Shown here piece by piece: positions 1 through 64,000 of a stretch of 64,000 bases of DNA (within the stretch, counting starts at the first letter, position 1; each line of letters starts with the position of its first letter). This DNA comes from an uncultured Pelagibacteraceae bacterium (GTDB taxonomy: Bacteria > Pseudomonadota > Alphaproteobacteria > Pelagibacterales > Pelagibacteraceae): positions 1-64,000 of the forward strand of contig CACOSU010000001.1 of NCBI GenBank assembly GCA_902629935.1, written 5' to 3'. Under the pieces are notes generated by a model. That model was not told the origin of the DNA, made no database searches, and saw only the letters and a list, made by a program, of their open reading frames with translations. The position numbers and the translations under genes are program-made.

Positions 1-2
1 AA

Positions 3-140
3 GATATTAAAATTGACAATGTTATTAATCAAAATGTTAATAAGATTTTGAGTAATGTAATTTTAAAAAAAGATAATTTGCAAAATAAAATTTATTTTAA
101 AAATTTATTAAATAAAGCAATCAAAAGTTACGCTGGATAA
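3..140 (+). CDS. C-terminal end of an unidentified protein (partial)
   Basis: An open frame runs in from the left edge of the window and ends at a TAA at 138-140, giving about 45 residues rich in Asn, Lys, Ile and Leu. Forty-five codons without a stop is unlikely by chance in DNA this AT-rich, so this is probably the tail of a real gene whose body lies outside the window. Its last 13 bases overlap the 3' end of fumC on the opposite strand. No domain can be recognised and I assign no function. Confidence 0.5.
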   Translation, partial: DIKIDNVINQNVNKILSNVILKKDNLQNKIYFKNLLNKAIKSYAG

Positions 141-1516
141 ATCATTTTTTTTGGATTAACTATCTTATTATAGTCTTTTTCTTTTATTAATCCTGTTTTT
201 AAGGTTTCCTCTTTTAAAGTTGTATTATTTTTGAGTGCAGTTTTTGCTATTTCTGCTGCATTATCATATCCTATATGAGGAGCTAGAGCTGTTACTAACA
301 TTAATGAATTGTCCAAGTGTTCTTGAATTTTCTTTTTATTAGCCTTTATTCCTTTAACACAGTACATAGAAAAATTTTTTGTACTGTCAGCAATTAAATC
401 AATAGATTGTAAAATATTATGAGCAATCAATGGTTTAAAAACATTTAGTTCAAAATGACCATGAGATCCTGCCATGGTAATACCATTATGATTTCCTATA
501 ACTTTAACACAAACCATTGTTACTGCTTCACATTGGGTTGGATTTACTTTTCCAGGCATAATTGATGAGCCTGGTTCGTTTTCAGGTAAAATTAATTCAC
601 CATATCCAGCTCTTGGTCCAGAACCCAAAAAACGAATATCATTCGATATTTTCATTAACGCAACTGCACATGTATTTAAAGCACCAGAAAAATTTACAAT
701 TGCATCATGAGCTGCAAGCTCAGCAAATTTATTTGGAGCTGGTTTAAATTTAATTTTTGTGAATTTAGCAATTTCTTTTACAATTTTTTTATCAAAATTT
801 TTCTTTGAATTTATTCCAGTGCCAACCGCTGTACCTCCTTGGGCAAGAAATAGTATTTCTTTTAATGCATATTCTATTCTTTCAATACTTTTTTTAACTT
901 GGAAATGGTATCCTGAAAATTCTTGTCCAAGAGATAATGGGGTTGCATCTTGAAGATGAGTTCTTCCAATTTTTACTATATTTTTAAATTCACTAGATTT
1001 TCTTTTTAACTCTTTTTCTAAAATTTTTAAGCTTGGTAGCATTTTAGAAATAGTCTCTTTAGCAACAGAGATATGCATTGCAGTTGGAAAAACATCATTT
1101 GTAGATTGGGATTTATTTACATGGTCATTTGGATGAACTGGCTTCTTAGTTCCTTTCTTACCCCCTAATATTTCTATTGCTCTATTAGCAATAACCTCGT
1201 TTACATTCATATTTGTTTGAGTGCCCGAACCTGTTTGCCAAACTTTTAGGGGGAAATTCTCATCTAGTTTGCCCTTGATAATTTCATCTGATGCTTTGAT
1301 TATTGCTTTAGAAATTCTACCATCTATCAATTTGTCTTTTGCATGAACTATTGCAGCTGATCTTTTGATGATTGCAATTGATTTAATGATTGAAATATTA
1401 ACTAAAATTTTACCTATATTAAAAAATTTATTAGATCTTTGAGTAGATGCACCCCAATACTTATCATTCGGGACATTTATGCTTCCAATACTGTCAAATT
1501 CTTTTCTTAATTTCAT
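128..1516 (-). CDS. fumC: Fumarate hydratase, class II
   Basis: Cytosolic TCA-cycle enzyme converting fumarate to L-malate. At 462 residues it has the usual class II (iron-independent, homotetrameric) length. The superfamily signature GSSIMPGKVNP lies at about residues 316-326 and contains the catalytic serine. GRTHLQDATP at about 184-193 supplies the second catalytic block, and SGTQTNMNVNE near 97-107 is also typical. The start begins MKLRKEFDSIG, close to the usual fumarase N-terminus. It is divergent from the MazG-like gene across 66 bp, and its 3' end overlaps the partial gene at the window edge. Confidence 0.96.
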   Translation of the reverse strand: MKLRKEFDSIGSINVPNDKYWGASTQRSNKFFNIGKILVNISIIKSIAIIKRSAAIVHAKDKLIDGRISKAIIKASDEIIKGKLDENFPLKVWQTGSGTQTNMNVNEVIANRAIEILGGKKGTKKPVHPNDHVNKSQSTNDVFPTAMHISVAKETISKMLPSLKILEKELKRKSSEFKNIVKIGRTHLQDATPLSLGQEFSGYHFQVKKSIERIEYALKEILFLAQGGTAVGTGINSKKNFDKKIVKEIAKFTKIKFKPAPNKFAELAAHDAIVNFSGALNTCAVALMKISNDIRFLGSGPRAGYGELILPENEPGSSIMPGKVNPTQCEAVTMVCVKVIGNHNGITMAGSHGHFELNVFKPLIAHNILQSIDLIADSTKNFSMYCVKGIKANKKKIQEHLDNSLMLVTALAPHIGYDNAAEIAKTALKNNTTLKEETLKTGLIKEKDYNKIVNPKKMIYPA

Positions 1517-1582
1517 TGATAAATTTTAAGTAACAAATAATTATTAACATACAATAAATTTTTAAAAACATACAGGAGCATT

Positions 1583-1954
1583 ATGTCGAATTTTAGTAAA
1601 GTAGGCACTTTCATGAAAACTTTTGGTCAGGAAGTTAAAACTAAACCATCATTTAGTAATGAAAAAATAAATAAATTAAGAATAGATCTCATTAAAGAGG
1701 AATTAGAGGAGCTAACAGAAGCTATGAATAATAAGGATTTATTGGAAGTAGCTGATGCGCTTACTGATATATTATATGTAACTTATGGAGCAGGGCATGC
1801 ATTTGGAATAGATTTAGATAAATGTTTTGATGAGGTTCAAAATTCTAATATGAGCAAGTTAGGTGAAAATGGAAAACCAATTTACAACGATTCTGGAAAA
1901 GTTATGAAAGGTCCAAACTATTTTAAACCTGACCTATCTAAATTCGTAAATTAG
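1583..1954 (+). CDS. MazG-like / phosphoribosyl-ATP pyrophosphohydrolase-like protein
   Basis: A small 123-residue all-alpha NTP pyrophosphohydrolase-type protein. It shows the metal-binding acidic helix of this fold (EELEELTEA, about residues 39-47) and a second acidic helix VADALTDILYV (Asp58, Asp62). It resembles DR2231/MazG-like members that hydrolyse non-canonical dNTPs, but sequence alone does not fix the substrate. HisE is less likely because no his genes are nearby. A clear Shine-Dalgarno (AGGAG, 1574-1578) supports the start. The gene converges on nadC with a 4 bp overlap. Confidence 0.8.
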   Translation: MSNFSKVGTFMKTFGQEVKTKPSFSNEKINKLRIDLIKEELEELTEAMNNKDLLEVADALTDILYVTYGAGHAFGIDLDKCFDEVQNSNMSKLGENGKPIYNDSGKVMKGPNYFKPDLSKFVN

Positions 1955-2784
1955 ATTTCTAATTTAAAGTCAACTGCAGGGACGCTGTGAGTAATACTTC
2001 CAACAGAAATTCTATCTACTCCAGTAGAAGCAATGGCTTTTACATTTTTTATGTTAACATTGCCAGAGGCTTCAGTTTCATAAAGTTTTTTTGCAATTTT
2101 GACACCTTTTCTTAAATTTTTAATACTCATATTATCTAGTAGAAGTGTATTAAATTTTAGACCCAAAATAGATTTAAGCTGTTGGATTGTATCAACTTCA
2201 ACTGTTATTTTTTTTCCTTTTTTATTTTTAATTGCATTTATAACTAAACTTTTTAAATCTGAACTTGCTATATGATTATCTTTTATTAAATATTCATCGC
2301 TTAAATTGAACCTATGATTTGTTCCACCACCTAATTTTACCGCATACTTTTGTATAACTCTTAAATTTGGAATTGTTTTCCTAGTACAACAAATTTTAGT
2401 TTTTTTTCCAGCCAATTTTACAAATTGGTTTGTTTTAGTCGCTATTCCAGAAATATGAGATAAGAAATTTAAGGCAACTCTTTCCGCAATTAAAATATTT
2501 TTTGCTTTACCTTTAATGAGAGCCACTAAGCTCCCTTTTTTAGTTTTAGAACCATCTTTTTTTTTAATAATAAATTTAATTTTATTATCAATTAGTGAAA
2601 AAGTTTGTTTTACGAATAACAATCCTCCAACAATTGCACTTTGATTTGATATTAATTTAACTACTACTGTTTTATTATTATCAATTAGACTTGATGTTAT
2701 ATCTCCTGAGGGATAAAGATCTTCGTTTAAAGCTAGTTTGACTGTACCTCGTATAAATTCTTTACTGAGTTTAATTTTTGACAC
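1951..2784 (-). CDS. nadC: Nicotinate-nucleotide pyrophosphorylase (carboxylating)
   Basis: Quinolinate phosphoribosyltransferase makes nicotinate mononucleotide from quinolinate and PRPP in de novo NAD synthesis. Length (277 residues) is normal. Diagnostic blocks are CCTRKTIPNLR (about 132-142), GGGTNHRFNLSD (phosphoribosyl and quinolinate contacts), KDNHI and the C-terminal ASTGVDRISVGS barrel segment. It lies 4 bp downstream of nadA in the same direction, so quinolinate synthesis and use are almost certainly co-transcribed. No nadB (aspartate oxidase) is in this window. Confidence 0.96.
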   Translation of the reverse strand: MSKIKLSKEFIRGTVKLALNEDLYPSGDITSSLIDNNKTVVVKLISNQSAIVGGLLFVKQTFSLIDNKIKFIIKKKDGSKTKKGSLVALIKGKAKNILIAERVALNFLSHISGIATKTNQFVKLAGKKTKICCTRKTIPNLRVIQKYAVKLGGGTNHRFNLSDEYLIKDNHIASSDLKSLVINAIKNKKGKKITVEVDTIQQLKSILGLKFNTLLLDNMSIKNLRKGVKIAKKLYETEASGNVNIKNVKAIASTGVDRISVGSITHSVPAVDFKLEI

Positions 2785-2788
2785 TTAG

Positions 2789-3793
2789 TTATCTGCCAAT
2801 TGCAGCCATTCTTTCAACAGGGATTCTTGCTTTTTCGATTGTTTCTTTATCCATTATTATTTCGCCAGTTTCATTTTCTAAACAATCTAATATTTTTGGA
2901 AGAGTGATTTTTTTCATATGTGGGCAAAGGTTACATGGTCTAATGAATTCTACATTTGGATTTTCAACTTGAATGTTGTCACTCATTGAGCACTCAGTAA
3001 CCATCATAACTTTTTTAGGTTGATTGTTTTTAACATAATCAATCATGCCACCAGTTGATCCGGCAAAGTCACTTGCCTTGATTACTTCTGGAGGACATTC
3101 TGGATGTGCTATGATTTTAATGCCAGGGTTATTTTTTCTAATATCATGTATTTCTTTTTCATTAAATTGGTCGTGAACCATGCATATCCCCTTCCAAGCA
3201 ATAATTTCTACATTTGTTTGAGAAGCAACATATTTTGCTAGGTAGTCGTCTGGTAAAAATATAACTTTTTTAACACCTAAAGACTCTACTATTTTAACTG
3301 CATTTGCAGATGTACAACAAATGTCTGTTTCAGCTTTAACATCAGCTGAGGTGTTTACGTATGAAACAACAGGGACACCTGGATATTTTTCTTTTAGAAG
3401 TCTTACGTCTTTACCTGTTACAGAAGATGATAGTGAACAACCTGCGCCCATATCAGGAAGTAAAACTTTTTTTTCTGGACTCATCAATTTTGAAGTTTCT
3501 GCCATGAAATGAACTCCTGCCATAACAATTATATCTGCGCTCGTTTTTGATGCTTCTATCGCAAGAGCTAAAGAGTCAGCAGCAACATCTGATATTCCAT
3601 GATAAATTTCAGGAGTTTGATAATTATGTGCAAGAATGATTGCATTCTTTTCTTTTTTTAATTGATTAATCCGATGAATATATGGCGCATGTACAGACCA
3701 CTCTATCTCTGGCATTATTTTTGAAATCTTTTGATAAATAGGATCTGTTGCTTTTCTTATTTCTTGTGTAAATTCCATGACGTTTTTTACCAA
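2789..3793 (-). CDS. nadA: Quinolinate synthase
   Basis: Iron-sulfur enzyme that condenses iminoaspartate with dihydroxyacetone phosphate to give quinolinate. It has three pseudo-repeated alpha/beta domains with a [4Fe-4S] cluster held by three cysteines, most likely Cys119 (GAGCS), Cys204 (GICMVH) and one of the pair in RPCNLCPH (287/290). AHNYQTPEI near residue 55 is the family's N-terminal substrate loop. Two starts are possible: Met1 as listed, or Met6 (3778) beginning MEFTQEI. First gene of nadA-nadC. A dyad at 3796-3815 sits just upstream and could be an operator. Confidence 0.95.
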   Translation of the reverse strand: MVKNVMEFTQEIRKATDPIYQKISKIMPEIEWSVHAPYIHRINQLKKEKNAIILAHNYQTPEIYHGISDVAADSLALAIEASKTSADIIVMAGVHFMAETSKLMSPEKKVLLPDMGAGCSLSSSVTGKDVRLLKEKYPGVPVVSYVNTSADVKAETDICCTSANAVKIVESLGVKKVIFLPDDYLAKYVASQTNVEIIAWKGICMVHDQFNEKEIHDIRKNNPGIKIIAHPECPPEVIKASDFAGSTGGMIDYVKNNQPKKVMMVTECSMSDNIQVENPNVEFIRPCNLCPHMKKITLPKILDCLENETGEIIMDKETIEKARIPVERMAAIGR

Positions 3794-3795
3794 TT

Positions 3796-3815
3796 TGAAT
3801 GATGATTGTCATTCA
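3796..3815. promoter_or_regulatory. Dyad upstream of nadA (candidate operator)
   Basis: A 7 bp inverted repeat (TGAATGA and TCATTCA) separated by 6 bp lies directly upstream of nadA and 18 bp from the 5' end of tRNA-Leu. Its position fits an operator for the nadA-nadC unit. A Fur- or IscR-like signal is conceivable because NadA carries an Fe-S cluster, but the match to any consensus is loose and the regulator is unknown. Confidence 0.35.
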
Positions 3816-3833
3816 TTTATTATGGGGCATATT

Positions 3834-3919
3834 GCGGTCGTGCTGAAATTGGTAGACAGGCACGGTTGAGGGCCGTGTGGACTTTGTCCATGAGAGTTCG
3901 AGTCTCTCCGACCGCACCA
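3834..3919 (+). tRNA. tRNA-Leu(GAG)
   Basis: A cloverleaf can be folded by eye. The acceptor stem GCGGTCG pairs perfectly with CGACCGC, followed by A and an encoded CCA (3917-3919). The anticodon stem CACGG/CCGTG encloses loop TTGAGGG with anticodon GAG (3868-3870), which reads CUC and CUU leucine codons. The D-arm contains TGGTAGAC, the T-arm contains GTTCGAGTC, and a long variable arm (TGGACTTTGTCCA) marks it as class II, as expected for leucine. It lies between divergent nadA and the 3' side of ygfZ. Confidence 0.97.
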
Positions 3920-3931
3920 AATTAATTCATT

Positions 3932-4819
3932 TTAATTGATCCAGTCAGGTTTTCTAATGCTTATGGAGGCTTGCTTAGTTTTAAAATTTACTTTTTCATT
4001 AAAATTTTTATCTAAAAATTTGATTAAAGCGAAAGGGTAGTCATTATCAATTAATACCTTTCCTACCTCTATTTCGTTATTATAAATACTTTCCCCTTCA
4101 TAAAGTTTTCCATTAATTACACTTATTGGAAAAAGTCTTTTTGAAAGTTTATTTTTTAGTTTTATCCTTGCTGTGTTTTCTTGTCCTACATAGCAGCCTT
4201 TTTTAAAATCTATTCCATTTAATTCCTCAAAATTGCACTCAATTCCAAATAATTTATTTTGTAATTTATTTAAATCTTTTGGGACTATTCCTAGTTTATG
4301 GCTTAACGAATAATAGTCATTCAAGTTTGCATTATGAAGATCGAGTTTTTTCAAGGATAAATAAAGTTTTTCTAGATTAATTATTAATCTAGCACCGAGT
4401 CGTTTATTTCTTGGATCTAAAAATATTGGATCTTCTCTATATTTAATTGTGTATCCAGGTTGATCTTTTGCTTCATCAAAAGTTAAGAATTTTTCATGAG
4501 AAAAGGCTGCTACAACAAATTCGTTACTTAAATTAAGAATTTCAACTTTTGATCTTAGCTTATATAAAGATAATTGTTTGAATAACTCCTCTACCTGAGG
4601 TTTTTCACAATCTAGAATATATCCAGACTTATGTTTTGCGATTATAAATTCATATAAAAATTTGCCTTGGGGTGTAAGCAATGAACCAAAACAAGTTTTT
4701 ACATCGCTTACTTTGTTTATATCGTTACTGATAAGATTTTGAAGAAACTCTTTTGAATCTTCTCCATTAATATAAAGAATTGCTCTGTCATCTAAAATAT
4801 AAACGTTTTTATTATTCAT
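3932..4819 (-). CDS. ygfZ: YgfZ/CAF17-type folate-binding protein
   Basis: GcvT-like tetrahydrofolate-binding protein that supports maturation or repair of certain Fe-S enzymes. The family hallmark KGCYVGQE is intact at about residues 207-214, including the conserved cysteine. The N-terminal part (LYINGEDSKEFLQNLISNDI) matches the usual start of the family. At 295 residues it is slightly short but complete. It stands alone, divergent from pyrC across 43 bp that include a TATAAT-like element. It is told apart from true GcvT by the motif and the short length. Confidence 0.9.
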   Translation of the reverse strand: MNNKNVYILDDRAILYINGEDSKEFLQNLISNDINKVSDVKTCFGSLLTPQGKFLYEFIIAKHKSGYILDCEKPQVEELFKQLSLYKLRSKVEILNLSNEFVVAAFSHEKFLTFDEAKDQPGYTIKYREDPIFLDPRNKRLGARLIINLEKLYLSLKKLDLHNANLNDYYSLSHKLGIVPKDLNKLQNKLFGIECNFEELNGIDFKKGCYVGQENTARIKLKNKLSKRLFPISVINGKLYEGESIYNNEIEVGKVLIDNDYPFALIKFLDKNFNEKVNFKTKQASISIRKPDWIN

Positions 4820-4862
4820 AATTGATTAATTATAGAATGTAATATAATAACATTTTTTTAAA

Positions 4863-6170
4863 ATGTTAGATCTTATAATTAAAAATGGACAATGCTACAT
4901 CGATGGTGAATTAAAAGATGTTGATGTTGCTATAAAAGATGGAAAAATTCAGCAGATTGGTCAAATTTCAGAACAAGCAAAAGAGACAATAAATGCAGAA
5001 GGCCATATAGTATTGCCTGGCTGTATAGATACCCAAACACATTTTAGAGAACCTGGATCAACTGATACGGAGGATCTTCATTCAGGAAGTAGAGCGGCTA
5101 TTGCAGGAGGAATAACCAGTGTATTTGAAATGCCAAATACCAATCCGCCAACAGCTAATATGAAAGAGTTTCAAAGAAAGTTAGATCTTGCTAAAAATAG
5201 AATGTATTGCAACTATGCTTTTTATTTTGGAGCAACAGCAGATAATGCAGATGATTTGGCAAGCCTTCAAGGTTTAGAAGGGTGCTGTGGAATTAAGCTT
5301 TTTGCAGGATCATCAACTGGAAATCTGTTAGTTGCTGAAGAAGATGACATAAATAAGGTTTTTCAAAATGCATCAAAAGTCGTAGCAGTTCATTCTGAAG
5401 ATGAGGCAATTTTGAAAGTTAACAAAAAATTAATTAAAGATGGTGACGTACATACTCATCCTGTATGGAGAAGTGCAGAATGTGCTATAGCATCTACTAG
5501 AAGAATTGTTAGAATTGCAGAAAAGCATAATAAAAAAGCTCATGTTCTTCATATTACTACAAAAGAAGAAATAGATTTCTTATCTCAACATAAAGGAAAT
5601 ATTACGTTTGAGATCACCCCACAACATTTAACTCTATATGCTCCAGATTGTTATGACAAACTTGGAACTTATGCTCAGATGAACCCACCATTAAGAGATA
5701 AATCTCATTATGACAGATTGTGGTATGGAGTGAGAAATAATTTTAATGATACCATTGGATCTGATCACGCTCCTCATTTAAAAGAAAATAAAGATAAGTT
5801 ATATCCAAATACTCCTTCTGGTATGCCAGGAGTTCAAACATTAATGCCAGTGATGTTAAATCATATTAATGATGGAAAATTATCTCTCAACCAATTGATG
5901 AACTTTGTTTGTGAAAATCCAGTAAAGATTTTTGGAATAAAAAATAAAGGATTTATTAAAGAAGGTTATGATGCAGACTTTACAATTGTTGATATGAATA
6001 AAACAATTGAAATTAAAAATGAAAATATAGAAAGTAAATGCAAATGGTCACCATTCAACGGTTTTAAATTTAAAGGAACACCCACACATACAATAATTGC
6101 TGGAAAAATAAAAATGCAGGAAGGGAAAATTTTAGGTGATCCTGATGGAACACCATTACAGTTTAGTTAA
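4863..6170 (+). CDS. pyrC: Dihydroorotase (class I)
   Basis: Zinc amidohydrolase closing N-carbamoyl-aspartate to dihydroorotate in pyrimidine synthesis. Visible features are the metal strand D56-T-Q58-T-H60-F-R-E-P-G, the likely carboxylated lysine (GIKLFAGSS, Lys145), His177 (AVHSED), His230 (VLHIT) and the late metal aspartate in GSDHAPH (Asp301). The first histidine of the usual DxHxH motif is Gln58, a variant I recall from other alphaproteobacterial dihydroorotases. Allantoinase or hydantoinase is less likely because of the FREPG and EMPNTNPPT blocks. The 3' end overlaps the SMR gene by 8 bp, convergently. Confidence 0.92.
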   Translation: MLDLIIKNGQCYIDGELKDVDVAIKDGKIQQIGQISEQAKETINAEGHIVLPGCIDTQTHFREPGSTDTEDLHSGSRAAIAGGITSVFEMPNTNPPTANMKEFQRKLDLAKNRMYCNYAFYFGATADNADDLASLQGLEGCCGIKLFAGSSTGNLLVAEEDDINKVFQNASKVVAVHSEDEAILKVNKKLIKDGDVHTHPVWRSAECAIASTRRIVRIAEKHNKKAHVLHITTKEEIDFLSQHKGNITFEITPQHLTLYAPDCYDKLGTYAQMNPPLRDKSHYDRLWYGVRNNFNDTIGSDHAPHLKENKDKLYPNTPSGMPGVQTLMPVMLNHINDGKLSLNQLMNFVCENPVKIFGIKNKGFIKEGYDADFTIVDMNKTIEIKNENIESKCKWSPFNGFKFKGTPTHTIIAGKIKMQEGKILGDPDGTPLQFS

Positions 6171-6495
6171 GCTTTGCAGTAAAACTATTTACAAGTATCA
6201 CACCAATTACAATTAAGAATAATCCCAAAATTACTTGCCAAGTTAAGGTTTGTTTAAAAAATATATATCCAAGAATTGCAATTGTAAAAATTCCAAGACC
6301 ACTCCATGTTGCATACATAATGGCGATGGGAATTTTATCTGCTACAAAAGTTAACAAATAGAATGCACAAAGATAAAAGAATGCAAGAGCAGCTGTTGGG
6401 ATTAGTTTTGTAAAATTTTGAGTTAGAGGCAATAACATTGTACCAGCAACTTCAAAAAATACTGCTCCTGCAAGAAAAAAATATGTTTTAATCAT
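6163..6495 (-). CDS. Small multidrug resistance (SMR) family transporter
   Basis: A 110-residue protein with four predicted membrane helices, the standard SMR size. The membrane-embedded glutamate that binds substrate and protons is present in AVFFEVAGT (about residue 16). The second-helix pattern PIAIMYATWSGLG matches EmrE/SugE-type proteins (AYAxWxGxG). It works as a dimer exchanging protons for cationic compounds; whether it exports drugs, guanidinium or quaternary amines cannot be told. It overlaps prpE upstream by 8 bp, so the two are probably co-transcribed. Confidence 0.88.
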   Translation of the reverse strand: MIKTYFFLAGAVFFEVAGTMLLPLTQNFTKLIPTAALAFFYLCAFYLLTFVADKIPIAIMYATWSGLGIFTIAILGYIFFKQTLTWQVILGLFLIVIGVILVNSFTAKLN

Positions 6496-8389
6496 TGTTT
6501 AAAATTTTATGTTTAATTAAATCCTCTTTTATTTCAGTTAATATTGCTGGATCATCTATTGTAGGCGGCACTTTATAGACCTCTTTATCCGCAATTTTTC
6601 TTATTGTTCCTCTTAAAATTTTACCCGATCTTGTTTTGGGTAATCTTTTAATAACAATTACAACTTTAAACGCAGCAACAGGGCCAATTTTATCTCTAAC
6701 CATTTGTACACATTCTTTACAAATAGTGTCATGATCTTTATCAACTCCAGACTTTAAAACTACCAATCCAATAGGCAGCTGACCTTTTAATTTATCTGCA
6801 ATTCCAAGCACCGCGCACTCAGCAACAGATTGATGTTCTGATAATACTTCTTCGATAGCACCAGTGGACAATCTATGACCTGCTACATTAATAATATCAT
6901 CTGTTCTAGACATGATCCATATATAACCATCATCATCTATATGACCTGCATCATATGTTTGATAGTAACCCTCATAATTAGACATATAGTTTTCTTTATA
7001 TCTTTGATCTGCATTCCATAATGTTGGAAATGTACCCGGAGGCAAAGGAAGTTTTACAACGATGTCTCCCATTTCGTTTGGTTTTGCTAATGATTGATCT
7101 GGTTTAATAATTTTTACATCGTATCCAGGTACAGCTTTACATGCTGAACCATATTTAGTTTTCATCATTTCAATACCAGTACAATTTGAGCTTATTGCCC
7201 AGCTAGTTTCTGTTTGCCACCAATGATCTATAACAGGAACTTTTAGTAAATTCTCAGCCCATTTAATTGTATCTGGATCTGCTCTTTCCCCTGCAAGAAA
7301 CAAACTTTCGAAACTGCTCAAATCATATTTTGAGAAAAATTTACCTTCAGGGTCTTCTTTCTTAATCGCTCTAAAAGCTGTTGGAGCTGTAAAAAGAGAC
7401 TTTACTTTATAGTCAGAAATTATTTTCCAAAAGGCACCAGCATCAGGTGTACCTACAGGCTTGCCTTCAAACAAAACTGTAGTACATCCTTTGAATAATG
7501 GAGCATAAACAATATAAGAGTGTCCAACAATCCATCCAATATCACTTGCAGACCACCAAATATCATCAATATCAATGTTATAAATATTTTTCATAGTCCA
7601 TTTAAGAGCAACAACATGACCGCCAATGTCCCTGACTATTCCTTTAGGTGTTCCAGTTGTTCCTGACGTATATAAAATATACGCAAACTCATTTGAGTTC
7701 ATCTCAACACAATCTGCATTTTTAGCATTTGATACAGCCTCATCCCAACTAATCTCATTTGGAGTATTTAGCTCAACTTCATGACCAGGCCTTTGAAATA
7801 AAATCGTCTTTGAAATTTTATGGCCAGCTATTTTTATTGCTTCATCTACAAGAGGTTTGTATTCTACTGTTCTCCCAGGTTCAAATCCACATGATGCAGT
7901 CACTAATAATTTTGCTTTACTGTCATCTATTCTGCTTGCAAGCTCATTTGATGCAAATCCACCAAAGACTACCGAGTGTATTGCTCCTATTCTAGCACAA
8001 GCAAGCATCGCAACCACTGCTTCTGGTATCATTGGCATATAAATAATTACTCGATCGCCCTTATTGACACCTTGAGCTCTCAAAACACCAGCAAATTTTG
8101 AAACCTTTAACCTTAGTTCCTCATAAGTGAATTGACTTTTGTTGCCTGTTATAGGACTGTCATATATTAATGCAGTTTTTTGTCCCCTACCTTGGTCAAT
8201 ATGAATGTCTAAAGCATTATAACAAGTGTTAGTCACTCCATCTTCGTACCATTTGTAGAAGGGAGGGTTAGATTTGTTCAAAATTTTTGTTGGTTTTTTA
8301 AACCAAAAGATATCTTCCGAGGCTTCTTGCCAAAATTTTTCTGGATTTTTTAATGAATAGTCATAAATTTCTTGTAGTTTCTTAGACAT
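6488..8389 (-). CDS. prpE: Propionyl-CoA synthetase (acyl-CoA ligase)
   Basis: AMP-forming acyl-CoA ligase of 633 residues. The N-terminus (YDYSLKNPEKFWQEA, then a tryptophan-rich stretch) is the PrpE/ACS cap. The AMP-binding P-loop YTSGTTGTPKG lies near residue 240, GHRLSTGAIEE is the hinge block, and RSGKILRGTIR near 600 carries the catalytic, acetylation-prone lysine. Spacing fits propionate-CoA ligase better than acetyl-CoA synthetase, but both substrates are possible. It is divergent from proteorhodopsin across 211 bp. Confidence 0.9.
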   Translation of the reverse strand: MSKKLQEIYDYSLKNPEKFWQEASEDIFWFKKPTKILNKSNPPFYKWYEDGVTNTCYNALDIHIDQGRGQKTALIYDSPITGNKSQFTYEELRLKVSKFAGVLRAQGVNKGDRVIIYMPMIPEAVVAMLACARIGAIHSVVFGGFASNELASRIDDSKAKLLVTASCGFEPGRTVEYKPLVDEAIKIAGHKISKTILFQRPGHEVELNTPNEISWDEAVSNAKNADCVEMNSNEFAYILYTSGTTGTPKGIVRDIGGHVVALKWTMKNIYNIDIDDIWWSASDIGWIVGHSYIVYAPLFKGCTTVLFEGKPVGTPDAGAFWKIISDYKVKSLFTAPTAFRAIKKEDPEGKFFSKYDLSSFESLFLAGERADPDTIKWAENLLKVPVIDHWWQTETSWAISSNCTGIEMMKTKYGSACKAVPGYDVKIIKPDQSLAKPNEMGDIVVKLPLPPGTFPTLWNADQRYKENYMSNYEGYYQTYDAGHIDDDGYIWIMSRTDDIINVAGHRLSTGAIEEVLSEHQSVAECAVLGIADKLKGQLPIGLVVLKSGVDKDHDTICKECVQMVRDKIGPVAAFKVVIVIKRLPKTRSGKILRGTIRKIADKEVYKVPPTIDDPAILTEIKEDLIKHKILNND

Positions 8390-8553
8390 ATAGATTTGAT
8401 TCGAATTCCCTATTTTTTTTGATTTTTAACTTATAAATTGTATTTAATTTTAAAAATTAAGTAAAATCAATGAGAATTAGTCGCAATTAAGTCTTCATTT
8501 ATCTAATTTAATTTGCTATTTAACACGAACTTTGGCTTAGGGAAACTTAAGTC

Positions 8554-8569
8554 TAGTTTATATAAACTA
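8554..8569. promoter_or_regulatory. 16-bp perfect palindrome upstream of proteorhodopsin
   Basis: TAGTTTATATAAACTA is a perfect palindrome ending 31 bp before the proteorhodopsin ATG. It could be an operator for a dimeric regulator, overlap a TATA-like -10 element, or form a short 5' UTR hairpin. The rest of the 211 bp prpE-rhodopsin gap shows no convincing -35/-10 pair. Confidence 0.4.
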
Positions 8570-8600
8570 AAAATAAAAACTAACGAAGAGGGAGTTTTTT

Positions 8601-9374
8601 ATGAAAAAACTTAAATTGTTTGCTTTAGCAGCTATGGCCTTGATAGGTTTTTCGGGTATAGCTATTGCAGCAGACGCAACGATGTTGAGCCAAGATGACT
8701 TCGTAGGAATTTCATTCTGGGTTATCTCTATGGGGATGTTAGCAGCTACTGCTTTCTTTTTCATGGAAGCGGGCAATGTCGCATCAGGCTGGAGAACATC
8801 AGTTATTGTTGCTGGTCTAGTAACTGGTATTGCATTCATACACTACATGTACATGAGAGAAGTATGGGTTAGTACTGGAGACTCACCAACTGTTTACAGA
8901 TACATTGACTGGTTAATCACTGTGCCATTACAGATGGTAGAATTCTATTTAATTCTAGCAGCTATTGGTAAAGCAAACTCTGGAATGTTCTGGAGATTGT
9001 TAATTGGTTCATTAGTAATGCTAATCGGTGGATACTTAGGTGAAGCAGGATATATTAATGCTACATTAGGTTTCATCATCGGAATGGCAGGTTGGGTATA
9101 CATTCTTTATGAAGTATTCTCAGGTGAAGCTGGTAAAGCTGCATCGAAGAGTGGTAATAAGGCTCTTGTAACTGCATTCGGAGCAATGAGAATGATTGTT
9201 ACAGTAGGTTGGGCGATTTATCCATTAGGTTATGTATTTGGTTACCTAACTGGTGGTGTAGACGCTGACTCACTAAACGTCGTTTACAACTTAGCTGACT
9301 TCATTAACAAAATTGCATTCGGTCTAGTAATTTGGGCTGCTGCAACTAGTTCAAGCGGAAGAAGAGCTAAGTAA
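8601..9374 (+). CDS. Proteorhodopsin, blue-tuned light-driven proton pump
   Basis: Seven-helix retinal protein of 257 residues with an N-terminal signal peptide (MKKLKLFALAAMALIG..., ending near AIAA-D). Functional residues, with usual green-PR numbering in brackets: proton acceptor Asp103 (97), proton donor Glu114 (108), His81 (75) and retinal Schiff-base Lys237 (231, in FINKIAFG). The tuning position (105) is Gln111 in TVPLQMVEF, which is the blue-absorbing state. The strong ribosome site GAGGGAG (8588-8594) precedes ATG. It is followed by a terminator, then ferredoxin and reductase genes. No retinal synthesis genes are in the window. Confidence 0.98.
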   Translation: MKKLKLFALAAMALIGFSGIAIAADATMLSQDDFVGISFWVISMGMLAATAFFFMEAGNVASGWRTSVIVAGLVTGIAFIHYMYMREVWVSTGDSPTVYRYIDWLITVPLQMVEFYLILAAIGKANSGMFWRLLIGSLVMLIGGYLGEAGYINATLGFIIGMAGWVYILYEVFSGEAGKAASKSGNKALVTAFGAMRMIVTVGWAIYPLGYVFGYLTGGVDADSLNVVYNLADFINKIAFGLVIWAAATSSSGRRAK

Positions 9375-9396
9375 TAAGCTTTTAAAAAAATAAATT

Positions 9397-9435
9397 AAGG
9401 GCAGGTATTTTTTTTAATACTTGCCCTTTTTTTTT
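9397..9435 (+). terminator. Rho-independent terminator after proteorhodopsin
   Basis: AAGGGCAGGTATT pairs with AATACTTGCCCTT (13 bp with one G-T wobble) around a 6-nt T loop, followed by an unbroken T run. This is the best intrinsic terminator in the window. It implies the rhodopsin mRNA is largely monocistronic and set apart from the ferredoxin-reductase pair. Confidence 0.9.
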
Positions 9436-9524
9436 GTAAATTTTAAAAGATAAAAAGCTTAAATTAACATTTCAGCAAGTTTTTAGATACTTGTTCTAAA
9501 TTATTAAGTGTTTATATATGTTTA

Positions 9525-9845
9525 ATGACTAAAATCATATACAACACCCACGACAATAAAACCCATACCATTGATGTACAAAATGGATTAACTGTCATGG
9601 AAGGTGCAGTTCAAAATGATATACCAGGCATTGATGCGGACTGTGGTGGAGGAATGGCTTGTGCTACATGTCATGTGTATGTGGATGAAAATTGGGTTGA
9701 GAAACTTCCACAAAAAGATGATGGCGAGGAAGACATGTTAGATATGGCATTTGAACCAAAAAAAAATAGTAGATTAAGTTGCCAGATAATTGTTTCGGAT
9801 GAATTAGATGGTTTAGTTGTAAATATTCCGTCAAAGCAAAGTTAA
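9525..9845 (+). CDS. [2Fe-2S] ferredoxin, adrenodoxin type
   Basis: A 106-residue electron carrier. The four cluster cysteines are at 40, 46, 49 and 86 ([12 protein letters not shown] ... RLSCQ), the C-x5-C-x2-C-x36-C layout of vertebrate-type/adrenodoxin-like ferredoxins. It lies 3 bp upstream of a ferredoxin reductase, so the two form an electron-transfer pair. It is not next to isc genes. Possible clients include the Rieske oxygenase at 54.4 kb, which has no reductase of its own nearby; that link is speculation. Confidence 0.94.
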
Positions 9846-9848
9846 ATT

Positions 9849-10868
9849 ATGATAAAAACAGATGCATTAATAATTGGAGCAGGACCAACAGGTTTGTTTA
9901 CTGCACATCAACTTAAACTAATTGGCTTGGACTGTGAGATAGTAGATAATTTGGATAAAATTGGTGGACAGTGCATTGAGCTATATCCAGATAAACCAAT
10001 TTATGACATACCAGCTGTGCCCGAATGCACAGGAGAAGAGCTTACAAATAATTTAATTAATCAAATTAAACCCTTTAATATTAAAACTCACTTAGGAGAA
10101 AGAGTCGATGAAGTTAAAAAAGATGGTGAGCATTGGTTTGTAAAAACAAATTTAGGTAAAACTTTTTTAACTCCAAATGTTATAATTGCTGGAGGAGTAG
10201 GTTCTTTTGAACCTCGAAAATTTTCTCCAAAAGAATGTGAAAAATATGAGAATAAATCAATATTTTACTCTGTAAAAGATAAAACAATATTTGAAGGAAA
10301 AACAGTTTCAATATTTGGAGGAGGGGATAGTGCTTTAGATTGGGCAGTAGAGCTATCAAAGTCATCTAAAGTAAATTTAATACACAGGCGTGACGATTTT
10401 AGAGGTGCACAAGCAACTGTTGATAAAGTTCATGAGCTTGCTAAATCTGGAAAAATTAATCTATATACAAAATATCAACTTACAAATGTACATGGAGGAG
10501 ATAATTTAGAAAGTATAGAGATAAAACATGACAGTGAAGAAGTTAAAACTATTAAGACAGATTTTATTCTTGGGTTTTTTGGTTTAATTATGCAACTTGG
10601 TCCAATTGCAGATTGGGGACTTAGCATTGATAAAAAAACAGTAACTGTTGACACAGAAAAATTTGAGACCAATCAAAAAGGAATTTATGCTGTTGGAGAT
10701 ATATGTTCTTACCCTGGAAAATTAAAATTAATTTTATCAGGATTCCACGAAGGTGCTTTGGCAGCTAGGGCTTGTTTTAAATTAGCAAGACCCAATGAAA
10801 AATATAGATTTGAATTTACAACATCTTCTAAAACAATTAAAGACAGACTCGGTGTAAAAAGTGATTGA
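9849..10868 (+). CDS. Ferredoxin-NADP+ reductase, thioredoxin-reductase-like
   Basis: FAD/NAD(P)-binding protein of 339 residues. An N-terminal FAD motif GAGPTGLFTAHQL (about residues 9-21) and a second nucleotide motif FGGGDSALDWA (about 156-166) show the TrxB fold, but the CxxC redox pair of thioredoxin reductases is absent. That is the mark of TrxB-like ferredoxin reductases. The C-terminal block YAVGDICSYPGK closes the FAD site. The preceding ferredoxin is its obvious partner. Its 3' end overlaps the glutathione-transferase gene by 8 bp. Confidence 0.93.
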   Translation: MIKTDALIIGAGPTGLFTAHQLKLIGLDCEIVDNLDKIGGQCIELYPDKPIYDIPAVPECTGEELTNNLINQIKPFNIKTHLGERVDEVKKDGEHWFVKTNLGKTFLTPNVIIAGGVGSFEPRKFSPKECEKYENKSIFYSVKDKTIFEGKTVSIFGGGDSALDWAVELSKSSKVNLIHRRDDFRGAQATVDKVHELAKSGKINLYTKYQLTNVHGGDNLESIEIKHDSEEVKTIKTDFILGFFGLIMQLGPIADWGLSIDKKTVTVDTEKFETNQKGIYAVGDICSYPGKLKLILSGFHEGALAARACFKLARPNEKYRFEFTTSSKTIKDRLGVKSD

Positions 10869-11487
10869 GCTATTCTCGGCCAATACGCCTAATGGGTGGA
10901 AAATTAGTATTATGCTAGAGGAGATAGGCTATAAATACAAAGTTACCAAAGTTGATATTGGTAATGATGAACAGTTCAAACCAGATTTTTTAAAGATAAG
11001 CCCTTTTGGAAAAATACCAGTAATCATTGATCATGATAATAATGAGAGTATTTTCGAGTCAGGTGCAATACTTATATATCTTGGCGATAAAAGTAACAAA
11101 TTTTATAACAAAAAAGATAGAACTATTATTAATCAATGGTTGATGGCACAGATGGGTACTGTTGGCCCAATGATAGGTCAACATCACCAGTTTCATCATT
11201 ATAATCCTGGCAAAAGTGAATTTGGTGAGGAAAGATATTTTAAGATTACTAAAAGGATTTACGGAGAATTAGATGCTAGATTAAATAAATCGCAATTTCT
11301 TGCTGGTCCTGATTATACAATTGCTGATATTGCAACATGGCCTTGGATGGCAAGACATGAGTGGCACGACATAGGATTAAAGAATTATAAAAACTTGTCT
11401 AGATGGTATTTAGAAATAGCAGAACGTGAAGCTGTTGTTAAAGGTTATAATTTTATGGAAATGAATGCTAAAATACCAAAAATTTAA
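10861..11487 (+). CDS. Glutathione S-transferase family protein
   Basis: A 208-residue two-domain protein. The N-terminal thioredoxin-like domain has the cis-proline segment FGKIPVIID and the glutathione gamma-glutamyl site ESGAILIYLG. A helical C-terminal domain follows, with TIADIATWPW. It resembles the YghU/YfcG/Nu class of bacterial GSTs, which act as disulfide-bond reductases. The start is GTG, overlapping the reductase gene by 8 bp, so translation is probably coupled. Substrate unknown. Confidence 0.88.
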   Translation: MIELFSANTPNGWKISIMLEEIGYKYKVTKVDIGNDEQFKPDFLKISPFGKIPVIIDHDNNESIFESGAILIYLGDKSNKFYNKKDRTIINQWLMAQMGTVGPMIGQHHQFHHYNPGKSEFGEERYFKITKRIYGELDARLNKSQFLAGPDYTIADIATWPWMARHEWHDIGLKNYKNLSRWYLEIAEREAVVKGYNFMEMNAKIPKI

Positions 11488-11491
11488 ATTT

Positions 11492-11587
11492 TTATCCAAA
11501 AAATCTGTAAAGTGTGCTTAGAATTCCATAACCTGAGAACTCAATAGCAACAATAACAATTATTATTAAAATTAATTTTTTATTCAT
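11492..11587 (-). CDS. 31-residue membrane micro-ORF downstream of dksA
   Basis: This short frame encodes MNKK followed by a strongly hydrophobic run (LILIIIVIVAI) and a short polar tail, i.e. one membrane helix. Its ATG overlaps the TGA of the preceding 38-residue micro-ORF as ATGA, the classic sign of coupled translation, and it ends 5 bp from the convergent glutathione-transferase stop. No family is recognised. Short hydrophobic ORFs can arise by chance; the support here is the exact head-to-tail arrangement with its neighbours. Confidence 0.5.
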   Translation of the reverse strand: MNKKLILIIIVIVAIEFSGYGILSTLYRFFG

Positions 11588-11700
11588 TTTAAGAACAAAT
11601 ATAGTAATAAAATTATCCAGAAAAAGGGATAGTAAAAATAAATATATTTCTTAGCAAAAAGAAAAGAAATTGAATTTTTTTTAGATGTTTTTTTTCTCAT
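11584..11700 (-). CDS. 38-residue basic membrane micro-ORF downstream of dksA
   Basis: Starts with ATG directly after the dksA stop (TAAATG) and ends in a TGA overlapping the next micro-ORF. It encodes a very basic N-terminus (MRKKTSKKNS), a short linker, then an aromatic and leucine-rich stretch (FFWIILLLYLFLK) that would form one membrane helix, with the positive end probably inside. No family is recognised. The tight junctions on both sides make a real coupled gene plausible, but there is no homology evidence. Confidence 0.5.
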   Translation of the reverse strand: MRKKTSKKNSISFLFAKKYIYFYYPFFWIILLLYLFLK

Positions 11701-12216
11701 TTAGTCGTCAGCATGAACTTTTTCATCTTTTTCGTGTTTTTCTTGCGCTGCTATTGTGTATTTGGCAACAGGTCTTGCCATTAATCTTTTTAATCCAATT
11801 GGTTCTGCCGTATCTAAACAATAACCATAAGTATCTTCCCTGATTCTTCTTAATGCTTTATCAATCTCTGATATTAATTTAATCTGTCTATTAATTGCTT
11901 TCATTTCTACATTGCTATCAATGTAGGAGTTTGCTTGGTCTACAATGTCAGCAGAAATATTATTATCATCCATGCTACCATTATAAAGCGCTTCATTATT
12001 AGCTTTAATTAATTCTTTTTTCCACTCAGTTAGTCTCATTCTGAAAAATACTTTATGTTTTTCACACATATATTTTTCAGTATCTTTTGGAATATAAGTT
12101 TTTGAAATTTTTATAGGTGTCTTTGTAACAACTTTAGTTGCAGTTAGTTTTGACTTTTTTACAACTTTAGTTTTTGGTTTTGATACTTTTTTCTTTGCTT
12201 TAGCAGTCTTTGGCAT
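11701..12216 (-). CDS. dksA: DksA/TraR-family RNA polymerase-binding regulator
   Basis: A 171-residue protein. The first 45 residues are a Lys/Ala/Thr/Val-rich basic tail; then comes the coiled-coil region (KHKVFFRMRLTEWKKELI...) with acidic residues near the expected tip, and a C-terminal globule GYCLDTAEPIGLKRLMARP. DksA binds the polymerase secondary channel and mediates ppGpp responses. The four zinc cysteines of classical DksA are reduced to one here (Cys in GYC; the others are Thr or Ala), so this is a zinc-independent, cysteine-poor type. Two micro-ORFs follow directly. Confidence 0.9.
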   Translation of the reverse strand: MPKTAKAKKKVSKPKTKVVKKSKLTATKVVTKTPIKISKTYIPKDTEKYMCEKHKVFFRMRLTEWKKELIKANNEALYNGSMDDNNISADIVDQANSYIDSNVEMKAINRQIKLISEIDKALRRIREDTYGYCLDTAEPIGLKRLMARPVAKYTIAAQEKHEKDEKVHADD

Positions 12217-12294
12217 AGCTTTATTTTAATCGCCCGCAGTATATTCAGCAAATTAGGGGTGTCAAGCAAGCTTAATTGATATAAATATTTGTAA

Positions 12295-13617
12295 ATGACC
12301 ATTAATAACAAAAATATTGATAATGTTTTTTATATTTTTGTTACAGCTCATCTAATTTTCTGGACTTTGATTCCATCACTTACAAATCATAATTTACCAC
12401 TTGATACAATTGAAGCTTTAGCCTGGGGCAGTAATTTAGATTGGGGTTTTAATAAACATCCACCTATGAGTGCTTTTTTTCCAGAAATCTTTTATCAAAT
12501 TTTTGGCTCTCGCGACTGGGCTTATTATTTATTAAGTCAAATTTTTGTTATTATTTCTTTTTATTATGTTTTTAAATTTTCAAACGAAATATTTAAAAAT
12601 AAATTATTAGGTTTAATTTCTCTATTATTAATAGAAACTATTTATTTTTATAATTTCACAACACCAGAATTTAATGTAAATGTTTGCCAATTACCTTTTT
12701 GGTCTTTAACAGTTTATTACTCATGGAAAATTTATTCTGGAAGAGAAGTAAAATTTTTAGATTGTTTTTTAGTAGGTTTGTTTGCAGCTTTGGGTTTTTT
12801 ATCTAAATATCTATTTATTTATCTATTAGTTTCAATTGATATTTTATTTATATATTTAATTTTTTATAAACAAGAGAGAAGTTTTGATTTTAAATATTTA
12901 ATTACTTTAGAAGTTTTCTTTGTAGCTTTAGTTCCACATTTAATTTGGTTAAATAATAATGAGTTTATCACAATCACTTACGGATTAGCCAGAACAGGCT
13001 TAGAACAATCTAGCTTTGTAGATCATATTAAATTTCCAGTAATCTTTATATTAAAACAAATAGGAATTTTAATTCCTTTTTTTATATTATCTTGGTTATT
13101 AATTAAAAAAATTATTTTAAATATTAATTTTAGAGACAAAAAATTACTTTTTTTATTAGCGATAAATGTTTTACCTATTTTTTTAATGTTTTTGACTTCA
13201 TTGATTACTGGATCAAAAATTAGAACAATGTGGATGACACCTTTTTACTTATTTTTTGGAAGCTTAATTGTTTATTTGTTTCAAGCTCAAATTAATCTAA
13301 AAAAACTAAAACCATTTATGATTGGATTTGTTTTCTTTTTCTTTTTATCTCCAGCACTTTATGCTTATGTATCAATTTCAAAAGATGATAAGAGAACAGA
13401 TTATCTAGGTAAAGAAATTGCAATAAAAACCCAATATGCTTGGGATAAACAATTTAATTCAACAATAAATGTTGTTTTAGGTGATGAATGGAGTGCTGGA
13501 AATTTATCATATCATTTAAAATCTAGACCAGTTTGGCAAGGTTTTGTTACAAGAGAAAAGTTAGATCAATTGCAGGATTATATGTGTCTTGATAATATTT
13601 GTGTAGGATCAAGATAG
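12295..13617 (+). CDS. Membrane glycosyltransferase, GT39/ArnT-like
   Basis: A 440-residue polytopic membrane protein with about ten hydrophobic segments. The first large periplasmic loop holds the family signature LDTIEALAWGSNLDWGFNKH followed by PPM, which carries the catalytic acidic residue of PMT/ArnT enzymes that move a sugar from a polyprenyl-phosphate donor. It opens an operon that continues with no gap (13617/13618) into a GT2 enzyme of the kind that makes such donors. The final acceptor is unknown; the downstream lyase-like proteins suggest an exported polysaccharide. Confidence 0.85.
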   Translation: MTINNKNIDNVFYIFVTAHLIFWTLIPSLTNHNLPLDTIEALAWGSNLDWGFNKHPPMSAFFPEIFYQIFGSRDWAYYLLSQIFVIISFYYVFKFSNEIFKNKLLGLISLLLIETIYFYNFTTPEFNVNVCQLPFWSLTVYYSWKIYSGREVKFLDCFLVGLFAALGFLSKYLFIYLLVSIDILFIYLIFYKQERSFDFKYLITLEVFFVALVPHLIWLNNNEFITITYGLARTGLEQSSFVDHIKFPVIFILKQIGILIPFFILSWLLIKKIILNINFRDKKLLFLLAINVLPIFLMFLTSLITGSKIRTMWMTPFYLFFGSLIVYLFQAQINLKKLKPFMIGFVFFFFLSPALYAYVSISKDDKRTDYLGKEIAIKTQYAWDKQFNSTINVVLGDEWSAGNLSYHLKSRPVWQGFVTREKLDQLQDYMCLDNICVGSR

Positions 13618-14487
13618 ATGAAATACATAATTTTAATTCCAATTTATAACGATAGAGAATCTTTAAAGTTATTGTTAGAAAATATTAATTCTGAAATTAA
13701 AGATTTAAATCATGAAATATCAATAATTGTTATAAATGATGGATCATCACAACAAATAATTGATAATTACCCAAACATAGAAAATATCAATTCTTTAGAA
13801 ATAATAAATATGAAAGAAAATAGAGGTCATGCAAGATGTATTGCATCTGGTTTAAAATATATTTATGAAAAAAAAGATTTTGATTATATAATTCCAATGG
13901 ATGGAGATGGCGAAGATAGACCTGAAGAAATACAAAATTTTATAGACTTAGCTGAAAAATCTAAAGATCAATCAATTGTTGGTGAAAGGGTAAAAAGATC
14001 TGAGGGCTTGATATTTAAAATATGTTATCAATTCCACAAATTTTTGACTTATGTATTTACAGGTCATTCCATTAAATTTGGTAACTTCACTTGTTTATCA
14101 AAATCAACAGTTAAGAAAATGTTAGACGAAAAAGCCACTTGGAATAGTTTTTCTGGCTCTTTAAAAAAATTAGAGGTAAATTTATTGTCCATTCCTTCAA
14201 TTAGAGGCAAACGATACACTGGTCCTTCTAAAATGAGTTTTTTTAATTTACTAAAACACTCTCTTTCAATAATAAGTGTTTTTAGAAAAACAGTTTTAAT
14301 TCGTTCAGCTTTATTTATAGTTTTTTATATTTTGTTAATCAAAAGCTACGCATCAATTATTACATCTATTCCATTAATTTTACTTTTAATTATGATATAT
14401 TCTATTTCATCATTAGCTTTGAGAGAAAATATTGATGAATTTGACAAATCACTTGAAAATATTAATGATATTGACAACATAAAATGA
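13618..14487 (+). CDS. GT2 glycosyltransferase, polyprenyl-phosphate sugar synthase-like
   Basis: Family 2 transferase of 289 residues. The N-terminal Rossmann-like strand IILIPIYNDRESL, NDGSS and the metal site MDGDGEDRP (DxD-like, near residue 99) match dolichyl-phosphate mannose/ArnC-type enzymes that load a nucleotide sugar onto a lipid carrier. Two hydrophobic helices lie near residues 220-260. Its ATG follows the upstream GT39 stop directly, and it overlaps the next gene by 4 bp (ATGA). It probably makes the lipid-linked donor for the GT39 protein. Confidence 0.87.
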   Translation: MKYIILIPIYNDRESLKLLLENINSEIKDLNHEISIIVINDGSSQQIIDNYPNIENINSLEIINMKENRGHARCIASGLKYIYEKKDFDYIIPMDGDGEDRPEEIQNFIDLAEKSKDQSIVGERVKRSEGLIFKICYQFHKFLTYVFTGHSIKFGNFTCLSKSTVKKMLDEKATWNSFSGSLKKLEVNLLSIPSIRGKRYTGPSKMSFFNLLKHSLSIISVFRKTVLIRSALFIVFYILLIKSYASIITSIPLILLLIMIYSISSLALRENIDEFDKSLENINDIDNIK

Positions 14488-15683
14488 CTTCTTTGAAAAA
14501 AATTATACTTACTTTTATTTTTATATTTTTAAACCTTGAGGTCTCAAAGGCAGATTTTAAAACAATTAAAAAAAAAGCGACAGTAACCAATCCTGAAATA
14601 ATTTTCCCAATAGCAAAAGATTTGGCAGGTTGTAATACAAAATTCATGGTAAGTTTGAAATATACTCCAGTAAAACCAATATTGAAATTAGATGCACCTG
14701 ATGGCTACGGTGTGGATGAAAGATATCCTGATAGACTGTCAGTTTTTCAAAATTATGGTTTTCCTTGTGGCACAGGTAATAAGACTGCCTGCGAGAGTGT
14801 AGTTAAAATTTTATTAGAATGGGCAAATGCAAATGCAGCAAAACGTACTGGCCCTAAAGACGGGGAAAGCAAATATTGGAATGATACATTAACTGTAAAT
14901 TTATTTGTCGCTTCACCGATGATGGCTGCCTATTCTTTTGCAAAACAAGTAGTAACTGTTCCTGAGGAAGAAGATAAAATCATAAAGAACTGGTTTAAAA
15001 AAATTGTAAAAAAAAATAGTCATTTAATGTATGACGAAATATATAAAAAAAGTGGTGCCAGAGGAACACCTAAAAGAGCACATAATCATGCGTTGTCTTC
15101 AGCTGTAGCACATATGGAATTAGGTGTTCTTACTGCTGACGATAAGACTTTTAGAAAAGCATTTAAAAATTTTGAAGCTGCAATAAAATATTCAAGAAAA
15201 GATGGAAGCTTACCAATAGAAACTAGAAGAGGTGGTCGAGCGATGTTTTATTCAGCAAGGGCAATGAATGTATTGACCGTCATAGCAATGATTTCTGAAA
15301 ATCAAGGCTATGATATTTGGGAATACAATCACAAAGGTAAGGATTTTCACAATGTTGTTAAATTTTTTATAGATGCATTGGAGAATCAAGAACTTATTTA
15401 TCAGTATGCTAAAGAATCTATATTTCCTGGTCCAGCTAAAGATTATAAAAAACAAGATCTAAAATTTAAAAAAAGTAGTAACTGGGGTTGGTTTTATGCA
15501 TATGCCACAAGATTTCCAGATCATGAAAATATTAAAAGAATAAAAAAATGGTCAGAAAATGAGTCTGAACTAAATCCTTATCAATATAAAATTGTACGTC
15601 ACTACAAAAATATAGGCAAAGTTCCTTTTAGATCGGCAACATGGTCAGTAGTTCAACCTAATTGTCACTCAGTAAAAAAATAG
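14484..15683 (+). CDS. Exported alginate-lyase-like protein (PL5/PF05426 type)
   Basis: A 399-residue protein with a signal peptide (KKIILTFIFIFLNLEVSKA) and an alpha/alpha-toroid-like body. The block RAHNHALSSAVAHMELG and the later DGSLPIETRRGGRAMFYSA resemble the catalytic NNHxxY and DGxLPxExxR regions of AlgL-type lyases that beta-eliminate mannuronate-rich alginate. In biosynthetic operons such lyases trim or clear polymer in the periplasm. Coupled to the upstream GT2 (ATGA overlap) and followed by a second toroid protein. Family assignment is by eye; the polymer is unknown. Confidence 0.7.
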   Translation: MTSLKKIILTFIFIFLNLEVSKADFKTIKKKATVTNPEIIFPIAKDLAGCNTKFMVSLKYTPVKPILKLDAPDGYGVDERYPDRLSVFQNYGFPCGTGNKTACESVVKILLEWANANAAKRTGPKDGESKYWNDTLTVNLFVASPMMAAYSFAKQVVTVPEEEDKIIKNWFKKIVKKNSHLMYDEIYKKSGARGTPKRAHNHALSSAVAHMELGVLTADDKTFRKAFKNFEAAIKYSRKDGSLPIETRRGGRAMFYSARAMNVLTVIAMISENQGYDIWEYNHKGKDFHNVVKFFIDALENQELIYQYAKESIFPGPAKDYKKQDLKFKKSSNWGWFYAYATRFPDHENIKRIKKWSENESELNPYQYKIVRHYKNIGKVPFRSATWSVVQPNCHSVKK

Positions 15684-15685
15684 TA

Positions 15686-16819
15686 ATGAAAAAAATCTTA
15701 TTAGTTTTTTTAAGTTTCTTTGTAATTTTATCCTCCCATGCAAAAGTAAAATCTAAAGATATTAATTTTCCAAAACATTTTTATACAAATCAAATTAAAA
15801 CTTGCTCTTTTGTAGGAAGTGAGTCTTTCAAATCAGAATATACAAGAAATAGAATAGAAAGCTTAGTAGAATTAGATTGGATGAGTGAATGGGCAAAAGG
15901 AAATTCGAGAAGTGTAAATCATGAAAATTTGACTGGTCCAATGACATTATTTGCTGTTACTACACACGTAGCAGTAGGAAATAATGATCGTAATGAAATT
16001 AATTTAGCAAAAGAAATTTTAGTAAAAATGGCAAAAGCAGATATTTTGTTTGATACAATAAGTAGAAAAGAGCTAAAGAAAAAACCCAGATGCTGGAAGG
16101 ATGGAAATCCAGAAGCACCGTGTTGGTATCATGCTTATGAATTTGCAAGAGATGCTTTCACAAATTATTTAATAATTGCAATTTATTTAAAAGAACAACT
16201 TACTAAAGAAGAATTTAAATCTATCGATAAATATATAAACAAAATGTACAAAAAATTTATCAAACCAGATCAATTTTCAGTCGATGATAAAGGTTTTTAC
16301 GCAATGGGGAATGGAGGAATTCCAAATTTGGTTTATTCTAATTGGACTAACGATAAAAAATTTGCTGCAAAAGAGCTTAATTTTCGGTTTAAAAATATTG
16401 AAAAAGTATTTTACGAGGATGGTTATATCAATAATAACTCTTTTAGGGGTTACAGGGGTTTATGGTATCACTCTTATGGATTAAATTCAGCTCTAGGATA
16501 TCTTTATTTGGCTAAATTATTGGGAGCAGAAATTCCAGAAACAGTAATGAAAAAAGTTACCAAAGCAGCTGAAGTATTGAATTTAGGCATTATAGATTAT
16601 GAAAAATTTTCTTCAAGAAAATATGATGGTGATCAGTTAAATAATAATTATAAAAAGAAAAATGCAAGGATGCATACCCATCAAGATGCTTTAGCTATTG
16701 ATACTTTGATGGAAATGATCACCGGGGTAAAGCACGAAACAGATCTTATATACCTTCAAAAAAGATCCCCTAAAGGCATTGACGATCTTATTGGTTTTAA
16801 CGCAAATTGTATTAAATGA
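15686..16819 (+). CDS. Second exported alginate-lyase-like toroid protein
   Basis: I start at the ATG at 15686 rather than 24 bp upstream, because it gives a clean signal peptide (MKKILLVFLSFFVILSSHA) right after the previous stop. The mature part (about 355 residues) has PCWYHAYEFARDAFTNY and a later block NNNSFRGYRGLWYHSYGLNSA, the latter typical of PL5-like alpha/alpha barrels (RGxRgLxYHxyaL). It is not a simple duplicate of its neighbour, as motif spacing differs. Ends in ATGA overlap with the next gene. Possible roles: lyase, or a non-catalytic periplasmic polymer-handling scaffold. Confidence 0.62.
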   Translation: MKKILLVFLSFFVILSSHAKVKSKDINFPKHFYTNQIKTCSFVGSESFKSEYTRNRIESLVELDWMSEWAKGNSRSVNHENLTGPMTLFAVTTHVAVGNNDRNEINLAKEILVKMAKADILFDTISRKELKKKPRCWKDGNPEAPCWYHAYEFARDAFTNYLIIAIYLKEQLTKEEFKSIDKYINKMYKKFIKPDQFSVDDKGFYAMGNGGIPNLVYSNWTNDKKFAAKELNFRFKNIEKVFYEDGYINNNSFRGYRGLWYHSYGLNSALGYLYLAKLLGAEIPETVMKKVTKAAEVLNLGIIDYEKFSSRKYDGDQLNNNYKKKNARMHTHQDALAIDTLMEMITGVKHETDLIYLQKRSPKGIDDLIGFNANCIK

Positions 16820-17826
16820 AAAAATTTTTATCAATATTAATAACATTATTATTAATTTCATCAATTTCATATGCAAATAAGTGGCATACAAAAATGAAAA
16901 AAAAAGAAAAAAAAGATTTTGCTCATTATGTACTTAAAGCACAATCAGATAATAAAATGGTTTTTAATTTACGAAATGTTCCTAATAGACCTGGTCTTTA
17001 TAAATTTTTTGATAATCTTGAGGATCATATGGGTGTCGCCGAAAAAGGAATTGAATTCAATTTAAGTTATTCAGACATCGGTCACAAAGGTGATTGGAAT
17101 AGATGGGGTAAGCCAGGACATGCCCAAAGATTTCAGATTATGGAACCTTACAAAGAGACCACAAAGAACGGTAAAACAAAGTGGTATAGAGTAGGATATT
17201 ATTTGTCAAAAGATGTTTATACTCCAAAACACAATTTATCATTATTTGATTTTAAAATGCTCTATGGCAAAGGAGAAAAAACAGTAGGTCCATCTTTTAA
17301 TATTAGCAATAATAATTTTATCTGGATATTTAATACACCAAATTATATAGAAAAAAATGATGTAGACGACCTTTATTATTTTGACGCTTATGTAGTTCAT
17401 TTAGATCATCACTATACTGATTTGAGAGGCAAGTGGGTAAATATACTTGTTAATGCAAAATGGGCTAAAGATGGATTTCTTCATTTATGGATTGATGGTA
17501 AACTTAGGTCAAGTTACTTTGGTGATATGATGGCGGGCGCTTCTAGTGTAAGATTTAAATTTGGACCTTACAGAAATCATATGGATGATGCTACGGATGC
17601 AGGTTTAAAAATTAATGATGCTGTCATTCGTTATTCAAATGTAGGTAAAGCTGACAGTTGTGATGCATTATGGAGTGGTTGTGATGAAATTGTAGGCCAA
17701 CTTAAAAAAATACCTCAAGTTCATGAAGCTGTAAGTGTTTCCCTATGTAAACAATTTCCTAATAAGCCAGCACAATGTAATAATTTAGGATATAAAAAAA
17801 ATAATACTAAAAACCCTTTCAAATAG
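16816..17826 (+). CDS. Exported polysaccharide-lyase-like jelly-roll protein
   Basis: A 336-residue protein with a signal peptide (KKFLSILITLLLISSISYA). The body looks like a beta-jelly-roll of the PF14099 group (heparin lyase I/PL20-like): RFQIMEPYKE, a WYRVGYYLS strand, and GKWVNILVNAKWAKDGFLHLWIDGKL, the usual 'width and handheld ruler' strand pair. Cysteines in the C-terminal 60 residues may form disulfides. It is the last gene of the 12.3-17.8 kb operon. A distant relative lies at 38436-39476. Catalytic residues cannot be assigned by eye. Confidence 0.62.
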   Translation: MKKFLSILITLLLISSISYANKWHTKMKKKEKKDFAHYVLKAQSDNKMVFNLRNVPNRPGLYKFFDNLEDHMGVAEKGIEFNLSYSDIGHKGDWNRWGKPGHAQRFQIMEPYKETTKNGKTKWYRVGYYLSKDVYTPKHNLSLFDFKMLYGKGEKTVGPSFNISNNNFIWIFNTPNYIEKNDVDDLYYFDAYVVHLDHHYTDLRGKWVNILVNAKWAKDGFLHLWIDGKLRSSYFGDMMAGASSVRFKFGPYRNHMDDATDAGLKINDAVIRYSNVGKADSCDALWSGCDEIVGQLKKIPQVHEAVSVSLCKQFPNKPAQCNNLGYKKNNTKNPFK

Positions 17827-17833
17827 GTTTAGT

Positions 17834-18055
17834 TTAGCAACAACCGCAGCTTTTTTTAGCAGCTTTTGGTTGATCTTCTGTTTTTGTAGCTTCTAATTCT
17901 TTTTGTTCGTCTTCGAGAGTTTTTTGTCTTTTTGAAATCTTATCTTCAAAGTACTCATATAGAGATGCAAAACCTAATTTAGAGGCTTTTTTTTCCTCAT
18001 AGTTTCTTCGACCTTTAAGGTTTTCAATTATTTTAACTATTTCTTGGTTTTGCAT
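17834..18055 (-). CDS. Small protein with a C-terminal CGCC tail
   Basis: A 73-residue protein of unknown function. The N-terminal two thirds is charged and helical (IVKIIENLKGRRNYEEKKASKLGF, then SKRQKTLEDEQKELEATK, probably a coiled coil). It ends in the cysteine-rich tail KKSCGCC. That tail could bind a metal (zinc, copper) or an Fe-S cluster, or take part in redox chemistry. It converges on the lyase operon (7 bp gap) and lies 30 bp downstream of umuC. I know of no named family. Confidence 0.7.
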   Translation of the reverse strand: MQNQEIVKIIENLKGRRNYEEKKASKLGFASLYEYFEDKISKRQKTLEDEQKELEATKTEDQPKAAKKSCGCC

Positions 18056-18085
18056 GCCTTCTTTTTATTAAAAAAGCTTGATAAA

Positions 18086-19363
18086 TCAAGCCCTAATAGT
18101 GGGCAAACAATAAAAGTCAGCGGTATCAATTTTAGAAGAATACTGCCTTCGCATATTCCATTTTTTATGAACACCCGCACTAGCAACACTTAAAGTAGAT
18201 CTTCCGTATCGATGATTGGTATTATCAATTGATCGCATCAAGCTATTTATTTTTTCGTCTTTTTCAGATGTAAATAAATTTGTTTTGTCACTTGCATTTG
18301 ATAATCCTGTAAGCATCACGCCTGCCTTTTGATAACGATAACCATTTTTAAAAATACTCTCAAGTATTGAAACTGCTGTCTTAACTGTTTCAATACTATT
18401 GTTCGTTGCAATAGGAAAATCAACTGTCTTTGCATTTGAGTAATATCCAAAGTTTCTTTGGAAAGGACTTGTTCTAACAAATACTGTAATTGCTTTTGCA
18501 ACTAAAGACTCTGATCTAATTTTTTCAGAAGCATTCAAACAATAATTTGCAACTGCTTCTTTTAATTCCTGGAAAGTTTCAATTCTTTTGCCAAATGATC
18601 TTGAAACTACACAGCTCTTTCTTTTAGTGGTAGTTGTCTCTAAACCTATACAAGAAACTCCTCTAAGTTCCATTGCAGTTCTCGAACTTAAAACATTAGA
18701 AGATTTTTTTATCCAGGTATTAGATTTATTTTTTAACTGTTTGGCATTATAAATTCCATGTTTTTTATAAAACTTCGTTAATTGTCTTCCAACACCCCAG
18801 ACATCATTGATTTCAACTTTTTCTAAAATAGGATCTAAGTTTTCTATTCCAATTAAGCTTGTCACCCCTGATTGTTTTTTCTTAGCAATATGATTTGCAA
18901 CTTTACTTAAAGTTTTAGTTTTTGCTATTCCTATACTTGTTGGAATACCAGTCCATTGTAAAACTGTTTCTCTAATTTCTTTTCCAACCTTTTCTACATC
19001 TTGATCTGGAAAATTTGATAAATCTAAAAATGCCTCATCAATAGAATAAACTTCTATTTCTGAATTAAATCTTTTAAGAGTTCGCATTACTCTTCTAGAT
19101 AAATCTCCATATAAAGAATAGTTTGAAGAAAATACCTCAACTTTATTTTTAAGAATAATATCTTTTGCTTTAAAGTAGGGCTCACCCATTTTAATACCTA
19201 AAGCTTTTGCTTCATTTGATCTTGAAATAATACAGCCATCATTATTGGATAAGACAACAACAGGCTTTCTTCTTATTTTTGGATTGAATAATCTTTCACA
19301 AGAAACATAAAAAGAGTTACAATCAATTAATGCTATTTTTTTAGTACGTAGAATGGATGACAT
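18086..19363 (-). CDS. umuC: DNA polymerase V catalytic subunit UmuC
   Basis: Y-family translesion polymerase. The first metal site is in [14 protein letters not shown] and the catalytic pair in [10 protein letters not shown] (about Asp109 and Glu110 from the start used here). Palm, fingers, thumb (helix-hairpin [10 protein letters not shown]) and little-finger regions follow, and the length (425 residues) is normal. I prefer the ATG at 19363 (MSSILRTKK); another ATG three codons earlier (19372) also works. It overlaps umuD by about 23 bp, so the two are coupled. Likely SOS-induced through the box upstream of umuD. Confidence 0.93.
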
Positions 19364-19736
19364 AAGTAACAACTCCCCAAATAAAAATATCTTGTTCTTC
19401 GTTAATTAAAATTCTGTCAGAAAATTCTTTAGATCCAGAAGTTAAAAATTTTTTGTCTCTCTCTTGAACTAAAGTTTTAACTACAAGTTCATCATGAACA
19501 TTTGCAATCACCGTTGAAAAGTTTTTTGGCTTTAAACTTTTATCAACAACTAATAAGTCACCATCATTAATTCCAACATCGACCATTGATTTACCTTGAA
19601 CTCTGATGATAAAAGTTGCTGGAACATTTCTTATCAAGTGCATGTTTAGATCAATGTCTTCTTCGATATAATCAGTGGCAGGGGAAGGAAAGCCAGCGCC
19701 TGCTTTATGCAAATAATAAGGGATTGTTAGTTTCAT
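19341..19736 (-). CDS. umuD: UmuD, self-cleaving LexA-like subunit of polymerase V
   Basis: Peptidase S24 protein of 131 residues. Catalytic Ser50 (VQGKSMVD) and Lys87 (ELVVKTL) are present, as is a cleavage site Ala14-Gly15 in [13 protein letters not shown], which matches the UmuD cleavage region. There is no N-terminal DNA-binding domain, so it is UmuD and not LexA. RecA-stimulated cleavage would yield UmuD', which forms Pol V with UmuC. An exact GTTC-N7-GTTC box touches the start codon, leaving no room for a normal ribosome site; the mRNA may be leaderless. Confidence 0.93.
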
Positions 19737-19751
19737 GTTCTTGTTTTGTTC
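19737..19751. promoter_or_regulatory. LexA-type SOS box upstream of umuDC
   Basis: The sequence is GTTC, seven bases, GTTC: an exact match to the alphaproteobacterial LexA operator (GAAC-N7-GAAC read in the umuD direction). It abuts the umuD ATG. No lexA gene lies in this window, so the cognate repressor must be elsewhere in the genome. Confidence 0.8.
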
Positions 19752-19807
19752 TAATTTATAGCCTATTTATTGAATACACTCAAGAGGTTGTATTTTGAGT
19801 CTGTAAC

Positions 19808-19829
19808 TGAATCAAAAGTGAATCAAAAG
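19808..19829. repeat. Tandem 11-bp direct repeat
   Basis: TGAATCAAAAG occurs twice back to back in the 187-bp gap between umuD and the VOC gene. It could be a binding site for a regulator of either divergent gene, or a chance slippage duplication. Confidence 0.6.
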
Positions 19830-19858
19830 GTGAACATCCAAACTATATTTTGTATGCT

Positions 19859-19867
19859 TGTGGATAA
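19859..19867 (-). promoter_or_regulatory. Perfect DnaA-box sequence
   Basis: TTATCCACA on the minus strand matches the consensus DnaA 9-mer exactly and lies in an intergenic region. I see only one box, and no origin-type gene neighbourhood (no dnaA, gidA, parAB or hemE), so this is not offered as oriC. It could be a stray match or a DnaA-responsive site. Confidence 0.35.
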
Positions 19868-19923
19868 CTTCAACCACTAGTAGTTTAAGTTGGTTATTAA
19901 GTTATATAAATTTTAATTTGATT

Positions 19924-20307
19924 ATGAGTATTTTAGATTTTGTAATGGTTGGTTCTAATGATTATAAAAAATCAAGCGAGCTATATGATGCTGCTTTTGA
20001 ACCTTTAAATTTAAAAAAAATTTTAACAACAGAAAAATATATTGGTTATGCTCATTCAAGTGACTCAGAGAAAGTAATATTTTATATAACCAATCCAGTT
20101 AATGGCAAACCAGCAACCAAAGGTAATGGATCACAAGTAACTTTGTTGGCAGACTCAAAAGAGGCTGTAGAAAAGTTTTATGAGATTGCAATTTCGAAAG
20201 GAGCAACAGATGAGGGGGCACCAGGTGTTAGAAAAGACGGAAATTATTATGGGTATATCCGCGACTTAGATGGAAATAAGATTGCAGCTAAAAGTATTTT
20301 AAAATAA
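19924..20307 (+). CDS. VOC/glyoxalase-superfamily protein
   Basis: A 127-residue vicinal-oxygen-chelate fold protein. The start chosen is the ATG at 19924 (MSILDFVMVGSNDYKKSSELYDAAF), where the domain begins; an open frame extends 22 codons upstream without family features. The pattern of an N-terminal VGSNDYKKSSxFYD-like strand-helix and a C-terminal YYGYIRDLDGNKIAA matches the YraH/glyoxalase-like group, which has varied substrates and often lacks full metal ligation. Reaction unknown. Followed 12 bp later by a GFA protein. Confidence 0.8.
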   Translation: MSILDFVMVGSNDYKKSSELYDAAFEPLNLKKILTTEKYIGYAHSSDSEKVIFYITNPVNGKPATKGNGSQVTLLADSKEAVEKFYEIAISKGATDEGAPGVRKDGNYYGYIRDLDGNKIAAKSILK

Positions 20308-20319
20308 AAAAGGAGATAT

Positions 20320-20685
20320 ATGAAATTAAATTGCCATTGCGGAGCTGTTGAAGCAGAAATTAAATCTTCAATAAACGAATTAGCAAAAATTGTAAGATGT
20401 AACTGTTCAATTTGTAAAAGAAAAAATGCAACTATGGGCATGGTTAAAAATGAAGATTTTAAAGTTACTAAGGGAGAAGATAAATTAAAACTTTATCAGT
20501 ACCACACTAAAGTTGCTAACCATTATTTTTGTACTGAATGTGGAATTTACACCCATCATAATCCAAGAAGTGCACCCGCTATGACTGGTTTTAATTTAGG
20601 ATGTGTCGATGAAGTTAAAGTAGAGGATTTAAAGGAAGTAGCTAACTTTGATGGTTTAAACCATCCAATGGATCAAGAAAAATAA
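20320..20685 (+). CDS. GFA/CENP-V-family zinc protein
   Basis: A 121-residue protein of the glutathione-dependent formaldehyde-activating (GFA) fold. The zinc cysteines are clear: LNCHCG at the start, CNCSICKRK near residue 30 and YFCTECGIYTHH near residue 70. Members bind zinc and are sometimes linked to S-hydroxymethylglutathione, but many have no proven reaction. It has a good ribosome site (AGGAG). A second GFA protein, not closely similar, lies at 59748-60146. Confidence 0.88.
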   Translation: MKLNCHCGAVEAEIKSSINELAKIVRCNCSICKRKNATMGMVKNEDFKVTKGEDKLKLYQYHTKVANHYFCTECGIYTHHNPRSAPAMTGFNLGCVDEVKVEDLKEVANFDGLNHPMDQEK

Positions 20686-20692
20686 AAGTTCA

Positions 20693-21622
20693 ATGAAATT
20701 AGTGGAAGAGTGTTTTAAGAAAGTTAAAAAAGATTGTTTTAAGTTTATTAAATCACAAGAAACATCAAATGAAAAGTTTGGCAACAAAGAAGGAATGATT
20801 AAGAACTTTTTAATCCCAATAAGTTTTTGGATAGCAAAAAAAGCAATTAATAAAAAACCTTACTTTGTTGGATTAGCAGGGGGACAGGGTACTGGCAAGA
20901 CAACTACAAGTTCAATAATTAAAATTATATTAGAAAAGAATTTTAAATTAAAAGTATTTAAAATTTCAATTGATGATTTTTATAAAACTAGAAAAGAAAG
21001 AATAGCTTTATCAAAAAAAGTACATCCAATGTTACTTACCAGAGGTGTTCCTGGAACTCATGATATTAATATGATGTTGGATTTCTTTAAAAAATCTAAA
21101 GCAAAAAAATTCAAAAAATTGAAACTACCAAATTTTAATAAGGCAATTGATGACAGATTTCCTAAAAATAAATGGAATAAAATCAATAGAAGACCAGATA
21201 TTGTTATTTTTGAGGGATGGTGTGTTGGAGCCAGAGCAGAAACTAACAATACATTAAAAAAATCAATTAATTCTATGGAAAAATCCAAAGACCAAAAACA
21301 CATTTGGAGAAAGTATGTAAATCAACAATTACAAACTAAATATAAAAAGTTATATTCTCAGTTAAATTGTATGATTTACTTAAAAGCAAAAAACTTTAGT
21401 TTATTACAGAAGTGGAGATTAAAGCAGGAACGTAAACTGTGGTTAAAAACAAAGAAAAAAGATGTTCATAAAATAATGAGTAAAAGGGACGTAATAAATT
21501 TTATGCAAACTTACCAAAGAATTACTCAAAACATGTTTAAAAATACACCGAAATATGCATCTATAATTGTAAATTTAAACAGTAACCATCAAATTAAAAC
21601 TACTGTATATAAATCGAAATGA
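20693..21622 (+). CDS. D-glycerate 3-kinase-like P-loop kinase
   Basis: A 309-residue kinase of the plant GLYK/YggC type. The Walker A loop GGQGTGKTT lies near residue 63, with KISIDDFYKTRKER (substrate region), LLTRGVPGTHD and IVIFEGWCVGARA as further family blocks. It would phosphorylate glycerate to 3-phosphoglycerate, feeding glycolate/glyoxylate carbon into central metabolism, important in marine cells that use glycolate. It overlaps the TolC-like gene by 4 bp (ATGA). Confidence 0.85.
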   Translation: MKLVEECFKKVKKDCFKFIKSQETSNEKFGNKEGMIKNFLIPISFWIAKKAINKKPYFVGLAGGQGTGKTTTSSIIKIILEKNFKLKVFKISIDDFYKTRKERIALSKKVHPMLLTRGVPGTHDINMMLDFFKKSKAKKFKKLKLPNFNKAIDDRFPKNKWNKINRRPDIVIFEGWCVGARAETNNTLKKSINSMEKSKDQKHIWRKYVNQQLQTKYKKLYSQLNCMIYLKAKNFSLLQKWRLKQERKLWLKTKKKDVHKIMSKRDVINFMQTYQRITQNMFKNTPKYASIIVNLNSNHQIKTTVYKSK

Positions 21623-22911
21623 AAAAAATATTTATCATAGTTATCGCATCAATATTCTATTTTAGTAACGCTATTGCAGTTACCCTTCTCGATGCATTAA
21701 ATCAGACTTATCAAAATAATATTCAATTAAATGCTGAAAGAGAAAATATTAAAGCATCGGAGGAAGATGTAAATATTGCTAAAAGTGATTATAAACCTTC
21801 ATTAACTTTAAGTGGATCTCAAAGCTTTGAAAATACTAATAAACTTACCAACCAAAGTGGAGGTGATGCAACTATCAATGATGTAGATCCATTTTCAACC
21901 TCAATTAAATTAGAGCAAAAACTTTTAGATTTTGGTAGAGATTTAACTCTTAAAAAAAATATTACAGCTTTAGATTTAGCAAAAGCACAACTTGTTAAAA
22001 AAGAACAGGATATTCTTCACAATGCCATCTACGCATATACAAACTTAATTTTTGCAAGAGAAACACTTGAAATTAATTCTAAAAATTTAAATTTATTAAT
22101 TAGACAAGTTGAAAATGATAAAATCAGAAGAGACAGAGGTCAAATTACAAATACTGACCTAGCGCAATCAGAATCCTCACTAGCAGAAGCACAAGCTCAA
22201 TTTGCAAAAGCTAAAAGTGACTTATTAATTAGTAAGCTTAATTATGAGAATATAATTGGAAAAATAAGTAATCCAAATCAACTACAAAAGAACACAAATG
22301 CAATTGTTTCTTTACCATCAACTTTAGATGAAGCATTAAATCTTTCAAAACAAAATAATCCAGATATTTTAATTGCAAAATTGGACTTAGAAAAATCTGA
22401 AAAAGAATTAGAAATTTCTGAATCTGATTTAAAACCTACTGCATCATTATCTTTACAAAGAACTTATACAGATGATTTAAGTGCTACCGTAGATGAAAAA
22501 GAACAAGATGTATTAAAAGCCACTCTTAGCTGGCCTTTTTATTCAGGTGGAAAAAAACGATCAACAATTAATAAAAATTCAAATCTTACAAATCGAAAAA
22601 GATTACTTTTAGATGATGCTGTAAGAACTAATGAAACCAATGTTGCAAGTGCATGGTCAAGTTTGCAATCTTCAGAAAGTTTTCTAAACTCAGTTAAAGT
22701 TCAGGTAAGTGCTGCTGAAATAGCTAATGAGGGAATTGCGGCAGAGTACGAAAGAGGGTCAAGAACAACTCTTGATGTTATTCAATCAAATTCATTATTA
22801 CTTTCTGCTCAAATTTCTTTAGCAAATTCTGAGAAAAATTATCTCATGGCCCAATACAGCTTATTGAAGGCAGTAGGACTTCTTAATAGCCAATATCTAA
22901 AACTTAAGTAA
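21619..22911 (+). CDS. tolC: TolC-family outer membrane efflux channel
   Basis: A 430-residue protein with a signal peptide (KKIFIIVIASIFYFSNAIA) and two long helical repeats typical of TolC: TLLDALNQTYQNNIQLNAERENI at the start and a structural repeat around 240-420 with EALNLSKQNNPDI. GRQ-like conduction residues and the FSGGxKRS-like turn (YSGGKKRS) are seen. It forms the trimeric outer-membrane exit duct for type I secretion or drug efflux. No inner-membrane partner is adjacent, so it likely serves several pumps. Confidence 0.92.
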   Translation: MKKIFIIVIASIFYFSNAIAVTLLDALNQTYQNNIQLNAERENIKASEEDVNIAKSDYKPSLTLSGSQSFENTNKLTNQSGGDATINDVDPFSTSIKLEQKLLDFGRDLTLKKNITALDLAKAQLVKKEQDILHNAIYAYTNLIFARETLEINSKNLNLLIRQVENDKIRRDRGQITNTDLAQSESSLAEAQAQFAKAKSDLLISKLNYENIIGKISNPNQLQKNTNAIVSLPSTLDEALNLSKQNNPDILIAKLDLEKSEKELEISESDLKPTASLSLQRTYTDDLSATVDEKEQDVLKATLSWPFYSGGKKRSTINKNSNLTNRKRLLLDDAVRTNETNVASAWSSLQSSESFLNSVKVQVSAAEIANEGIAAEYERGSRTTLDVIQSNSLLLSAQISLANSEKNYLMAQYSLLKAVGLLNSQYLKLK

Positions 22912-22954
22912 ATATTTGATTTTTTTAGGTAAAAAATAAATATATTGCTAATGA

Positions 22955-22969
22955 GAACAAAATGTGTAC
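22955..22969. promoter_or_regulatory. Degenerate SOS-box candidate upstream of recA
   Basis: GAAC, seven bases, GTAC lies 50-64 bp before the recA ATG. It differs by one base from the GAAC-N7-GAAC box and shares GAACAAAA with the umuD box. The same stretch (22955-22978) also forms an imperfect dyad. Plausible LexA site, unproven. Confidence 0.4.
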
Positions 22970-23018
22970 ATTTGTTTCATGATTCGAGTGTTAAAAAATT
23001 TAAAAAAAGAGGCAAAAA

Positions 23019-24173
23019 ATGACGAAAAATAACCTAAAAGTAGTTAAATCTACTAAAGATCAAGAAATGGATGTTAAAGAAAAGAACAAAGCACTAGATG
23101 CTGCAATAGCTCAAATTACAGATAATTTTGGAAAAGGCTCTGTAATGAAGCTTGGAGAAAAAAGAGCGATGGATATTGAATCTGTTTCAACAGGTTCTTT
23201 AAGTCTTGATTTAGCTTTAGGTATAGGTGGATTACCAAAAGGTAGAATTATTGAAGTTTATGGACCAGAGTCATCTGGAAAAACAACTTTAGCATTACAA
23301 GTTGTTGCTGAAGCTCAAAAAGCTGGAGGCATTTGTGCATTTGTTGATGCAGAACATGCATTAGATCCAGTTTATGCAAAAAAATTAGGTGTAAATACAG
23401 AAGAACTTTTAATTTCACAACCAGACACTGGTGAACAAGCATTAGAAATTGCCGATACACTAGTAAAATCAGGCTCTATTTCAGTAATCGTTATCGACTC
23501 TGTTGCAGCTTTAACTCCAAAAGCTGAAATTGAAGGTGAGATGGGAGATCATCACGTTGGTCTTCAATCAAGATTAATGAGTCAGGCATTAAGAAAATTA
23601 ACTGGTTCAATATCAAACACAAATACAATGATGATTTTCATCAATCAAATTAGAATGAAAATTGGAGTTATGTTTGGAAGTCCAGAAACAACATCGGGTG
23701 GTAATGCACTTAAATTTTACTCATCTGTAAGAATGGATATTAGAAGAATTGGTGCAATCAAAGATAAAGATGAAATTATTGGTAACTCTACAAGAGTGAA
23801 AGTAGTTAAGAATAAAGTTGCACCACCATTTAAAGTTGTTGAATTTGACTTGATGTATGGAAGAGGAATTAGCAAAATGGGTGAACTAGTCGATCTTGGT
23901 TCGAAAGCAGATATAATTGAAAAATCAGGTGCCTGGTATGCTTACAAAGGTGAGAAGATCGGTCAAGGTAGAGAAAATGCCAAGACTTATTTAGCTCAAA
24001 ATCCTAAAGTTGCTGCAGAAATCGAAATGGCAATTAGAGAAAAAGCTGGTGTGATTTCTAAAAAAATAGAAGGAAATCCGATCGATCCTGAAAAATTGGA
24101 AAAAGAAAAGAAAGTAGCTGAAAAAGAAGAGGCTGATAAAGCAGGGGCTACTCCTCCATCTAAAAAGAATTAA
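23019..24173 (+). CDS. recA: Recombinase RecA
   Basis: A 384-residue ATP-dependent strand-exchange protein and co-protease for SOS cleavage of LexA and UmuD. The Walker A loop GPESSGKTT is at residues 82-90, with [20 protein letters not shown] (DNA-binding loop 2 region) and the usual C-terminal domain. The N-terminus carries about 20 residues more than E. coli RecA and the C-terminal tail is very charged (Lys/Glu-rich). It stands alone between tolC and alaS with its own terminator and a candidate SOS box upstream. Confidence 0.99.
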
Positions 24174-24191
24174 TAGGTCATCTTTATTAAT

Positions 24192-24220
24192 AAAAGGCGC
24201 TTAATTTAAGCGCCTTTTTT
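24192..24220 (+). terminator. Rho-independent terminator after recA
   Basis: GGCGCTT and AAGCGCC form a GC-rich stem around an AATTT loop, flanked by AAAA upstream and a T run downstream. It separates recA from alaS. Confidence 0.88.
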
Positions 24221-24266
24221 CCCTTCGGTATCTAGACATAGAATAAAAAAGCTGTATTTTAAAAAT

Positions 24267-26933
24267 ATGGCAGAGAAAACACTCAATGAAATAAGAAATA
24301 CTTTCTTAAAGTATTTTGAAAAGAACGATCATAAGATTGTGGAGTCTAGTAATTTGGTTCCAAACAATGATCCTACTTTAATGTTTGCTAACTCTGGAAT
24401 GGTCCAGTTTAAAAATGTTTTTACAGGATTAGAAAAAAGAGATTATGTAAGAGCCACAACTTCACAAAAATGTGTAAGGGCAGGTGGTAAACATAATGAT
24501 TTAGAAAATGTTGGTTACACTCCAAGACACCATACATTCTTTGAAATGTTAGGAAATTTTTCTTTTGGTGATTATTTTAAAGAGCAAGCAATTCACTATG
24601 CCTGGGATTTGATAACTAAAGATTTTGGAATAGATAAAAACAGGCTTTATGTAACAGTATTTCATGAGGATGATGAGGCCTTCAATTTTTGGAAGAAAAT
24701 AGCGGGTTTTAGCGATGATAGAATTATTAGGATAGCGACCTCAGATAATTTTTGGTCGATGGGTGAGACAGGTCCATGCGGTCCATGCTCTGAGATCTTT
24801 TTCGATCATGGTGATCATTTACCAGGAGGATTACCTGGCACTAAAGATGAAGATGGAGATAGGTTTATAGAAATTTGGAACTTAGTCTTTATGCAATTTG
24901 AACAAGTAACAAAAGACAAAAGAATTGATCTTCCAAAACCATCAGTTGATACTGGAATGGGATTAGAGAGAATTGCAGCTTTGTTACAAGGCACACATGA
25001 TAATTATGAAACAGATCATTTTAAAAAGTTAATAGGCTCCATTTCAGAATTTACAAAAGTTAAATTGAATGAAAATAATATTTCAAGCTTTAGAGTCATT
25101 GCAGATCATTTAAGAGCGAGCTCTTTTCTTTTAGCAGAAGGTGTTCTCCCATCCAATGAAGGAAGAGGGTATGTGCTTAGAAGAATTATGAGAAGAGGAA
25201 TGAGACACTCACATTTACTTGGTTCTAAAGAACCAGTTTTTAATAAAATTTTTGATTCTCTTAAAGAAGAAATGAAAGGTAACTATCCTGAGTTAGAAAG
25301 ATCAGAAACTTTAATTAAAGAAACTTTAAAAATGGAAGAGGAGAAATTTTTAGTTTTACTTGATAGAGGAATTAAAATTTTAAATGAAGAAATAGATAAG
25401 ATTGAAAAAGTTTTACCAGGAGAAGTGGCATTTAAATTATACGATACCTATGGTTTCCCATTAGATTTAACAGAGGATATTTTAAAAAATAAATCTTTAA
25501 CAGTTGATCATAACAAATTTGACGAACTAATGAAAAAAAGTAAAGAACTTGCTAAAAAGAATTGGAAAGGTTCTGGTGATAGCTCACAAGAACAAATTTG
25601 GTTTGGTATAAAAGATAAAGTTGGTCCAACAGAATTTTTAGGTTATGAGTTTAATAGATCAGAAGGAGTTGTTTTATCAATTGTAAAAGACAATAAAGAA
25701 ACAGAAAAATTATCAGCTAAAGAGGAGGGAGCAATTGTAACCAATCAAACACCTTTTTATGGAGAGTCGGGAGGTCAACTAGGTGATACAGGAAAAATAA
25801 CAGTAGGAGATTTTATATTTGAAGTACGAGATACACAAAAACAACTTGGTGATTTATTTGTTCATTATGGAACTTTGAAAAATGGAGAAATTAAGATCAA
25901 TGATGTTGTTGAGATGAAGATTGATGAAGAAAGAAGAGGTAACCTAAAGGCATATCATTCAGCTACGCATCTATTACACGAGTCTTTAAGAAGAACTTTG
26001 GGAAAACATGTTATGCAAAAAGGTTCACTTGTTGCACCAGATCGTCTAAGGTTTGATTTTAGTCATATGAAGCCAATAACAAATGAGGAATTGGTAAAGA
26101 TTGACAAAATAGTTAATGATTACGTTACTAATAATACTGAAGTGACTACAAGAATTATGACCCCAAAAGCAGCTATAGAAAAGGGAGCGCTAGCTTTCTT
26201 TGGTGAGAAGTATGGTGATGAAGTGCGAGTAGTTTCAATGGGTAAAGAGGAAAATACTTATTTTTCAACAGAACTTTGTGGTGGAACCCACGTTAAAAAT
26301 ACTGGAGATATCGGCATATTTAAAACAATTAGCCAATCATCAATCGCTGCAGGCGTTAGAAGAATAGAAGCTTTGAGAGATAAACAACTTGAAGACTACA
26401 TTCAAAATAAGGAAAAACTTTCCACATTATCGGTTCAAAAAGATGAGGAAATGATTAAAGAACTTTCTTCTCAAATTATTAAATTAGGTGGAAAGCCAAA
26501 TCTTGAAAATAAAGATTTAAAAGGATCCATAAAAGATCTTTCCAGACAATTAGAGCAACTAAATGTGAAAAATGTTTTAGAAGATGAAACAAAAAATATT
26601 ATCAATGACAAAGTTATTAATAATACAAAAGTCAGACTTCAAAAAGTTAAAGATTTACCTCCTAAAGATTTAAGAAAATTAGTAGACAATGGAAAAAAAG
26701 AACTTATGGAAGGAATAGTAATTGTTTTTGCAAGCAAGGATGACAAAGTTGGATTAGCGGTTGGAGTAACTGATAATTTAACAAGTAAATTTGATGCAGT
26801 CCAGTTTGTTAAAGTTGGATCTGAAATAATTGGAGGTAAAGGTGGTGGTGGAAGAAAAGACTTCGCCCAAGCAGGTGGACAAGATCAATCAAAAATTGAA
26901 GAAGCTTTTGAAAAGCTTGAAAGTTTAATTTAA
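24267..26933 (+). CDS. alaS: Alanyl-tRNA synthetase
   Basis: Class II aminoacyl-tRNA synthetase, 888 residues, full length. In order: catalytic core ([13 protein letters not shown], then [18 protein letters not shown] as motif 2), tRNA-recognition helical region, editing domain with zinc site [11 protein letters not shown] ... [10 protein letters not shown], a coiled coil and the C-Ala domain ending [13 protein letters not shown]. Charges tRNA-Ala and clears mischarged Ser and Gly. Its 3' end overlaps icd by 9 bp, convergently. Confidence 0.98.
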
Positions 26934-28139
26934 TATTTTTTTTAAATTACCATCAATTTCATCTAAAAATTGATTGGTAGTTAAAAATTTACTACTTGGA
27001 CCAACAAGAATTGCTAAATCTTTAGTCATTGATCCATTCTCTACGCATTTAATACAAACTTTCTCAAGCGTTTGTGCAAATTTAATTAGTTCTTCATTAC
27101 TATCAAGCTTACCTCTGTGAGCTAACCCCCTGGTCCATGCAAAAATAGATGCAATAGGGTTAGTTGAAGTCTCTTTTCCCTGTTGGTGCATTCTATAATG
27201 TCTGGTTACTGTTCCATGCGCAGCCTCAGCTTCCATTACTTTACCGTCTGGCGTTAATAATGTACTTGTCATTAAACCTAAAGATCCATAACCTTGAGCC
27301 ATAGTATCTGATTGCACATCACCATCATAATTTTTACATGCCCAAATATATTTGCCACTCCATTTCATTGCACATGCTACCATATCATCAATTAACCTAT
27401 GCTCATAAGTTAAATTATTTTTTTCAAATTCTTGTTTATATTCTTTGTTAAAAATTTCTTCAAAAATATCTTTAAATCTTCCATCATACTTTTTTAAAAT
27501 TGTGTTTTTTGTAGACATATAGACAGGCCATTTTTTAATTAACCCATAGCTAAAACAAGATCTAGCAAAATCCTCTATTGACTTATCTAAATTATACATT
27601 GAAAGCGCAACACCAGGGCCAGTGAAATTAAAAACTTCATATTTAATTTCATCTTTTCCATCTTCCGATGTCCATTTAACTTCCATTTTTCCTTTTCCAG
27701 GAACTTTAAAATCTGTAGCTCTATATTGGTCTCCAAATGCATGTCTTCCGATTATCACTGGATCTGTCCAAGAAGGGACAAGTTTTGGAATATTTTTACA
27801 AATTATTGGTTCTCTAAAAACTGTTCCTCCAATTATATTTCTTATAGTACCGTTAGGCGATCTCCACATTTTTTTTAAATCAAATTCTTCAACTCTTGTT
27901 TCGTCTGGTGTAATAGTTGCGCATTTTATTCCAACACCAATTTTTTTGATCGCATTTGCAGAGTCTATTGTGATTTGATCATCAGTATTATCCCTGCTTT
28001 TCATTCCTAAATCGTAATATTCAATACCAAGATCTAAATATGGAAGAATTAGTTTATTTTTAATGAACTCCCATATAATACGTGTCATTTCATCACCATC
28101 CAGCTCTACTATTGGGTTATTTACCTTGATTTTGCTCAT
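26925..28139 (-). CDS. icd: Isocitrate dehydrogenase, NADP-dependent (eukaryote-like dimer)
   Basis: A 404-residue TCA-cycle enzyme making 2-oxoglutarate, CO2 and NADPH. It belongs to the homodimeric subfamily II shared by alphaproteobacteria and eukaryotes, not the E. coli type. It shows [12 protein letters not shown] at the start, the substrate loop [12 protein letters not shown], the metal site around NYDGDVQSD and [19 protein letters not shown] preference follows from subfamily ([11 protein letters not shown]). Monocistronic and divergent from psd across 76 bp. Confidence 0.97.
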
Positions 28140-28215
28140 TAAATAAAAATTATCTTATTAATTGAATTTGATCATTTTATATACATATTAATCGAAAATT
28201 AGCAAATGGAAGAAT

Positions 28216-28863
28216 ATGTTTAGTAAGATATTTCCTAAAATTCACACAGAAGGATACAAGTTTATAGTTATAGCTGTATTCATAACTGTCATTTTTTTAA
28301 TTATTAATAATTTTTTAGGATTAATAGGAATTTTATTAACTGTGTGGGTTTATTATTTTTTTAGAGATCCTGAGAGAATAATTATAGGAGATGATAGTTA
28401 CCTTGTTAGCCCAGCTGATGGAGAGGTAATTAAAGTTGAGGAGGTGGATGGTCCAAAAGAACTTGGACTAGAAAATAAAAAATTTAAAAAAATAAGTATT
28501 TTTATGAACGTCTTTGACTGCCATGTAAACAGAACACCATGCTCAGGAGTTGTTGAAGATATTTTATATAAACCAGGTAAATTTTTAAATGCATCTTTAG
28601 ATAAAGCAAGTGAAGATAACGAAAGAAATTATTATAAAATTAAAGATAAGCATGGGAATGATATTGTAATTGTTCAGATTGCTGGATTAGTTGCAAGAAG
28701 AATAGTTTGCGAAACAAATAAAAATCAGGAATTAAATCAAGGTGATAGAATTGGGATGATTAGATTTGGTAGTAGAGCAGATGTCTATTATGAAAATTAT
28801 GAACCACTTGTTAAAGTAGGTCAAACAGCAATTTCTGGAGAAACTTTGCTAGCAAAAAATTAA
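28216..28863 (+). CDS. psd: Phosphatidylserine decarboxylase, short type
   Basis: A 215-residue proenzyme that makes phosphatidylethanolamine. Two membrane helices lie near the N-terminus (residues 15-45), then SPADGEVIKVEE, FMNVFDCHVNRTP and RIGMIRFGSRADVYY, whose Gly-Ser is the self-cleavage site giving the pyruvoyl group. Short type-II-like enzymes of this length usually pair with PssA, as here (3 bp gap). First gene of psd-pssA-GT-rlmE. Confidence 0.96.
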   Translation: MFSKIFPKIHTEGYKFIVIAVFITVIFLIINNFLGLIGILLTVWVYYFFRDPERIIIGDDSYLVSPADGEVIKVEEVDGPKELGLENKKFKKISIFMNVFDCHVNRTPCSGVVEDILYKPGKFLNASLDKASEDNERNYYKIKDKHGNDIVIVQIAGLVARRIVCETNKNQELNQGDRIGMIRFGSRADVYYENYEPLVKVGQTAISGETLLAKN

Positions 28864-28866
28864 GAA

Positions 28867-29670
28867 ATGGAACAACCAAAGAATAATTTTAAATTAGTTG
28901 CAGACAAAAAGAATGCAAGAATGCTTCTTCCTAACATTCTTACTTTAATAGGAGTTTGCATAGGTTTAACCTCAATTAGATTTGCATTAAGTGGAGAGTT
29001 TCATTTAGCAATAATTGCAATAATTTTTGCTGCTTTAATAGATGGGCTAGATGGGAGAATTGCAAGATTAATAAAGGGAACCTCAAAAGTTGGTAAAGAA
29101 TTAGATTCACTTACAGATATGATAAGTTTTGGTGTTGCACCAGCATTTATAATGTATTTTTGGAAACTTAATACGTTTGGTAGGTTCGGTTGGTTATTAT
29201 GTTTGGTCTATGTAATTTGTGTAGCTTTAAGACTTGCTAGATTTAATATCAGCTCTAATCAAGAGCCTTCTTGGAGAGATAATTTCTTTGAAGGGGTTCC
29301 ATCACCTGCTGGTGGAATACTAGTTTTAACACCTTTAATTATAAGTTTAAGTGGATTTGATTATGTAAAAATTAATTATGACATAATGGTTCCAATTTTT
29401 TTTATAGCAACATCATTTTTATTAATAAGTAAATTTCCAACTTACTCTTTTAAAAAAATTGTAATACAAAGAAAAGTAACAATTTTCTTACTATTTGCAA
29501 TTGTCTTATTTTTTGGACTTTTATTAATTTATACATTTAATGTTATTGCAATAAGCAGTATTATTTATTTAAGCTTGATACCAATTAGTTTTTTTCACTA
29601 TCAAAAAATGAAAAAAATTCATGAAAATGACAAAATTCAAGACGAAGATGATCTTGAAGACGTACTTTAA
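28867..29670 (+). CDS. pssA: CDP-diacylglycerol-serine O-phosphatidyltransferase
   Basis: Integral membrane enzyme of 267 residues with about eight hydrophobic helices. The CDP-alcohol phosphotransferase motif D-G-x2-A-R-x8-G-x3-D-x3-D is intact in DGRIAR...GKELDSLTD near residues 60-82. It makes phosphatidylserine, which the adjacent Psd decarboxylates. An acidic C-terminal tail is unusual but not disruptive. Overlaps the following glycosyltransferase gene by 1 bp. Confidence 0.96.
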   Translation: MEQPKNNFKLVADKKNARMLLPNILTLIGVCIGLTSIRFALSGEFHLAIIAIIFAALIDGLDGRIARLIKGTSKVGKELDSLTDMISFGVAPAFIMYFWKLNTFGRFGWLLCLVYVICVALRLARFNISSNQEPSWRDNFFEGVPSPAGGILVLTPLIISLSGFDYVKINYDIMVPIFFIATSFLLISKFPTYSFKKIVIQRKVTIFLLFAIVLFFGLLLIYTFNVIAISSIIYLSLIPISFFHYQKMKKIHENDKIQDEDDLEDVL

Positions 29671-30581
29671 TGAAAAAAAATGTCATTGTATCTTTAGCTG
29701 ACGCAAATTATTTTCCATTATTAAATGAACTAGTAGATTCAATAAAAAGTTTTGATGAAAGTAAGAATGTTGCAATATGTATTTTAGATGCGGGATTAAC
29801 AAAAGACCAAAAAGAAACTTTACTAAAAAAAGTTGATGAAATTAAATCTGCAGAGTGGGATATAGAAGTTTCTGCATACAAAGTTAAAGGTAAAGAGTGG
29901 TTAAAAAGCCAAGTATCTAGAGCATTTCTACCTAAGTACTTTCCTAATTATGAAAAGTATTTGTGGATTGATTGTGATGCTTGGGTAAATGATTGGAAGT
30001 CTATTGAGCTATATTTTAGAGCTTGTGATAATGGGAAATTAGGCATTACTCAAACTATAGGACCAGGATATAAAATTACCTCAAGAGTAAATTGGCTATT
30101 TGGTAAACTTGCAATAATTAAATCACAAAATTTCAAACATGCAGTGAAATCTAATATAGGTTATGAAAAAGCAAGGAAACTAGCTTTCGCCCCTCATATT
30201 AATATAGGTGTATTTTCGTTAGAAAAGAATTCTCTTGGGTGGGCGTCTTGGCAGAGGAACTTATCTAAAACATTAAAAGCTGGAAATATTTTTGGAAGTG
30301 AAGGACTTGCAATAAATATTTCTGTTTATATTGATGATTTAGAAACAGAATTTTTACCTTTAAATTGTAATTGGATTACTAGTAACTTACTTCCAAAATA
30401 TGATGAAGATAAAAAAACTTTCGTTGAACCATATCTTCCTAATTATAAAATTGGAATCATGCACCTTGCAGCTGGAATTTGGAAAGATGGTAAAGATATG
30501 AGGATTGACAAAAGTATTAAAATTGAAATTGAAACTTTAAAAAATACAAAGATACTTAAAAGTTTAAGATATAATAATTAA
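29670..30581 (+). CDS. GT8-like glycosyltransferase
   Basis: A 303-residue soluble protein. It shows NVIVSLADANYFPLL at the start, where GT-A enzymes bind the nucleotide sugar, and YLWIDCDAWVNDW near residue 100 with the DxD metal motif (D-C-D). GIMHLAAGIWKDG at the C-terminus resembles the GT8 HxxGxxKPW-type metal/phosphate loop. Gene position between pssA and rlmE is not informative; it could modify a lipid, LPS core or a small acceptor. Substrate unknown. Confidence 0.7.
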   Translation: MKKNVIVSLADANYFPLLNELVDSIKSFDESKNVAICILDAGLTKDQKETLLKKVDEIKSAEWDIEVSAYKVKGKEWLKSQVSRAFLPKYFPNYEKYLWIDCDAWVNDWKSIELYFRACDNGKLGITQTIGPGYKITSRVNWLFGKLAIIKSQNFKHAVKSNIGYEKARKLAFAPHINIGVFSLEKNSLGWASWQRNLSKTLKAGNIFGSEGLAINISVYIDDLETEFLPLNCNWITSNLLPKYDEDKKTFVEPYLPNYKIGIMHLAAGIWKDGKDMRIDKSIKIEIETLKNTKILKSLRYNN

Positions 30582-31193
30582 TTGAAAAAAAATAAAATTT
30601 CTAAAAATTGGGTAAATAAACAACGTAGAGATATTTACGTAAGACGATCTAGAGTGGATGGTTATAGAGCAAGATCTGCTTATAAATTAATTGAAATTGA
30701 CGAAAAATTTAAAATTTTTAAGGGTGGCTTATCAGTAGTTGATATTGGAGCCGCACCTGGTTCTTGGTCACAATATGCTATGAAAACTGTTAAAAGTGGT
30801 AAGTTAATATCTATAGATCTTAAAAAAATGGAACCCATAGGTAATAGCACACAAATCCAAGGGGATTTTACTAATCAAAAGATCCAAGAAGAAATTAAAA
30901 AAAACATAGACGGAAAAGTGGATGTTGTAATGTCTGATATGGCAGTAGATACAACAGGAATAAAAAATATAGATTCAATTCAAACTGGAGAATTATGTAA
31001 AGAGGCTATGTATTTTGCAAAAGATATAATAAAAGAAAATGCTTATTTCATTTCAAAAATTTTTATGGGTGGCACGTTTAACGAAATCGTCGCAGAAGGG
31101 AAAAAATTTTTTAAAGAAGTTAAGGTTTTTAAACCAAAATCTAGCAGAAAAGATTCTAAAGAAAGTTTTATTATTTGTAGAAAAATACGATAG
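30582..31193 (+). CDS. rlmE: 23S rRNA (uridine-2552-2'-O)-methyltransferase
   Basis: FtsJ-family enzyme of 203 residues that methylates U2552 in the A loop during late 50S assembly. SAM site VDIGAAPGSWSQYA lies near residue 50. The K-D-K-E catalytic tetrad is suggested by RSAYKLIEID (Lys), MSDMAVDTTG (Asp), FISKIF (Lys) and SKESFIICR (Glu). The start is TTG, directly after the upstream stop; there is no better start nearby. Last gene of the psd operon, 37 bp before guaB. Confidence 0.95.
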   Translation: MKKNKISKNWVNKQRRDIYVRRSRVDGYRARSAYKLIEIDEKFKIFKGGLSVVDIGAAPGSWSQYAMKTVKSGKLISIDLKKMEPIGNSTQIQGDFTNQKIQEEIKKNIDGKVDVVMSDMAVDTTGIKNIDSIQTGELCKEAMYFAKDIIKENAYFISKIFMGGTFNEIVAEGKKFFKEVKVFKPKSSRKDSKESFIICRKIR

Positions 31194-31230
31194 AGACTTT
31201 AAATTTAAAGGGAATAGTATATAAAAGATT

Positions 31231-32307
31231 ATGGTTCCTATAAAAGAAGCACTTACCTTTGACGATGTAACATTAGCACCTAAGTACTCAGAAATTTTAC
31301 CTTCTCAAGTAGACACTAGTATGTCACTAACAAAATATTTGAGGCTTAAAATTCCACTTTTATCGTCTGCAATGGATACAGTGACAGAAAGCAGAATGGC
31401 AATTGCGATTGCAAAAGCTGGTGGAATAGGGGTTATTCATAGAAATCTAGATATTAGAAAACAGTTGTCAGAAATTAAAAAAGTCAAAAGACAAAAACTA
31501 ATGGTTGGAGCAGCTGTGGGTGCAGCACCAAATGAGTTTATTAGGGCTAGAGAAATAATAAAAGAGGGTGTAGATTTGATAGTAGTAGATACAGCCCATG
31601 GTCATACAAAAAAAGTAGCTGAAATAATAAAATTTATAAAAAAATACAAAACAAAAAAAGTTGCATTATGTGCGGGAAATATTGCAACACCAGAAGCAGC
31701 AAAATTCCTAATAAAATTAGGAGTTGATATTATAAAAATTGGAATAGGGCCTGGCTCTATTTGTACAACTAGGTTAGTTGCTGGAATAGGTGTCCCTCAA
31801 CTAAGTGCAATTTTATCTGTAAGAAGTAGTTTAAAGAATAAAAAAGTTAAAATAATCTCAGACGGTGGAATAAAATACTCTGGAGATTTAGCAAAAGCAT
31901 TTGCAGCGGGAGCTGATGCAATAATGATAGGTTCGCTATTTGCAGGAACAGACGAAACTCCAGGAAAATTAATAAAAAAAAACGGAAAATTATTTAAAAG
32001 TTTTCGTGGAATGGGTTCAGTGGGTGCAATGAACAAAGGTTCTGCAGACAGATATTTTCAAAAAAAACAAAAAGATACTTCAAAATATGTTCCAGAGGGA
32101 GTTGAAGGATTTGTAAAATATAAAGGAGATGTTGGAAGTATTCTTTATAAATTAATTGGTGGTTTGAAATCTTCTATGGGTTACCTTGGATCAAAAACTA
32201 TTATTAAATTGAGAAATAAACCACAGTTTGTGAAAATTACAAAAGCTGGATTTTATGAAAGTATGGTTCATAATGTAGATATGGTTAAAAATGACAGTAA
32301 ATATTAA
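31231..32307 (+). CDS. guaB: IMP dehydrogenase lacking the CBS (Bateman) module
   Basis: Catalyses IMP to XMP, the first step to GMP. The TIM-barrel core is complete: [29 protein letters not shown], the catalytic loop GPGSICTTR (Cys178), [10 protein letters not shown] and the flap near [10 protein letters not shown]. At 358 residues it is about 130 shorter than usual because the two CBS domains between HRNLDI (about 75) and KLMVGAAVG (about 95) are missing, replaced by a short linker. ATP/GTP allostery through CBS is therefore lost. It is followed with 1-bp overlap by a TPR gene and then guaA. Confidence 0.95.
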
Positions 32308-32747
32308 TGAAAAAATTTTTTAAATTAATTGGTATTATACTTGTAATGTTTTCTCTAAAAAGTGCATGTTATAGCAAAGAGAATTTTTTTAATGAAGCTT
32401 TAGATTTATTTAAAAAAGAAAAATACGAGGATGCACGATTTTTATTTGAGCGAAACATCGTTTTTAATCCAAAAGATGCTAATTCATATTTATATTTAGC
32501 AAAAATTTATAATCATGAAGAAAATCAAAGAAAAGAAGAATATAATTTGGAGACAACACTTTTAATTGATCCTAGTAATGAGGAAGCTTTACTAATGTTA
32601 ATGAAAATTGCATTAGAAAAATCTAATTATGAAAAAGTGAAAGATCTCTCAGATAAGTTTACAAAAGTTTGTAAAAATTTGTGTAAAGAAAATAAAAATA
32701 TTGAAAAATCTTTAAAAAATATAGAACCAAAAAATAATGAGTCTTGA
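32307..32747 (+). CDS. Small exported TPR-like protein between guaB and guaA
   Basis: A 146-residue protein with a signal-like N-terminus ([21 protein letters not shown]). The cysteine at 21 could be a lipobox (LKSAC is weak). About three helical repeats follow, with TPR character ([58 protein letters not shown]). It overlaps both neighbours (1 bp and 11 bp), so it is locked into the guanine operon, though a periplasmic TPR protein has no obvious role in GMP synthesis. Confidence 0.8.
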
Positions 32748-34299
32748 TTATAATCTGAATAAAATCCTAATTATAGATTTTGGCTCACAATTTACACAAT
32801 TAATTGCACGAAGAATTAGAGAATTAGGAGTTTTTTCAGAAATAGTTAGTCATAAAAAAATTAAACTTAAAGATATAAGAAGCAGTATTAAAGGAATTGT
32901 GTTATCTGGTGGACCACTAAATGTTTATCAAATGAATAAATATTCGTTTGATAAAAAAATATTACAATTAAATATACCAGTTCTTGGAATTTGTTTTGGT
33001 CATCAAATTTTATCAAAACTTAATGGTGGAAAAGTAAAACAATCAAAATACAGAGAATTTGGTTTTGCTAATGTTTATAGAAAAAAAAACAGTCTTCTAA
33101 CAAATAATTTTTTTGAAAATAAAAAATTTAAACAAGTTTGGATGAGTCATGCTGATCAGGTTTCAAAATTACCAAAAAATTTTTCAGTTATTGCATCTAG
33201 TATTAATTCAAAATTTGCAATTGTTGAGGATAATATAAAAAAATATTATGGTGTACAATTTCATCCCGAAGTGACTCACACTGAAAATGGAAAAAAATTA
33301 ATAAGTAATTTTATTTTTCTGATTTGTAAAATTAAAAGAAATTGGTCGTCAAAAGATCAAAAGAAACAGCTTATTCAAGATGTAAGGGTACAGGTTGGGG
33401 CAAATAAAGTTATTTGTGCGTTATCTGGAGGTGTAGATAGTAGTGTAGTTGCACAATTATTAAACAAAGCTATTGGAAAAAAACTTTACTGTATTTTCGT
33501 GAATACTGGTCTTTTAAGAAAAAATGAGGAAGTGCAAGTAGTTCAAACTTTTAAGAAGCAATTAAAAATGAACTTAATTTCTGTTAATGCTGAAAAAGAG
33601 TTTTTAAAAAAATTAAAAAACGTTACTGATCCTGAGAAAAAAAGGAAAATAATAGGTAATTTATTTATTAAAATATTTGAGCGTTATGCTAAAAAAATCA
33701 AAAATGTTAAATTTTTAGCTCAGGGAACTCTCTATCCTGATTTAATCGAAAGTAAATCTGTTACTGGTAGTCAAACTTCGAAAATAAAATCTCATCATAA
33801 TGTAGGTGGTCTACCAAAAAAAATGAATTTAAAATTAGTGGAGCCACTTAAATTCTTATTTAAAGATGAGGTGAGAAAATTAGGTTTAGAACTAAATTTA
33901 AATAGAGAAATTATTTCAAGACATCCATTTCCTGGACCTGGGCTAGCTATTCGAATGCCAGGAATAATTACAAATGAAAAAATAAAAATTTTAAAGGAAG
34001 CTGATTATTATTTTATTCAAGCTTTAAAAAATCATGGTCTTTATCATAAGATTTGGCAAGCATATGCAGCTTTGTTACCCGTTAAAACTGTTGGGGTAAT
34101 GGGAGATAATCGTACTTATGAGTATTTGTGTCTTTTAAGAGCAATTACTTCTGAGGATGGAATGACAGCGGATTTTTTTGAATTTAATAAGACTTTTATG
34201 CAAAATATATCCAATAAAATTGTAAATAATATTAGAGGAATAAATCGAGTTGTATATGATGTTACATCAAAGCCGCCAAGTACTATTGAATTAGAATAA
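32737..34299 (+). CDS. guaA: GMP synthase (glutamine-hydrolysing)
   Basis: Two-domain amidotransferase, 520 residues. The N-terminal class I glutaminase has nucleophile Cys in GICFGHQI and His-x-Glu in FHPEVTH. The ATP pyrophosphatase has P-loop [10 protein letters not shown] near residue 228. The C-terminal dimerisation domain ends [13 protein letters not shown], the near-invariant GMP synthase terminus. Converts XMP to GMP and follows guaB in the same operon. Confidence 0.98.
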
Positions 34300-34321
34300 T
34301 TTTTTAACTATAAGTATCATT

Positions 34322-34741
34322 ATGAAATATTTACACACAATGATTAGAATCAAAAACGTTGATGAGTCGTTAAGATTTTTTTGTGATGGTCTTGGTTTGA
34401 GAGAGACAAGAAGAAAAGATAGTGAAAAGGGAAGATATACTCTAATTTTCCTTGCTCCACCAAACGATAAAAATACAGAAATAGAATTAACATATAATTG
34501 GGATGGTGATGAATTAGGAGAAGGATCAAGAAACTTTGGCCACCTTGCTTATAGAGTAGATAATATTTATGAAGCTTGTCAAAAGTTAAAAGATATGGGT
34601 TACACAATTAACCGACCTCCAAGAGATGGGCATATGGCCTTTGTAAGATCGCCTGATAAAATTTCAATTGAATTACTTCAAGACGGATATTTAGATCCCC
34701 AAGAACCCTGGGCTTCTATGGAGAATACTGGTATTTGGTAA
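34322..34741 (+). CDS. gloA: Lactoylglutathione lyase (glyoxalase I)
   Basis: A 139-residue VOC protein. The metal ligands expected for Ni/Zn glyoxalase I are present: His5 (YLHTMIR), Glu in IELTYNWD, His in FGHLAYRVD and Glu in ISIELLQDG. It detoxifies the methylglyoxal-glutathione adduct. A related enzyme lies at 55515-55934 in the amine-catabolism cluster; this one is the likely housekeeping copy, downstream of guaA and 15 bp before panB. Confidence 0.92.
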   Translation: MKYLHTMIRIKNVDESLRFFCDGLGLRETRRKDSEKGRYTLIFLAPPNDKNTEIELTYNWDGDELGEGSRNFGHLAYRVDNIYEACQKLKDMGYTINRPPRDGHMAFVRSPDKISIELLQDGYLDPQEPWASMENTGIW

Positions 34742-34756
34742 TATCCATTTAAAAAA

Positions 34757-35527
34757 ATGGATAAAATAAAAAAACTAATTGCAAAAAAAAATAAAACTAA
34801 AATTGTTAGTTTAACTGCTTATTCAAAAAATGTTGCATCAATTTTAGATCAACATTGCGATATAATTCTTGTTGGAGATTCTTTAGGTTCCGTTTTGTAT
34901 GACTACAAATCAACTCGAGAGGTATCTTTGAACATGATGATTGAACATTCGAAAAGTGTAAGAAAGGGAATTAAAAATTCTTTAATGGTTGTTGATATGC
35001 CCTACAACACTTATAGAAATCCAAAAGAAGCACTGAGAAATGCAAAAAAAATAATATTAAAGACAAAATGTGATGCAGTTAAATTAGAAGGTGGGAAAAA
35101 AATTTATAAATCTATTCAAACTTTAATAAAAAATAAAATTCCAGTGATGGGCCATTTGGGCTTGCTTCCTCAGTCAGATAAATCATTTAAATTTAAAGGT
35201 AAGAAAAAATTAGAGAGAGAAAGTATCCTAAAAGATGCAAAATTATTAGAAAAAGCAGGAGTATTTTCTATTGTATTAGAATGTGTTGAAACATCATTAG
35301 CAAAACTTGTAAGTAGTAAAATAAATATTCCAACTATCGGAATAGGAGCTTCAAATAACTGTGATGGACAAATCTTAGTATTTGATGATCTTATTGGACT
35401 AAATCCAATTAATGCTAGATTTATAAAAAAATATGCAAATATTCGTAAACAAATTAAAAAAGCTGTGTCAAATTACTCAAAAGAAGTAAGAAAAGTTCAA
35501 TTCCCATCCAAAAAATACTCTTATTAA
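34757..35527 (+). CDS. panB: 3-methyl-2-oxobutanoate hydroxymethyltransferase
   Basis: A 256-residue TIM-barrel enzyme. It shows VSLTAYSKNVASILD, the Mg-binding VGDSLG, VVDMPYNTY, AVKLEGG and HLGLLPQS, all PanB blocks. It uses methylene-tetrahydrofolate to make ketopantoate for pantothenate and CoA. I see no panC nearby. It ends the plus-strand run; the convergent aldehyde dehydrogenase ends 17 bp away. Confidence 0.95.
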   Translation: MDKIKKLIAKKNKTKIVSLTAYSKNVASILDQHCDIILVGDSLGSVLYDYKSTREVSLNMMIEHSKSVRKGIKNSLMVVDMPYNTYRNPKEALRNAKKIILKTKCDAVKLEGGKKIYKSIQTLIKNKIPVMGHLGLLPQSDKSFKFKGKKKLERESILKDAKLLEKAGVFSIVLECVETSLAKLVSSKINIPTIGIGASNNCDGQILVFDDLIGLNPINARFIKKYANIRKQIKKAVSNYSKEVRKVQFPSKKYSY

Positions 35528-35544
35528 TTAAAATAAAAACAAAG

Positions 35545-37035
35545 TTATCTTATTGAAAATGGATCAAGCGTAGGTTCGTCTGAAGTGTAAAACCAAGTTG
35601 TTTTTACTCTTGTGTAATCTTTGATAGAGTCTAAACCTGCTTCTTTTCCATATCCACTGTCTTTAATCCCTCCAAATGGTGCGGAAGGTGAAATTAATCT
35701 ATAAGTATTAACAAAAGTAATTCCTGCTCTAATTTCTTTAGAGACTCTCATCCCTCTGGATAAATTACTTGTATAAACCCCAGATGATAATCCATATTGA
35801 TTATCATTCATTTTTGAGACTACTTCTTCTTCAGTTTCAAATTTCATAACTGATAAAATAGGCCCAAATAATTCATTCTCTGCAACAGGTAGATTATGAT
35901 TATCACATTCTATAATTGTTGGAGGAAAGTAATATCCTTTATTTGAAAAAGAATGTCTTTTACCCCCGCATTTAATTTTCCCACCCTGGTCAATTGTTTC
36001 TTTTATATTTTTTTCAATTACCTCTAATTGTTTAAAATTACTTAAAGGACCCATCTCTGTTTCAGGATCCATTGGTGCTCCAATTTTTATTTTTGATGCA
36101 CGTTTTGAAAGTTTATCCAAAAATTGATCGTAAATTCCTTTTTGTAAATAAAGTCTTGACCCTGCTATGCAACTTTGCCCACTTGCACCAAATATTCCAG
36201 CTGTGATCCCATTTATTGCATTTTCTTGCTCTGCATCGTCAAAGACTGCAACTGGACTTTTTCCACCTAGCTCTAAACTTACTTCTGATAAATTTTCTGC
36301 TGAGTTCCTAATTATATGTCTCGCTGTTTCAGGACCACCAGTAAAAGCAACTTTTTCAACCAAGTTATGAGTAGTTAAACTTTTACCGCAAGGATCTCCA
36401 AATCCTGTAATTACATTTACCACACCTTTCGGAATACCAGTTTTTTCAATTAATTTTGCAAACTCAAACAATACTGCTGGAGCAAGTTCTGAAGATTTAA
36501 TTACAACGGTATTACCCATTGCAAGTGCTGGTGCTACTTTAGTAGCAGTTAAAAACATTTGTGAATTCCAGGGAATTATTGCAGCTATAACGCCTATAGG
36601 TATTCTAGTTGTTATTGCTTGAACATTTGGTTTATCTATTGGTAAAACTGTACCTTCAACTTTATCTGCTAAACCCGCATAATAGTCGTAGTATTCTGCT
36701 ATATATACTGCTTGTTTTTTTGTTTCCCTAAAAAGTTTTCCGGTATCAATAGTTTCTATTTCACCAAGCATCTCTGCATTCTCTCTCAATTGATTTCCAA
36801 TAGCTCTTAAAAATTTAGCTCTTTCTCTAGGAAGTAACTTTGGCCATTTACCCTCGAATGCTTTTTGGGCGGCCTTAACTGCATTATCAACATCTTTAGC
36901 ACTTGCTTCAGGAACAACTGCCCATGGCTCATTATGTTCTGGATTTAGGGTTTCAAATGTTTTTTTACTTTCAGAGTCAACCCACTCACCATTAATAAAC
37001 ATTTTATATTGTTTAAGTTTACTCATCTGATCCAA
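35545..37035 (-). CDS. Aldehyde dehydrogenase, NAD(P)-dependent
   Basis: ALDH superfamily enzyme, 496 residues. Rossmann-type cofactor region with IPWNSQMFLTATKVAPALA, catalytic Glu in LELGGKSPV and nucleophile Cys in GQSCIAGSR (about residue 299). It falls among betaine/gamma-aminobutyraldehyde-like ALDHs, but the exact aldehyde is unclear. Last gene of the 42.3-35.5 kb operon, overlapping the hydrolase gene by 17 bp; it probably oxidises an aldehyde made by the upstream monooxygenase or TPP enzyme. Confidence 0.93.
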   Translation of the reverse strand: MDQMSKLKQYKMFINGEWVDSESKKTFETLNPEHNEPWAVVPEASAKDVDNAVKAAQKAFEGKWPKLLPRERAKFLRAIGNQLRENAEMLGEIETIDTGKLFRETKKQAVYIAEYYDYYAGLADKVEGTVLPIDKPNVQAITTRIPIGVIAAIIPWNSQMFLTATKVAPALAMGNTVVIKSSELAPAVLFEFAKLIEKTGIPKGVVNVITGFGDPCGKSLTTHNLVEKVAFTGGPETARHIIRNSAENLSEVSLELGGKSPVAVFDDAEQENAINGITAGIFGASGQSCIAGSRLYLQKGIYDQFLDKLSKRASKIKIGAPMDPETEMGPLSNFKQLEVIEKNIKETIDQGGKIKCGGKRHSFSNKGYYFPPTIIECDNHNLPVAENELFGPILSVMKFETEEEVVSKMNDNQYGLSSGVYTSNLSRGMRVSKEIRAGITFVNTYRLISPSAPFGGIKDSGYGKEAGLDSIKDYTRVKTTWFYTSDEPTLDPFSIR

Positions 37036-37801
37036 TAAAATTTTTGATTGTTAAATTTACATCATCAGCACACTCAATACCACAAAGATGTTTTCCATCT
37101 TTTATGATCTTTAACTGACTTTTAGAGATTAAAGCATTCAATTCTTGAGACATTTTTACAGTTGAGCCAATATCATGTTCTCCTGTCATAACTAAAGTAT
37201 TAGCTTTAATTTTTTTAAAATCTTCATCATTTTTATGATTAACAAATAACTCATAAACCTTTAGAAAATTATTCATGTTATTTGCAGACAAAATTGAACT
37301 TATTTTTTCATATATTTCTGGATTATTTTCTAAATATTTATCAGTAAACCATCTTTTTAAAGCTTGCTTTGAAAGTTTTAATTCTTGTTTTGCTTGTTCA
37401 AACCTTTTATTAACAATTTTTTGTTGTTCCTCAGTTCTTTTATAAACAGAACACAAAAGAGTTAATGTCTGTAAACGCTCATTATGTTTAGTTGCAAAAT
37501 TTCGTGCAATTAAAGACCCTATAGAGAAACCCACAAGATGTATTTTTTTTATATTAAGATGGTCCATTAACCCAATTAGTTGGTCAGAAAAATCATCAAA
37601 ACTTATTTCCCTATTTTCTAATGAAGATTTTCCATGGCCTAAAATGTCATAAGCAAGAGTTGAATGATAATTAAAAAATTTAAGCTGTGGCTGCCATATT
37701 TCGTGAGTAAGACCTACACCATGCACAAATACTATTGGCACATCTTGATCCTTTTTGTTGTATAAGTAATAAGTTCCTGAAGCAGTAGTTCCCGTTGTCA
37801 T
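37019..37801 (-). CDS. Alpha/beta hydrolase
   Basis: A 260-residue enzyme. I take the ATG at 37801 (MTTGTTASGTYYLYN) rather than the TTG one codon upstream. Oxyanion HGVGLTHEIW, nucleophile elbow GFSIGS (Ser about 95), acid in MTGEHDIGS and His in DGKHLCGIE make a complete triad. It resembles 3-oxoadipate enol-lactonase or carboxylesterase-type enzymes acting on small esters, lactones or C-C bonds. Sits 6 bp after the DUF1185 gene in the operon. Confidence 0.88.
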   Translation of the reverse strand: MTTGTTASGTYYLYNKKDQDVPIVFVHGVGLTHEIWQPQLKFFNYHSTLAYDILGHGKSSLENREISFDDFSDQLIGLMDHLNIKKIHLVGFSIGSLIARNFATKHNERLQTLTLLCSVYKRTEEQQKIVNKRFEQAKQELKLSKQALKRWFTDKYLENNPEIYEKISSILSANNMNNFLKVYELFVNHKNDEDFKKIKANTLVMTGEHDIGSTVKMSQELNALISKSQLKIIKDGKHLCGIECADDVNLTIKNFIGSDE

Positions 37802-37807
37802 CAAGAA

Positions 37808-38395
37808 TTATTTTGGCTCAATACCCATTTCTTTCATATCTTGATATCTATCCCCAGTTCTTGCGTGCGCTCTACCACTTGATGCCCCACCAATTGCAAT
37901 AACCACCTCATCATCGAAGGGTGCATCATGAATAGTAAATTCATGAGTTAGGTAATATGGCCTCAATCCAGAATCTGTTTTATGCATCATAGGAATCGCA
38001 ATCTTTGATCCAGCAGGTCCTCTTGTATTAGTAAAACTTAAATAGGAAGTTCCACCTACCGCATCTCTAAATTTATTTCCAAACCTTAAAGTATGAATAA
38101 AAGCTGAAGCATGCTCTATTTCACCGTTCAATCCTACTATACCCGCCTTACCATAAGCTAATATTTTTTCAGGTGATCCTATTTCTTTTATCAATTCTGG
38201 AACAAGTAAATCACCTAGCTTTGGTGCAAGATCTAAAATAGTTGGTCTTAGGTCCTCTACAAAACCTTTTCCATGCCATGGATTTTTAAAGACTGCTGCT
38301 ACTGATACCATTAAAACTGGTTCTTTTGCTTCTTTACCACCTTCAATAAAAGTTTTGTCTACAAATTTTGAAAATTTTCTTAATTCTAATTTCAT
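37808..38395 (-). CDS. DUF1185 ('amino acid synthesis') family protein
   Basis: A 195-residue protein of PF06684, recognised from EVRKF-like start (LELRKFSKFVDKTFIEGG), AAVFKNPWHGKGFVEDL and AIGGASSGRAHARTGDR. The family name comes from a weak genetic link and its reaction is unknown. In proteobacteria I recall it accompanying LLM flavin monooxygenases, hydrolases and ALDHs, as here. It may bind or cleave a ring or amide intermediate; that is inference. Confidence 0.88.
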   Translation of the reverse strand: MKLELRKFSKFVDKTFIEGGKEAKEPVLMVSVAAVFKNPWHGKGFVEDLRPTILDLAPKLGDLLVPELIKEIGSPEKILAYGKAGIVGLNGEIEHASAFIHTLRFGNKFRDAVGGTSYLSFTNTRGPAGSKIAIPMMHKTDSGLRPYYLTHEFTIHDAPFDDEVVIAIGGASSGRAHARTGDRYQDMKEMGIEPK

Positions 38396-38435
38396 TATTA
38401 TTCTCTTCTTTCATATATCAGGATCTGTCAACCGA

Positions 38436-39476
38436 TTAATTATAAGTCATTAAAATTTCACCAGTTGTGTAATATGTAGCTCTATCTTCTGACATATAAG
38501 GCACAGACTCTGCAATCTTTTGTTTCTCTAGTTTAGCACAATCGTAACCTAGATTTTCTATTAATAATTTTTTACATTTCCTAGCAAAGTGAACTTCATC
38601 AACGTATAATGACTGGTACGATTTATCTGCACCGTGTCCATAAATGCCAAAATGAAAATTTGCCCTGTTATTTTTAACACCTTTCTGATTTTTCCATAAT
38701 GTTTGATTGTGCTTTTCATGCACCAGTATTCCGTTCACCCAAACTTTATGAAACGCTTTTGATATGTCTTTCTTATCAAAGTTAATATTTAATACTAAAT
38801 CGTACCAAATATTTCTTTTTAAATCTTTGCCTGGTACCAAAGAATACCAATCATGTCTTGCTTCACAAAAAGTTCGCTTGCTTGTATCACTCTTTGTACC
38901 TGCTCCTGGGGAACAATCATCATTACCGCCTGGTATGACAATCATACCTCCTCCAGATTCATGTCTCCAAACAAGACCTTTTTTTTTATCAATTTGCAGC
39001 ATGAACATTGGCCCAAAGAAACTTTCAGTGCTATGGAACTGTAAAATAGATTTTATTCTCTTAGTGTGTTCGAATTCATTAGTAAGCATGAATGAATAGG
39101 AAACCCAAACATTTCCCCTGAAACCATAATCAGTACTAACCTCAACTCTCTTCTGTATTTCACCATTAGGTCTATCACAGTCTTGTCTCCTATTGTAGCA
39201 CTCATCCCCAGGTGCTTGTATGAAAAAAGCGGTATTACCAAACCTTGTTACCTTGTCTTGTAATTCAAAAAGAGTAAGATTATATTTCTTTTGGTATGCT
39301 TTAATTTCTTTTACCGATGTTGCTTTCCAACCAGGATCCCTTTTAAAACCTTTTACTGTAGTATCACGTCCTTTTAATCCTAAGTTCTTTTTTCCAAGAA
39401 CATCTTTTGCATTAGCATGTAAATTTAAAGAAGTTAAAGTAAACAATATTAAAATTAATTTACTTATAATTTTCAT
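38436..39476 (-). CDS. Exported polysaccharide-lyase-like (PF14099-type) protein
   Basis: A 346-residue protein with a signal peptide (KIISKLILILFTLTSLNLHANA). The jelly-roll pattern fits PF14099: NVWVSYSFMLTNEF, an HSTESFFGPMFMLQ strand, NIWYDLVLNINFD and KVWVNGILVHE. It is a distant relative of the last gene in the 12.3-17.8 kb operon. Oddly it lies between a TPP enzyme and a DUF1185 protein in what otherwise looks like a small-molecule catabolic operon. Its role may be ligand binding or glycan cleavage. Confidence 0.68.
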   Translation of the reverse strand: MKIISKLILILFTLTSLNLHANAKDVLGKKNLGLKGRDTTVKGFKRDPGWKATSVKEIKAYQKKYNLTLFELQDKVTRFGNTAFFIQAPGDECYNRRQDCDRPNGEIQKRVEVSTDYGFRGNVWVSYSFMLTNEFEHTKRIKSILQFHSTESFFGPMFMLQIDKKKGLVWRHESGGGMIVIPGGNDDCSPGAGTKSDTSKRTFCEARHDWYSLVPGKDLKRNIWYDLVLNINFDKKDISKAFHKVWVNGILVHEKHNQTLWKNQKGVKNNRANFHFGIYGHGADKSYQSLYVDEVHFARKCKKLLIENLGYDCAKLEKQKIAESVPYMSEDRATYYTTGEILMTYN

Positions 39477-41176
39477 TTTTTTTCTCTATGTTTGAAACTA
39501 TCTCTCCTAAAACTGTATAAGGCTTTTGGGTCTACATCAATATCTACTACGGATGGTTTATTTGTTTTAATTGCAGCTTTTACAGCTTCATTAATCTCAG
39601 AAATTTTTTTTACTTTAAAACCTTTAGCACCATACAATTCAGCAACTTTATCAAAGGAAGGACTAGTTATATCTGCACCCAAATATCTTTGTCCAAAGAA
39701 GTCCTTTTGATAAGCTTTTTCTGCTCCCCAACTTTGATTATTCATTACAATTGTTGTTGTATTAATTCCATATTCAACAGCTGTGCTTAATTCTGATATT
39801 GTCATTCCAAAACCTCCATCACCCATTAAACTTACAACTGTTTTTTTTGGTTTTGCAACTTTCACTCCAAGACCGCATGCAAATGAAAAACCAACAAGGC
39901 CAAAATCTAATGGAGTAAATAAAGAGGGAGGATCGTAATATTCTAGAGCATCGGTTGCTTGCAGGCATAATGTTCCAGCATCTAATGTAATTGCAGAGTT
40001 TTTTGGAAGTACTCTTCTTAATTGTTTAAATAGACCTTTGGGCTGTATAGGAAAATTTGAACCTAAATTTTCTTTATCTCTTTTTTGTAAATACTCTTTT
40101 CTTTCTTTTAAATATAAGTTTGTCCAATTTTTTATATTTAGTTTAATCTTATCTTTTTTAATTTGATCATAAAGTTGTTTAGTTGCTGTAGCAGCATCGG
40201 CATGAATTTTTATGATTGCAGAAAAATACTTTCCAAGCATTTTTTTTTCAAGTTCTATTTGTATGATTTTTGCTTTTTTATTTATGTTTTCATAAGAATA
40301 AAAAGTTGAGTTAAATCCTAAACGCGTTCCAATTGCTAAAATAACGTCCGCATTCTTAACTAATCTTGAGGCAACAGGATTTCCCCTAGGACCCATTTGT
40401 CCTGCATTTAATTTATGTCCAAATGGAATTGCATCTCCATGCCCTGCTGCTGTAACAATAGGCATGTTGCATATTTCAGCTAATTTTAATACGTCTTTGT
40501 ATTTAGAATTGTATTTAATCCCTGCACCAACAATAATTACTGAACATTTTGAAGCTTCAATTAATTTCGCAGCCTTTTTGATATTATCTTGATTACTTTT
40601 TTGTTTATTCTCATTTGTGAATGATGGTTTTTTAGTATTTATATTATAAGAATTTGATTCAGCTAATATATTTCTTGGTAAATTTATACAAACAGGTCCT
40701 CTCCTAGGTTTCATAGACAAATTAAATGCATCACTAATGATATTTGGAATATTTTTTGAATTTTTTATAGTCCACGTTTTTTTTGTAATTGGTGAAAATA
40801 AAGACTGTTGATCTAAACCCTGAAATGCATCTTCCATTTTATCTTTTGTTGAATAAGAGCCTGCAATTGCAACCACTGGTGAAAAAGCTGCATTTGCTTG
40901 AGCAACTCCTGTAACTAAATTTGTAGCACCAGGTCCGTTCTGACCTGCAATAATTACGCCATGTTTATTTGAGGCTCTTGCGTACCCGTCAGCCATATGA
41001 GTGCCTGTTCGTTCATCTCTTACTCCAATAAATTTTATACTCTTTTCATGATAAAGAGCATCAAACATTTCCATTGTTGCTGAACCAATGAGTCCAAAAA
41101 CATGGTTTACTCTCTCTTTTTTTAATGATTGAACAGCGGCTTGACCACCGCTAATTCTTTTTCGCTTTGTTTTCAC
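39473..41176 (-). CDS. TPP-dependent enzyme resembling sulfoacetaldehyde acetyltransferase (Xsc-like)
   Basis: A 567-residue thiamine-diphosphate enzyme of the acetolactate-synthase fold. It has catalytic Glu in RDERTGTHMADGYAR, and cofactor/Mg motif GDGGFGMTISEL ... MNNQSWG. Several stretches recall Xsc rather than IlvB: VFGLIGSATM at the start, GQNGPGATNLVT, SWGAEKAYQKDFFGQRYLG and the ending FRRDSFKHR. Xsc releases sulfite from sulfoacetaldehyde giving acetyl phosphate. No pta or sulfite exporter is nearby, so the substrate remains open. Overlaps the LLM gene by 4 bp. Confidence 0.75.
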   Translation of the reverse strand: MKTKRKRISGGQAAVQSLKKERVNHVFGLIGSATMEMFDALYHEKSIKFIGVRDERTGTHMADGYARASNKHGVIIAGQNGPGATNLVTGVAQANAAFSPVVAIAGSYSTKDKMEDAFQGLDQQSLFSPITKKTWTIKNSKNIPNIISDAFNLSMKPRRGPVCINLPRNILAESNSYNINTKKPSFTNENKQKSNQDNIKKAAKLIEASKCSVIIVGAGIKYNSKYKDVLKLAEICNMPIVTAAGHGDAIPFGHKLNAGQMGPRGNPVASRLVKNADVILAIGTRLGFNSTFYSYENINKKAKIIQIELEKKMLGKYFSAIIKIHADAATATKQLYDQIKKDKIKLNIKNWTNLYLKERKEYLQKRDKENLGSNFPIQPKGLFKQLRRVLPKNSAITLDAGTLCLQATDALEYYDPPSLFTPLDFGLVGFSFACGLGVKVAKPKKTVVSLMGDGGFGMTISELSTAVEYGINTTTIVMNNQSWGAEKAYQKDFFGQRYLGADITSPSFDKVAELYGAKGFKVKKISEINEAVKAAIKTNKPSVVDIDVDPKALYSFRRDSFKHREKK

Positions 41177-42342
41177 GAAACTTTTTTTACTTCAGTATCA
41201 AAATCATCTTGAAAATGAGGCATAACTTTCTCAGTAAAAAGTTTAATACTTTTCATGCAATCTTTATGCTTTACACCAGGGAAATTAGACCAAACTTGTA
41301 AATTTTGTAAGTTAAGTTCAGATTTTAATTCATGAATTTTATCGATTACATACTCCGGCGTTCCAAATAACATATTTCTTTTGTGTAAAAATTCATAATT
41401 TAGCAGATCTAATTTACCTTTTGTTTCTGGTAATTCTTCACCTGGATCCATATGATTTCCTAAACCTCTCCAATGACATACCCATTTCATGTAATTAACC
41501 ATATGTTCTCCAGCTTTTTCTTTAGCTTCTTCCATCGTGTCAGCAACAAACATGTCTCTCACAAGGGAAACACCCTCACCTAGAGGAACATTTTTTTTTG
41601 TGACCTCTGATCTTTTATTTTTATAAGCTTCAAATCTTACCTTTAAAGCTTTTACAGTTGGTATCCACATTATGATATTTATATTTTGCTCAGCAGCCCA
41701 TTCTATTGACCTAATTCCATCCACAACTTGATGAATTGGTGGGTGTGGATTTTGATAGGGTTTAGGTAATACACATATTTTTTTCATTGTATTATCTTCC
41801 ATATTCATAAATTCTTCACTTGGAGGACTCATATCATGCTGCCAAACATAATTCGGTGATGGGTAGGTATAGAACTCTCCTTCGTGTTTAAAAAATTTTT
41901 CTGTCCAGGATTTTTTTAATACCTCTAATGTTTCAGCAAACAATCTAAAGTTCTTTGCCTGATCTTTTAGATCTGCCTCTTTGTTTAAATTAATTGCTTC
42001 TCTTCCATACACACCTCTAGCAACTCCTACTTCAACTCTTCCTTTTGAAAGTTGGTCTAATGTAGCAATATCTTCAGCTAATCTAATTGGGTTATGAAAA
42101 GTAATAACATTTGCAGCTTGACCAATTCGAATATTTTTTGTTCTTGCAGCTGCATCAGCACCCATCATTAAAGGGTTAGTGCAAGATTCCATTCCTTCAT
42201 GATTAAAATGATGCTCTGTAAACCAAATAGAATTCCATTTGTTTTGATCACAATATTCAGTGATCTCTTTTGTTTCATCTAATAATTGATGATATGGTTT
42301 TTGTGTCCAATTAGTAGTGTTGCAAAAATATCCAAATTTCAT
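41173..42342 (-). CDS. LLM class flavin-dependent monooxygenase
   Basis: Bacterial-luciferase-like TIM-barrel enzyme, 389 residues from the start I prefer (ATG at 42342, preceded by AGGAGG), 14 codons inside the longest frame. WFTEHHFNHEG near residue 40, GQAANVITFHNPIRLAEDIA and GVARGVYGREA are LuxA/SsuD-type FMNH2 and substrate regions. It inserts oxygen using reduced flavin supplied by a separate reductase not seen here. First gene of the operon; with the Xsc-like enzyme it could handle an organosulfur compound, though LLM substrates are diverse. Confidence 0.88.
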   Translation of the reverse strand: MKFGYFCNTTNWTQKPYHQLLDETKEITEYCDQNKWNSIWFTEHHFNHEGMESCTNPLMMGADAAARTKNIRIGQAANVITFHNPIRLAEDIATLDQLSKGRVEVGVARGVYGREAINLNKEADLKDQAKNFRLFAETLEVLKKSWTEKFFKHEGEFYTYPSPNYVWQHDMSPPSEEFMNMEDNTMKKICVLPKPYQNPHPPIHQVVDGIRSIEWAAEQNINIIMWIPTVKALKVRFEAYKNKRSEVTKKNVPLGEGVSLVRDMFVADTMEEAKEKAGEHMVNYMKWVCHWRGLGNHMDPGEELPETKGKLDLLNYEFLHKRNMLFGTPEYVIDKIHELKSELNLQNLQVWSNFPGVKHKDCMKSIKLFTEKVMPHFQDDFDTEVKKVS

Positions 42343-42346
42343 AAAG

Positions 42347-42370
42347 CCTCCTTTAAAAGTCAATTTAAAG
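42347..42370 (-). promoter_or_regulatory. Ribosome binding site overlapped by a leader hairpin
   Basis: AGGAGG (42347-42352) lies 4 bp before the LLM gene ATG, one of the strongest ribosome sites in the window. A perfect 7-bp stem (CTTTAAA/TTTAAAG, 6-nt loop, 42351-42370) uses the first two bases of this site, so folding could limit initiation. Confidence 0.5.
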
Positions 42371-42400
42371 ACGACCGATCCCACTTTCGTATGTATTTTG

Positions 42401-42419
42401 ATAACTTACGACGAGTTAT
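42401..42419. promoter_or_regulatory. Inverted repeat in the leader/promoter of the LLM operon
   Basis: ATAACT and AGTTAT flank a 7-bp spacer (TACGACG). It lies about 60 bp upstream of the LLM start codon and may be an operator or the first hairpin of a structured leader together with the hairpin at 42351-42370. Confidence 0.35.
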
Positions 42420-42474
42420 GTATCGCTTATGATAAATAATATCACATTTTTATAAAAAAATAAATTAATTATAA

Positions 42475-44472
42475 TTATTTTTTTCTCATCCAAAATTGAT
42501 ACATATTAAAGAAACTATCTGGATTATTCTTTTCAAATTTGTCCCAATTGTCTAAAGATAGATTTTTTATATCCTCAGGAAACATTCGAGAATATTTTCT
42601 TTTTTCAATATCTTTAATATAAAAACCTAGAAACTCTAAATTGAAATCATTTATTATTTTTGATATTTGAGGAATTGTAAAACGGAGTTCTTGCTCATGA
42701 AAAAATAAATCCCTTACCATAGACAATGAGTAAAAATCGCTTGCATTTATTGCTTTTTGTAAATTTAGACCAAGTTTTTCATTAATAATTTCTTGTCTAA
42801 AGTTTATAATGTTTTCATTTGAGCTTACTATATTTCTTTTTTTTATAATTTCTCTTGCTTCAACTACATGCATTCTTGCAATTTCACTATATAGTCCAAT
42901 TCTTAAAAAACCATTAGGCTTTAATAAATCATATAAAATTTTAAAACCTTCAATGGGATTATTCATGTGATGTAAAGTTCCAGCAGATTCAATGATATCA
43001 AATTTTTTATCAAGTTTGTTTAGCTGTAAAATATCTGCATGTAAGAATTCAATATTTTTAATTCCTAGTTCTTCCACTTTTCTTTTAGCATAAGCTAAAC
43101 TTGCCAAGCTTAAATCAATACCAAGTATTTTGGAATTTTTATATCTTGATGTACCTAAAATATGAGCACCAGTTCCACACCCCGCAACCAAAACATCGAA
43201 TTTGTTTGATTTACTGTCGGTCTTTATTTCGTTCGGTTTTATTTCTTGATTAAGCCAACTTATAAAATTATCTGGTAAAATTTTATATGTGTGTCTCCAC
43301 CTGGGATATGGATTTTCTTCATATTGTTTTCGAACTTTATTTGATACATCATCTTCAATTTTGCCAAGCGATTTAATTGACTTTATTATATCTTTCTCTC
43401 TTAATGGTTCTTTAATTTGAACATTTATTAAATCATTAAATAAAATATTTGATGATTTATAATTTAATAATTTTTGTTCAATAATTTCAGAACTATTCAG
43501 TGGAATGTAGCTACCCAGTATAGCAATCTCATTTTCATCTACATGATCACTTTTTTCTATTTTTTTTTTAAGATTATTTATTTTTTCAATTTCTTCAGAT
43601 GATTGATAATAAATGTATTCATTAAGCCAGGATTGTTCAGCTAAAGAAATAAAAAACTCCAAATATTCATTCAAATTAATTTGATGAGCACTATTTAAAT
43701 AATTAAGTATTTTATATCTGATTTTAGTTAATAAATTTTCTAAAAATGTATCTGTTATCAATGATTTTTGAAGTATTAGATGTAAAAGTTCGTCTTTTAA
43801 TAATTTTCTTATAACTTTGATTTCTAATATTTTATCATTATTAATATTAGATGTTAAATTTTCTTTTTTATGAAAGCAAAATAATAAAATTTTTGAATTA
43901 TTAAAAATATTATTATGATCATTATTATTATTTTTATATAAAATTAAAAATAGCTTTCTAAGTTTTTTAATTTCATCTATATGCTCATCTTTAAATACAT
44001 AATTAGTTAATACAGAAGACAAAGGATTAATAAATTTTTCATTGTTAGGATCTATTTCAATGGAATTTTCGATGTATTTTAATGCTTTCTTATATTCACT
44101 TAACTCTTTAAATAAAATACCAAGATTATTGTGTGCATCTGGTTGTTTTGGATTAATTTCAATCGCTTTTTGAAAACACTCAATTGCTTTTTCGATCTTA
44201 TTTAAATTTTTAAAAATTGTTCCTAGATTATTATATGCATCTGCTTCCAAAGGATTAATTTCTATTGCTCTTTGAAAACATTCTATTGCTTGGTCATTAT
44301 TATTTAAATTATATGATAAAATTCCTAAATTATTTAAAGCCCTAGAATGATTAGGATTAATTTTTAAAACTCTTTGATAGAGATCTTGAGCAATATCAAA
44401 CTTATTTTCTATGTGATTTTTTACAGCAAGATCAAAAATCGACTCAATATTAAGATTATTGTTATCGTTCAT
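42475..44472 (-). CDS. TPR-repeat SAM-dependent methyltransferase
   Basis: A 665-residue fusion. Four to five TPR units occupy about residues 10-145 (NHSRALNNLGILSYNLNNNDQAIECFQRAIEINP-type repeats). A variable helical region with an EQKLLNYKSSN-like stretch follows, then YEENPYPRWRH near 390 and a class I methyltransferase with SAM motif VLVAGCGTGAHIL near residue 427 and GIDLSLASLAYAK. Homologues are common in marine bacteria; the acceptor is unknown (a protein or a glycan is likely). Part of a minus-strand group with a 2OG oxygenase 16 bp upstream. Confidence 0.88.
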   Translation of the reverse strand: MNDNNNLNIESIFDLAVKNHIENKFDIAQDLYQRVLKINPNHSRALNNLGILSYNLNNNDQAIECFQRAIEINPLEADAYNNLGTIFKNLNKIEKAIECFQKAIEINPKQPDAHNNLGILFKELSEYKKALKYIENSIEIDPNNEKFINPLSSVLTNYVFKDEHIDEIKKLRKLFLILYKNNNNDHNNIFNNSKILLFCFHKKENLTSNINNDKILEIKVIRKLLKDELLHLILQKSLITDTFLENLLTKIRYKILNYLNSAHQINLNEYLEFFISLAEQSWLNEYIYYQSSEEIEKINNLKKKIEKSDHVDENEIAILGSYIPLNSSEIIEQKLLNYKSSNILFNDLINVQIKEPLREKDIIKSIKSLGKIEDDVSNKVRKQYEENPYPRWRHTYKILPDNFISWLNQEIKPNEIKTDSKSNKFDVLVAGCGTGAHILGTSRYKNSKILGIDLSLASLAYAKRKVEELGIKNIEFLHADILQLNKLDKKFDIIESAGTLHHMNNPIEGFKILYDLLKPNGFLRIGLYSEIARMHVVEAREIIKKRNIVSSNENIINFRQEIINEKLGLNLQKAINASDFYSLSMVRDLFFHEQELRFTIPQISKIINDFNLEFLGFYIKDIEKRKYSRMFPEDIKNLSLDNWDKFEKNNPDSFFNMYQFWMRKK

Positions 44473-44488
44473 ATAAATTTTTTTTTTA

Positions 44489-45457
44489 TTATCTTTGATA
44501 TTCTATAAATTTTCTTAGAGATTTGTTTAAGAATTTTTCGTAAATTTGACCAGAGCTTGAATGTTTTTTAGAGTTTAAAAAGAATTTATTCATTTTAAAA
44601 TCATAGGAAGGCTCAAAGAAAAAAGGAACTGATAGTCTTTTACTTTTGTTCCATAACACTCTGTGATTTGTTGCTTTAAACTTTCCTTTGCTTAAAAATT
44701 CTAGAGCTCTACCAGTATTTACAACTAAAGCTTTTTTGTTAAATGGTACATCATACCATTGTTTATTTTTTCTGTTTTGTACTTGCAATCCACCTTTTCT
44801 ATCTTGATAAAGAACTGTAAATATTCCACTATCAACATGTGTTTCACATCCAAGAGCAACCCCATCTTGTTTTGATATTTCTACAGGTTTTGATTGATTA
44901 GGATAATAATTAAATCTAAGAGTACTAAGTGTTTTTAATCTTGAAAAAGCTTTACTCGAAATATTTGGATTTTTATTACTAACTTTGATTACACTTTTAA
45001 ACAAAGTTTCACTCAACCTATAAATATTATCAAAATATTTATTTAAAATCTTAATTGATTTTTTATTAAAACATCTATGCAGATTAAGATACTCTATATA
45101 TTGATTATTTAGATTTGCAGAATATTTTTTCGATACTTTTAAATCACCTATGTCCAAACCTTCTTTTCCATTTACATCGTTAGGAAAATATCCCCTGTAT
45201 AAATTTTTATTCTTTTTATTCCATTTTTTTGGAGATAATTTTTTTTTATTATTATCTGACAAATTAAAGAATTTATTTCCAACCTCACAGGTTTTGTAAA
45301 TTTCTTTTAAATTAATTCCATGACCTGTAATTTGAAAAAATCCTATATTAACACAAGCTTTTTCAATTTCTTTAATTGTTTTATATGCACTTTGGGTTTC
45401 AAAATTATTTCCAATCAGCGAGGTAATATCAATTGTTGGTATATAGCTTTTTGTCAT
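44489..45457 (-). CDS. 2-oxoglutarate/Fe(II) oxygenase, isopenicillin-N-synthase-like
   Basis: A 322-residue enzyme of the plant-DIOX/IPNS group. The N-terminal DIOX_N part (IPTIDITSLIG ... IGFFQITGHGI) and C-terminal jelly roll are present. Iron ligands are His and Asp in CETHVDSGIFTVLYQD and the distal His in TNHRVLWNKSKRLSVPFFF, whose RLS triple binds 2-oxoglutarate. Bacterial members hydroxylate or ring-modify small molecules; substrate unknown. Coupled to an EamA transporter by ATGA overlap. Confidence 0.88.
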   Translation of the reverse strand: MTKSYIPTIDITSLIGNNFETQSAYKTIKEIEKACVNIGFFQITGHGINLKEIYKTCEVGNKFFNLSDNNKKKLSPKKWNKKNKNLYRGYFPNDVNGKEGLDIGDLKVSKKYSANLNNQYIEYLNLHRCFNKKSIKILNKYFDNIYRLSETLFKSVIKVSNKNPNISSKAFSRLKTLSTLRFNYYPNQSKPVEISKQDGVALGCETHVDSGIFTVLYQDRKGGLQVQNRKNKQWYDVPFNKKALVVNTGRALEFLSKGKFKATNHRVLWNKSKRLSVPFFFEPSYDFKMNKFFLNSKKHSSSGQIYEKFLNKSLRKFIEYQR

Positions 45458-46407
45458 CTTCTTACTGGAGTTTCTGTTGCAATGTATTGGTCTCTAGCTT
45501 TTTCTCTAAAGTAAATATAAATTCCAGCTGCTATTATACATGCAACTCCAAAAAATGTTCTGCCTGAAGGAATTTCATTGAATAAAAAATATCCAGGTAT
45601 CATTGACATAATAATTAATGAGTATTCAAATAGAGAAACTACAGAAGGTGAAGCCACAATGTAAGCTGAAAATATGCAGAGAAAAGCTATAGAGGCGACA
45701 AAACCAAAAAATAAAATAAATTTCCATGTATATTCAATGTTTGAAAACCACTCTCTAAAAATAAACTGTGTAGTTGGATCAAAGTCTGGGTTATTCAATT
45801 GTCCATTTCCCATAAACAAATATATAAGACCACATAAAATTAGGGCTATTAAATAAAAATAAAATAGTTGAGTATTTACATCGTCTTTATCAGATGTGTA
45901 TTTTGTTATTGTCATGGATGCAGCATAAAAAAATGCACATAACACTGGAAGCAAACTTTTATATTCAAAGTCAGAAAAGTTTGGATCAAGCACAATAAAA
46001 ACTCCCGCAAAACCAAATACAATTGCTGACCATCTTCTTATTCCAATAAACTCTTTCAAAAAAAATTTAGCAAAAATAGATACAAAAAAAGGGCAAGAGA
46101 AAAATAGGGCATTTGCTGTTGCTAAGGGCATATAAGTAAGAGAAATAAAGAAAGCTGAAAATGCCAAAAAGTGAAGAACCACTCTAACAATTGTTAAAAT
46201 AGGATAATAAGTTTTTAATGAAACTTTTTGTTTTCTAAATTTTATGTAACTAAAAAGCAAAACTGCTGCAACAAAATATCTTCCAAAAAAAATCTCATAA
46301 AGAGAGGATTTTTCAAAAATATATTTAATTAAAGAGTCTTGCATCGCAAATAAAGTCATCGCAATGATAATTAAAAATATACCTTTTGAATTATTATCTC
46401 TTGTCAT
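45454..46407 (-). CDS. EamA/DMT-family transporter (copy 1)
   Basis: A 317-residue membrane protein with ten predicted helices in two EamA halves. The C-terminal tail REKARDQYIATETPVR is nearly the same as that of the next gene upstream, as are internal blocks (LKEFIGIRRWSAIV/LKEEIGLRRWSAVV), so the pair arose by tandem duplication. DMT members export amino acids, nucleotides or S-adenosylmethionine-like compounds; substrate unknown. Confidence 0.92.
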   Translation of the reverse strand: MTRDNNSKGIFLIIIAMTLFAMQDSLIKYIFEKSSLYEIFFGRYFVAAVLLFSYIKFRKQKVSLKTYYPILTIVRVVLHFLAFSAFFISLTYMPLATANALFFSCPFFVSIFAKFFLKEFIGIRRWSAIVFGFAGVFIVLDPNFSDFEYKSLLPVLCAFFYAASMTITKYTSDKDDVNTQLFYFYLIALILCGLIYLFMGNGQLNNPDFDPTTQFIFREWFSNIEYTWKFILFFGFVASIAFLCIFSAYIVASPSVVSLFEYSLIIMSMIPGYFLFNEIPSGRTFFGVACIIAAGIYIYFREKARDQYIATETPVRR

Positions 46408-47358
46408 TTATCTTAGAGGTTTTTCTGTAGCAATTGATTGATTTTGTGCTTTTTCACGCATAAAAATATAAATTCCACTTGATACAATTATTAAAATTCC
46501 AATTATAGTGTTTAACGAAGGTATTTCATCGAAATATAGCCATCCTACTAGTGGGGACCAAAATAATATTGAATATTCAAAAGGTGAAACTACAGAAGGT
46601 GAAGCTATGCTGTAAGCTGTAAATAAAAAAAAGAAAGCGATAGTAGCTGTAACACCAGTTGCAGTCATTAATAGGATATTAGAATTAAAATTAACAAACC
46701 ATTCTCTAAATATAAATTGAGAAGCTGGATGATTTAAAGTGTTGTATTGACCGTCACCAATAACAAAATAGAAAATTATACTTAGAATAATTGCACCAAT
46801 ATAAAATGTAAAAGTTTGGGTATAAACGCTATCCTTATCAGATGTTTTTTTTATAATGATCATAGATAATGAGTAACAAAAGGCACATAAAATAGGTAAT
46901 AAACTTAAATAGTTAAAATTACTGAAATCAGGATTTAAAGTCACATAAACACCAATAAATCCCACAACCACAGCAGACCATCTTCTTAATCCTATTTCTT
47001 CCTTTAAAAAAAAATGAGCAAATATTGTAATTAAAAATGGAGTAACAAAAAATAAAGCTGTAGCAGTCCCAAGTGGTAACACAGTCAAAGAAACATAAAA
47101 AGAACTAAAACCAAAGAAAAAAAGTATTACACGGGTAAAAGTTAAAAGAGGATATTGGCTTTTAAATACTATTGGTTTTTTTGTAATTATTAAAAATAAT
47201 AAAATAAGCACAAAACTTACTACTGTCCTTACTAAGTAAACTTCATAAAGTGAAACAAAATTATAAATATGCTTCATAATTCCGTCCTGTACAGAAAAAA
47301 CCATCATGGCAATTAATATGTAAGCTATTCCTTTAGGATTATTATTTGGAGTACTCAT
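46408..47358 (-). CDS. EamA/DMT-family transporter (copy 2)
   Basis: Paralogue of the downstream gene, 316 residues, ten helices. Shared features include the start NNPKGIAYILIAMM, FKSQYPLLTFTRVILFF, GLRRWSAVVVGFIGVYVTLNPDFS and the tail REKAQNQSIATEKPLR. The two genes touch (46407/46408), so they are co-translated and could even form a heterodimer. It opens a minus-strand group with the 2OG oxygenase and the TPR-methyltransferase. Confidence 0.92.
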   Translation of the reverse strand: MSTPNNNPKGIAYILIAMMVFSVQDGIMKHIYNFVSLYEVYLVRTVVSFVLILLFLIITKKPIVFKSQYPLLTFTRVILFFFGFSSFYVSLTVLPLGTATALFFVTPFLITIFAHFFLKEEIGLRRWSAVVVGFIGVYVTLNPDFSNFNYLSLLPILCAFCYSLSMIIIKKTSDKDSVYTQTFTFYIGAIILSIIFYFVIGDGQYNTLNHPASQFIFREWFVNFNSNILLMTATGVTATIAFFFLFTAYSIASPSVVSPFEYSILFWSPLVGWLYFDEIPSLNTIIGILIIVSSGIYIFMREKAQNQSIATEKPLR

Positions 47359-47421
47359 TGATGACCTATATCAAAAAAGAATATGTTTTTAAATTTATTA
47401 AATTTATGCCATATTCATTCT

Positions 47422-48408
47422 ATGAGTTCAGATGAAGATAAGATAATGATGGAAACTCTATATTGGTGGGGTATTCCAACCTTATTTAGATGTAAAAATG
47501 ATCCTGAACCAAAGAACTGCGATATAGCATTAGTTGGTGTTCCACATAGTACAGGAAATGGGACCACAGAAAGAGATCAACATCTAGGTCCAAGAGCAGT
47601 TAGAAATATTTCTGCAATGCTAAAACGTTCGCATTTTGATTATAAAATTGATCCTTGGAAAGAAAATAAAATTCATGATTTAGGAGATGTTCCTTTTCCA
47701 GAAGCAAATAACAATGAAAAATGTATTGAGAGAATTTCAGCTTTTTATGATCAAATTGAGCAAGCAGAAAAACCAGTTGTATCAATCGGTGGAGATCACT
47801 CAATAACAGGTGGAATCGTACAAAGCTTAGCAAAGAAAAATTCAAAACTTACAAAAGGTAAAAAAATAACTTTCGTTCATTTTGATGCTCACACTGATTG
47901 TTTTGAAAAATTAGATCATTTTCTTGGAGCAAAAAAATCAGCAGCTCATTGGGCTTCTTACTTAGTTAAACAAGGAAACGTTGATCCACATACAAGTACT
48001 CAAATAGGTATAAGAGGAAATCCAAGAACATTAGATTGGCTTCAAGCTAGTTATGATATTGGTTATCAAGTAATAACTATGGATGAGTATAGAAAGTGGG
48101 GCCATGAAAAATGTTCAAAAATGATTTTGGATAGGTTAGGGGACAATCCAATTTATATAACTTTTGATTTAGATTGTTTAGATCCATCAGTTGCACCAGG
48201 TGTTGCAAACATTGAACCAGCTTATAAAGGATTTAATATGGACGAGGTCAGAAAACTTCTTCAGTCCTTAAAAGGAAAAAATATTATTGGTGGTGATGTA
48301 GTGTGTTTAATGCCAACTAAAGATAGCCCAAATCAAATAACAGCTATGGTAGCAGCCTCAATAATGTTTGAAATTATCTCTTTAATATCAATTTATCGAA
48401 ACAAATAA
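47422..48408 (+). CDS. Ureohydrolase (agmatinase/guanidino-acid hydrolase family)
   Basis: Di-manganese hydrolase, 328 residues from the ATG at 47422 (MSSDEDKIMMETLYWWG); an open frame extends 13 codons upstream. Metal ligands are all present: GGDHSITGG, FVHFDAHTD and FDLDCLDPSVAPG. It releases urea from a guanidino compound. The long N-terminus and the TLYWWGIPTLF start resemble guanidinobutyrase-like or marine agmatinase members more than arginase. The substrate could be agmatine, guanidinobutyrate or guanidinopropionate. Followed 8 bp later by a small membrane protein. Confidence 0.88.
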   Translation: MSSDEDKIMMETLYWWGIPTLFRCKNDPEPKNCDIALVGVPHSTGNGTTERDQHLGPRAVRNISAMLKRSHFDYKIDPWKENKIHDLGDVPFPEANNNEKCIERISAFYDQIEQAEKPVVSIGGDHSITGGIVQSLAKKNSKLTKGKKITFVHFDAHTDCFEKLDHFLGAKKSAAHWASYLVKQGNVDPHTSTQIGIRGNPRTLDWLQASYDIGYQVITMDEYRKWGHEKCSKMILDRLGDNPIYITFDLDCLDPSVAPGVANIEPAYKGFNMDEVRKLLQSLKGKNIIGGDVVCLMPTKDSPNQITAMVAASIMFEIISLISIYRNK

Positions 48409-48416
48409 GTTTAATA

Positions 48417-48854
48417 ATGAGTCAGAAATTAACAAAAAAACAAAGAGAGGAGGTTTCTGACTTAGTAATTTCCTATCCCAAATATGATTATTACAAAAAA
48501 AAATTTTATAGAGGTCATAATTTTGACTATAAACTTGTAATTACTCCAGAAACTAGAGGAACTGATCATCCAGGGATGCATTTTACTGGTATATGCACTT
48601 GGTGGGAGGCTAGAGGAAAATGGAAAATCTCTAGAGCAGACATGGTTAGATTAATTGAAAAAAAAACAATAATTCATACTTGGAAAGATCCATATGAGGA
48701 AAAATCATATGAAGGAAAGTTTAAATTTGTAAATAGAGAACCCACTGAAAAAGAGTGGAAAAAAAAGATTGATGAGATGAACAAATCAAATAGAAAATTT
48801 TGGTTGGTTGTGTCAGTTATTGGATTAGTAATACTTTTAATTTATAATAATTAA
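48417..48854 (+). CDS. Conserved-looking protein with a C-terminal membrane anchor
   Basis: A 145-residue protein not recognised by family. The body is polar and aromatic-rich (YPKYDYYKKKFYRGHNFDYKL, then HPGMHFTGICTWWEARGKW), suggesting a small beta fold. The last 20 residues (FWLVVSVIGLVILLIYNN) form a membrane helix, so it is tail-anchored. It follows the ureohydrolase by 8 bp and probably shares its mRNA. Its 3' end overlaps the GMC gene by 4 bp, convergently. Confidence 0.75.
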   Translation: MSQKLTKKQREEVSDLVISYPKYDYYKKKFYRGHNFDYKLVITPETRGTDHPGMHFTGICTWWEARGKWKISRADMVRLIEKKTIIHTWKDPYEEKSYEGKFKFVNREPTEKEWKKKIDEMNKSNRKFWLVVSVIGLVILLIYNN

Positions 48855-50431
48855 TTTAATATTGTGCTAGCAGCTTTTTCGGCTATCATTAAAGTTGGGG
48901 CATTTAAATTTCCACTTGTTATTTCTGGCATTACAGATGCATCAACAACTCTCAGATTTTCTAAACCATGCACTTTTAGTTTTTGATCGACAACAGCCAT
49001 ATTATCTTCTCCCATTTTTAAAGTACAAGATGGATGATAAGCAGTTTCAGCCTTAGATCGAATATATTCCTCAAATACTTCATTAGTGTCAGCATGTTCT
49101 CCAGGTCCAATTTCTTTTCCCGCAAATGGTTTTAAAGAATTTTGTCCTAAAATTTTCCTTGCAACATGAATACACTCAATAGTTTGTTTTAAATCATCTT
49201 CATTCTCTAAATAATTAAATTGAATTTTTGGATAGTCGTATGGATTTGAACTATTTAAGGTTACATGACCTCTACTTTTAGGATGATTTGGACTTGCGTG
49301 CAATTGATATCCATGCCTGTCAGGGTCTACTAATCCATGATCAATCACAAATGCAGGAAAAAAATGAAATTGAATATTAGGATATTCTCGTTCAGGCGAT
49401 GATTTGCAAAATCCACCAGCCTCTAAAAATGAAGTTGAGCATGGTCCTGTTTTTGATAAAAACCATTGAATACCAATTCTCAACATATTCAATTTATTAA
49501 TATAAGAATACAGAGTGTCAGATGTTTTACACTCTTGTTGAACGTAGGTTTCTAAATGATCCTGCAAATTTTTACCAACACCTTCAAGATGATGAACAAC
49601 ATCAATTCCTTTGTCTTTCAAATGTTGACTAGGTCCAACTCCTGATAGCATTAATAACTGAGGAGAATTAATTGCACCACCGCTTAGTATAACTTCTCTA
49701 TTTGCATAAATTTTTTCAACTTTATTTTTTATTTTTACTTCAATACCTATTGCTTTTTTTCCATCAAAAATAATTTTTTCAACAAATGAGTCGGTAAAAA
49801 TGTTTAAATTCTTTCTTTTTCTTGCTGGATTTAAATAATATTTTGAAACACTGGCTCTTTCTCCATTATGGATAGTTACATCATACATACCAAAGCCTTC
49901 TTGTTCTTTACCATTCATATCATTATTTATTTTATAACCAGCTTCTCCAGCTGAATCGATAAATGCTTTAAATAGAGGATTTTTATTTTTAGATTGATTA
50001 ACTGGCAATAAACCATCTCCACCTCTATATTCATTCTTTCCTTCAGACCAAGTCTCAATTTTTTTAAAATAAGGCAATACCTTTTCATATGACCAATCTG
50101 TTAATCCAAAAGAAGCCCATCTTTGATAATCGTTTGGATTTCCTCTTACAAAAACCATTCCATTATGTGCAGAGCAACCACCAATCATCTTTCCTCTAGG
50201 GCAAAATAATTTTCTATTATTTAAATAAGGCTCTGGCTCTGAATAATATTTGTAATTATATTTGGGATCATGCATTGTATATAAAATTGCAAGTGGCATA
50301 TTCACTTTCCAAATATCACTAGGTTTACCAGCTTCAAATATCGCTACAGTATTTTTGCCATTTTCAGTTAATCGATTTGCAAGCACACAGCCAGCTGAAC
50401 CAGCACCAATTATTAAATAATCAAACTTCAT
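48851..50431 (-). CDS. GMC oxidoreductase, choline-dehydrogenase-like
   Basis: FAD enzyme of 526 residues. GAGSAGCVLANRLTENG is the FAD site, CPRGKMIGGCSAHNGM and INSPQLLMLSGVGP are the two GMC signatures, and the catalytic His is in YHPSCTLKMG. The final NAPTLMIAEKAAS is typical. It oxidises an alcohol to an aldehyde; choline is possible but BetA-like proteins cover many alcohols. It is the last gene of the 53.0-48.9 kb operon, overlapping the PhnZ-like gene by 4 bp, so its substrate may come from that pathway. Confidence 0.9.
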   Translation of the reverse strand: MKFDYLIIGAGSAGCVLANRLTENGKNTVAIFEAGKPSDIWKVNMPLAILYTMHDPKYNYKYYSEPEPYLNNRKLFCPRGKMIGGCSAHNGMVFVRGNPNDYQRWASFGLTDWSYEKVLPYFKKIETWSEGKNEYRGGDGLLPVNQSKNKNPLFKAFIDSAGEAGYKINNDMNGKEQEGFGMYDVTIHNGERASVSKYYLNPARKRKNLNIFTDSFVEKIIFDGKKAIGIEVKIKNKVEKIYANREVILSGGAINSPQLLMLSGVGPSQHLKDKGIDVVHHLEGVGKNLQDHLETYVQQECKTSDTLYSYINKLNMLRIGIQWFLSKTGPCSTSFLEAGGFCKSSPEREYPNIQFHFFPAFVIDHGLVDPDRHGYQLHASPNHPKSRGHVTLNSSNPYDYPKIQFNYLENEDDLKQTIECIHVARKILGQNSLKPFAGKEIGPGEHADTNEVFEEYIRSKAETAYHPSCTLKMGEDNMAVVDQKLKVHGLENLRVVDASVMPEITSGNLNAPTLMIAEKAASTILN

Positions 50432-50964
50432 ATAAGACTTGATGTTAGTAATTTTTTATATTGATGAATTGACTTCATTTTGATGCCTGTCCTTTTTGCC
50501 GCTTCATCAAATTTTCTAACAAGAATTGATGATTTGAAATATTTTTTTTTCTCAAAATCACTGGATTCGTCATCATTTAAAACTCCACCTTGTAAATTAA
50601 GGCTTACTCGTGAAGCCTCTGAGAGTTTATTATAATAATTTTTATTTCTAGCTAAATAACGCTTAGCGAGAACATGATATTTAATTGGTTCTACAATCTC
50701 TTCTTTAAAAAAACTTTTTAAATATTCATATCCTATACTTTCATGCTCGCCATCCAAATTAGATTCAACTAATTCGTCTGGATTTTCAATAATGAAATGC
50801 CCATAATCATGTAATAAACATGAGCATATGATCTCTTTTTTACATTTAGCTTTTTCAGCTAACATTGCGGCTTGTATCATGTGTTGAGACATCGTTACAT
50901 TTTCACCTATATAAAGTGATTGGTTATTGGTAAAATTTGATATTATTTTTTCAACTACTTGCAT
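50428..50964 (-). CDS. PhnZ/TmpB-like HD-domain di-iron oxygenase
   Basis: A 178-residue HD protein. Candidate iron ligands His28, His52, Asp53, His74, His97 and Asp153 keep the spacing of the six ligands I recall for PhnZ (34, 58, 59, 80, 104, 161). Residues I recall contacting the phosphonate there also have counterparts: Tyr18 and Glu21 (YIGENVT), His56 (LLHDYGH), Lys101 (HVLAKRYL) and Arg150. SLNLQGG is another family block. PhnZ cleaves the C-P bond of 1-hydroxy-2-aminoethylphosphonate after hydroxylation by a 2OG oxygenase. A TauD-type oxygenase lies 5 bp upstream. Confidence 0.85.
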   Translation of the reverse strand: MQVVEKIISNFTNNQSLYIGENVTMSQHMIQAAMLAEKAKCKKEIICSCLLHDYGHFIIENPDELVESNLDGEHESIGYEYLKSFFKEEIVEPIKYHVLAKRYLARNKNYYNKLSEASRVSLNLQGGVLNDDESSDFEKKKYFKSSILVRKFDEAAKRTGIKMKSIHQYKKLLTSSLI

Positions 50965-50969
50965 TTTGA

Positions 50970-51803
50970 CTATTGAGGTCTATCTCCTTCAATTGCAATT
51001 CTATCCATTATTCTCTCATATCCCAAACCTCTACCAGGAAAAAAGTCAGCTATTGCATAATGAATGACACTTCTATTGTCCCAAATTGCAACAGTATTTT
51101 CCGTCCAATTAAATCTACAAGTTAAATCTAATCTTGCTTGATGCTCAAATATTTCTTTCAATATTTGATCACTTTCCTCTTTTTCTAATCCAATAATTTG
51201 TTTCGTATAAGTCCAATTAACAAATAAAATTTTTTTACCTGTTTCTGGATGTGTTCTAACAATTGGATGTTCATTTGAATAAGAGTCATAATTTCTTTTT
51301 TCATTTCCTTCCATATACTTATAATTATCTATGAAAAATTCTGCACCAAGAGAGCTGTGAATTGCTTTTTTATCTTTTATTTTCTCTTTAATTTTATTAT
51401 CTAATGTTTCCCAAGCTAACTCCATATTGGAAAAACAAGTATCACCACCAACAGGAGGGATTTTTAAAGATTTTAATATTACTGCTTTTGTTGGTTTTGC
51501 GTTATAACTAACGTCACTATGCCAATTCTCACCCCATTGGTTTTTTTCCTCTTTACCTTTTATTATTCTAACAATTTCAGGGTAATCGTTTAATCCTTTT
51601 ACATATGCATGAGTTTCTAAAGGTCCAAACTTTTCAGCAAGTGCAATTTGTTGTTTTTTAGTAATAGGCTGATCTCTAAAGAAAATAACTTTATGTTCTA
51701 AAAGAAGATCATTTATTTTCTTAAAATTTAAATCTGAAACATCGGTTAAATCTATACCTTTAATTTCAGCTCCTAATGCACCAGAAAGTAACTTAATTTC
51801 CAT
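50970..51803 (-). CDS. TauD-family 2-oxoglutarate dioxygenase
   Basis: A 277-residue Fe(II)/2OG enzyme of the taurine dioxygenase/TfdA group. Iron ligands His95-x-Asp97 (NWHSDVSY) and His249 (RSVIHYAIADF), with the 2OG-binding arginine in GYERIMDRIAIEGDRP. VIFFRDQPI and the VGGDTCFSNM block are standard. Known substrates of the family include taurine, alkylsulfates, 2,4-D, gamma-butyrobetaine and quaternary-amine phosphonates. Coupling to a PhnZ-like enzyme favours alpha-hydroxylation of a phosphonate; taurine is the main alternative. Confidence 0.9.
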   Translation of the reverse strand: MEIKLLSGALGAEIKGIDLTDVSDLNFKKINDLLLEHKVIFFRDQPITKKQQIALAEKFGPLETHAYVKGLNDYPEIVRIIKGKEEKNQWGENWHSDVSYNAKPTKAVILKSLKIPPVGGDTCFSNMELAWETLDNKIKEKIKDKKAIHSSLGAEFFIDNYKYMEGNEKRNYDSYSNEHPIVRTHPETGKKILFVNWTYTKQIIGLEKEESDQILKEIFEHQARLDLTCRFNWTENTVAIWDNRSVIHYAIADFFPGRGLGYERIMDRIAIEGDRPQ

Positions 51804-52270
51804 TATTTTTTCAATTTTCCAGTTATCACAAGATCATTATCCCTAAAATTTGATTTGTTTAATTTAATAAAATCATCCATTAACTTAATTTTGTCTTGTT
51901 CAAATTCTGCCACTTTTCTCTTATTTAAGTCAATATACAAAGATAACATTTCTAAAGTTGCTGATAATTTTTTTGTAGTTGTTTCAAGCATTTCCATTTT
52001 GAAGTGTAATCTTTTTTTGTCATGATCAAAAAAGGTAAGATTAATTTCTACCTCTTCACCCTCCTTTACCTCATTATTATAAGTTGTGTGTGTTTCAACA
52101 ACCATGGTGCTCATTTTGTTAGTTTTTGCTGAGTCCTCACCCATCTTAAATTTTTGTAACATTATTTCCCAAATTTGATCAAAAATAAGAACATAGTAAG
52201 CCATGTTCATATGATTATTATAGTCTGTCCACTCTTTTTTGATAATTTGATTTGATATATGTATAGACAT
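51803..52270 (-). CDS. Hotdog-fold acyl-CoA thioesterase
   Basis: A 155-residue 4-hydroxybenzoyl-CoA-thioesterase-like protein. KEWTDYNNHMNMAYYVLIFDQ carries the DxNxHMN active-site pattern of betainyl-CoA thioesterases and similar enzymes (D-x-N-x-H). With a BKACE enzyme divergently placed at 53.0 kb and carnitine dehydrogenase at 58.8 kb, the likely job is hydrolysis of betainyl-CoA to glycine betaine. It touches its neighbours on both sides (1 bp overlap and no gap). Confidence 0.85.
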   Translation of the reverse strand: MSIHISNQIIKKEWTDYNNHMNMAYYVLIFDQIWEIMLQKFKMGEDSAKTNKMSTMVVETHTTYNNEVKEGEEVEINLTFFDHDKKRLHFKMEMLETTTKKLSATLEMLSLYIDLNKRKVAEFEQDKIKLMDDFIKLNKSNFRDNDLVITGKLKK

Positions 52271-52999
52271 TTAATTTTTATAATCTGGTTCTTCTTTATC
52301 TAAAATTAATTTTATTTGATCAAGATGTAATTTTGCTAAATCAATTGGATAGTTTGCAGTTTCTTGAGCTGTTTTTTCAGCAACATCTTCGCTAACTACA
52401 TTCAATTCTTGATTTGAGGCCAAAGCAGTTAAATAAGTTTCTGCTGCTTTTTCAAAATAATATAAATAATTAAAACCTTCTGCAACTGTCTGTCCTGTTG
52501 TAATAATTCCATGGTTAGCAAGTAACATATGTTGTTTATTTCCTAAAGCACTAGCCATCTTCATAGCCTCATCCTCAAATCCTAATCCTCCAAATTCATT
52601 ATAAACTGAGACTCTATTATAAAATATCATAGTATTTTGATCTATAGGTTTCATTATAGGATCTTTTAATGTTGATAAAGCTGTTGCATACTTTGAATGA
52701 CAATGAAAAATACATTTTGCATGTGGAATTTTTTGATGTATTGCACCATGAATGCTAATTGCTGTAGGGTCAATTAAATTAGGCTTATTCTTTAGTTCAT
52801 TAATATTTTCTTTAGTCACTAAAATTAAATCACTAGCTTTAATTTGACTAAAATGTATGCCAGCTTTATTGACGTAGAAATTAGTTGAAGAGCCTGGGAG
52901 GCACGCACTAAAATGGTTTGCAACACCCTCGTGCATATTTAGTCTTGCAGTCCATCTAAAAGTAGCAGCTAAATCTTTTTGTAATTCGGTTATTTCCAT
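52271..52999 (-). CDS. Class II aldolase/adducin family protein
   Basis: A 242-residue zinc enzyme fold. HCHSKYATALS near residue 97 and the later LLANHGIITTGQT supply three histidines for zinc; Glu/Asp acid-base is in the NxHEGVANHFSACLP start. Members include fuculose-phosphate aldolase and various decarboxylases and epimerases; the longer N-terminus and MHEGVANH motif are typical of the non-sugar 'adducin-like' group. First gene of the minus-strand operon, divergent from the BKACE gene across 35 bp. Confidence 0.88.
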   Translation of the reverse strand: MEITELQKDLAATFRWTARLNMHEGVANHFSACLPGSSTNFYVNKAGIHFSQIKASDLILVTKENINELKNKPNLIDPTAISIHGAIHQKIPHAKCIFHCHSKYATALSTLKDPIMKPIDQNTMIFYNRVSVYNEFGGLGFEDEAMKMASALGNKQHMLLANHGIITTGQTVAEGFNYLYYFEKAAETYLTALASNQELNVVSEDVAEKTAQETANYPIDLAKLHLDQIKLILDKEEPDYKN

Positions 53000-53034
53000 T
53001 TTTGTTAAATTAAACTATATTTAATTTACAATTT

Positions 53035-53922
53035 ATGAGCAATAAAGTTTTTATATCGTGTGCAGTAACTGGATCAGGTGACACTGCTAGCAAGCATCCC
53101 GATTTACCAAAAACACCAGAACAAATTGCCAAAGCTTCAATAGAGGCTGCAAAAGCTGGAGCTGCAATTGCTCATATTCATGTTAGAGAGGATGATGGAA
53201 CTCCAAGTAGAAGATTGGAATTATATAAAGAGGTTATTGATAGAATCAGATCAAGTGACACAGATGTAATTTTGAACTTAACAACTGGCATGGGGGGAGA
53301 TCTTGATATTGGACAAGGAAAAAATCCTTTAGAATTTGGTCCAATGACTGATATGGCAAATGTAATGGAAAGAATTAAAAACGCCGAACAATTTCTTCCC
53401 GAGATTTGCACATTGGATGCAGGTACACTAAATTTTGGTGATAGCTCAGTTATTACAGTGAACACACCAAATGATTTAAGAAAAGCTGCAAAAAAATTAC
53501 AAGAAATTAAAGTGAAACCAGAAATAGAAGCGTTTGATTTAGGTAATATGTGGTTTGGTTCACAGTTATATAAAGAAGGACTTTTAAGTGATCCGCCTCT
53601 TTTTCAAATGTGTTTAGGAATTCCATGGGGAGCACCTGCTACAATTTCAGCTATGCAAGCGATGAAAGATATAATGCCCAAGGAAGGTGTGTGGTCAGGA
53701 TTTGCAATTTCAAGAAATGAAATGCCATTTGTTGCGCAAACTGTTCTTATGGGAGGAAACCCAAGAGTTGGATTAGAAGATAATTTGTATCTATCAAAAG
53801 GTAAGTTGGCAACTAATGCTCAATTAGTAGAAAAAGCAATAAGAATAATAGATGAAATTGGTTATTCACCAATGACACCAGCTGAGACAAGAGAAAAGCT
53901 AAAATTAGTAAAACATTATTAA
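53035..53922 (+). CDS. Beta-keto acid cleavage enzyme (BKACE); probable 3-dehydrocarnitine cleavage
   Basis: A 295-residue DUF849/BKACE TIM-barrel protein. FISCAVTGSGDT at the start, AAIAHIHVREDDGTPSRR (zinc His-x-His), NLTTGMGGD, EIEAFDLGNM and GIPWGAPAT are family blocks. These enzymes react a beta-keto acid with acetyl-CoA. In carnitine-degrading bacteria one member turns 3-dehydrocarnitine plus acetyl-CoA into acetoacetate and betainyl-CoA; the local thioesterase, carnitine dehydrogenase and betaine transporter make that the best guess. Followed with a 1-bp overlap by an ABM protein. Confidence 0.88.
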   Translation: MSNKVFISCAVTGSGDTASKHPDLPKTPEQIAKASIEAAKAGAAIAHIHVREDDGTPSRRLELYKEVIDRIRSSDTDVILNLTTGMGGDLDIGQGKNPLEFGPMTDMANVMERIKNAEQFLPEICTLDAGTLNFGDSSVITVNTPNDLRKAAKKLQEIKVKPEIEAFDLGNMWFGSQLYKEGLLSDPPLFQMCLGIPWGAPATISAMQAMKDIMPKEGVWSGFAISRNEMPFVAQTVLMGGNPRVGLEDNLYLSKGKLATNAQLVEKAIRIIDEIGYSPMTPAETREKLKLVKHY

Positions 53923-54230
53923 TGTCAAAGATAACTGTTATTGCCAGTTTTTATCCTAAAGAAGATAAAATTAATGATGTACGAGAAATTTTATTATCTA
54001 TGACAAAGCCAACAAGATTAGAGCAAGGTAATGAACTTTATAATTTTTATGTGGAAAAAAATTCAGAAAAAAAAATCGAAACCTTTCATTTATTTGAAAT
54101 ATATAAAGATACTGATGCGTTAGATTTTCATAGGAATACAGAGCATTATAAAGATTATAGATCTAAAATTAACGATTTATTAATCAAACCTATAGAGGTA
54201 AAAGTTCTTAGCCCAATCGATATTATATAA
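53922..54230 (+). CDS. ABM-domain protein (quinol monooxygenase-like)
   Basis: A 102-residue single-domain protein of the antibiotic biosynthesis monooxygenase fold. ITVIASFYPKEDKINDVREILLSM starts the ferredoxin-like fold, NELYNFYVEK and the FHLFEIYKDTDALDFHRNTEH pattern are typical of YgiN-like members. No cofactor is needed in the family; the substrate here is unknown. Coupled to the BKACE gene, followed by a 155-bp gap. Confidence 0.85.
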   Translation: MSKITVIASFYPKEDKINDVREILLSMTKPTRLEQGNELYNFYVEKNSEKKIETFHLFEIYKDTDALDFHRNTEHYKDYRSKINDLLIKPIEVKVLSPIDII

Positions 54231-54288
54231 TTACTTTTTAGGTTTTTAATTTGATAAATTTTCTACCAATATTCTCATTTTTTTGGCA

Positions 54289-54316
54289 TTTGCTCTATTT
54301 CTATTGCAGGAGCAAA
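54289..54316 (+). other. Intergenic stem-loop upstream of the Rieske operon
   Basis: TTTGCTC and GAGCAAA form a 7-bp stem around a 14-nt loop in the 155-bp gap between the ABM and Rieske genes. The absence of a clean T run argues against a strong terminator; it may be a leader structure or weak terminator. The rest of the gap shows no ORF. Confidence 0.3.
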
Positions 54317-54385
54317 ATATTTTATTGTAAATCCTTATATTCTAAAATAGGGTTTTCAATATAATTAACAACTTTCTACTAGCTT

Positions 54386-55522
54386 ATGTCTAAAGAGAAA
54401 AATTTAGTAAAAATCAAAAAATCAAAAAATGCTAACACCATATTTGGTTTACCAGCTAAATCTTATATTGATGAAAATTTTTGGAAAAAAGAATGTGAAA
54501 CAGTTTTATCTAATGACTGGTTGTTTGTGGGTTTTGCACATGAACTAAAAAATTCTGGAGATGTAATTCCACTATTTATAGCAGACAAACCAATACTTTT
54601 ATTGAAAAACAATAATAACGAAATAAGAGCCTTTCACAATGTTTGTAGTCATAGATGCCTAAAGCTTGTCGATGAAAAAAAAAATGTAGGCAAAATTATA
54701 AGTTGCCCTTATCACGCTTGGAGCTATGATCTTAATGGAAACTTAAAGGCAGCACCTCATGTTGGTGGTACAAATCAACATAAACCTCAAGGATTCAATT
54801 ATATGGATCACGGTTTAAAACCAATAAAAATTCACATTTGGCACGATTGGATTTTTATTAATTTTAATGGTAAAGCAAAAAAATTCGAGCAATATGCTAA
54901 ACCACTTATTTCAAAGTTTAATGATATTGATTTTACAAAATTAAGATATGCAGCAACATTAGATTTTGGAAACATAAATACTAATTGGAAATTTTTAATT
55001 GAAAATTTTATTGAACCTTATCACGTTCAATTTGTTCACAAAACTACTACCAATCAACCACTTAAAGATCATTACACAGTTGTGGATGGTGTCTGTTATG
55101 GCAGTGGAGTAGATGTGGCTGAGGAAGATGCTAAAAATAGTACAGCCTTATCTGTAACATCTAGATATTTATCGCTATTCCCAAATTTTATTATTGGCTC
55201 TTACTTTCCAAATCAAATTGGTGTTTATCTTAATGTACCGATTAGCCCAGGCTTGACATCTCAAAAAAGGATAATTTATACGACAGATGGTAAAGATATG
55301 AGCGAGGAAGAAATTAAGATGGTTAAAAATATATGGTGGAGTGTTCACAAAGAAGATCACGAAATGTGTGAAAGACTTCAAGAGGGCAGACGTTCTCCAG
55401 CATCTCAAGAAGGTGGTCTTTTGTCTCCCGTTTGGGAAAAAGGTGTTCAAGCATTTCAAAAACTAATAGTTGATGCTACAATGAAATCTTCTAAATCAAT
55501 AAAAAGGAAAAAAAATGTCTAA
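54386..55522 (+). CDS. Rieske non-heme iron oxygenase, quaternary-amine type (CntA/GbcA-like)
   Basis: A 378-residue oxygenase alpha-subunit-like enzyme. The Rieske cluster ligands are Cys87-S-His89 and Cys107-x2-His110. The mononuclear iron histidines are His213 and His218 (EPYHVQFVH). The residue bridging the two centres is Glu210, not the usual Asp, a feature I recall for carnitine monooxygenase CntA and its relatives. Members demethylate or cleave carnitine, glycine betaine or stachydrine. No Rieske reductase is adjacent. Overlaps the glyoxalase gene by 8 bp. Confidence 0.88.
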   Translation: MSKEKNLVKIKKSKNANTIFGLPAKSYIDENFWKKECETVLSNDWLFVGFAHELKNSGDVIPLFIADKPILLLKNNNNEIRAFHNVCSHRCLKLVDEKKNVGKIISCPYHAWSYDLNGNLKAAPHVGGTNQHKPQGFNYMDHGLKPIKIHIWHDWIFINFNGKAKKFEQYAKPLISKFNDIDFTKLRYAATLDFGNINTNWKFLIENFIEPYHVQFVHKTTTNQPLKDHYTVVDGVCYGSGVDVAEEDAKNSTALSVTSRYLSLFPNFIIGSYFPNQIGVYLNVPISPGLTSQKRIIYTTDGKDMSEEEIKMVKNIWWSVHKEDHEMCERLQEGRRSPASQEGGLLSPVWEKGVQAFQKLIVDATMKSSKSIKRKKNV

Positions 55523-55934
55523 AGAGATTAATCTAGAGGGATATCGATTAGCCCATACAATGATAAGAGTTAAAGATCTGGAAGCATCTTTTAATTTTTA
55601 CTGCAAAACCCTAGGTATGAAAGTTTTAAGAAAAACAGATTATCCAGAAGGAAAATTTACAAATGCTTTTATTGGATATGGTTTAGAAACTGAGTCTCCT
55701 TGTTTAGAGCTTACTCATAATTGGGATCAAAAGGAAGATTATGACAAAGGAAACGGATGGGGCCATGTTTGTATAGAAACTCCAGATGTTTATAAAGCTT
55801 GTGAAGATCTTGAAAAACTTGGTGTTAATATAACTCGTAAACCAGGTCCAATGAAACATGGAACAAGAGTAATAGCATTTTGTGAAGATCCTGATGGATA
55901 CAAAGTTGAATTAAATGAACCACTAAAAATATAA
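55515..55934 (+). CDS. Glyoxalase I-like enzyme (amine-cluster copy)
   Basis: A 139-residue VOC protein with glyoxalase I metal ligands: His in RLAHTMIRVKD, Glu in CLELTHNWD, His in GWGHVCIET and Glu in YKVELNEP. It is similar in length and motifs to the gloA copy at 34.3 kb, but here it is embedded between a Rieske oxygenase and a cupin. It may remove a reactive aldehyde made by that pathway, or be a second methylglyoxal enzyme. Confidence 0.9.
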   Translation: MSKEINLEGYRLAHTMIRVKDLEASFNFYCKTLGMKVLRKTDYPEGKFTNAFIGYGLETESPCLELTHNWDQKEDYDKGNGWGHVCIETPDVYKACEDLEKLGVNITRKPGPMKHGTRVIAFCEDPDGYKVELNEPLKI

Positions 55935-55950
55935 ATTGAAAGGAATTAGA

Positions 55951-56349
55951 ATGTCAAATAAGCCTCAGCTGTATAAATTTAAAGATATAGAGCATAGACT
56001 TCATACTCTAGAACCAGGCAAAAGTTATATTAAACCATTTGTCACTAGCAAAGTAAGTAATACGATGTGTGGAGGGTTAAATTTTTTGAACAAAGTATCC
56101 GTGCCATGGGATTTGACTTGTGACGAAATTATTTATTGTATGGAAGGGACTTTTAGATTGACCTGTGATGGGCAATCATATGTCTGCAACCCTGGAGATG
56201 TACTTTATATTCCTAAAGATAATCATATAGCATATGAGTGTGATGAAAAATGTGTAATATTTTATGCAGCATATCCTCATGACTGGAAACAAAAAGCTGG
56301 CATAACTTTTGTGCCTGGAATTGATCCTGAGGACATGCCACAACCGTAA
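55951..56349 (+). CDS. Small cupin-domain protein
   Basis: A 132-residue single cupin. I start at the ATG at 55951, which has AAGGA 8 bp upstream, rather than an in-frame TTG 15 bp earlier. The two cupin motifs are recognisable: DLTCDEIIYCMEGTFRLTCDG and PGDVLYIPKDNHIAYECDE, though several metal histidines of motif 1 are missing. It resembles EutQ- or ectoine-synthase-like cupins. Its place between the glyoxalase and the GS-like ligase suggests a role in amine or aldehyde handling. Function unknown. Confidence 0.82.
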   Translation: MSNKPQLYKFKDIEHRLHTLEPGKSYIKPFVTSKVSNTMCGGLNFLNKVSVPWDLTCDEIIYCMEGTFRLTCDGQSYVCNPGDVLYIPKDNHIAYECDEKCVIFYAAYPHDWKQKAGITFVPGIDPEDMPQP

Positions 56350-56366
56350 ATTAGGAGGAAATCAAC

Positions 56367-57788
56367 TTGAATAAAAACGAAAAAATCTATTATGAAAATT
56401 TCAAAGATGCAGTTGATCGTAATAGAAAAAAAATACCTGCAGTTCATAAAAAATTAAAAAATGCTGGTGTAAAATATGTTTTATCAAGCTGGATTGATCT
56501 CCATGGTATTCCAAAATCAAAACCTGTTCCTATGTCCGATTTTGAACCATTATGTTTAGGAAAAGGTCCACAATTTGCTGTTCATTCTATTTCTTTCGTT
56601 CCAGAATTAACACCAGCAGACTCTGATCAGGTAATGTTACCAGATTTAGATTCTGTTTATATTTGTCCGTGGGATACATCTACAGCAATCATTTTTGCAG
56701 ACCTTTTTTGGGAGGATAAACCTTATAATGTTTGCCCAAGACAGGCTTTAAAACGCAACATGCAAAAAGCTCAAGATGCTGGATACAAAGGTATGGCTGG
56801 TGTGGAACCTGAATTTATTGCAATGAAGTATGATGAAAATGGTCAACCTATAAAAGCTATTGATACCGATCCTATAAAAGGAATTAGACCGAGACGCCAA
56901 GCTTTCGGTTATGATGTTGAGCATTCATTAGACTCAATGCATTTTTTAAAAGAGTTAATAGATATTCTTAACGGATTAGGCTGGAAACTACACGATGTAG
57001 TTGCTGAAGGCGCATATTCTCAATTTGAATTAGATTTTCATTATACGAATCTTTTAGAAATGGCTGATAGATTAGTTTTTCTTCGTATTCTTCTTAAAGA
57101 AGTCGCAAAGAAACATAATATGTTTATCACATTTATGCCAAAACCAACAATAGGTGATTGGAGATCAGGAGCTCACATAAATTTTTCAATGGTTGATAAA
57201 AATGGAAAAAATATTTTTGATGGTGGAAATAAATGGTCTAAAGAGTCTTTGTTTGCCGTTGGTGGGCTTATGAAACACGCAGAAGCTCTAACTTCAATCA
57301 CATGTTCAACTGTAAATTCATATAATGGATTGGTACCAAGAGTTGGTGGATTTGAAGGGGGTACAGTTACTTGGGCGCCAACAAATATCACATATGGACA
57401 CAATAACAGATCAGCTCAGTTTAGATTACCACAAAATAGATATTGCATTGAAAATAGAGCTGCAGATATGACAATGAATGTATATTTAGCTTTTTCAATG
57501 ACACTTTCAGCAGCTGTAGAAGGTATTAAAAATAAAATTCACCCAGGTAAACCAACAGATCAAGATCTTTATGATATGACTGATAGTGAGTTTAAAAAAC
57601 TTGGAATTAAAAGACTTCCAAGAAATTTACTAATGGCCATTGAAGCACTAAAAAAAGACGATCTATCTGAAGAAGTAATAGGATCAGTCATGAAAAAATC
57701 TTTGCTTGCCTATAAAAATGATGAGTGGGAAAGATACCATCAAGCAGTTACTGATTGGGAAGTAAAAGAATACTTAAGACTCTATTAA
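56367..57788 (+). CDS. Glutamine-synthetase-like ligase (GlnT/gamma-glutamylamide synthetase type)
   Basis: A 473-residue GS-fold enzyme starting at TTG with an excellent ribosome site (AGGAGGA, 56353-56359). Beta-grasp N-terminus (VKYVLSSWIDLHGIPKSKPVP), metal-binding Glu in GVEPEFIA, then VAEGAYSQFELDF and GDWRSGAHINFSM, and FRLPQNRYCIENRAADMTMN near the C-terminus. It fits type III GlnT and gamma-glutamylmethylamide synthetases. Given the Rieske enzyme upstream, it may capture a released amine as a glutamyl amide rather than ammonia. It lacks the adenylylation tyrosine loop of GlnA. Confidence 0.85.
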   Translation: MNKNEKIYYENFKDAVDRNRKKIPAVHKKLKNAGVKYVLSSWIDLHGIPKSKPVPMSDFEPLCLGKGPQFAVHSISFVPELTPADSDQVMLPDLDSVYICPWDTSTAIIFADLFWEDKPYNVCPRQALKRNMQKAQDAGYKGMAGVEPEFIAMKYDENGQPIKAIDTDPIKGIRPRRQAFGYDVEHSLDSMHFLKELIDILNGLGWKLHDVVAEGAYSQFELDFHYTNLLEMADRLVFLRILLKEVAKKHNMFITFMPKPTIGDWRSGAHINFSMVDKNGKNIFDGGNKWSKESLFAVGGLMKHAEALTSITCSTVNSYNGLVPRVGGFEGGTVTWAPTNITYGHNNRSAQFRLPQNRYCIENRAADMTMNVYLAFSMTLSAAVEGIKNKIHPGKPTDQDLYDMTDSEFKKLGIKRLPRNLLMAIEALKKDDLSEEVIGSVMKKSLLAYKNDEWERYHQAVTDWEVKEYLRLY

Positions 57789-57791
57789 TCT

Positions 57792-58802
57792 ATGGCTAAT
57801 TATGAGACGTTTAAATTAGGAAACGTTAAGCTTTTATCGGGTAAAATTTTAAATTCTGCAGAACTAGCATATAAAACTTATGGTAAATTAAATAAAAGTT
57901 GCTCTAATGTAATTGTTCTTCCAACTTTTTACACAGGAAGCCACACAAGAAACGAGGGATTTATGGGGAAAAATAGAGCTATAAATCCAAATAAATACTT
58001 TATCGTATCAATCAATATGTTTGGAAATGGTTTTTCATCATCACCAAATAATTCTATAAAAAAACAATTTGGAGCAAAATTTCCAACCATAACATTATGG
58101 GATAATATTTACTGTCAACACAAACTTATTACAGAGAAATTAAAAATAAAAAAAATAGCACTCGTAACAGGTTGGTCGATGGCTGGCTGTCAGTCTTACC
58201 AATGGGCAGCACAATATCCAAATATGGTCAAAGCAATTCTGCCTTTTTGTGCTTCATCTAAAACATCAATTCATAACCATGTATTTTTAGAAGGAGTAAA
58301 AGCCGCGCTTACTGCGGATAAAAATTGGAATAAAGGTAACTATAAAAAACAACCAGTTAAAGGTTTAAGAGCGTTTGGACGAGTTTATGCTGGTTGGGCT
58401 TTTTCTCAAAAATTTTATAGAGAAAAATTATATAAAAAACTTGGTTACAAAAATTCTGAAGAATTATTAAAGGATTGGGAAAATGATCATGCTAGAAATT
58501 GGGATGCAAATAATTTACTTTCAAAGCTTAAAACCTGGCAACTTAACGATATAAGCAAAGGACCAATTTATAAAAATAATTATACTAAAGCACTTAAATC
58601 AATTAAAGCAAAAACAATTTTGATGCCTTGCAATCAAGATCTTTATTTTAGAACTGAAGATAATAAATATGAAGAAAAATTTATTCCTAATTCTTCTTTA
58701 AGACCAGTAGATTCATCTTTTGGTCATTGTGCAGCAAATCCTGGAAATGATAAAAATTTTGAAAAAAAACTTGATAAAAATATTAAAGAACTTTTAAATT
58801 GA
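57792..58802 (+). CDS. MetX-like alpha/beta hydrolase
   Basis: A 336-residue protein of the homoserine O-acetyltransferase superfamily. Nucleophile elbow GWSMAGCQSYQW (Ser129), acid in PCNQDLYF and His in SFGHCAANPG. True MetX has GGSMGGMQ, so this is probably a hydrolase or a transferase on another substrate. ELAYKTYGKLN and TGSHTRNEG are shared with MetX. It sits 3 bp after the GS-like gene and 1 bp before carnitine dehydrogenase, so an ester or amide of a pathway intermediate (e.g. an acylcarnitine) is a reasonable guess. Confidence 0.82.
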   Translation: MANYETFKLGNVKLLSGKILNSAELAYKTYGKLNKSCSNVIVLPTFYTGSHTRNEGFMGKNRAINPNKYFIVSINMFGNGFSSSPNNSIKKQFGAKFPTITLWDNIYCQHKLITEKLKIKKIALVTGWSMAGCQSYQWAAQYPNMVKAILPFCASSKTSIHNHVFLEGVKAALTADKNWNKGNYKKQPVKGLRAFGRVYAGWAFSQKFYREKLYKKLGYKNSEELLKDWENDHARNWDANNLLSKLKTWQLNDISKGPIYKNNYTKALKSIKAKTILMPCNQDLYFRTEDNKYEEKFIPNSSLRPVDSSFGHCAANPGNDKNFEKKLDKNIKELLN

Positions 58803-58803
58803 A

Positions 58804-59748
58804 ATGACAAGAATTCATAAAGTAGCAGTAGTAGGCACTGGTGTAATTGGTACAGGTTGGATTATTAGATGTTTGGCGCATAATAAAATTGTTTATGCTT
58901 ACGACAAAGATCTTAAATTAAAAAAAAATTTAATTTCAGAAATTAAAAGAACTTGGCCATATGTAAAAAAACTTTTTAATAAAAAATCAATTAATCTTAA
59001 AAATTTTAAATTTTTTACTACAATTGAAGAAACTCTAAGAAATGCAGATTTTGTTCAAGAATGTGCTAGTGAAAATTATACTTTAAAAACTAAGTTGATG
59101 AGCTTAATTGGAAAATATGCTAAACCCAATGCAATTATTTCATCAAGTTCTTCAGGCCTGTTACCTTCAAGAATTTATTCTAAATGTAAAAATCCTGAAA
59201 GAACAATGATTGGACATCCATTTAATCCTGTCTATTTATTACCTGCTGTTGAAATTGTGCCAGGTAAAAAAACAAAAAATAAATTTTTAAAAGAAGCTAA
59301 AAAATTTTATAAATCGATTTCCATGAATCCAATTATGGTAAAAAATGAGTTACCTGGATATTTATCTGATAGGTTACAAGAAGCTTTATGGAGAGAAGGG
59401 CTACATATTATTAACGAAGGATATGCAACTACTGAGGAATTAGACAGAGCGATTGAGGATGGTCCAGGACTAAGATGGTCTTTAATGGGTACATTTTTAA
59501 CTTTTCATCTAGCAGGTGGAAAAACTGGGATGAAACATATGCTTGAACAATTTGGACCTGCTTTAAAATTACCCTGGACAAAATTAAAAGCTCCAAAATT
59601 ATCAAAAAAACTATCATCTAGACTTATTTCAGGGACAGCAAAACAAGCCAAAGGTAAATCGGTTGCAATGATATCAAATATAAGAGATCAGTATTTAGTT
59701 GATCTTCAAAAGTTAAGAAAAAAATACGAAAATAAAATAAGAAGATAA
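58804..59748 (+). CDS. lcdH: L-carnitine dehydrogenase
   Basis: A 314-residue 3-hydroxyacyl-CoA-dehydrogenase-fold enzyme. NAD motif VAVVGTGVIGTGWIIRCL at residues 7-24, SSSSSGLLPSRI, GHPFNPVYLLPAVEIVPG and the typical block EALWREGLHIINEGYATTEELDRAIEDGPGLRW (split by eye) all match carnitine 3-dehydrogenases. It oxidises L-carnitine to 3-dehydrocarnitine, the substrate of the BKACE enzyme. Unlike some relatives it has no fused thioesterase; the separate hotdog gene at 51.8 kb fills that role. Confidence 0.9.
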   Translation: MTRIHKVAVVGTGVIGTGWIIRCLAHNKIVYAYDKDLKLKKNLISEIKRTWPYVKKLFNKKSINLKNFKFFTTIEETLRNADFVQECASENYTLKTKLMSLIGKYAKPNAIISSSSSGLLPSRIYSKCKNPERTMIGHPFNPVYLLPAVEIVPGKKTKNKFLKEAKKFYKSISMNPIMVKNELPGYLSDRLQEALWREGLHIINEGYATTEELDRAIEDGPGLRWSLMGTFLTFHLAGGKTGMKHMLEQFGPALKLPWTKLKAPKLSKKLSSRLISGTAKQAKGKSVAMISNIRDQYLVDLQKLRKKYENKIRR

Positions 59749-60146
59749 TGAAGAGAACTTTGATAGCTAGTTGTTTATGTGAAGGAGTAAAGTTTAAAAC
59801 TAGTGGTAAACACAGAAACGTTTCAAATTGTCATTGTATTCAGTGTAGAAAAACTCATGGATCATATGGTGCCTACTCTAATGTTAAAGATAAGGATATT
59901 AAATTCATAAATAAAAAAACACTTAAATGGTTTAAATCATCTATTCACGCAAGAAGAGGTTTTTGTAATAAATGTGGGGCTAGTATTTTTTTTAAATTTA
60001 AAAATTCAGATAATATTTCGATAGCAGCAGGTATGTTTAACGGAAAAACAGGTCTTAAAACAATGCGAAATATATTTGTCAGTTCTAAATCAGATTTTTA
60101 TAAAATAACTGATAAACTTCCAAAATATAAAAGATTTTCAAATTAG
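59748..60146 (+). CDS. GFA-family zinc protein (second copy)
   Basis: A 132-residue GFA/CENP-V fold protein. Zinc cysteines are in ASCLCEGVKF, NCHCIQCRKTHG and GFCNKCGASIFF. It overlaps carnitine dehydrogenase by 1 bp (TAATG), so it is in the same mRNA. If the Rieske enzyme demethylates an amine, formaldehyde would be released and a formaldehyde/glutathione-linked role would fit; the family is not reliably enzymatic. Convergent 4-bp overlap with the SDR gene. Confidence 0.87.
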   Translation: MKRTLIASCLCEGVKFKTSGKHRNVSNCHCIQCRKTHGSYGAYSNVKDKDIKFINKKTLKWFKSSIHARRGFCNKCGASIFFKFKNSDNISIAAGMFNGKTGLKTMRNIFVSSKSDFYKITDKLPKYKRFSN

Positions 60147-60931
60147 TCGTTTCTCTCTGTATGCCCATCTACAGAGATTACTTGCCCCGACACTTTGCTT
60201 GAGTCATCTGATATTAAAAAAGCGCACATTTTTCCTATATCTTCCTCTAGAATCCACTTTTTCATAGAACTCATTGAAATAAATTCTTTTTCAACTGTTT
60301 TAGAGGAAACTTTTGTAAATTTTGCTTTATCTCTTATTACTCTTTTCATTCTCTCACCTTTTATTGAACCAGGGCAAACTGCATTAACTCTAACATTAAA
60401 TTTTCCAAGTTCCATTGCTAAAGTTTTGGTAACGCCAATTATTGCCCATTTACTTGCTGCATAAGGTGATCTTAAAGGAAAACCAAGAATACCTGCTGTT
60501 GACGAAATATTAATTATTGATCCGTTTCTTGATTTTTTAATTAAAGGTATAGCTCTTTTGGTAAAATAAAAATGACTATTAACATCTACTTGAATAGTTT
60601 TTTCCCAATCTTTAGAATTTAATTTTTCAAGTGATCCAGTCGGTCCCGCAATTCCAACATTATTTATCAAAGCATCAATTTTTTTTGTTTTCTTAAGTAT
60701 TTTCTTAAACAATTCTGATACTTGTCTTTCGTCTGCTGCATCACAATTAAATGTAAAAAGTCTTTTATTTTTAAGAGAATGTTTATCTAATTTATTTAAA
60801 GATTTATTATCGATGTCACAAAGATATACATATGCTCCGCGTGAAAGACAGACCTGAGCTGTAGCTAATCCAATACCAGATGCACCGGCAGAAATAATAA
60901 TTTTTTTATTCTTTAATGATTGATTAATCAT
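60143..60931 (-). CDS. Short-chain dehydrogenase/reductase
   Basis: A 262-residue classical SDR. Cofactor motif SAGASGIGLATA (TGxxxGxG-like), NNVGIAGP, catalytic Ser in ISSTAG, Tyr-x3-Lys in SPYAASKWA. VYLCDIDNK after strand 2 has an Asp, which favours NAD over NADP. It may oxidise a hydroxy-acid or 3-hydroxybutyrate-type product; acetoacetate produced by carnitine breakdown makes 3-hydroxybutyrate dehydrogenase one option. It lies 3 bp downstream of proV in the same direction. Confidence 0.88.
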   Translation of the reverse strand: MINQSLKNKKIIISAGASGIGLATAQVCLSRGAYVYLCDIDNKSLNKLDKHSLKNKRLFTFNCDAADERQVSELFKKILKKTKKIDALINNVGIAGPTGSLEKLNSKDWEKTIQVDVNSHFYFTKRAIPLIKKSRNGSIINISSTAGILGFPLRSPYAASKWAIIGVTKTLAMELGKFNVRVNAVCPGSIKGERMKRVIRDKAKFTKVSSKTVEKEFISMSSMKKWILEEDIGKMCAFLISDDSSKVSGQVISVDGHTERND

Positions 60932-60934
60932 TAA

Positions 60935-61960
60935 TTATGATTTTGTTAGTGATGTCTGTAATTCTTTATTAGATATATAACCTTTTACATTTCCACTCTT
61001 GTCGACCACTTCACAATTAGAATTCGAACATACAATTTGTGGTAAAAATTCTTCAATAAATTGATCCTCATTTACTTTAATTAAATTTGTTTTATCAATA
61101 TCATCTGAGTCTTTAGTACTTTTCATAATTATTTTTGCTTTAATTACTTTTGCTCTATTAACATCTTTCACAAATGCTTTAACATAATCATCTGCAGGGT
61201 TCATAATGATATCAACCGGAGTTCCAACTTGAACTAGTTTTCCAGCATTCAATATTCCAATATGGTCTCCAAGTCTTAAAGATTCATCTAAGTCATGAGT
61301 AATAAATACGATTGTCTTTTTTAATTCCGATTGAAGATCAAGTAATTGTTTCTGCATATCACTTCTTATTAGTGGATCTAAAGCACTAAAAGCTTCATCC
61401 ATTAACATTATATCACTATCAGTTGCTAAAGCTCTTGCAAGACCAACACGTTGTTGCATACCGCCTGATAATTGATTTGGAAATTGATTTTCAAAACCAC
61501 TTAGGCCTACAGCTTCAATTTTTTCCATAGCTGTTTTATTTATTTCTTCCAGCTGTTTGCCTTGCATTTCCAATCCATATCCAACATTTTGGATCACTGT
61601 TTTGTGTGGAAATAAACCAAACCTTTGAAAAACCATACTCATCTTGTGTCTTCTAAAATCAATTAATTGTTCTTTATTAAAAGACATAACATTTGTACCT
61701 TCTACTATAATTTCTCCGTCAGTAGGATCGATTAGCCTATTTAAATGTCGAATTAATGTTGACTTCCCAGATCCAGATAAACCCATACAAACAAAGGTCT
61801 CACCTTCCTCTATTTTTAATGAAACATTATCTAGACCAACTGTATGACCTGTTTGTTCTAATACCTCCTCTTTATTTGCCCCTTCTCTTACCATTGGCAT
61901 AACTGATTGAGGATTATTACCAAAAATTTTGTAAACATTATTAATTTCAATTTTTGACAT
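60935..61960 (-). CDS. proV: Glycine betaine/quaternary-amine ABC transporter, ATPase
   Basis: A 341-residue ABC ATPase of the ProV/OpuAA type. Walker A GLSGSGKST, Q-loop MVFQRFGLFPH, signature LSGGMQQRVGLARALA, Walker B DIMLMDEAFSALDP. The first 50 residues include the ProV-specific extension and the last 80 a shortened CBS-like part. Overlaps proW by 1 bp. Drives uptake of betaine-type compounds, used by SAR11-like cells both as osmolytes and as carbon and nitrogen sources. Confidence 0.96.
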   Translation of the reverse strand: MSKIEINNVYKIFGNNPQSVMPMVREGANKEEVLEQTGHTVGLDNVSLKIEEGETFVCMGLSGSGKSTLIRHLNRLIDPTDGEIIVEGTNVMSFNKEQLIDFRRHKMSMVFQRFGLFPHKTVIQNVGYGLEMQGKQLEEINKTAMEKIEAVGLSGFENQFPNQLSGGMQQRVGLARALATDSDIMLMDEAFSALDPLIRSDMQKQLLDLQSELKKTIVFITHDLDESLRLGDHIGILNAGKLVQVGTPVDIIMNPADDYVKAFVKDVNRAKVIKAKIIMKSTKDSDDIDKTNLIKVNEDQFIEEFLPQIVCSNSNCEVVDKSGNVKGYISNKELQTSLTKS

Positions 61961-62991
61961 TATTTACCTTTCTTTGTATTTGGTGCAGTTCTCTCTTGGA
62001 GAGTTTCTCCGTAAGATTGCGTAATTCTATCAAGCACTATTGCCAAAAGTACAATAGCAATTCCTGCTTCAGCAGCTCTTCCAACATTTAATTGTTGAAG
62101 GCCAAGTAAAACTTCATCTCCCAAACCTCTTGTACCTATCATTGATGCAATTACTACCATTGCTAATGCCATCATAGTGCATTGGTTAATTCCCTGCATT
62201 ATATTAGGCAAAGCTAAAGGCATTTGCACACCCCATAGTTTTTGTTTTTTACTTGCGCCAAATGCATCTGCAGCTTCAATAACTTCAGTATCAACCAATC
62301 TTATCCCTAAATCTGTAAGCCTAACTAAAGGTGGAACTGCGTAAATAAATGTGGCTATAATTGCAGGAACAGCTCCTAATCCAAATAACATAATACCTGG
62401 AATCAAATAACAAAAACTTGGAATAGTTTGCATCAAGTCTAAAACTGGCAGAATAACATTTCTAGTTCTGGCACTTCTTGCCATTGCGATACCTAGTGGA
62501 ATACCCGCAACAACACAAAGAAATATTCCAATTAACATTATAGCAGTTGTTTCAATCGCTTTTTGCCAAAATATTGGGTGAAGAAAACCTATAAAAAATG
62601 TACAAAAACCAACGAATACTGTTGTTCCTATTTTTCTTCCACTTGCAAAGTACGTTAATACTATAACACCAAGTATTACTAATGGCCATGGAGCTTGAAT
62701 TAAAAAATTTTTTACAAGCATTAGCATATAAAGAAGAACATTATTTATAGCCTCAAATATATATCCATATTTTTCGTTAAGTGTTTTAAAACCAGAATTT
62801 ATCCAATTCATTAATGGTAGGTCTAACCACTTAGGCCATTTACCTCCTAACCATGAAAAATCATTTAATAATTCTCCTATATTGTCAGGTTTTCTTTTTG
62901 ATTGACTGTAACTAGTTATTAACAACCAAACAAAAATAGCTAATAAACCAATATTAAAAAATATTTTTTTATTTTTCTTTAATGCTTCCAT
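61960..62991 (-). CDS. proW: Glycine betaine/quaternary-amine ABC transporter, permease
   Basis: A 343-residue inner membrane permease with about seven helices. It has the long ProW-type N-terminus with an early membrane helix and then the BPD_transp core: GIPLGIAMARSARTRNVILP, the EAA-type loop EAADAFGASKKQKLWGVQMPLALP and MVVIASMIGTRGLGDEVL. Middle gene of proX-proW-proV; a hairpin lies between proX and proW. Confidence 0.96.
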   Translation of the reverse strand: MEALKKNKKIFFNIGLLAIFVWLLITSYSQSKRKPDNIGELLNDFSWLGGKWPKWLDLPLMNWINSGFKTLNEKYGYIFEAINNVLLYMLMLVKNFLIQAPWPLVILGVIVLTYFASGRKIGTTVFVGFCTFFIGFLHPIFWQKAIETTAIMLIGIFLCVVAGIPLGIAMARSARTRNVILPVLDLMQTIPSFCYLIPGIMLFGLGAVPAIIATFIYAVPPLVRLTDLGIRLVDTEVIEAADAFGASKKQKLWGVQMPLALPNIMQGINQCTMMALAMVVIASMIGTRGLGDEVLLGLQQLNVGRAAEAGIAIVLLAIVLDRITQSYGETLQERTAPNTKKGK

Positions 62992-63012
62992 AGTTTTACT
63001 TTATTTAAAGAA

Positions 63013-63033
63013 AGAGCCCCATAAAGGGGCTCT
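63013..63033 (-). other. Intercistronic hairpin between proX and proW
   Basis: AGAGCCCC and GGGGCTCT form a perfect 8-bp GC-rich stem with a 5-nt loop in the 64-bp gap, followed in the reading direction by only a short T-rich stretch. Such a structure after a binding-protein gene often stabilises its mRNA or partly stops transcription, giving more ProX than ProWV. Confidence 0.75.
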
Positions 63034-63055
63034 ATCAATAAATTTTTCTTAGTGA

Positions 63056-64000
63056 TTATAATGCTGCTGAAACTTTTTTAGCAACATCAGCTGGTACCCA
63101 GTCTTTCCACATAGTTTCTGATTTTAAGAACTCTATTGCAGTAGCTTCCATATCACCACCTGACTCATCTTCATAGAATGCTAACATTTTGTTAACTGTA
63201 GCTGTTGGAATAGTATATTTCCCAATAAACTCATTTTCTTTTGGATGAGCTTTTGCCCAAGTAGCAAGAACAGATTTAGTTAATGCCATATCTCTGTACT
63301 CACTTGCGCAAGAAGGTTTATAAGCATCTGGACCATTTGCTTTAATGTCTTCTACAACTGCAGACATTGCATCCCAGCACGCTTGATCAAATTTAGGTTC
63401 CTTTAATCTTACAAGATCAACTTTACCCATTAAACCAGTTGGTGCCCAGTAATAAGTAAAGATTGGTTTTTTCTTAGCAAATGCACCTGCTATAGCAGCA
63501 TCCAATGCACCTCCTGAACCTGGATCAAAGTTCGTGTAGTATTTATCTAAACCATACTCTTTTTGTTTAACCAAGTTAACAGTGTAGCATGTCCAACCAG
63601 ATATACAGCTTGTCATTCTACCTTTTGAAGGATCTTCTGGATCTTTAAATAGCGCAGCTATTTTTGGATCTTTCATATCTTCAACTGATTTTAAATTGTA
63701 TTTATCAGCAGTAGCTTTATCAACATAGAATGCTTGCTGAGAGTCTGGTGTGTTTGTTCCCATATGTATAATTGTACCTGCCTCTTCGTGAGGTTTGTAA
63801 TTACCAATGATGTTGTCATACCAAACTTCAGTAATAACGTCTAATTGACCGTCATAATGAGCAGCCATAATCGGAGTTGTACTTCCTTTAGTTACAGAAA
63901 CTTCACAACCGTATCCTTTTTCAAGAATAAAAGTAGTAATAGCTGTATGAATATTAGCACTACTCCAGTCAAAATCTCCCAATCTAGCCTTACAGTCACC
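63056..64000 (-). CDS. proX: Glycine betaine/quaternary-amine ABC transporter, substrate-binding protein (5' end outside window)
   Basis: OpuAC-type periplasmic protein. The reading frame is open to the right edge of the window (GDCKARLGDFDWSSA...), so the signal peptide and true start lie beyond it; an apparent internal TTG start at 63982 is not used. Aromatic residues that can form the cation-binding box are visible (ITEVWYDN, SGWTCYTVN, YYWAPTGL). The ligand is probably glycine betaine, choline or carnitine. Carnitine is tempting given the carnitine genes next door. Confidence 0.94.
   Translation of the reverse strand, partial: GDCKARLGDFDWSSANIHTAITTFILEKGYGCEVSVTKGSTTPIMAAHYDGQLDVITEVWYDNIIGNYKPHEEAGTIIHMGTNTPDSQQAFYVDKATADKYNLKSVEDMKDPKIAALFKDPEDPSKGRMTSCISGWTCYTVNLVKQKEYGLDKYYTNFDPGSGGALDAAIAGAFAKKKPIFTYYWAPTGLMGKVDLVRLKEPKFDQACWDAMSAVVEDIKANGPDAYKPSCASEYRDMALTKSVLATWAKAHPKENEFIGKYTIPTATVNKMLAFYEDESGGDMEATAIEFLKSETMWKDWVPADVAKKVSAAL

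Follow-up and report, generated by a model that had tools for sequence, protein, structure and literature searches.

Two very short genes directly downstream of dksA in an uncultured Pelagibacteraceae bacterium, here called P1 and P2, look like real coding genes under purifying selection, and related genomes tend to keep both of them even where the two are no longer adjacent. As an explanation we consider it moderately probable that they encode lineage-specific single-span inner-membrane microproteins that would act as one two-part unit, accessory in a larger membrane complex; part of this explanation is that the position behind dksA is one of several docking places and reflects no functional tie. 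The window, i.e. the whole stretch of DNA that was analysed, is 64,000 nucleotides long with a G+C content of 30%; a bacteriorhodopsin-like gene lies near the locus, and the named organisms among the relatives of its DksA are Pelagibacteraceae. Together with an sRNA described below (SAR11_0636), these features mark the genome as one of SAR11, of the Pelagibacter type.

The dksA-P1-P2 locus

The three genes lie on the minus strand. The dksA gene (11701–12216; 171 aa, domains DksA_N and zf-dskA_traR) is the upstream gene of a likely transcription unit. The P1 open reading frame (ORF; 11584–11700) encodes a 38-aa microprotein with a basic tail and one hydrophobic helix, and P2 (11492–11587) encodes a 31-aa microprotein in which a membrane-length helix with the motif IExSGxG is accompanied by a short second helix. 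A sequence-only reading of this DNA had described the P1 ATG as following the dksA stop at once and the TGA of the 38-residue frame as overlapping the ATG of the 31-residue frame, and the ORF coordinates bear out both statements: there is no gap between the dksA TAA and the P1 ATG (TAAATG), and the P1 stop and P2 start overlap by 4 nt (ATGA, 11584–11587, minus strand), a junction at which termination-reinitiation is expected. The same reading had P2 ending 5 bp short of the next, convergent gene; the gap is indeed nearly filled, but the stops of P2 and of that gene are separated by 4 bases (11488–11491) rather than 5. The convergent gene encodes a glutathione S-transferase relative (10861–11487, plus strand), bounds the unit, and is a neighbour of P2 in many relatives' loci.

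Upstream of dksA, the element TTGACA-16-TATACT (12238–12265, minus strand) matches the promoter consensus at 11 of 12 positions and, by this consensus match only, is the likely promoter of dksA-P1-P2; sites of this type in the region (7, as against a shuffle mean of 6.3) are not more numerous than chance would give. Farther on, two plus-strand genes encode a PMT_2 glycosyltransferase (12295–13617) and a family-2 glycosyltransferase (13618–14487); in one clade of relatives, P2 stands directly after the former and directly before the latter.

DksA invites an observation of its own. The window protein has a lysine-rich N-terminal extension, and a single cysteine is found in the last 56 residues both in the window and in all 82 distinct loci compared below, mostly in the setting GYCLDT...YTIAAQ. 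The DksA of Escherichia coli has a four-cysteine zinc finger, which, to judge from these residues, looks to have been lost here; a zinc-free DksA may suit a metal-poor ocean.

Evidence that P1 and P2 are coding genes

Can frames this short be trusted to be genes? Searches with DksA led to 110 loci (30 from a search in which 321 of 399 genomes matched, and the top 80 among 524 confirmed places), of which 82 distinct dksA-downstream loci, the window included, were left once identical downstream sequences had been removed. Both frames are intact in 79 of the 82. Stops or frameshifts in close relatives, which the sequence-only reading had set as its refuting observation, were not found; at the other three loci (L005, L019 and L091) both genes are absent, and no broken remnants of them were seen there. 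At L091, the gene after dksA is presumably that of an ABC transporter, going by its look.

Substitution in these frames is strongly biased toward synonymous change, as had been proposed as a check: dN/dS is 0.043 for P1 (27 codons, 67 distinct sequences) and 0.069 for P2 (29 codons, 71 distinct sequences), compared with 0.030 for the last 140 codons of dksA, taken as a control, and 0.85–5.5 in the two shifted sense frames, all of these values being rough because synonymous sites are close to saturation (pS 0.49–0.59). On the reverse strand, one frame gives 0.18, which is low because that frame has its third positions in common with the coding frame, and the others give about 1 or more. The junctions, whose conservation had likewise been put forward as a check, are kept as well: the P1/P2 overlap is 4 nt in 77 of the 79 loci, 8 nt in one and 16 nt in one. 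The start of P1 takes several forms, namely an ATG at the dksA stop, a start 1–3 nt past it, a GTG, or an ATG within the last dksA codons, the last of these serving P1 where the usual ATG is missing.

Frames joined this exactly had been called unlikely by chance. In a simple first-order Markov model (20,000 trials), an ORF of 38 codons starts no more than 6 nt past a stop with a probability of about 0.017, and a coupled pair such as P1-P2 has one of about 0.0004 per gene; at the same time, an ORF of at least 30 codons begins between −20 and +12 nt from the stop of 32 of the 51 larger window genes. In other words, tight junctions are common here, and it is the comparison with relatives that decides on coding. 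A Shine-Dalgarno-like 4-mer was found ahead of neither the P1 nor the P2 start in any of the 79 loci. We had taken this as a possible sign of coupling and dropped the idea, given that 45 of the 51 larger window genes are without the motif too.

Could the conserved stretch function as an RNA element, or be open only by chance? It is short and AT-rich, and the missing Shine-Dalgarno-like 4-mer fits a non-coding stretch, but then just 6 of the 51 larger window genes have one. The codon-position pattern and the low dN/dS in the predicted frames speak against this reading, as do an RNA fold z-score of −0.42 and the fact that Rfam yields just one match at gathering score for the whole window, some way off at 19.8 kb (the SAR11_0636 sRNA, RF01827, 19786–19875, 111.6 bits). 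At the level of sequence comparison we regard it as already refuted, with practically no probability left to it.

Predicted products and family searches

The model of P1 has one helix (residues 8–37, mean pLDDT 77), and that of P2 has two (residues 3–20 and 22–30, mean pLDDT 89) with a break in the SGxG motif. Kyte-Doolittle maxima over 17 residues are 1.89 for P1 and 2.46 for P2. P1 combines its lysine-rich tail with a helix rich in tyrosine and tryptophan, and the residues F, K, I, Y, Y, W and L are invariant among 81 distinct canonical P1 sequences; in P2, the I, E, S, G and G of IExSGxG are invariant in 82 of 82 distinct sequences. At 38 and 31 residues, both products lie well within the length of at most 50 aa used for small membrane proteins, and each is predicted to have one membrane-length helix. 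The earlier suggestion that these are small membrane proteins thus gains support from purifying selection and from one predicted hydrophobic helix each.

No convincing relative of either protein emerged from Pfam, where the queries were the two window peptides, 34 members for P2, 20 for P1 and 4 P1-like sequences, from NCBIfam, queried with all of these except the P1-like sequences, or from profile searches of the PDB. The best Pfam match of P1 was Renin_r (E 0.0082, 3 of 20 members) and its best NCBIfam match had an E-value of 0.11; the best NCBIfam match of P2 was TIGR04527 (E 0.0026, 1 of 34 members). In the PDB, a xanthan lyase (E 1.7) was the sole match of P2, and P1 had none. We also considered P2 as a member of the YobH-like family PF13996 and rejected it: window P2 matches with E 0.077 and 13.5 bits, for a gathering score of 27, and 3 of the 34 P2 members match at E ≤5, the best at 0.02. 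The listings of open-access literature that were searched gave no description of the P1 or P2 genes. On these sequence comparisons, our verdict is that P1 and P2 would be new protein families, belonging to the familiar kind of small single-span membrane proteins.

Within the samples searched, P1 and P2 are restricted to this lineage. Of the 399 genomes in the genus sample, 282 have P2 by profile A1; the broad profile A3 finds it in 106 of 197 order genomes belonging to 2 of 10 genera, and among the 190 genomes of the class sample it occurs only in the window genome. One further class-sample match (17 residues, E 0.004, within a 142-aa frame) was taken as chance.

Short, hydrophobic, coupled products, one of them with a basic tail, might also bring to mind small hydrophobic toxins or a toxin-antitoxin pair. 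We find this extremely improbable: the genomes listed in the search of the order sample have one P2 match each, purifying selection on the peptides is near that on dksA, retention across the genus is wide, and searches of viral contigs gave 14 and 110 pattern matches, for none of which a relationship to P2 or P1 was confirmed.

Changing genomic neighbours

The sequence-only reading had tied the two peptides to the stringent response, and in the window the case for such a tie is easy to see, since P1 and P2 lie on the same strand as dksA, follow it without a gap and have a candidate promoter upstream of dksA from which a common message could arise. Moreover, in 51 of the 79 loci of a tree of the flanking proteins, P2 is found in the interval from dksA to the glutathione S-transferase gene, 50 times with P1 and once (L178) without it. 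Linkage to dksA is nonetheless not stable among relatives, in which other neighbours and unlinked forms occur. Besides the dksA-P1-P2 order of the window, the pair is found behind a TPR gene or one with a PhyH domain, and dksA is then farther away; it overlaps the end of carB at L146 and lies about half a kilobase past carB at L172–L174, where the open frame before P1 is presumably a MOSC gene, judging by its look; and at L160 a divergent MOSC-type gene is all that stands upstream of it. P2 is also found without P1, not only after dksA at L178 but in a different place at L179; in genus g5 it is alone, directly past a tRNA-Leu gene in two of four loci scanned. At L164 and L168 (genomes G129 and G055), P2 starts about 45 nt past its neighbour's stop with no adjacent P1. 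For some other neighbours we use labels that are presumptive: the names YgfZ and QPRT are ones we assume, the YgfZ-labelled neighbour being without a Pfam match at 1e-5.

Against membership in the stringent response, then, stand the pairs that sit behind PhyH, TPR or carB genes and are parted from dksA, a whole clade in which P2 belongs to a different operon with P1 elsewhere, and the persistence of dksA without either peptide at L005, L161 and L162. The pair stays joined while its upstream gene changes, so that dksA is just one of the places where it docks, and the proposed tie loses its basis; we now think it very unlikely that P1 and P2 belong to the stringent response coupled to DksA from a common message.

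The clade just mentioned suggests a different target. At 18 loci, P2 has no P1 beside it and is flanked by the PMT_2 gene on one side and the family-2 glycosyltransferase gene on the other; in 17 of the 18 it is at most 6 nt from the stop codon of PMT_2. In these genomes P1, where found, is elsewhere, and dksA is still near P2. Might P2, with P1, be an accessory subunit of this pair of enzymes? Both enzyme genes lie next to dksA in the window, and small anchor subunits, as in dolichol-phosphate-mannose synthase or in the form of Ost4, provide a precedent. On the tree of flanking proteins (glutathione S-transferase and DksA; SH-aLRT supports only), however, this arrangement is confined to one side of a single branch (support 93), which makes it weak evidence for the target. 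For this tree, 104 loci were offered and 79 used, the other 25 being dropped because they held too little of the two proteins; the four arrangement states require 7 changes on it. In addition, both enzymes are encoded in genomes G012 and G082, where neither P1 nor P2 was found, and unlinked P1 accompanies unrelated metabolic genes. We therefore regard a role as glycosyltransferase subunit as rather unlikely.

Unlinked P1 and its diverged forms

The neighbours of P1 point in several ways. We read P1 loci in 12 genomes in which P2 is away from P1 or absent. In eight, P1 directly precedes an arginase-family gene, followed by an aldehyde dehydrogenase gene; the domain assignment comes from Pfam on L203 only, and 'agmatinase' is a name that we presume for this gene. 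The junctions of these eight are ATGA overlaps in six cases, a GTGA in one and an 8-nt overlap in one. At L208 and L209, P1 follows a short-chain dehydrogenase gene (Pfam on L208), and L211 and L212 carry a diverged form, P1x.

P1x is present in 18 of 197 order genomes, three more weak matches being P1 itself. In the P1x loci read, the gene comes after an aldehyde dehydrogenase gene, and in several it precedes a DsbD_TM-type gene. One locus (L247, genome G054) has a 73-aa P1x with an extra C-terminal tail, directly before an arginase-type gene as canonical P1 is elsewhere. In genus g5, a further form, P1g5 (L253–L263), is found in 11 of the 12 genomes with P2; it is a basic single-helix protein of 43–45 aa, four example sequences of which are 84–95% identical to a fifth. 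P1g5 lies between rhodopsin- and ferredoxin-like genes in five of six loci read and elsewhere at L221. A functional tie to proteorhodopsin, suggested by this site, was dropped: G012 and G082 have a rhodopsin gene, and P1 and P2 were not found in them.

How closely do these forms belong together? In hhalign comparisons with the P1 profile, P1x scores 95.4% and P1g5 95.6%, over 22 columns, and P2 scores 0.5%; with only about 20 aligned columns common to P1, P1x and P1g5, convergence is possible. Canonical P1 and P1x occur at separate sites in the same genome in 0 of 197 order genomes.

Co-retention without adjacency

When the three forms are counted together as P1-type genes, 101 of the 197 order genomes have both a P1-type gene and P2, 5 have P2 only, 7 have a P1-type gene only and 84 have neither. 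A P1-type gene is thus present in 101 of 106 genomes with P2 and in 7 of 91 without it, counts that are uncorrected for phylogeny and in which the association is favoured by a search for P1g5 made in 26 genomes, 19 of them P2-positive. A Fisher test on this table takes genomes as independent, and its value should be read with reserve. By their coordinates, the two genes are not neighbours in 42 of these 101 pairs. This joint retention suggests that P1 and P2 probably belong with each other rather than with dksA.

The genomes with a single member, i.e. P2 without a detected P1-type gene (G037, G287, G417, G430 and G502) or a P1-type gene without P2 (G004, G141, G205, G233, G317, G498 and G520), are perhaps partly the product of assembly gaps. 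A weak P1 match in G401 is interrupted by two stops and was left out of the final table. In four one-contig genomes (G402, G408, G012 and G082), neither a P1-type gene nor P2 was found, so the unit is not essential everywhere; three others assembled as one contig (G298, G385 and G411) carry both. On the flanking-protein tree, G082 (locus L162) branches among relatives with the dksA-P1-P2 order, a placement that makes loss of the pair there the most likely explanation.

Proposed function and outlook

How might such a unit work? In the window genome, P1 and P2 are probably transcribed with dksA, and where the genes are adjacent, termination-reinitiation at TAAATG and ATGA would probably fix the ratio in which the two are translated. 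We infer that both peptides insert in the inner membrane, the lysine-rich tail of P1 probably being cytoplasmic. P2 would place its invariant glutamate inside the membrane span, with a break at SGxG and a short second helix, and this buried glutamate and the glycine face could lie directly against the helix of P1. The pair would then most likely serve as a small accessory or stabilising subunit of a larger housekeeping membrane complex encoded elsewhere. A stronger version of this proposal is possible, and we offer it tentatively: P1 and P2 could be a SAR11-specific two-helix subunit, an obligate heteromer, of a core energy or transport complex, whose genes move about the streamlined genome independently and join unrelated operons through stop/start overlaps, and which has been given up altogether in some lineages.

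Known systems offer partial parallels. One study finds genes of heteromeric complexes overrepresented among those with short overlaps (PMC10666635), and overlapping gene pairs for heteromeric subunits resemble P1-P2, with its 4-nt ATGA, in that coupled translation is expected. Unlike such pairs, P1 and P2 are non-adjacent in many relatives, and both are still kept. CydX, a 37-aa subunit of E. coli cytochrome bd oxidase (PMC4325964), is similar to P1 and P2 in its size, its few invariant residues and its being often unannotated. It differs in that no CydX model is among the P1 and P2 matches and that the P1 and P2 genes swap neighbours instead of being tied to one enzyme operon; no cytochrome bd gene was seen among the subset of neighbours scanned with Pfam. 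KdpF is a small accessory membrane protein, comparable to P1 and P2 in size, in having one helix and in probable binding to a larger membrane protein. The same likeness extends to AcrZ, another small accessory membrane protein (PMC7267776). There is no sequence match to either, and P1 and P2 differ from both as two distinct microproteins kept together. The resemblance of P2 to the YobH-like family is a weak one of hydrophobic helices, far under the gathering score.

As this case shows, the neighbourhood in one genome, here that of dksA, can suggest a function that finds no support once more genomes are compared. Few cells in the ocean are as abundant as SAR11 bacteria, whose genomes are very small, and two strongly conserved microproteins that match no family model may point to a missed part of their membranes. 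Joint retention without adjacency provides a handle that sequence data can turn: a large protein with a matching pattern of presence and absence would be the candidate partner of P1 and P2.
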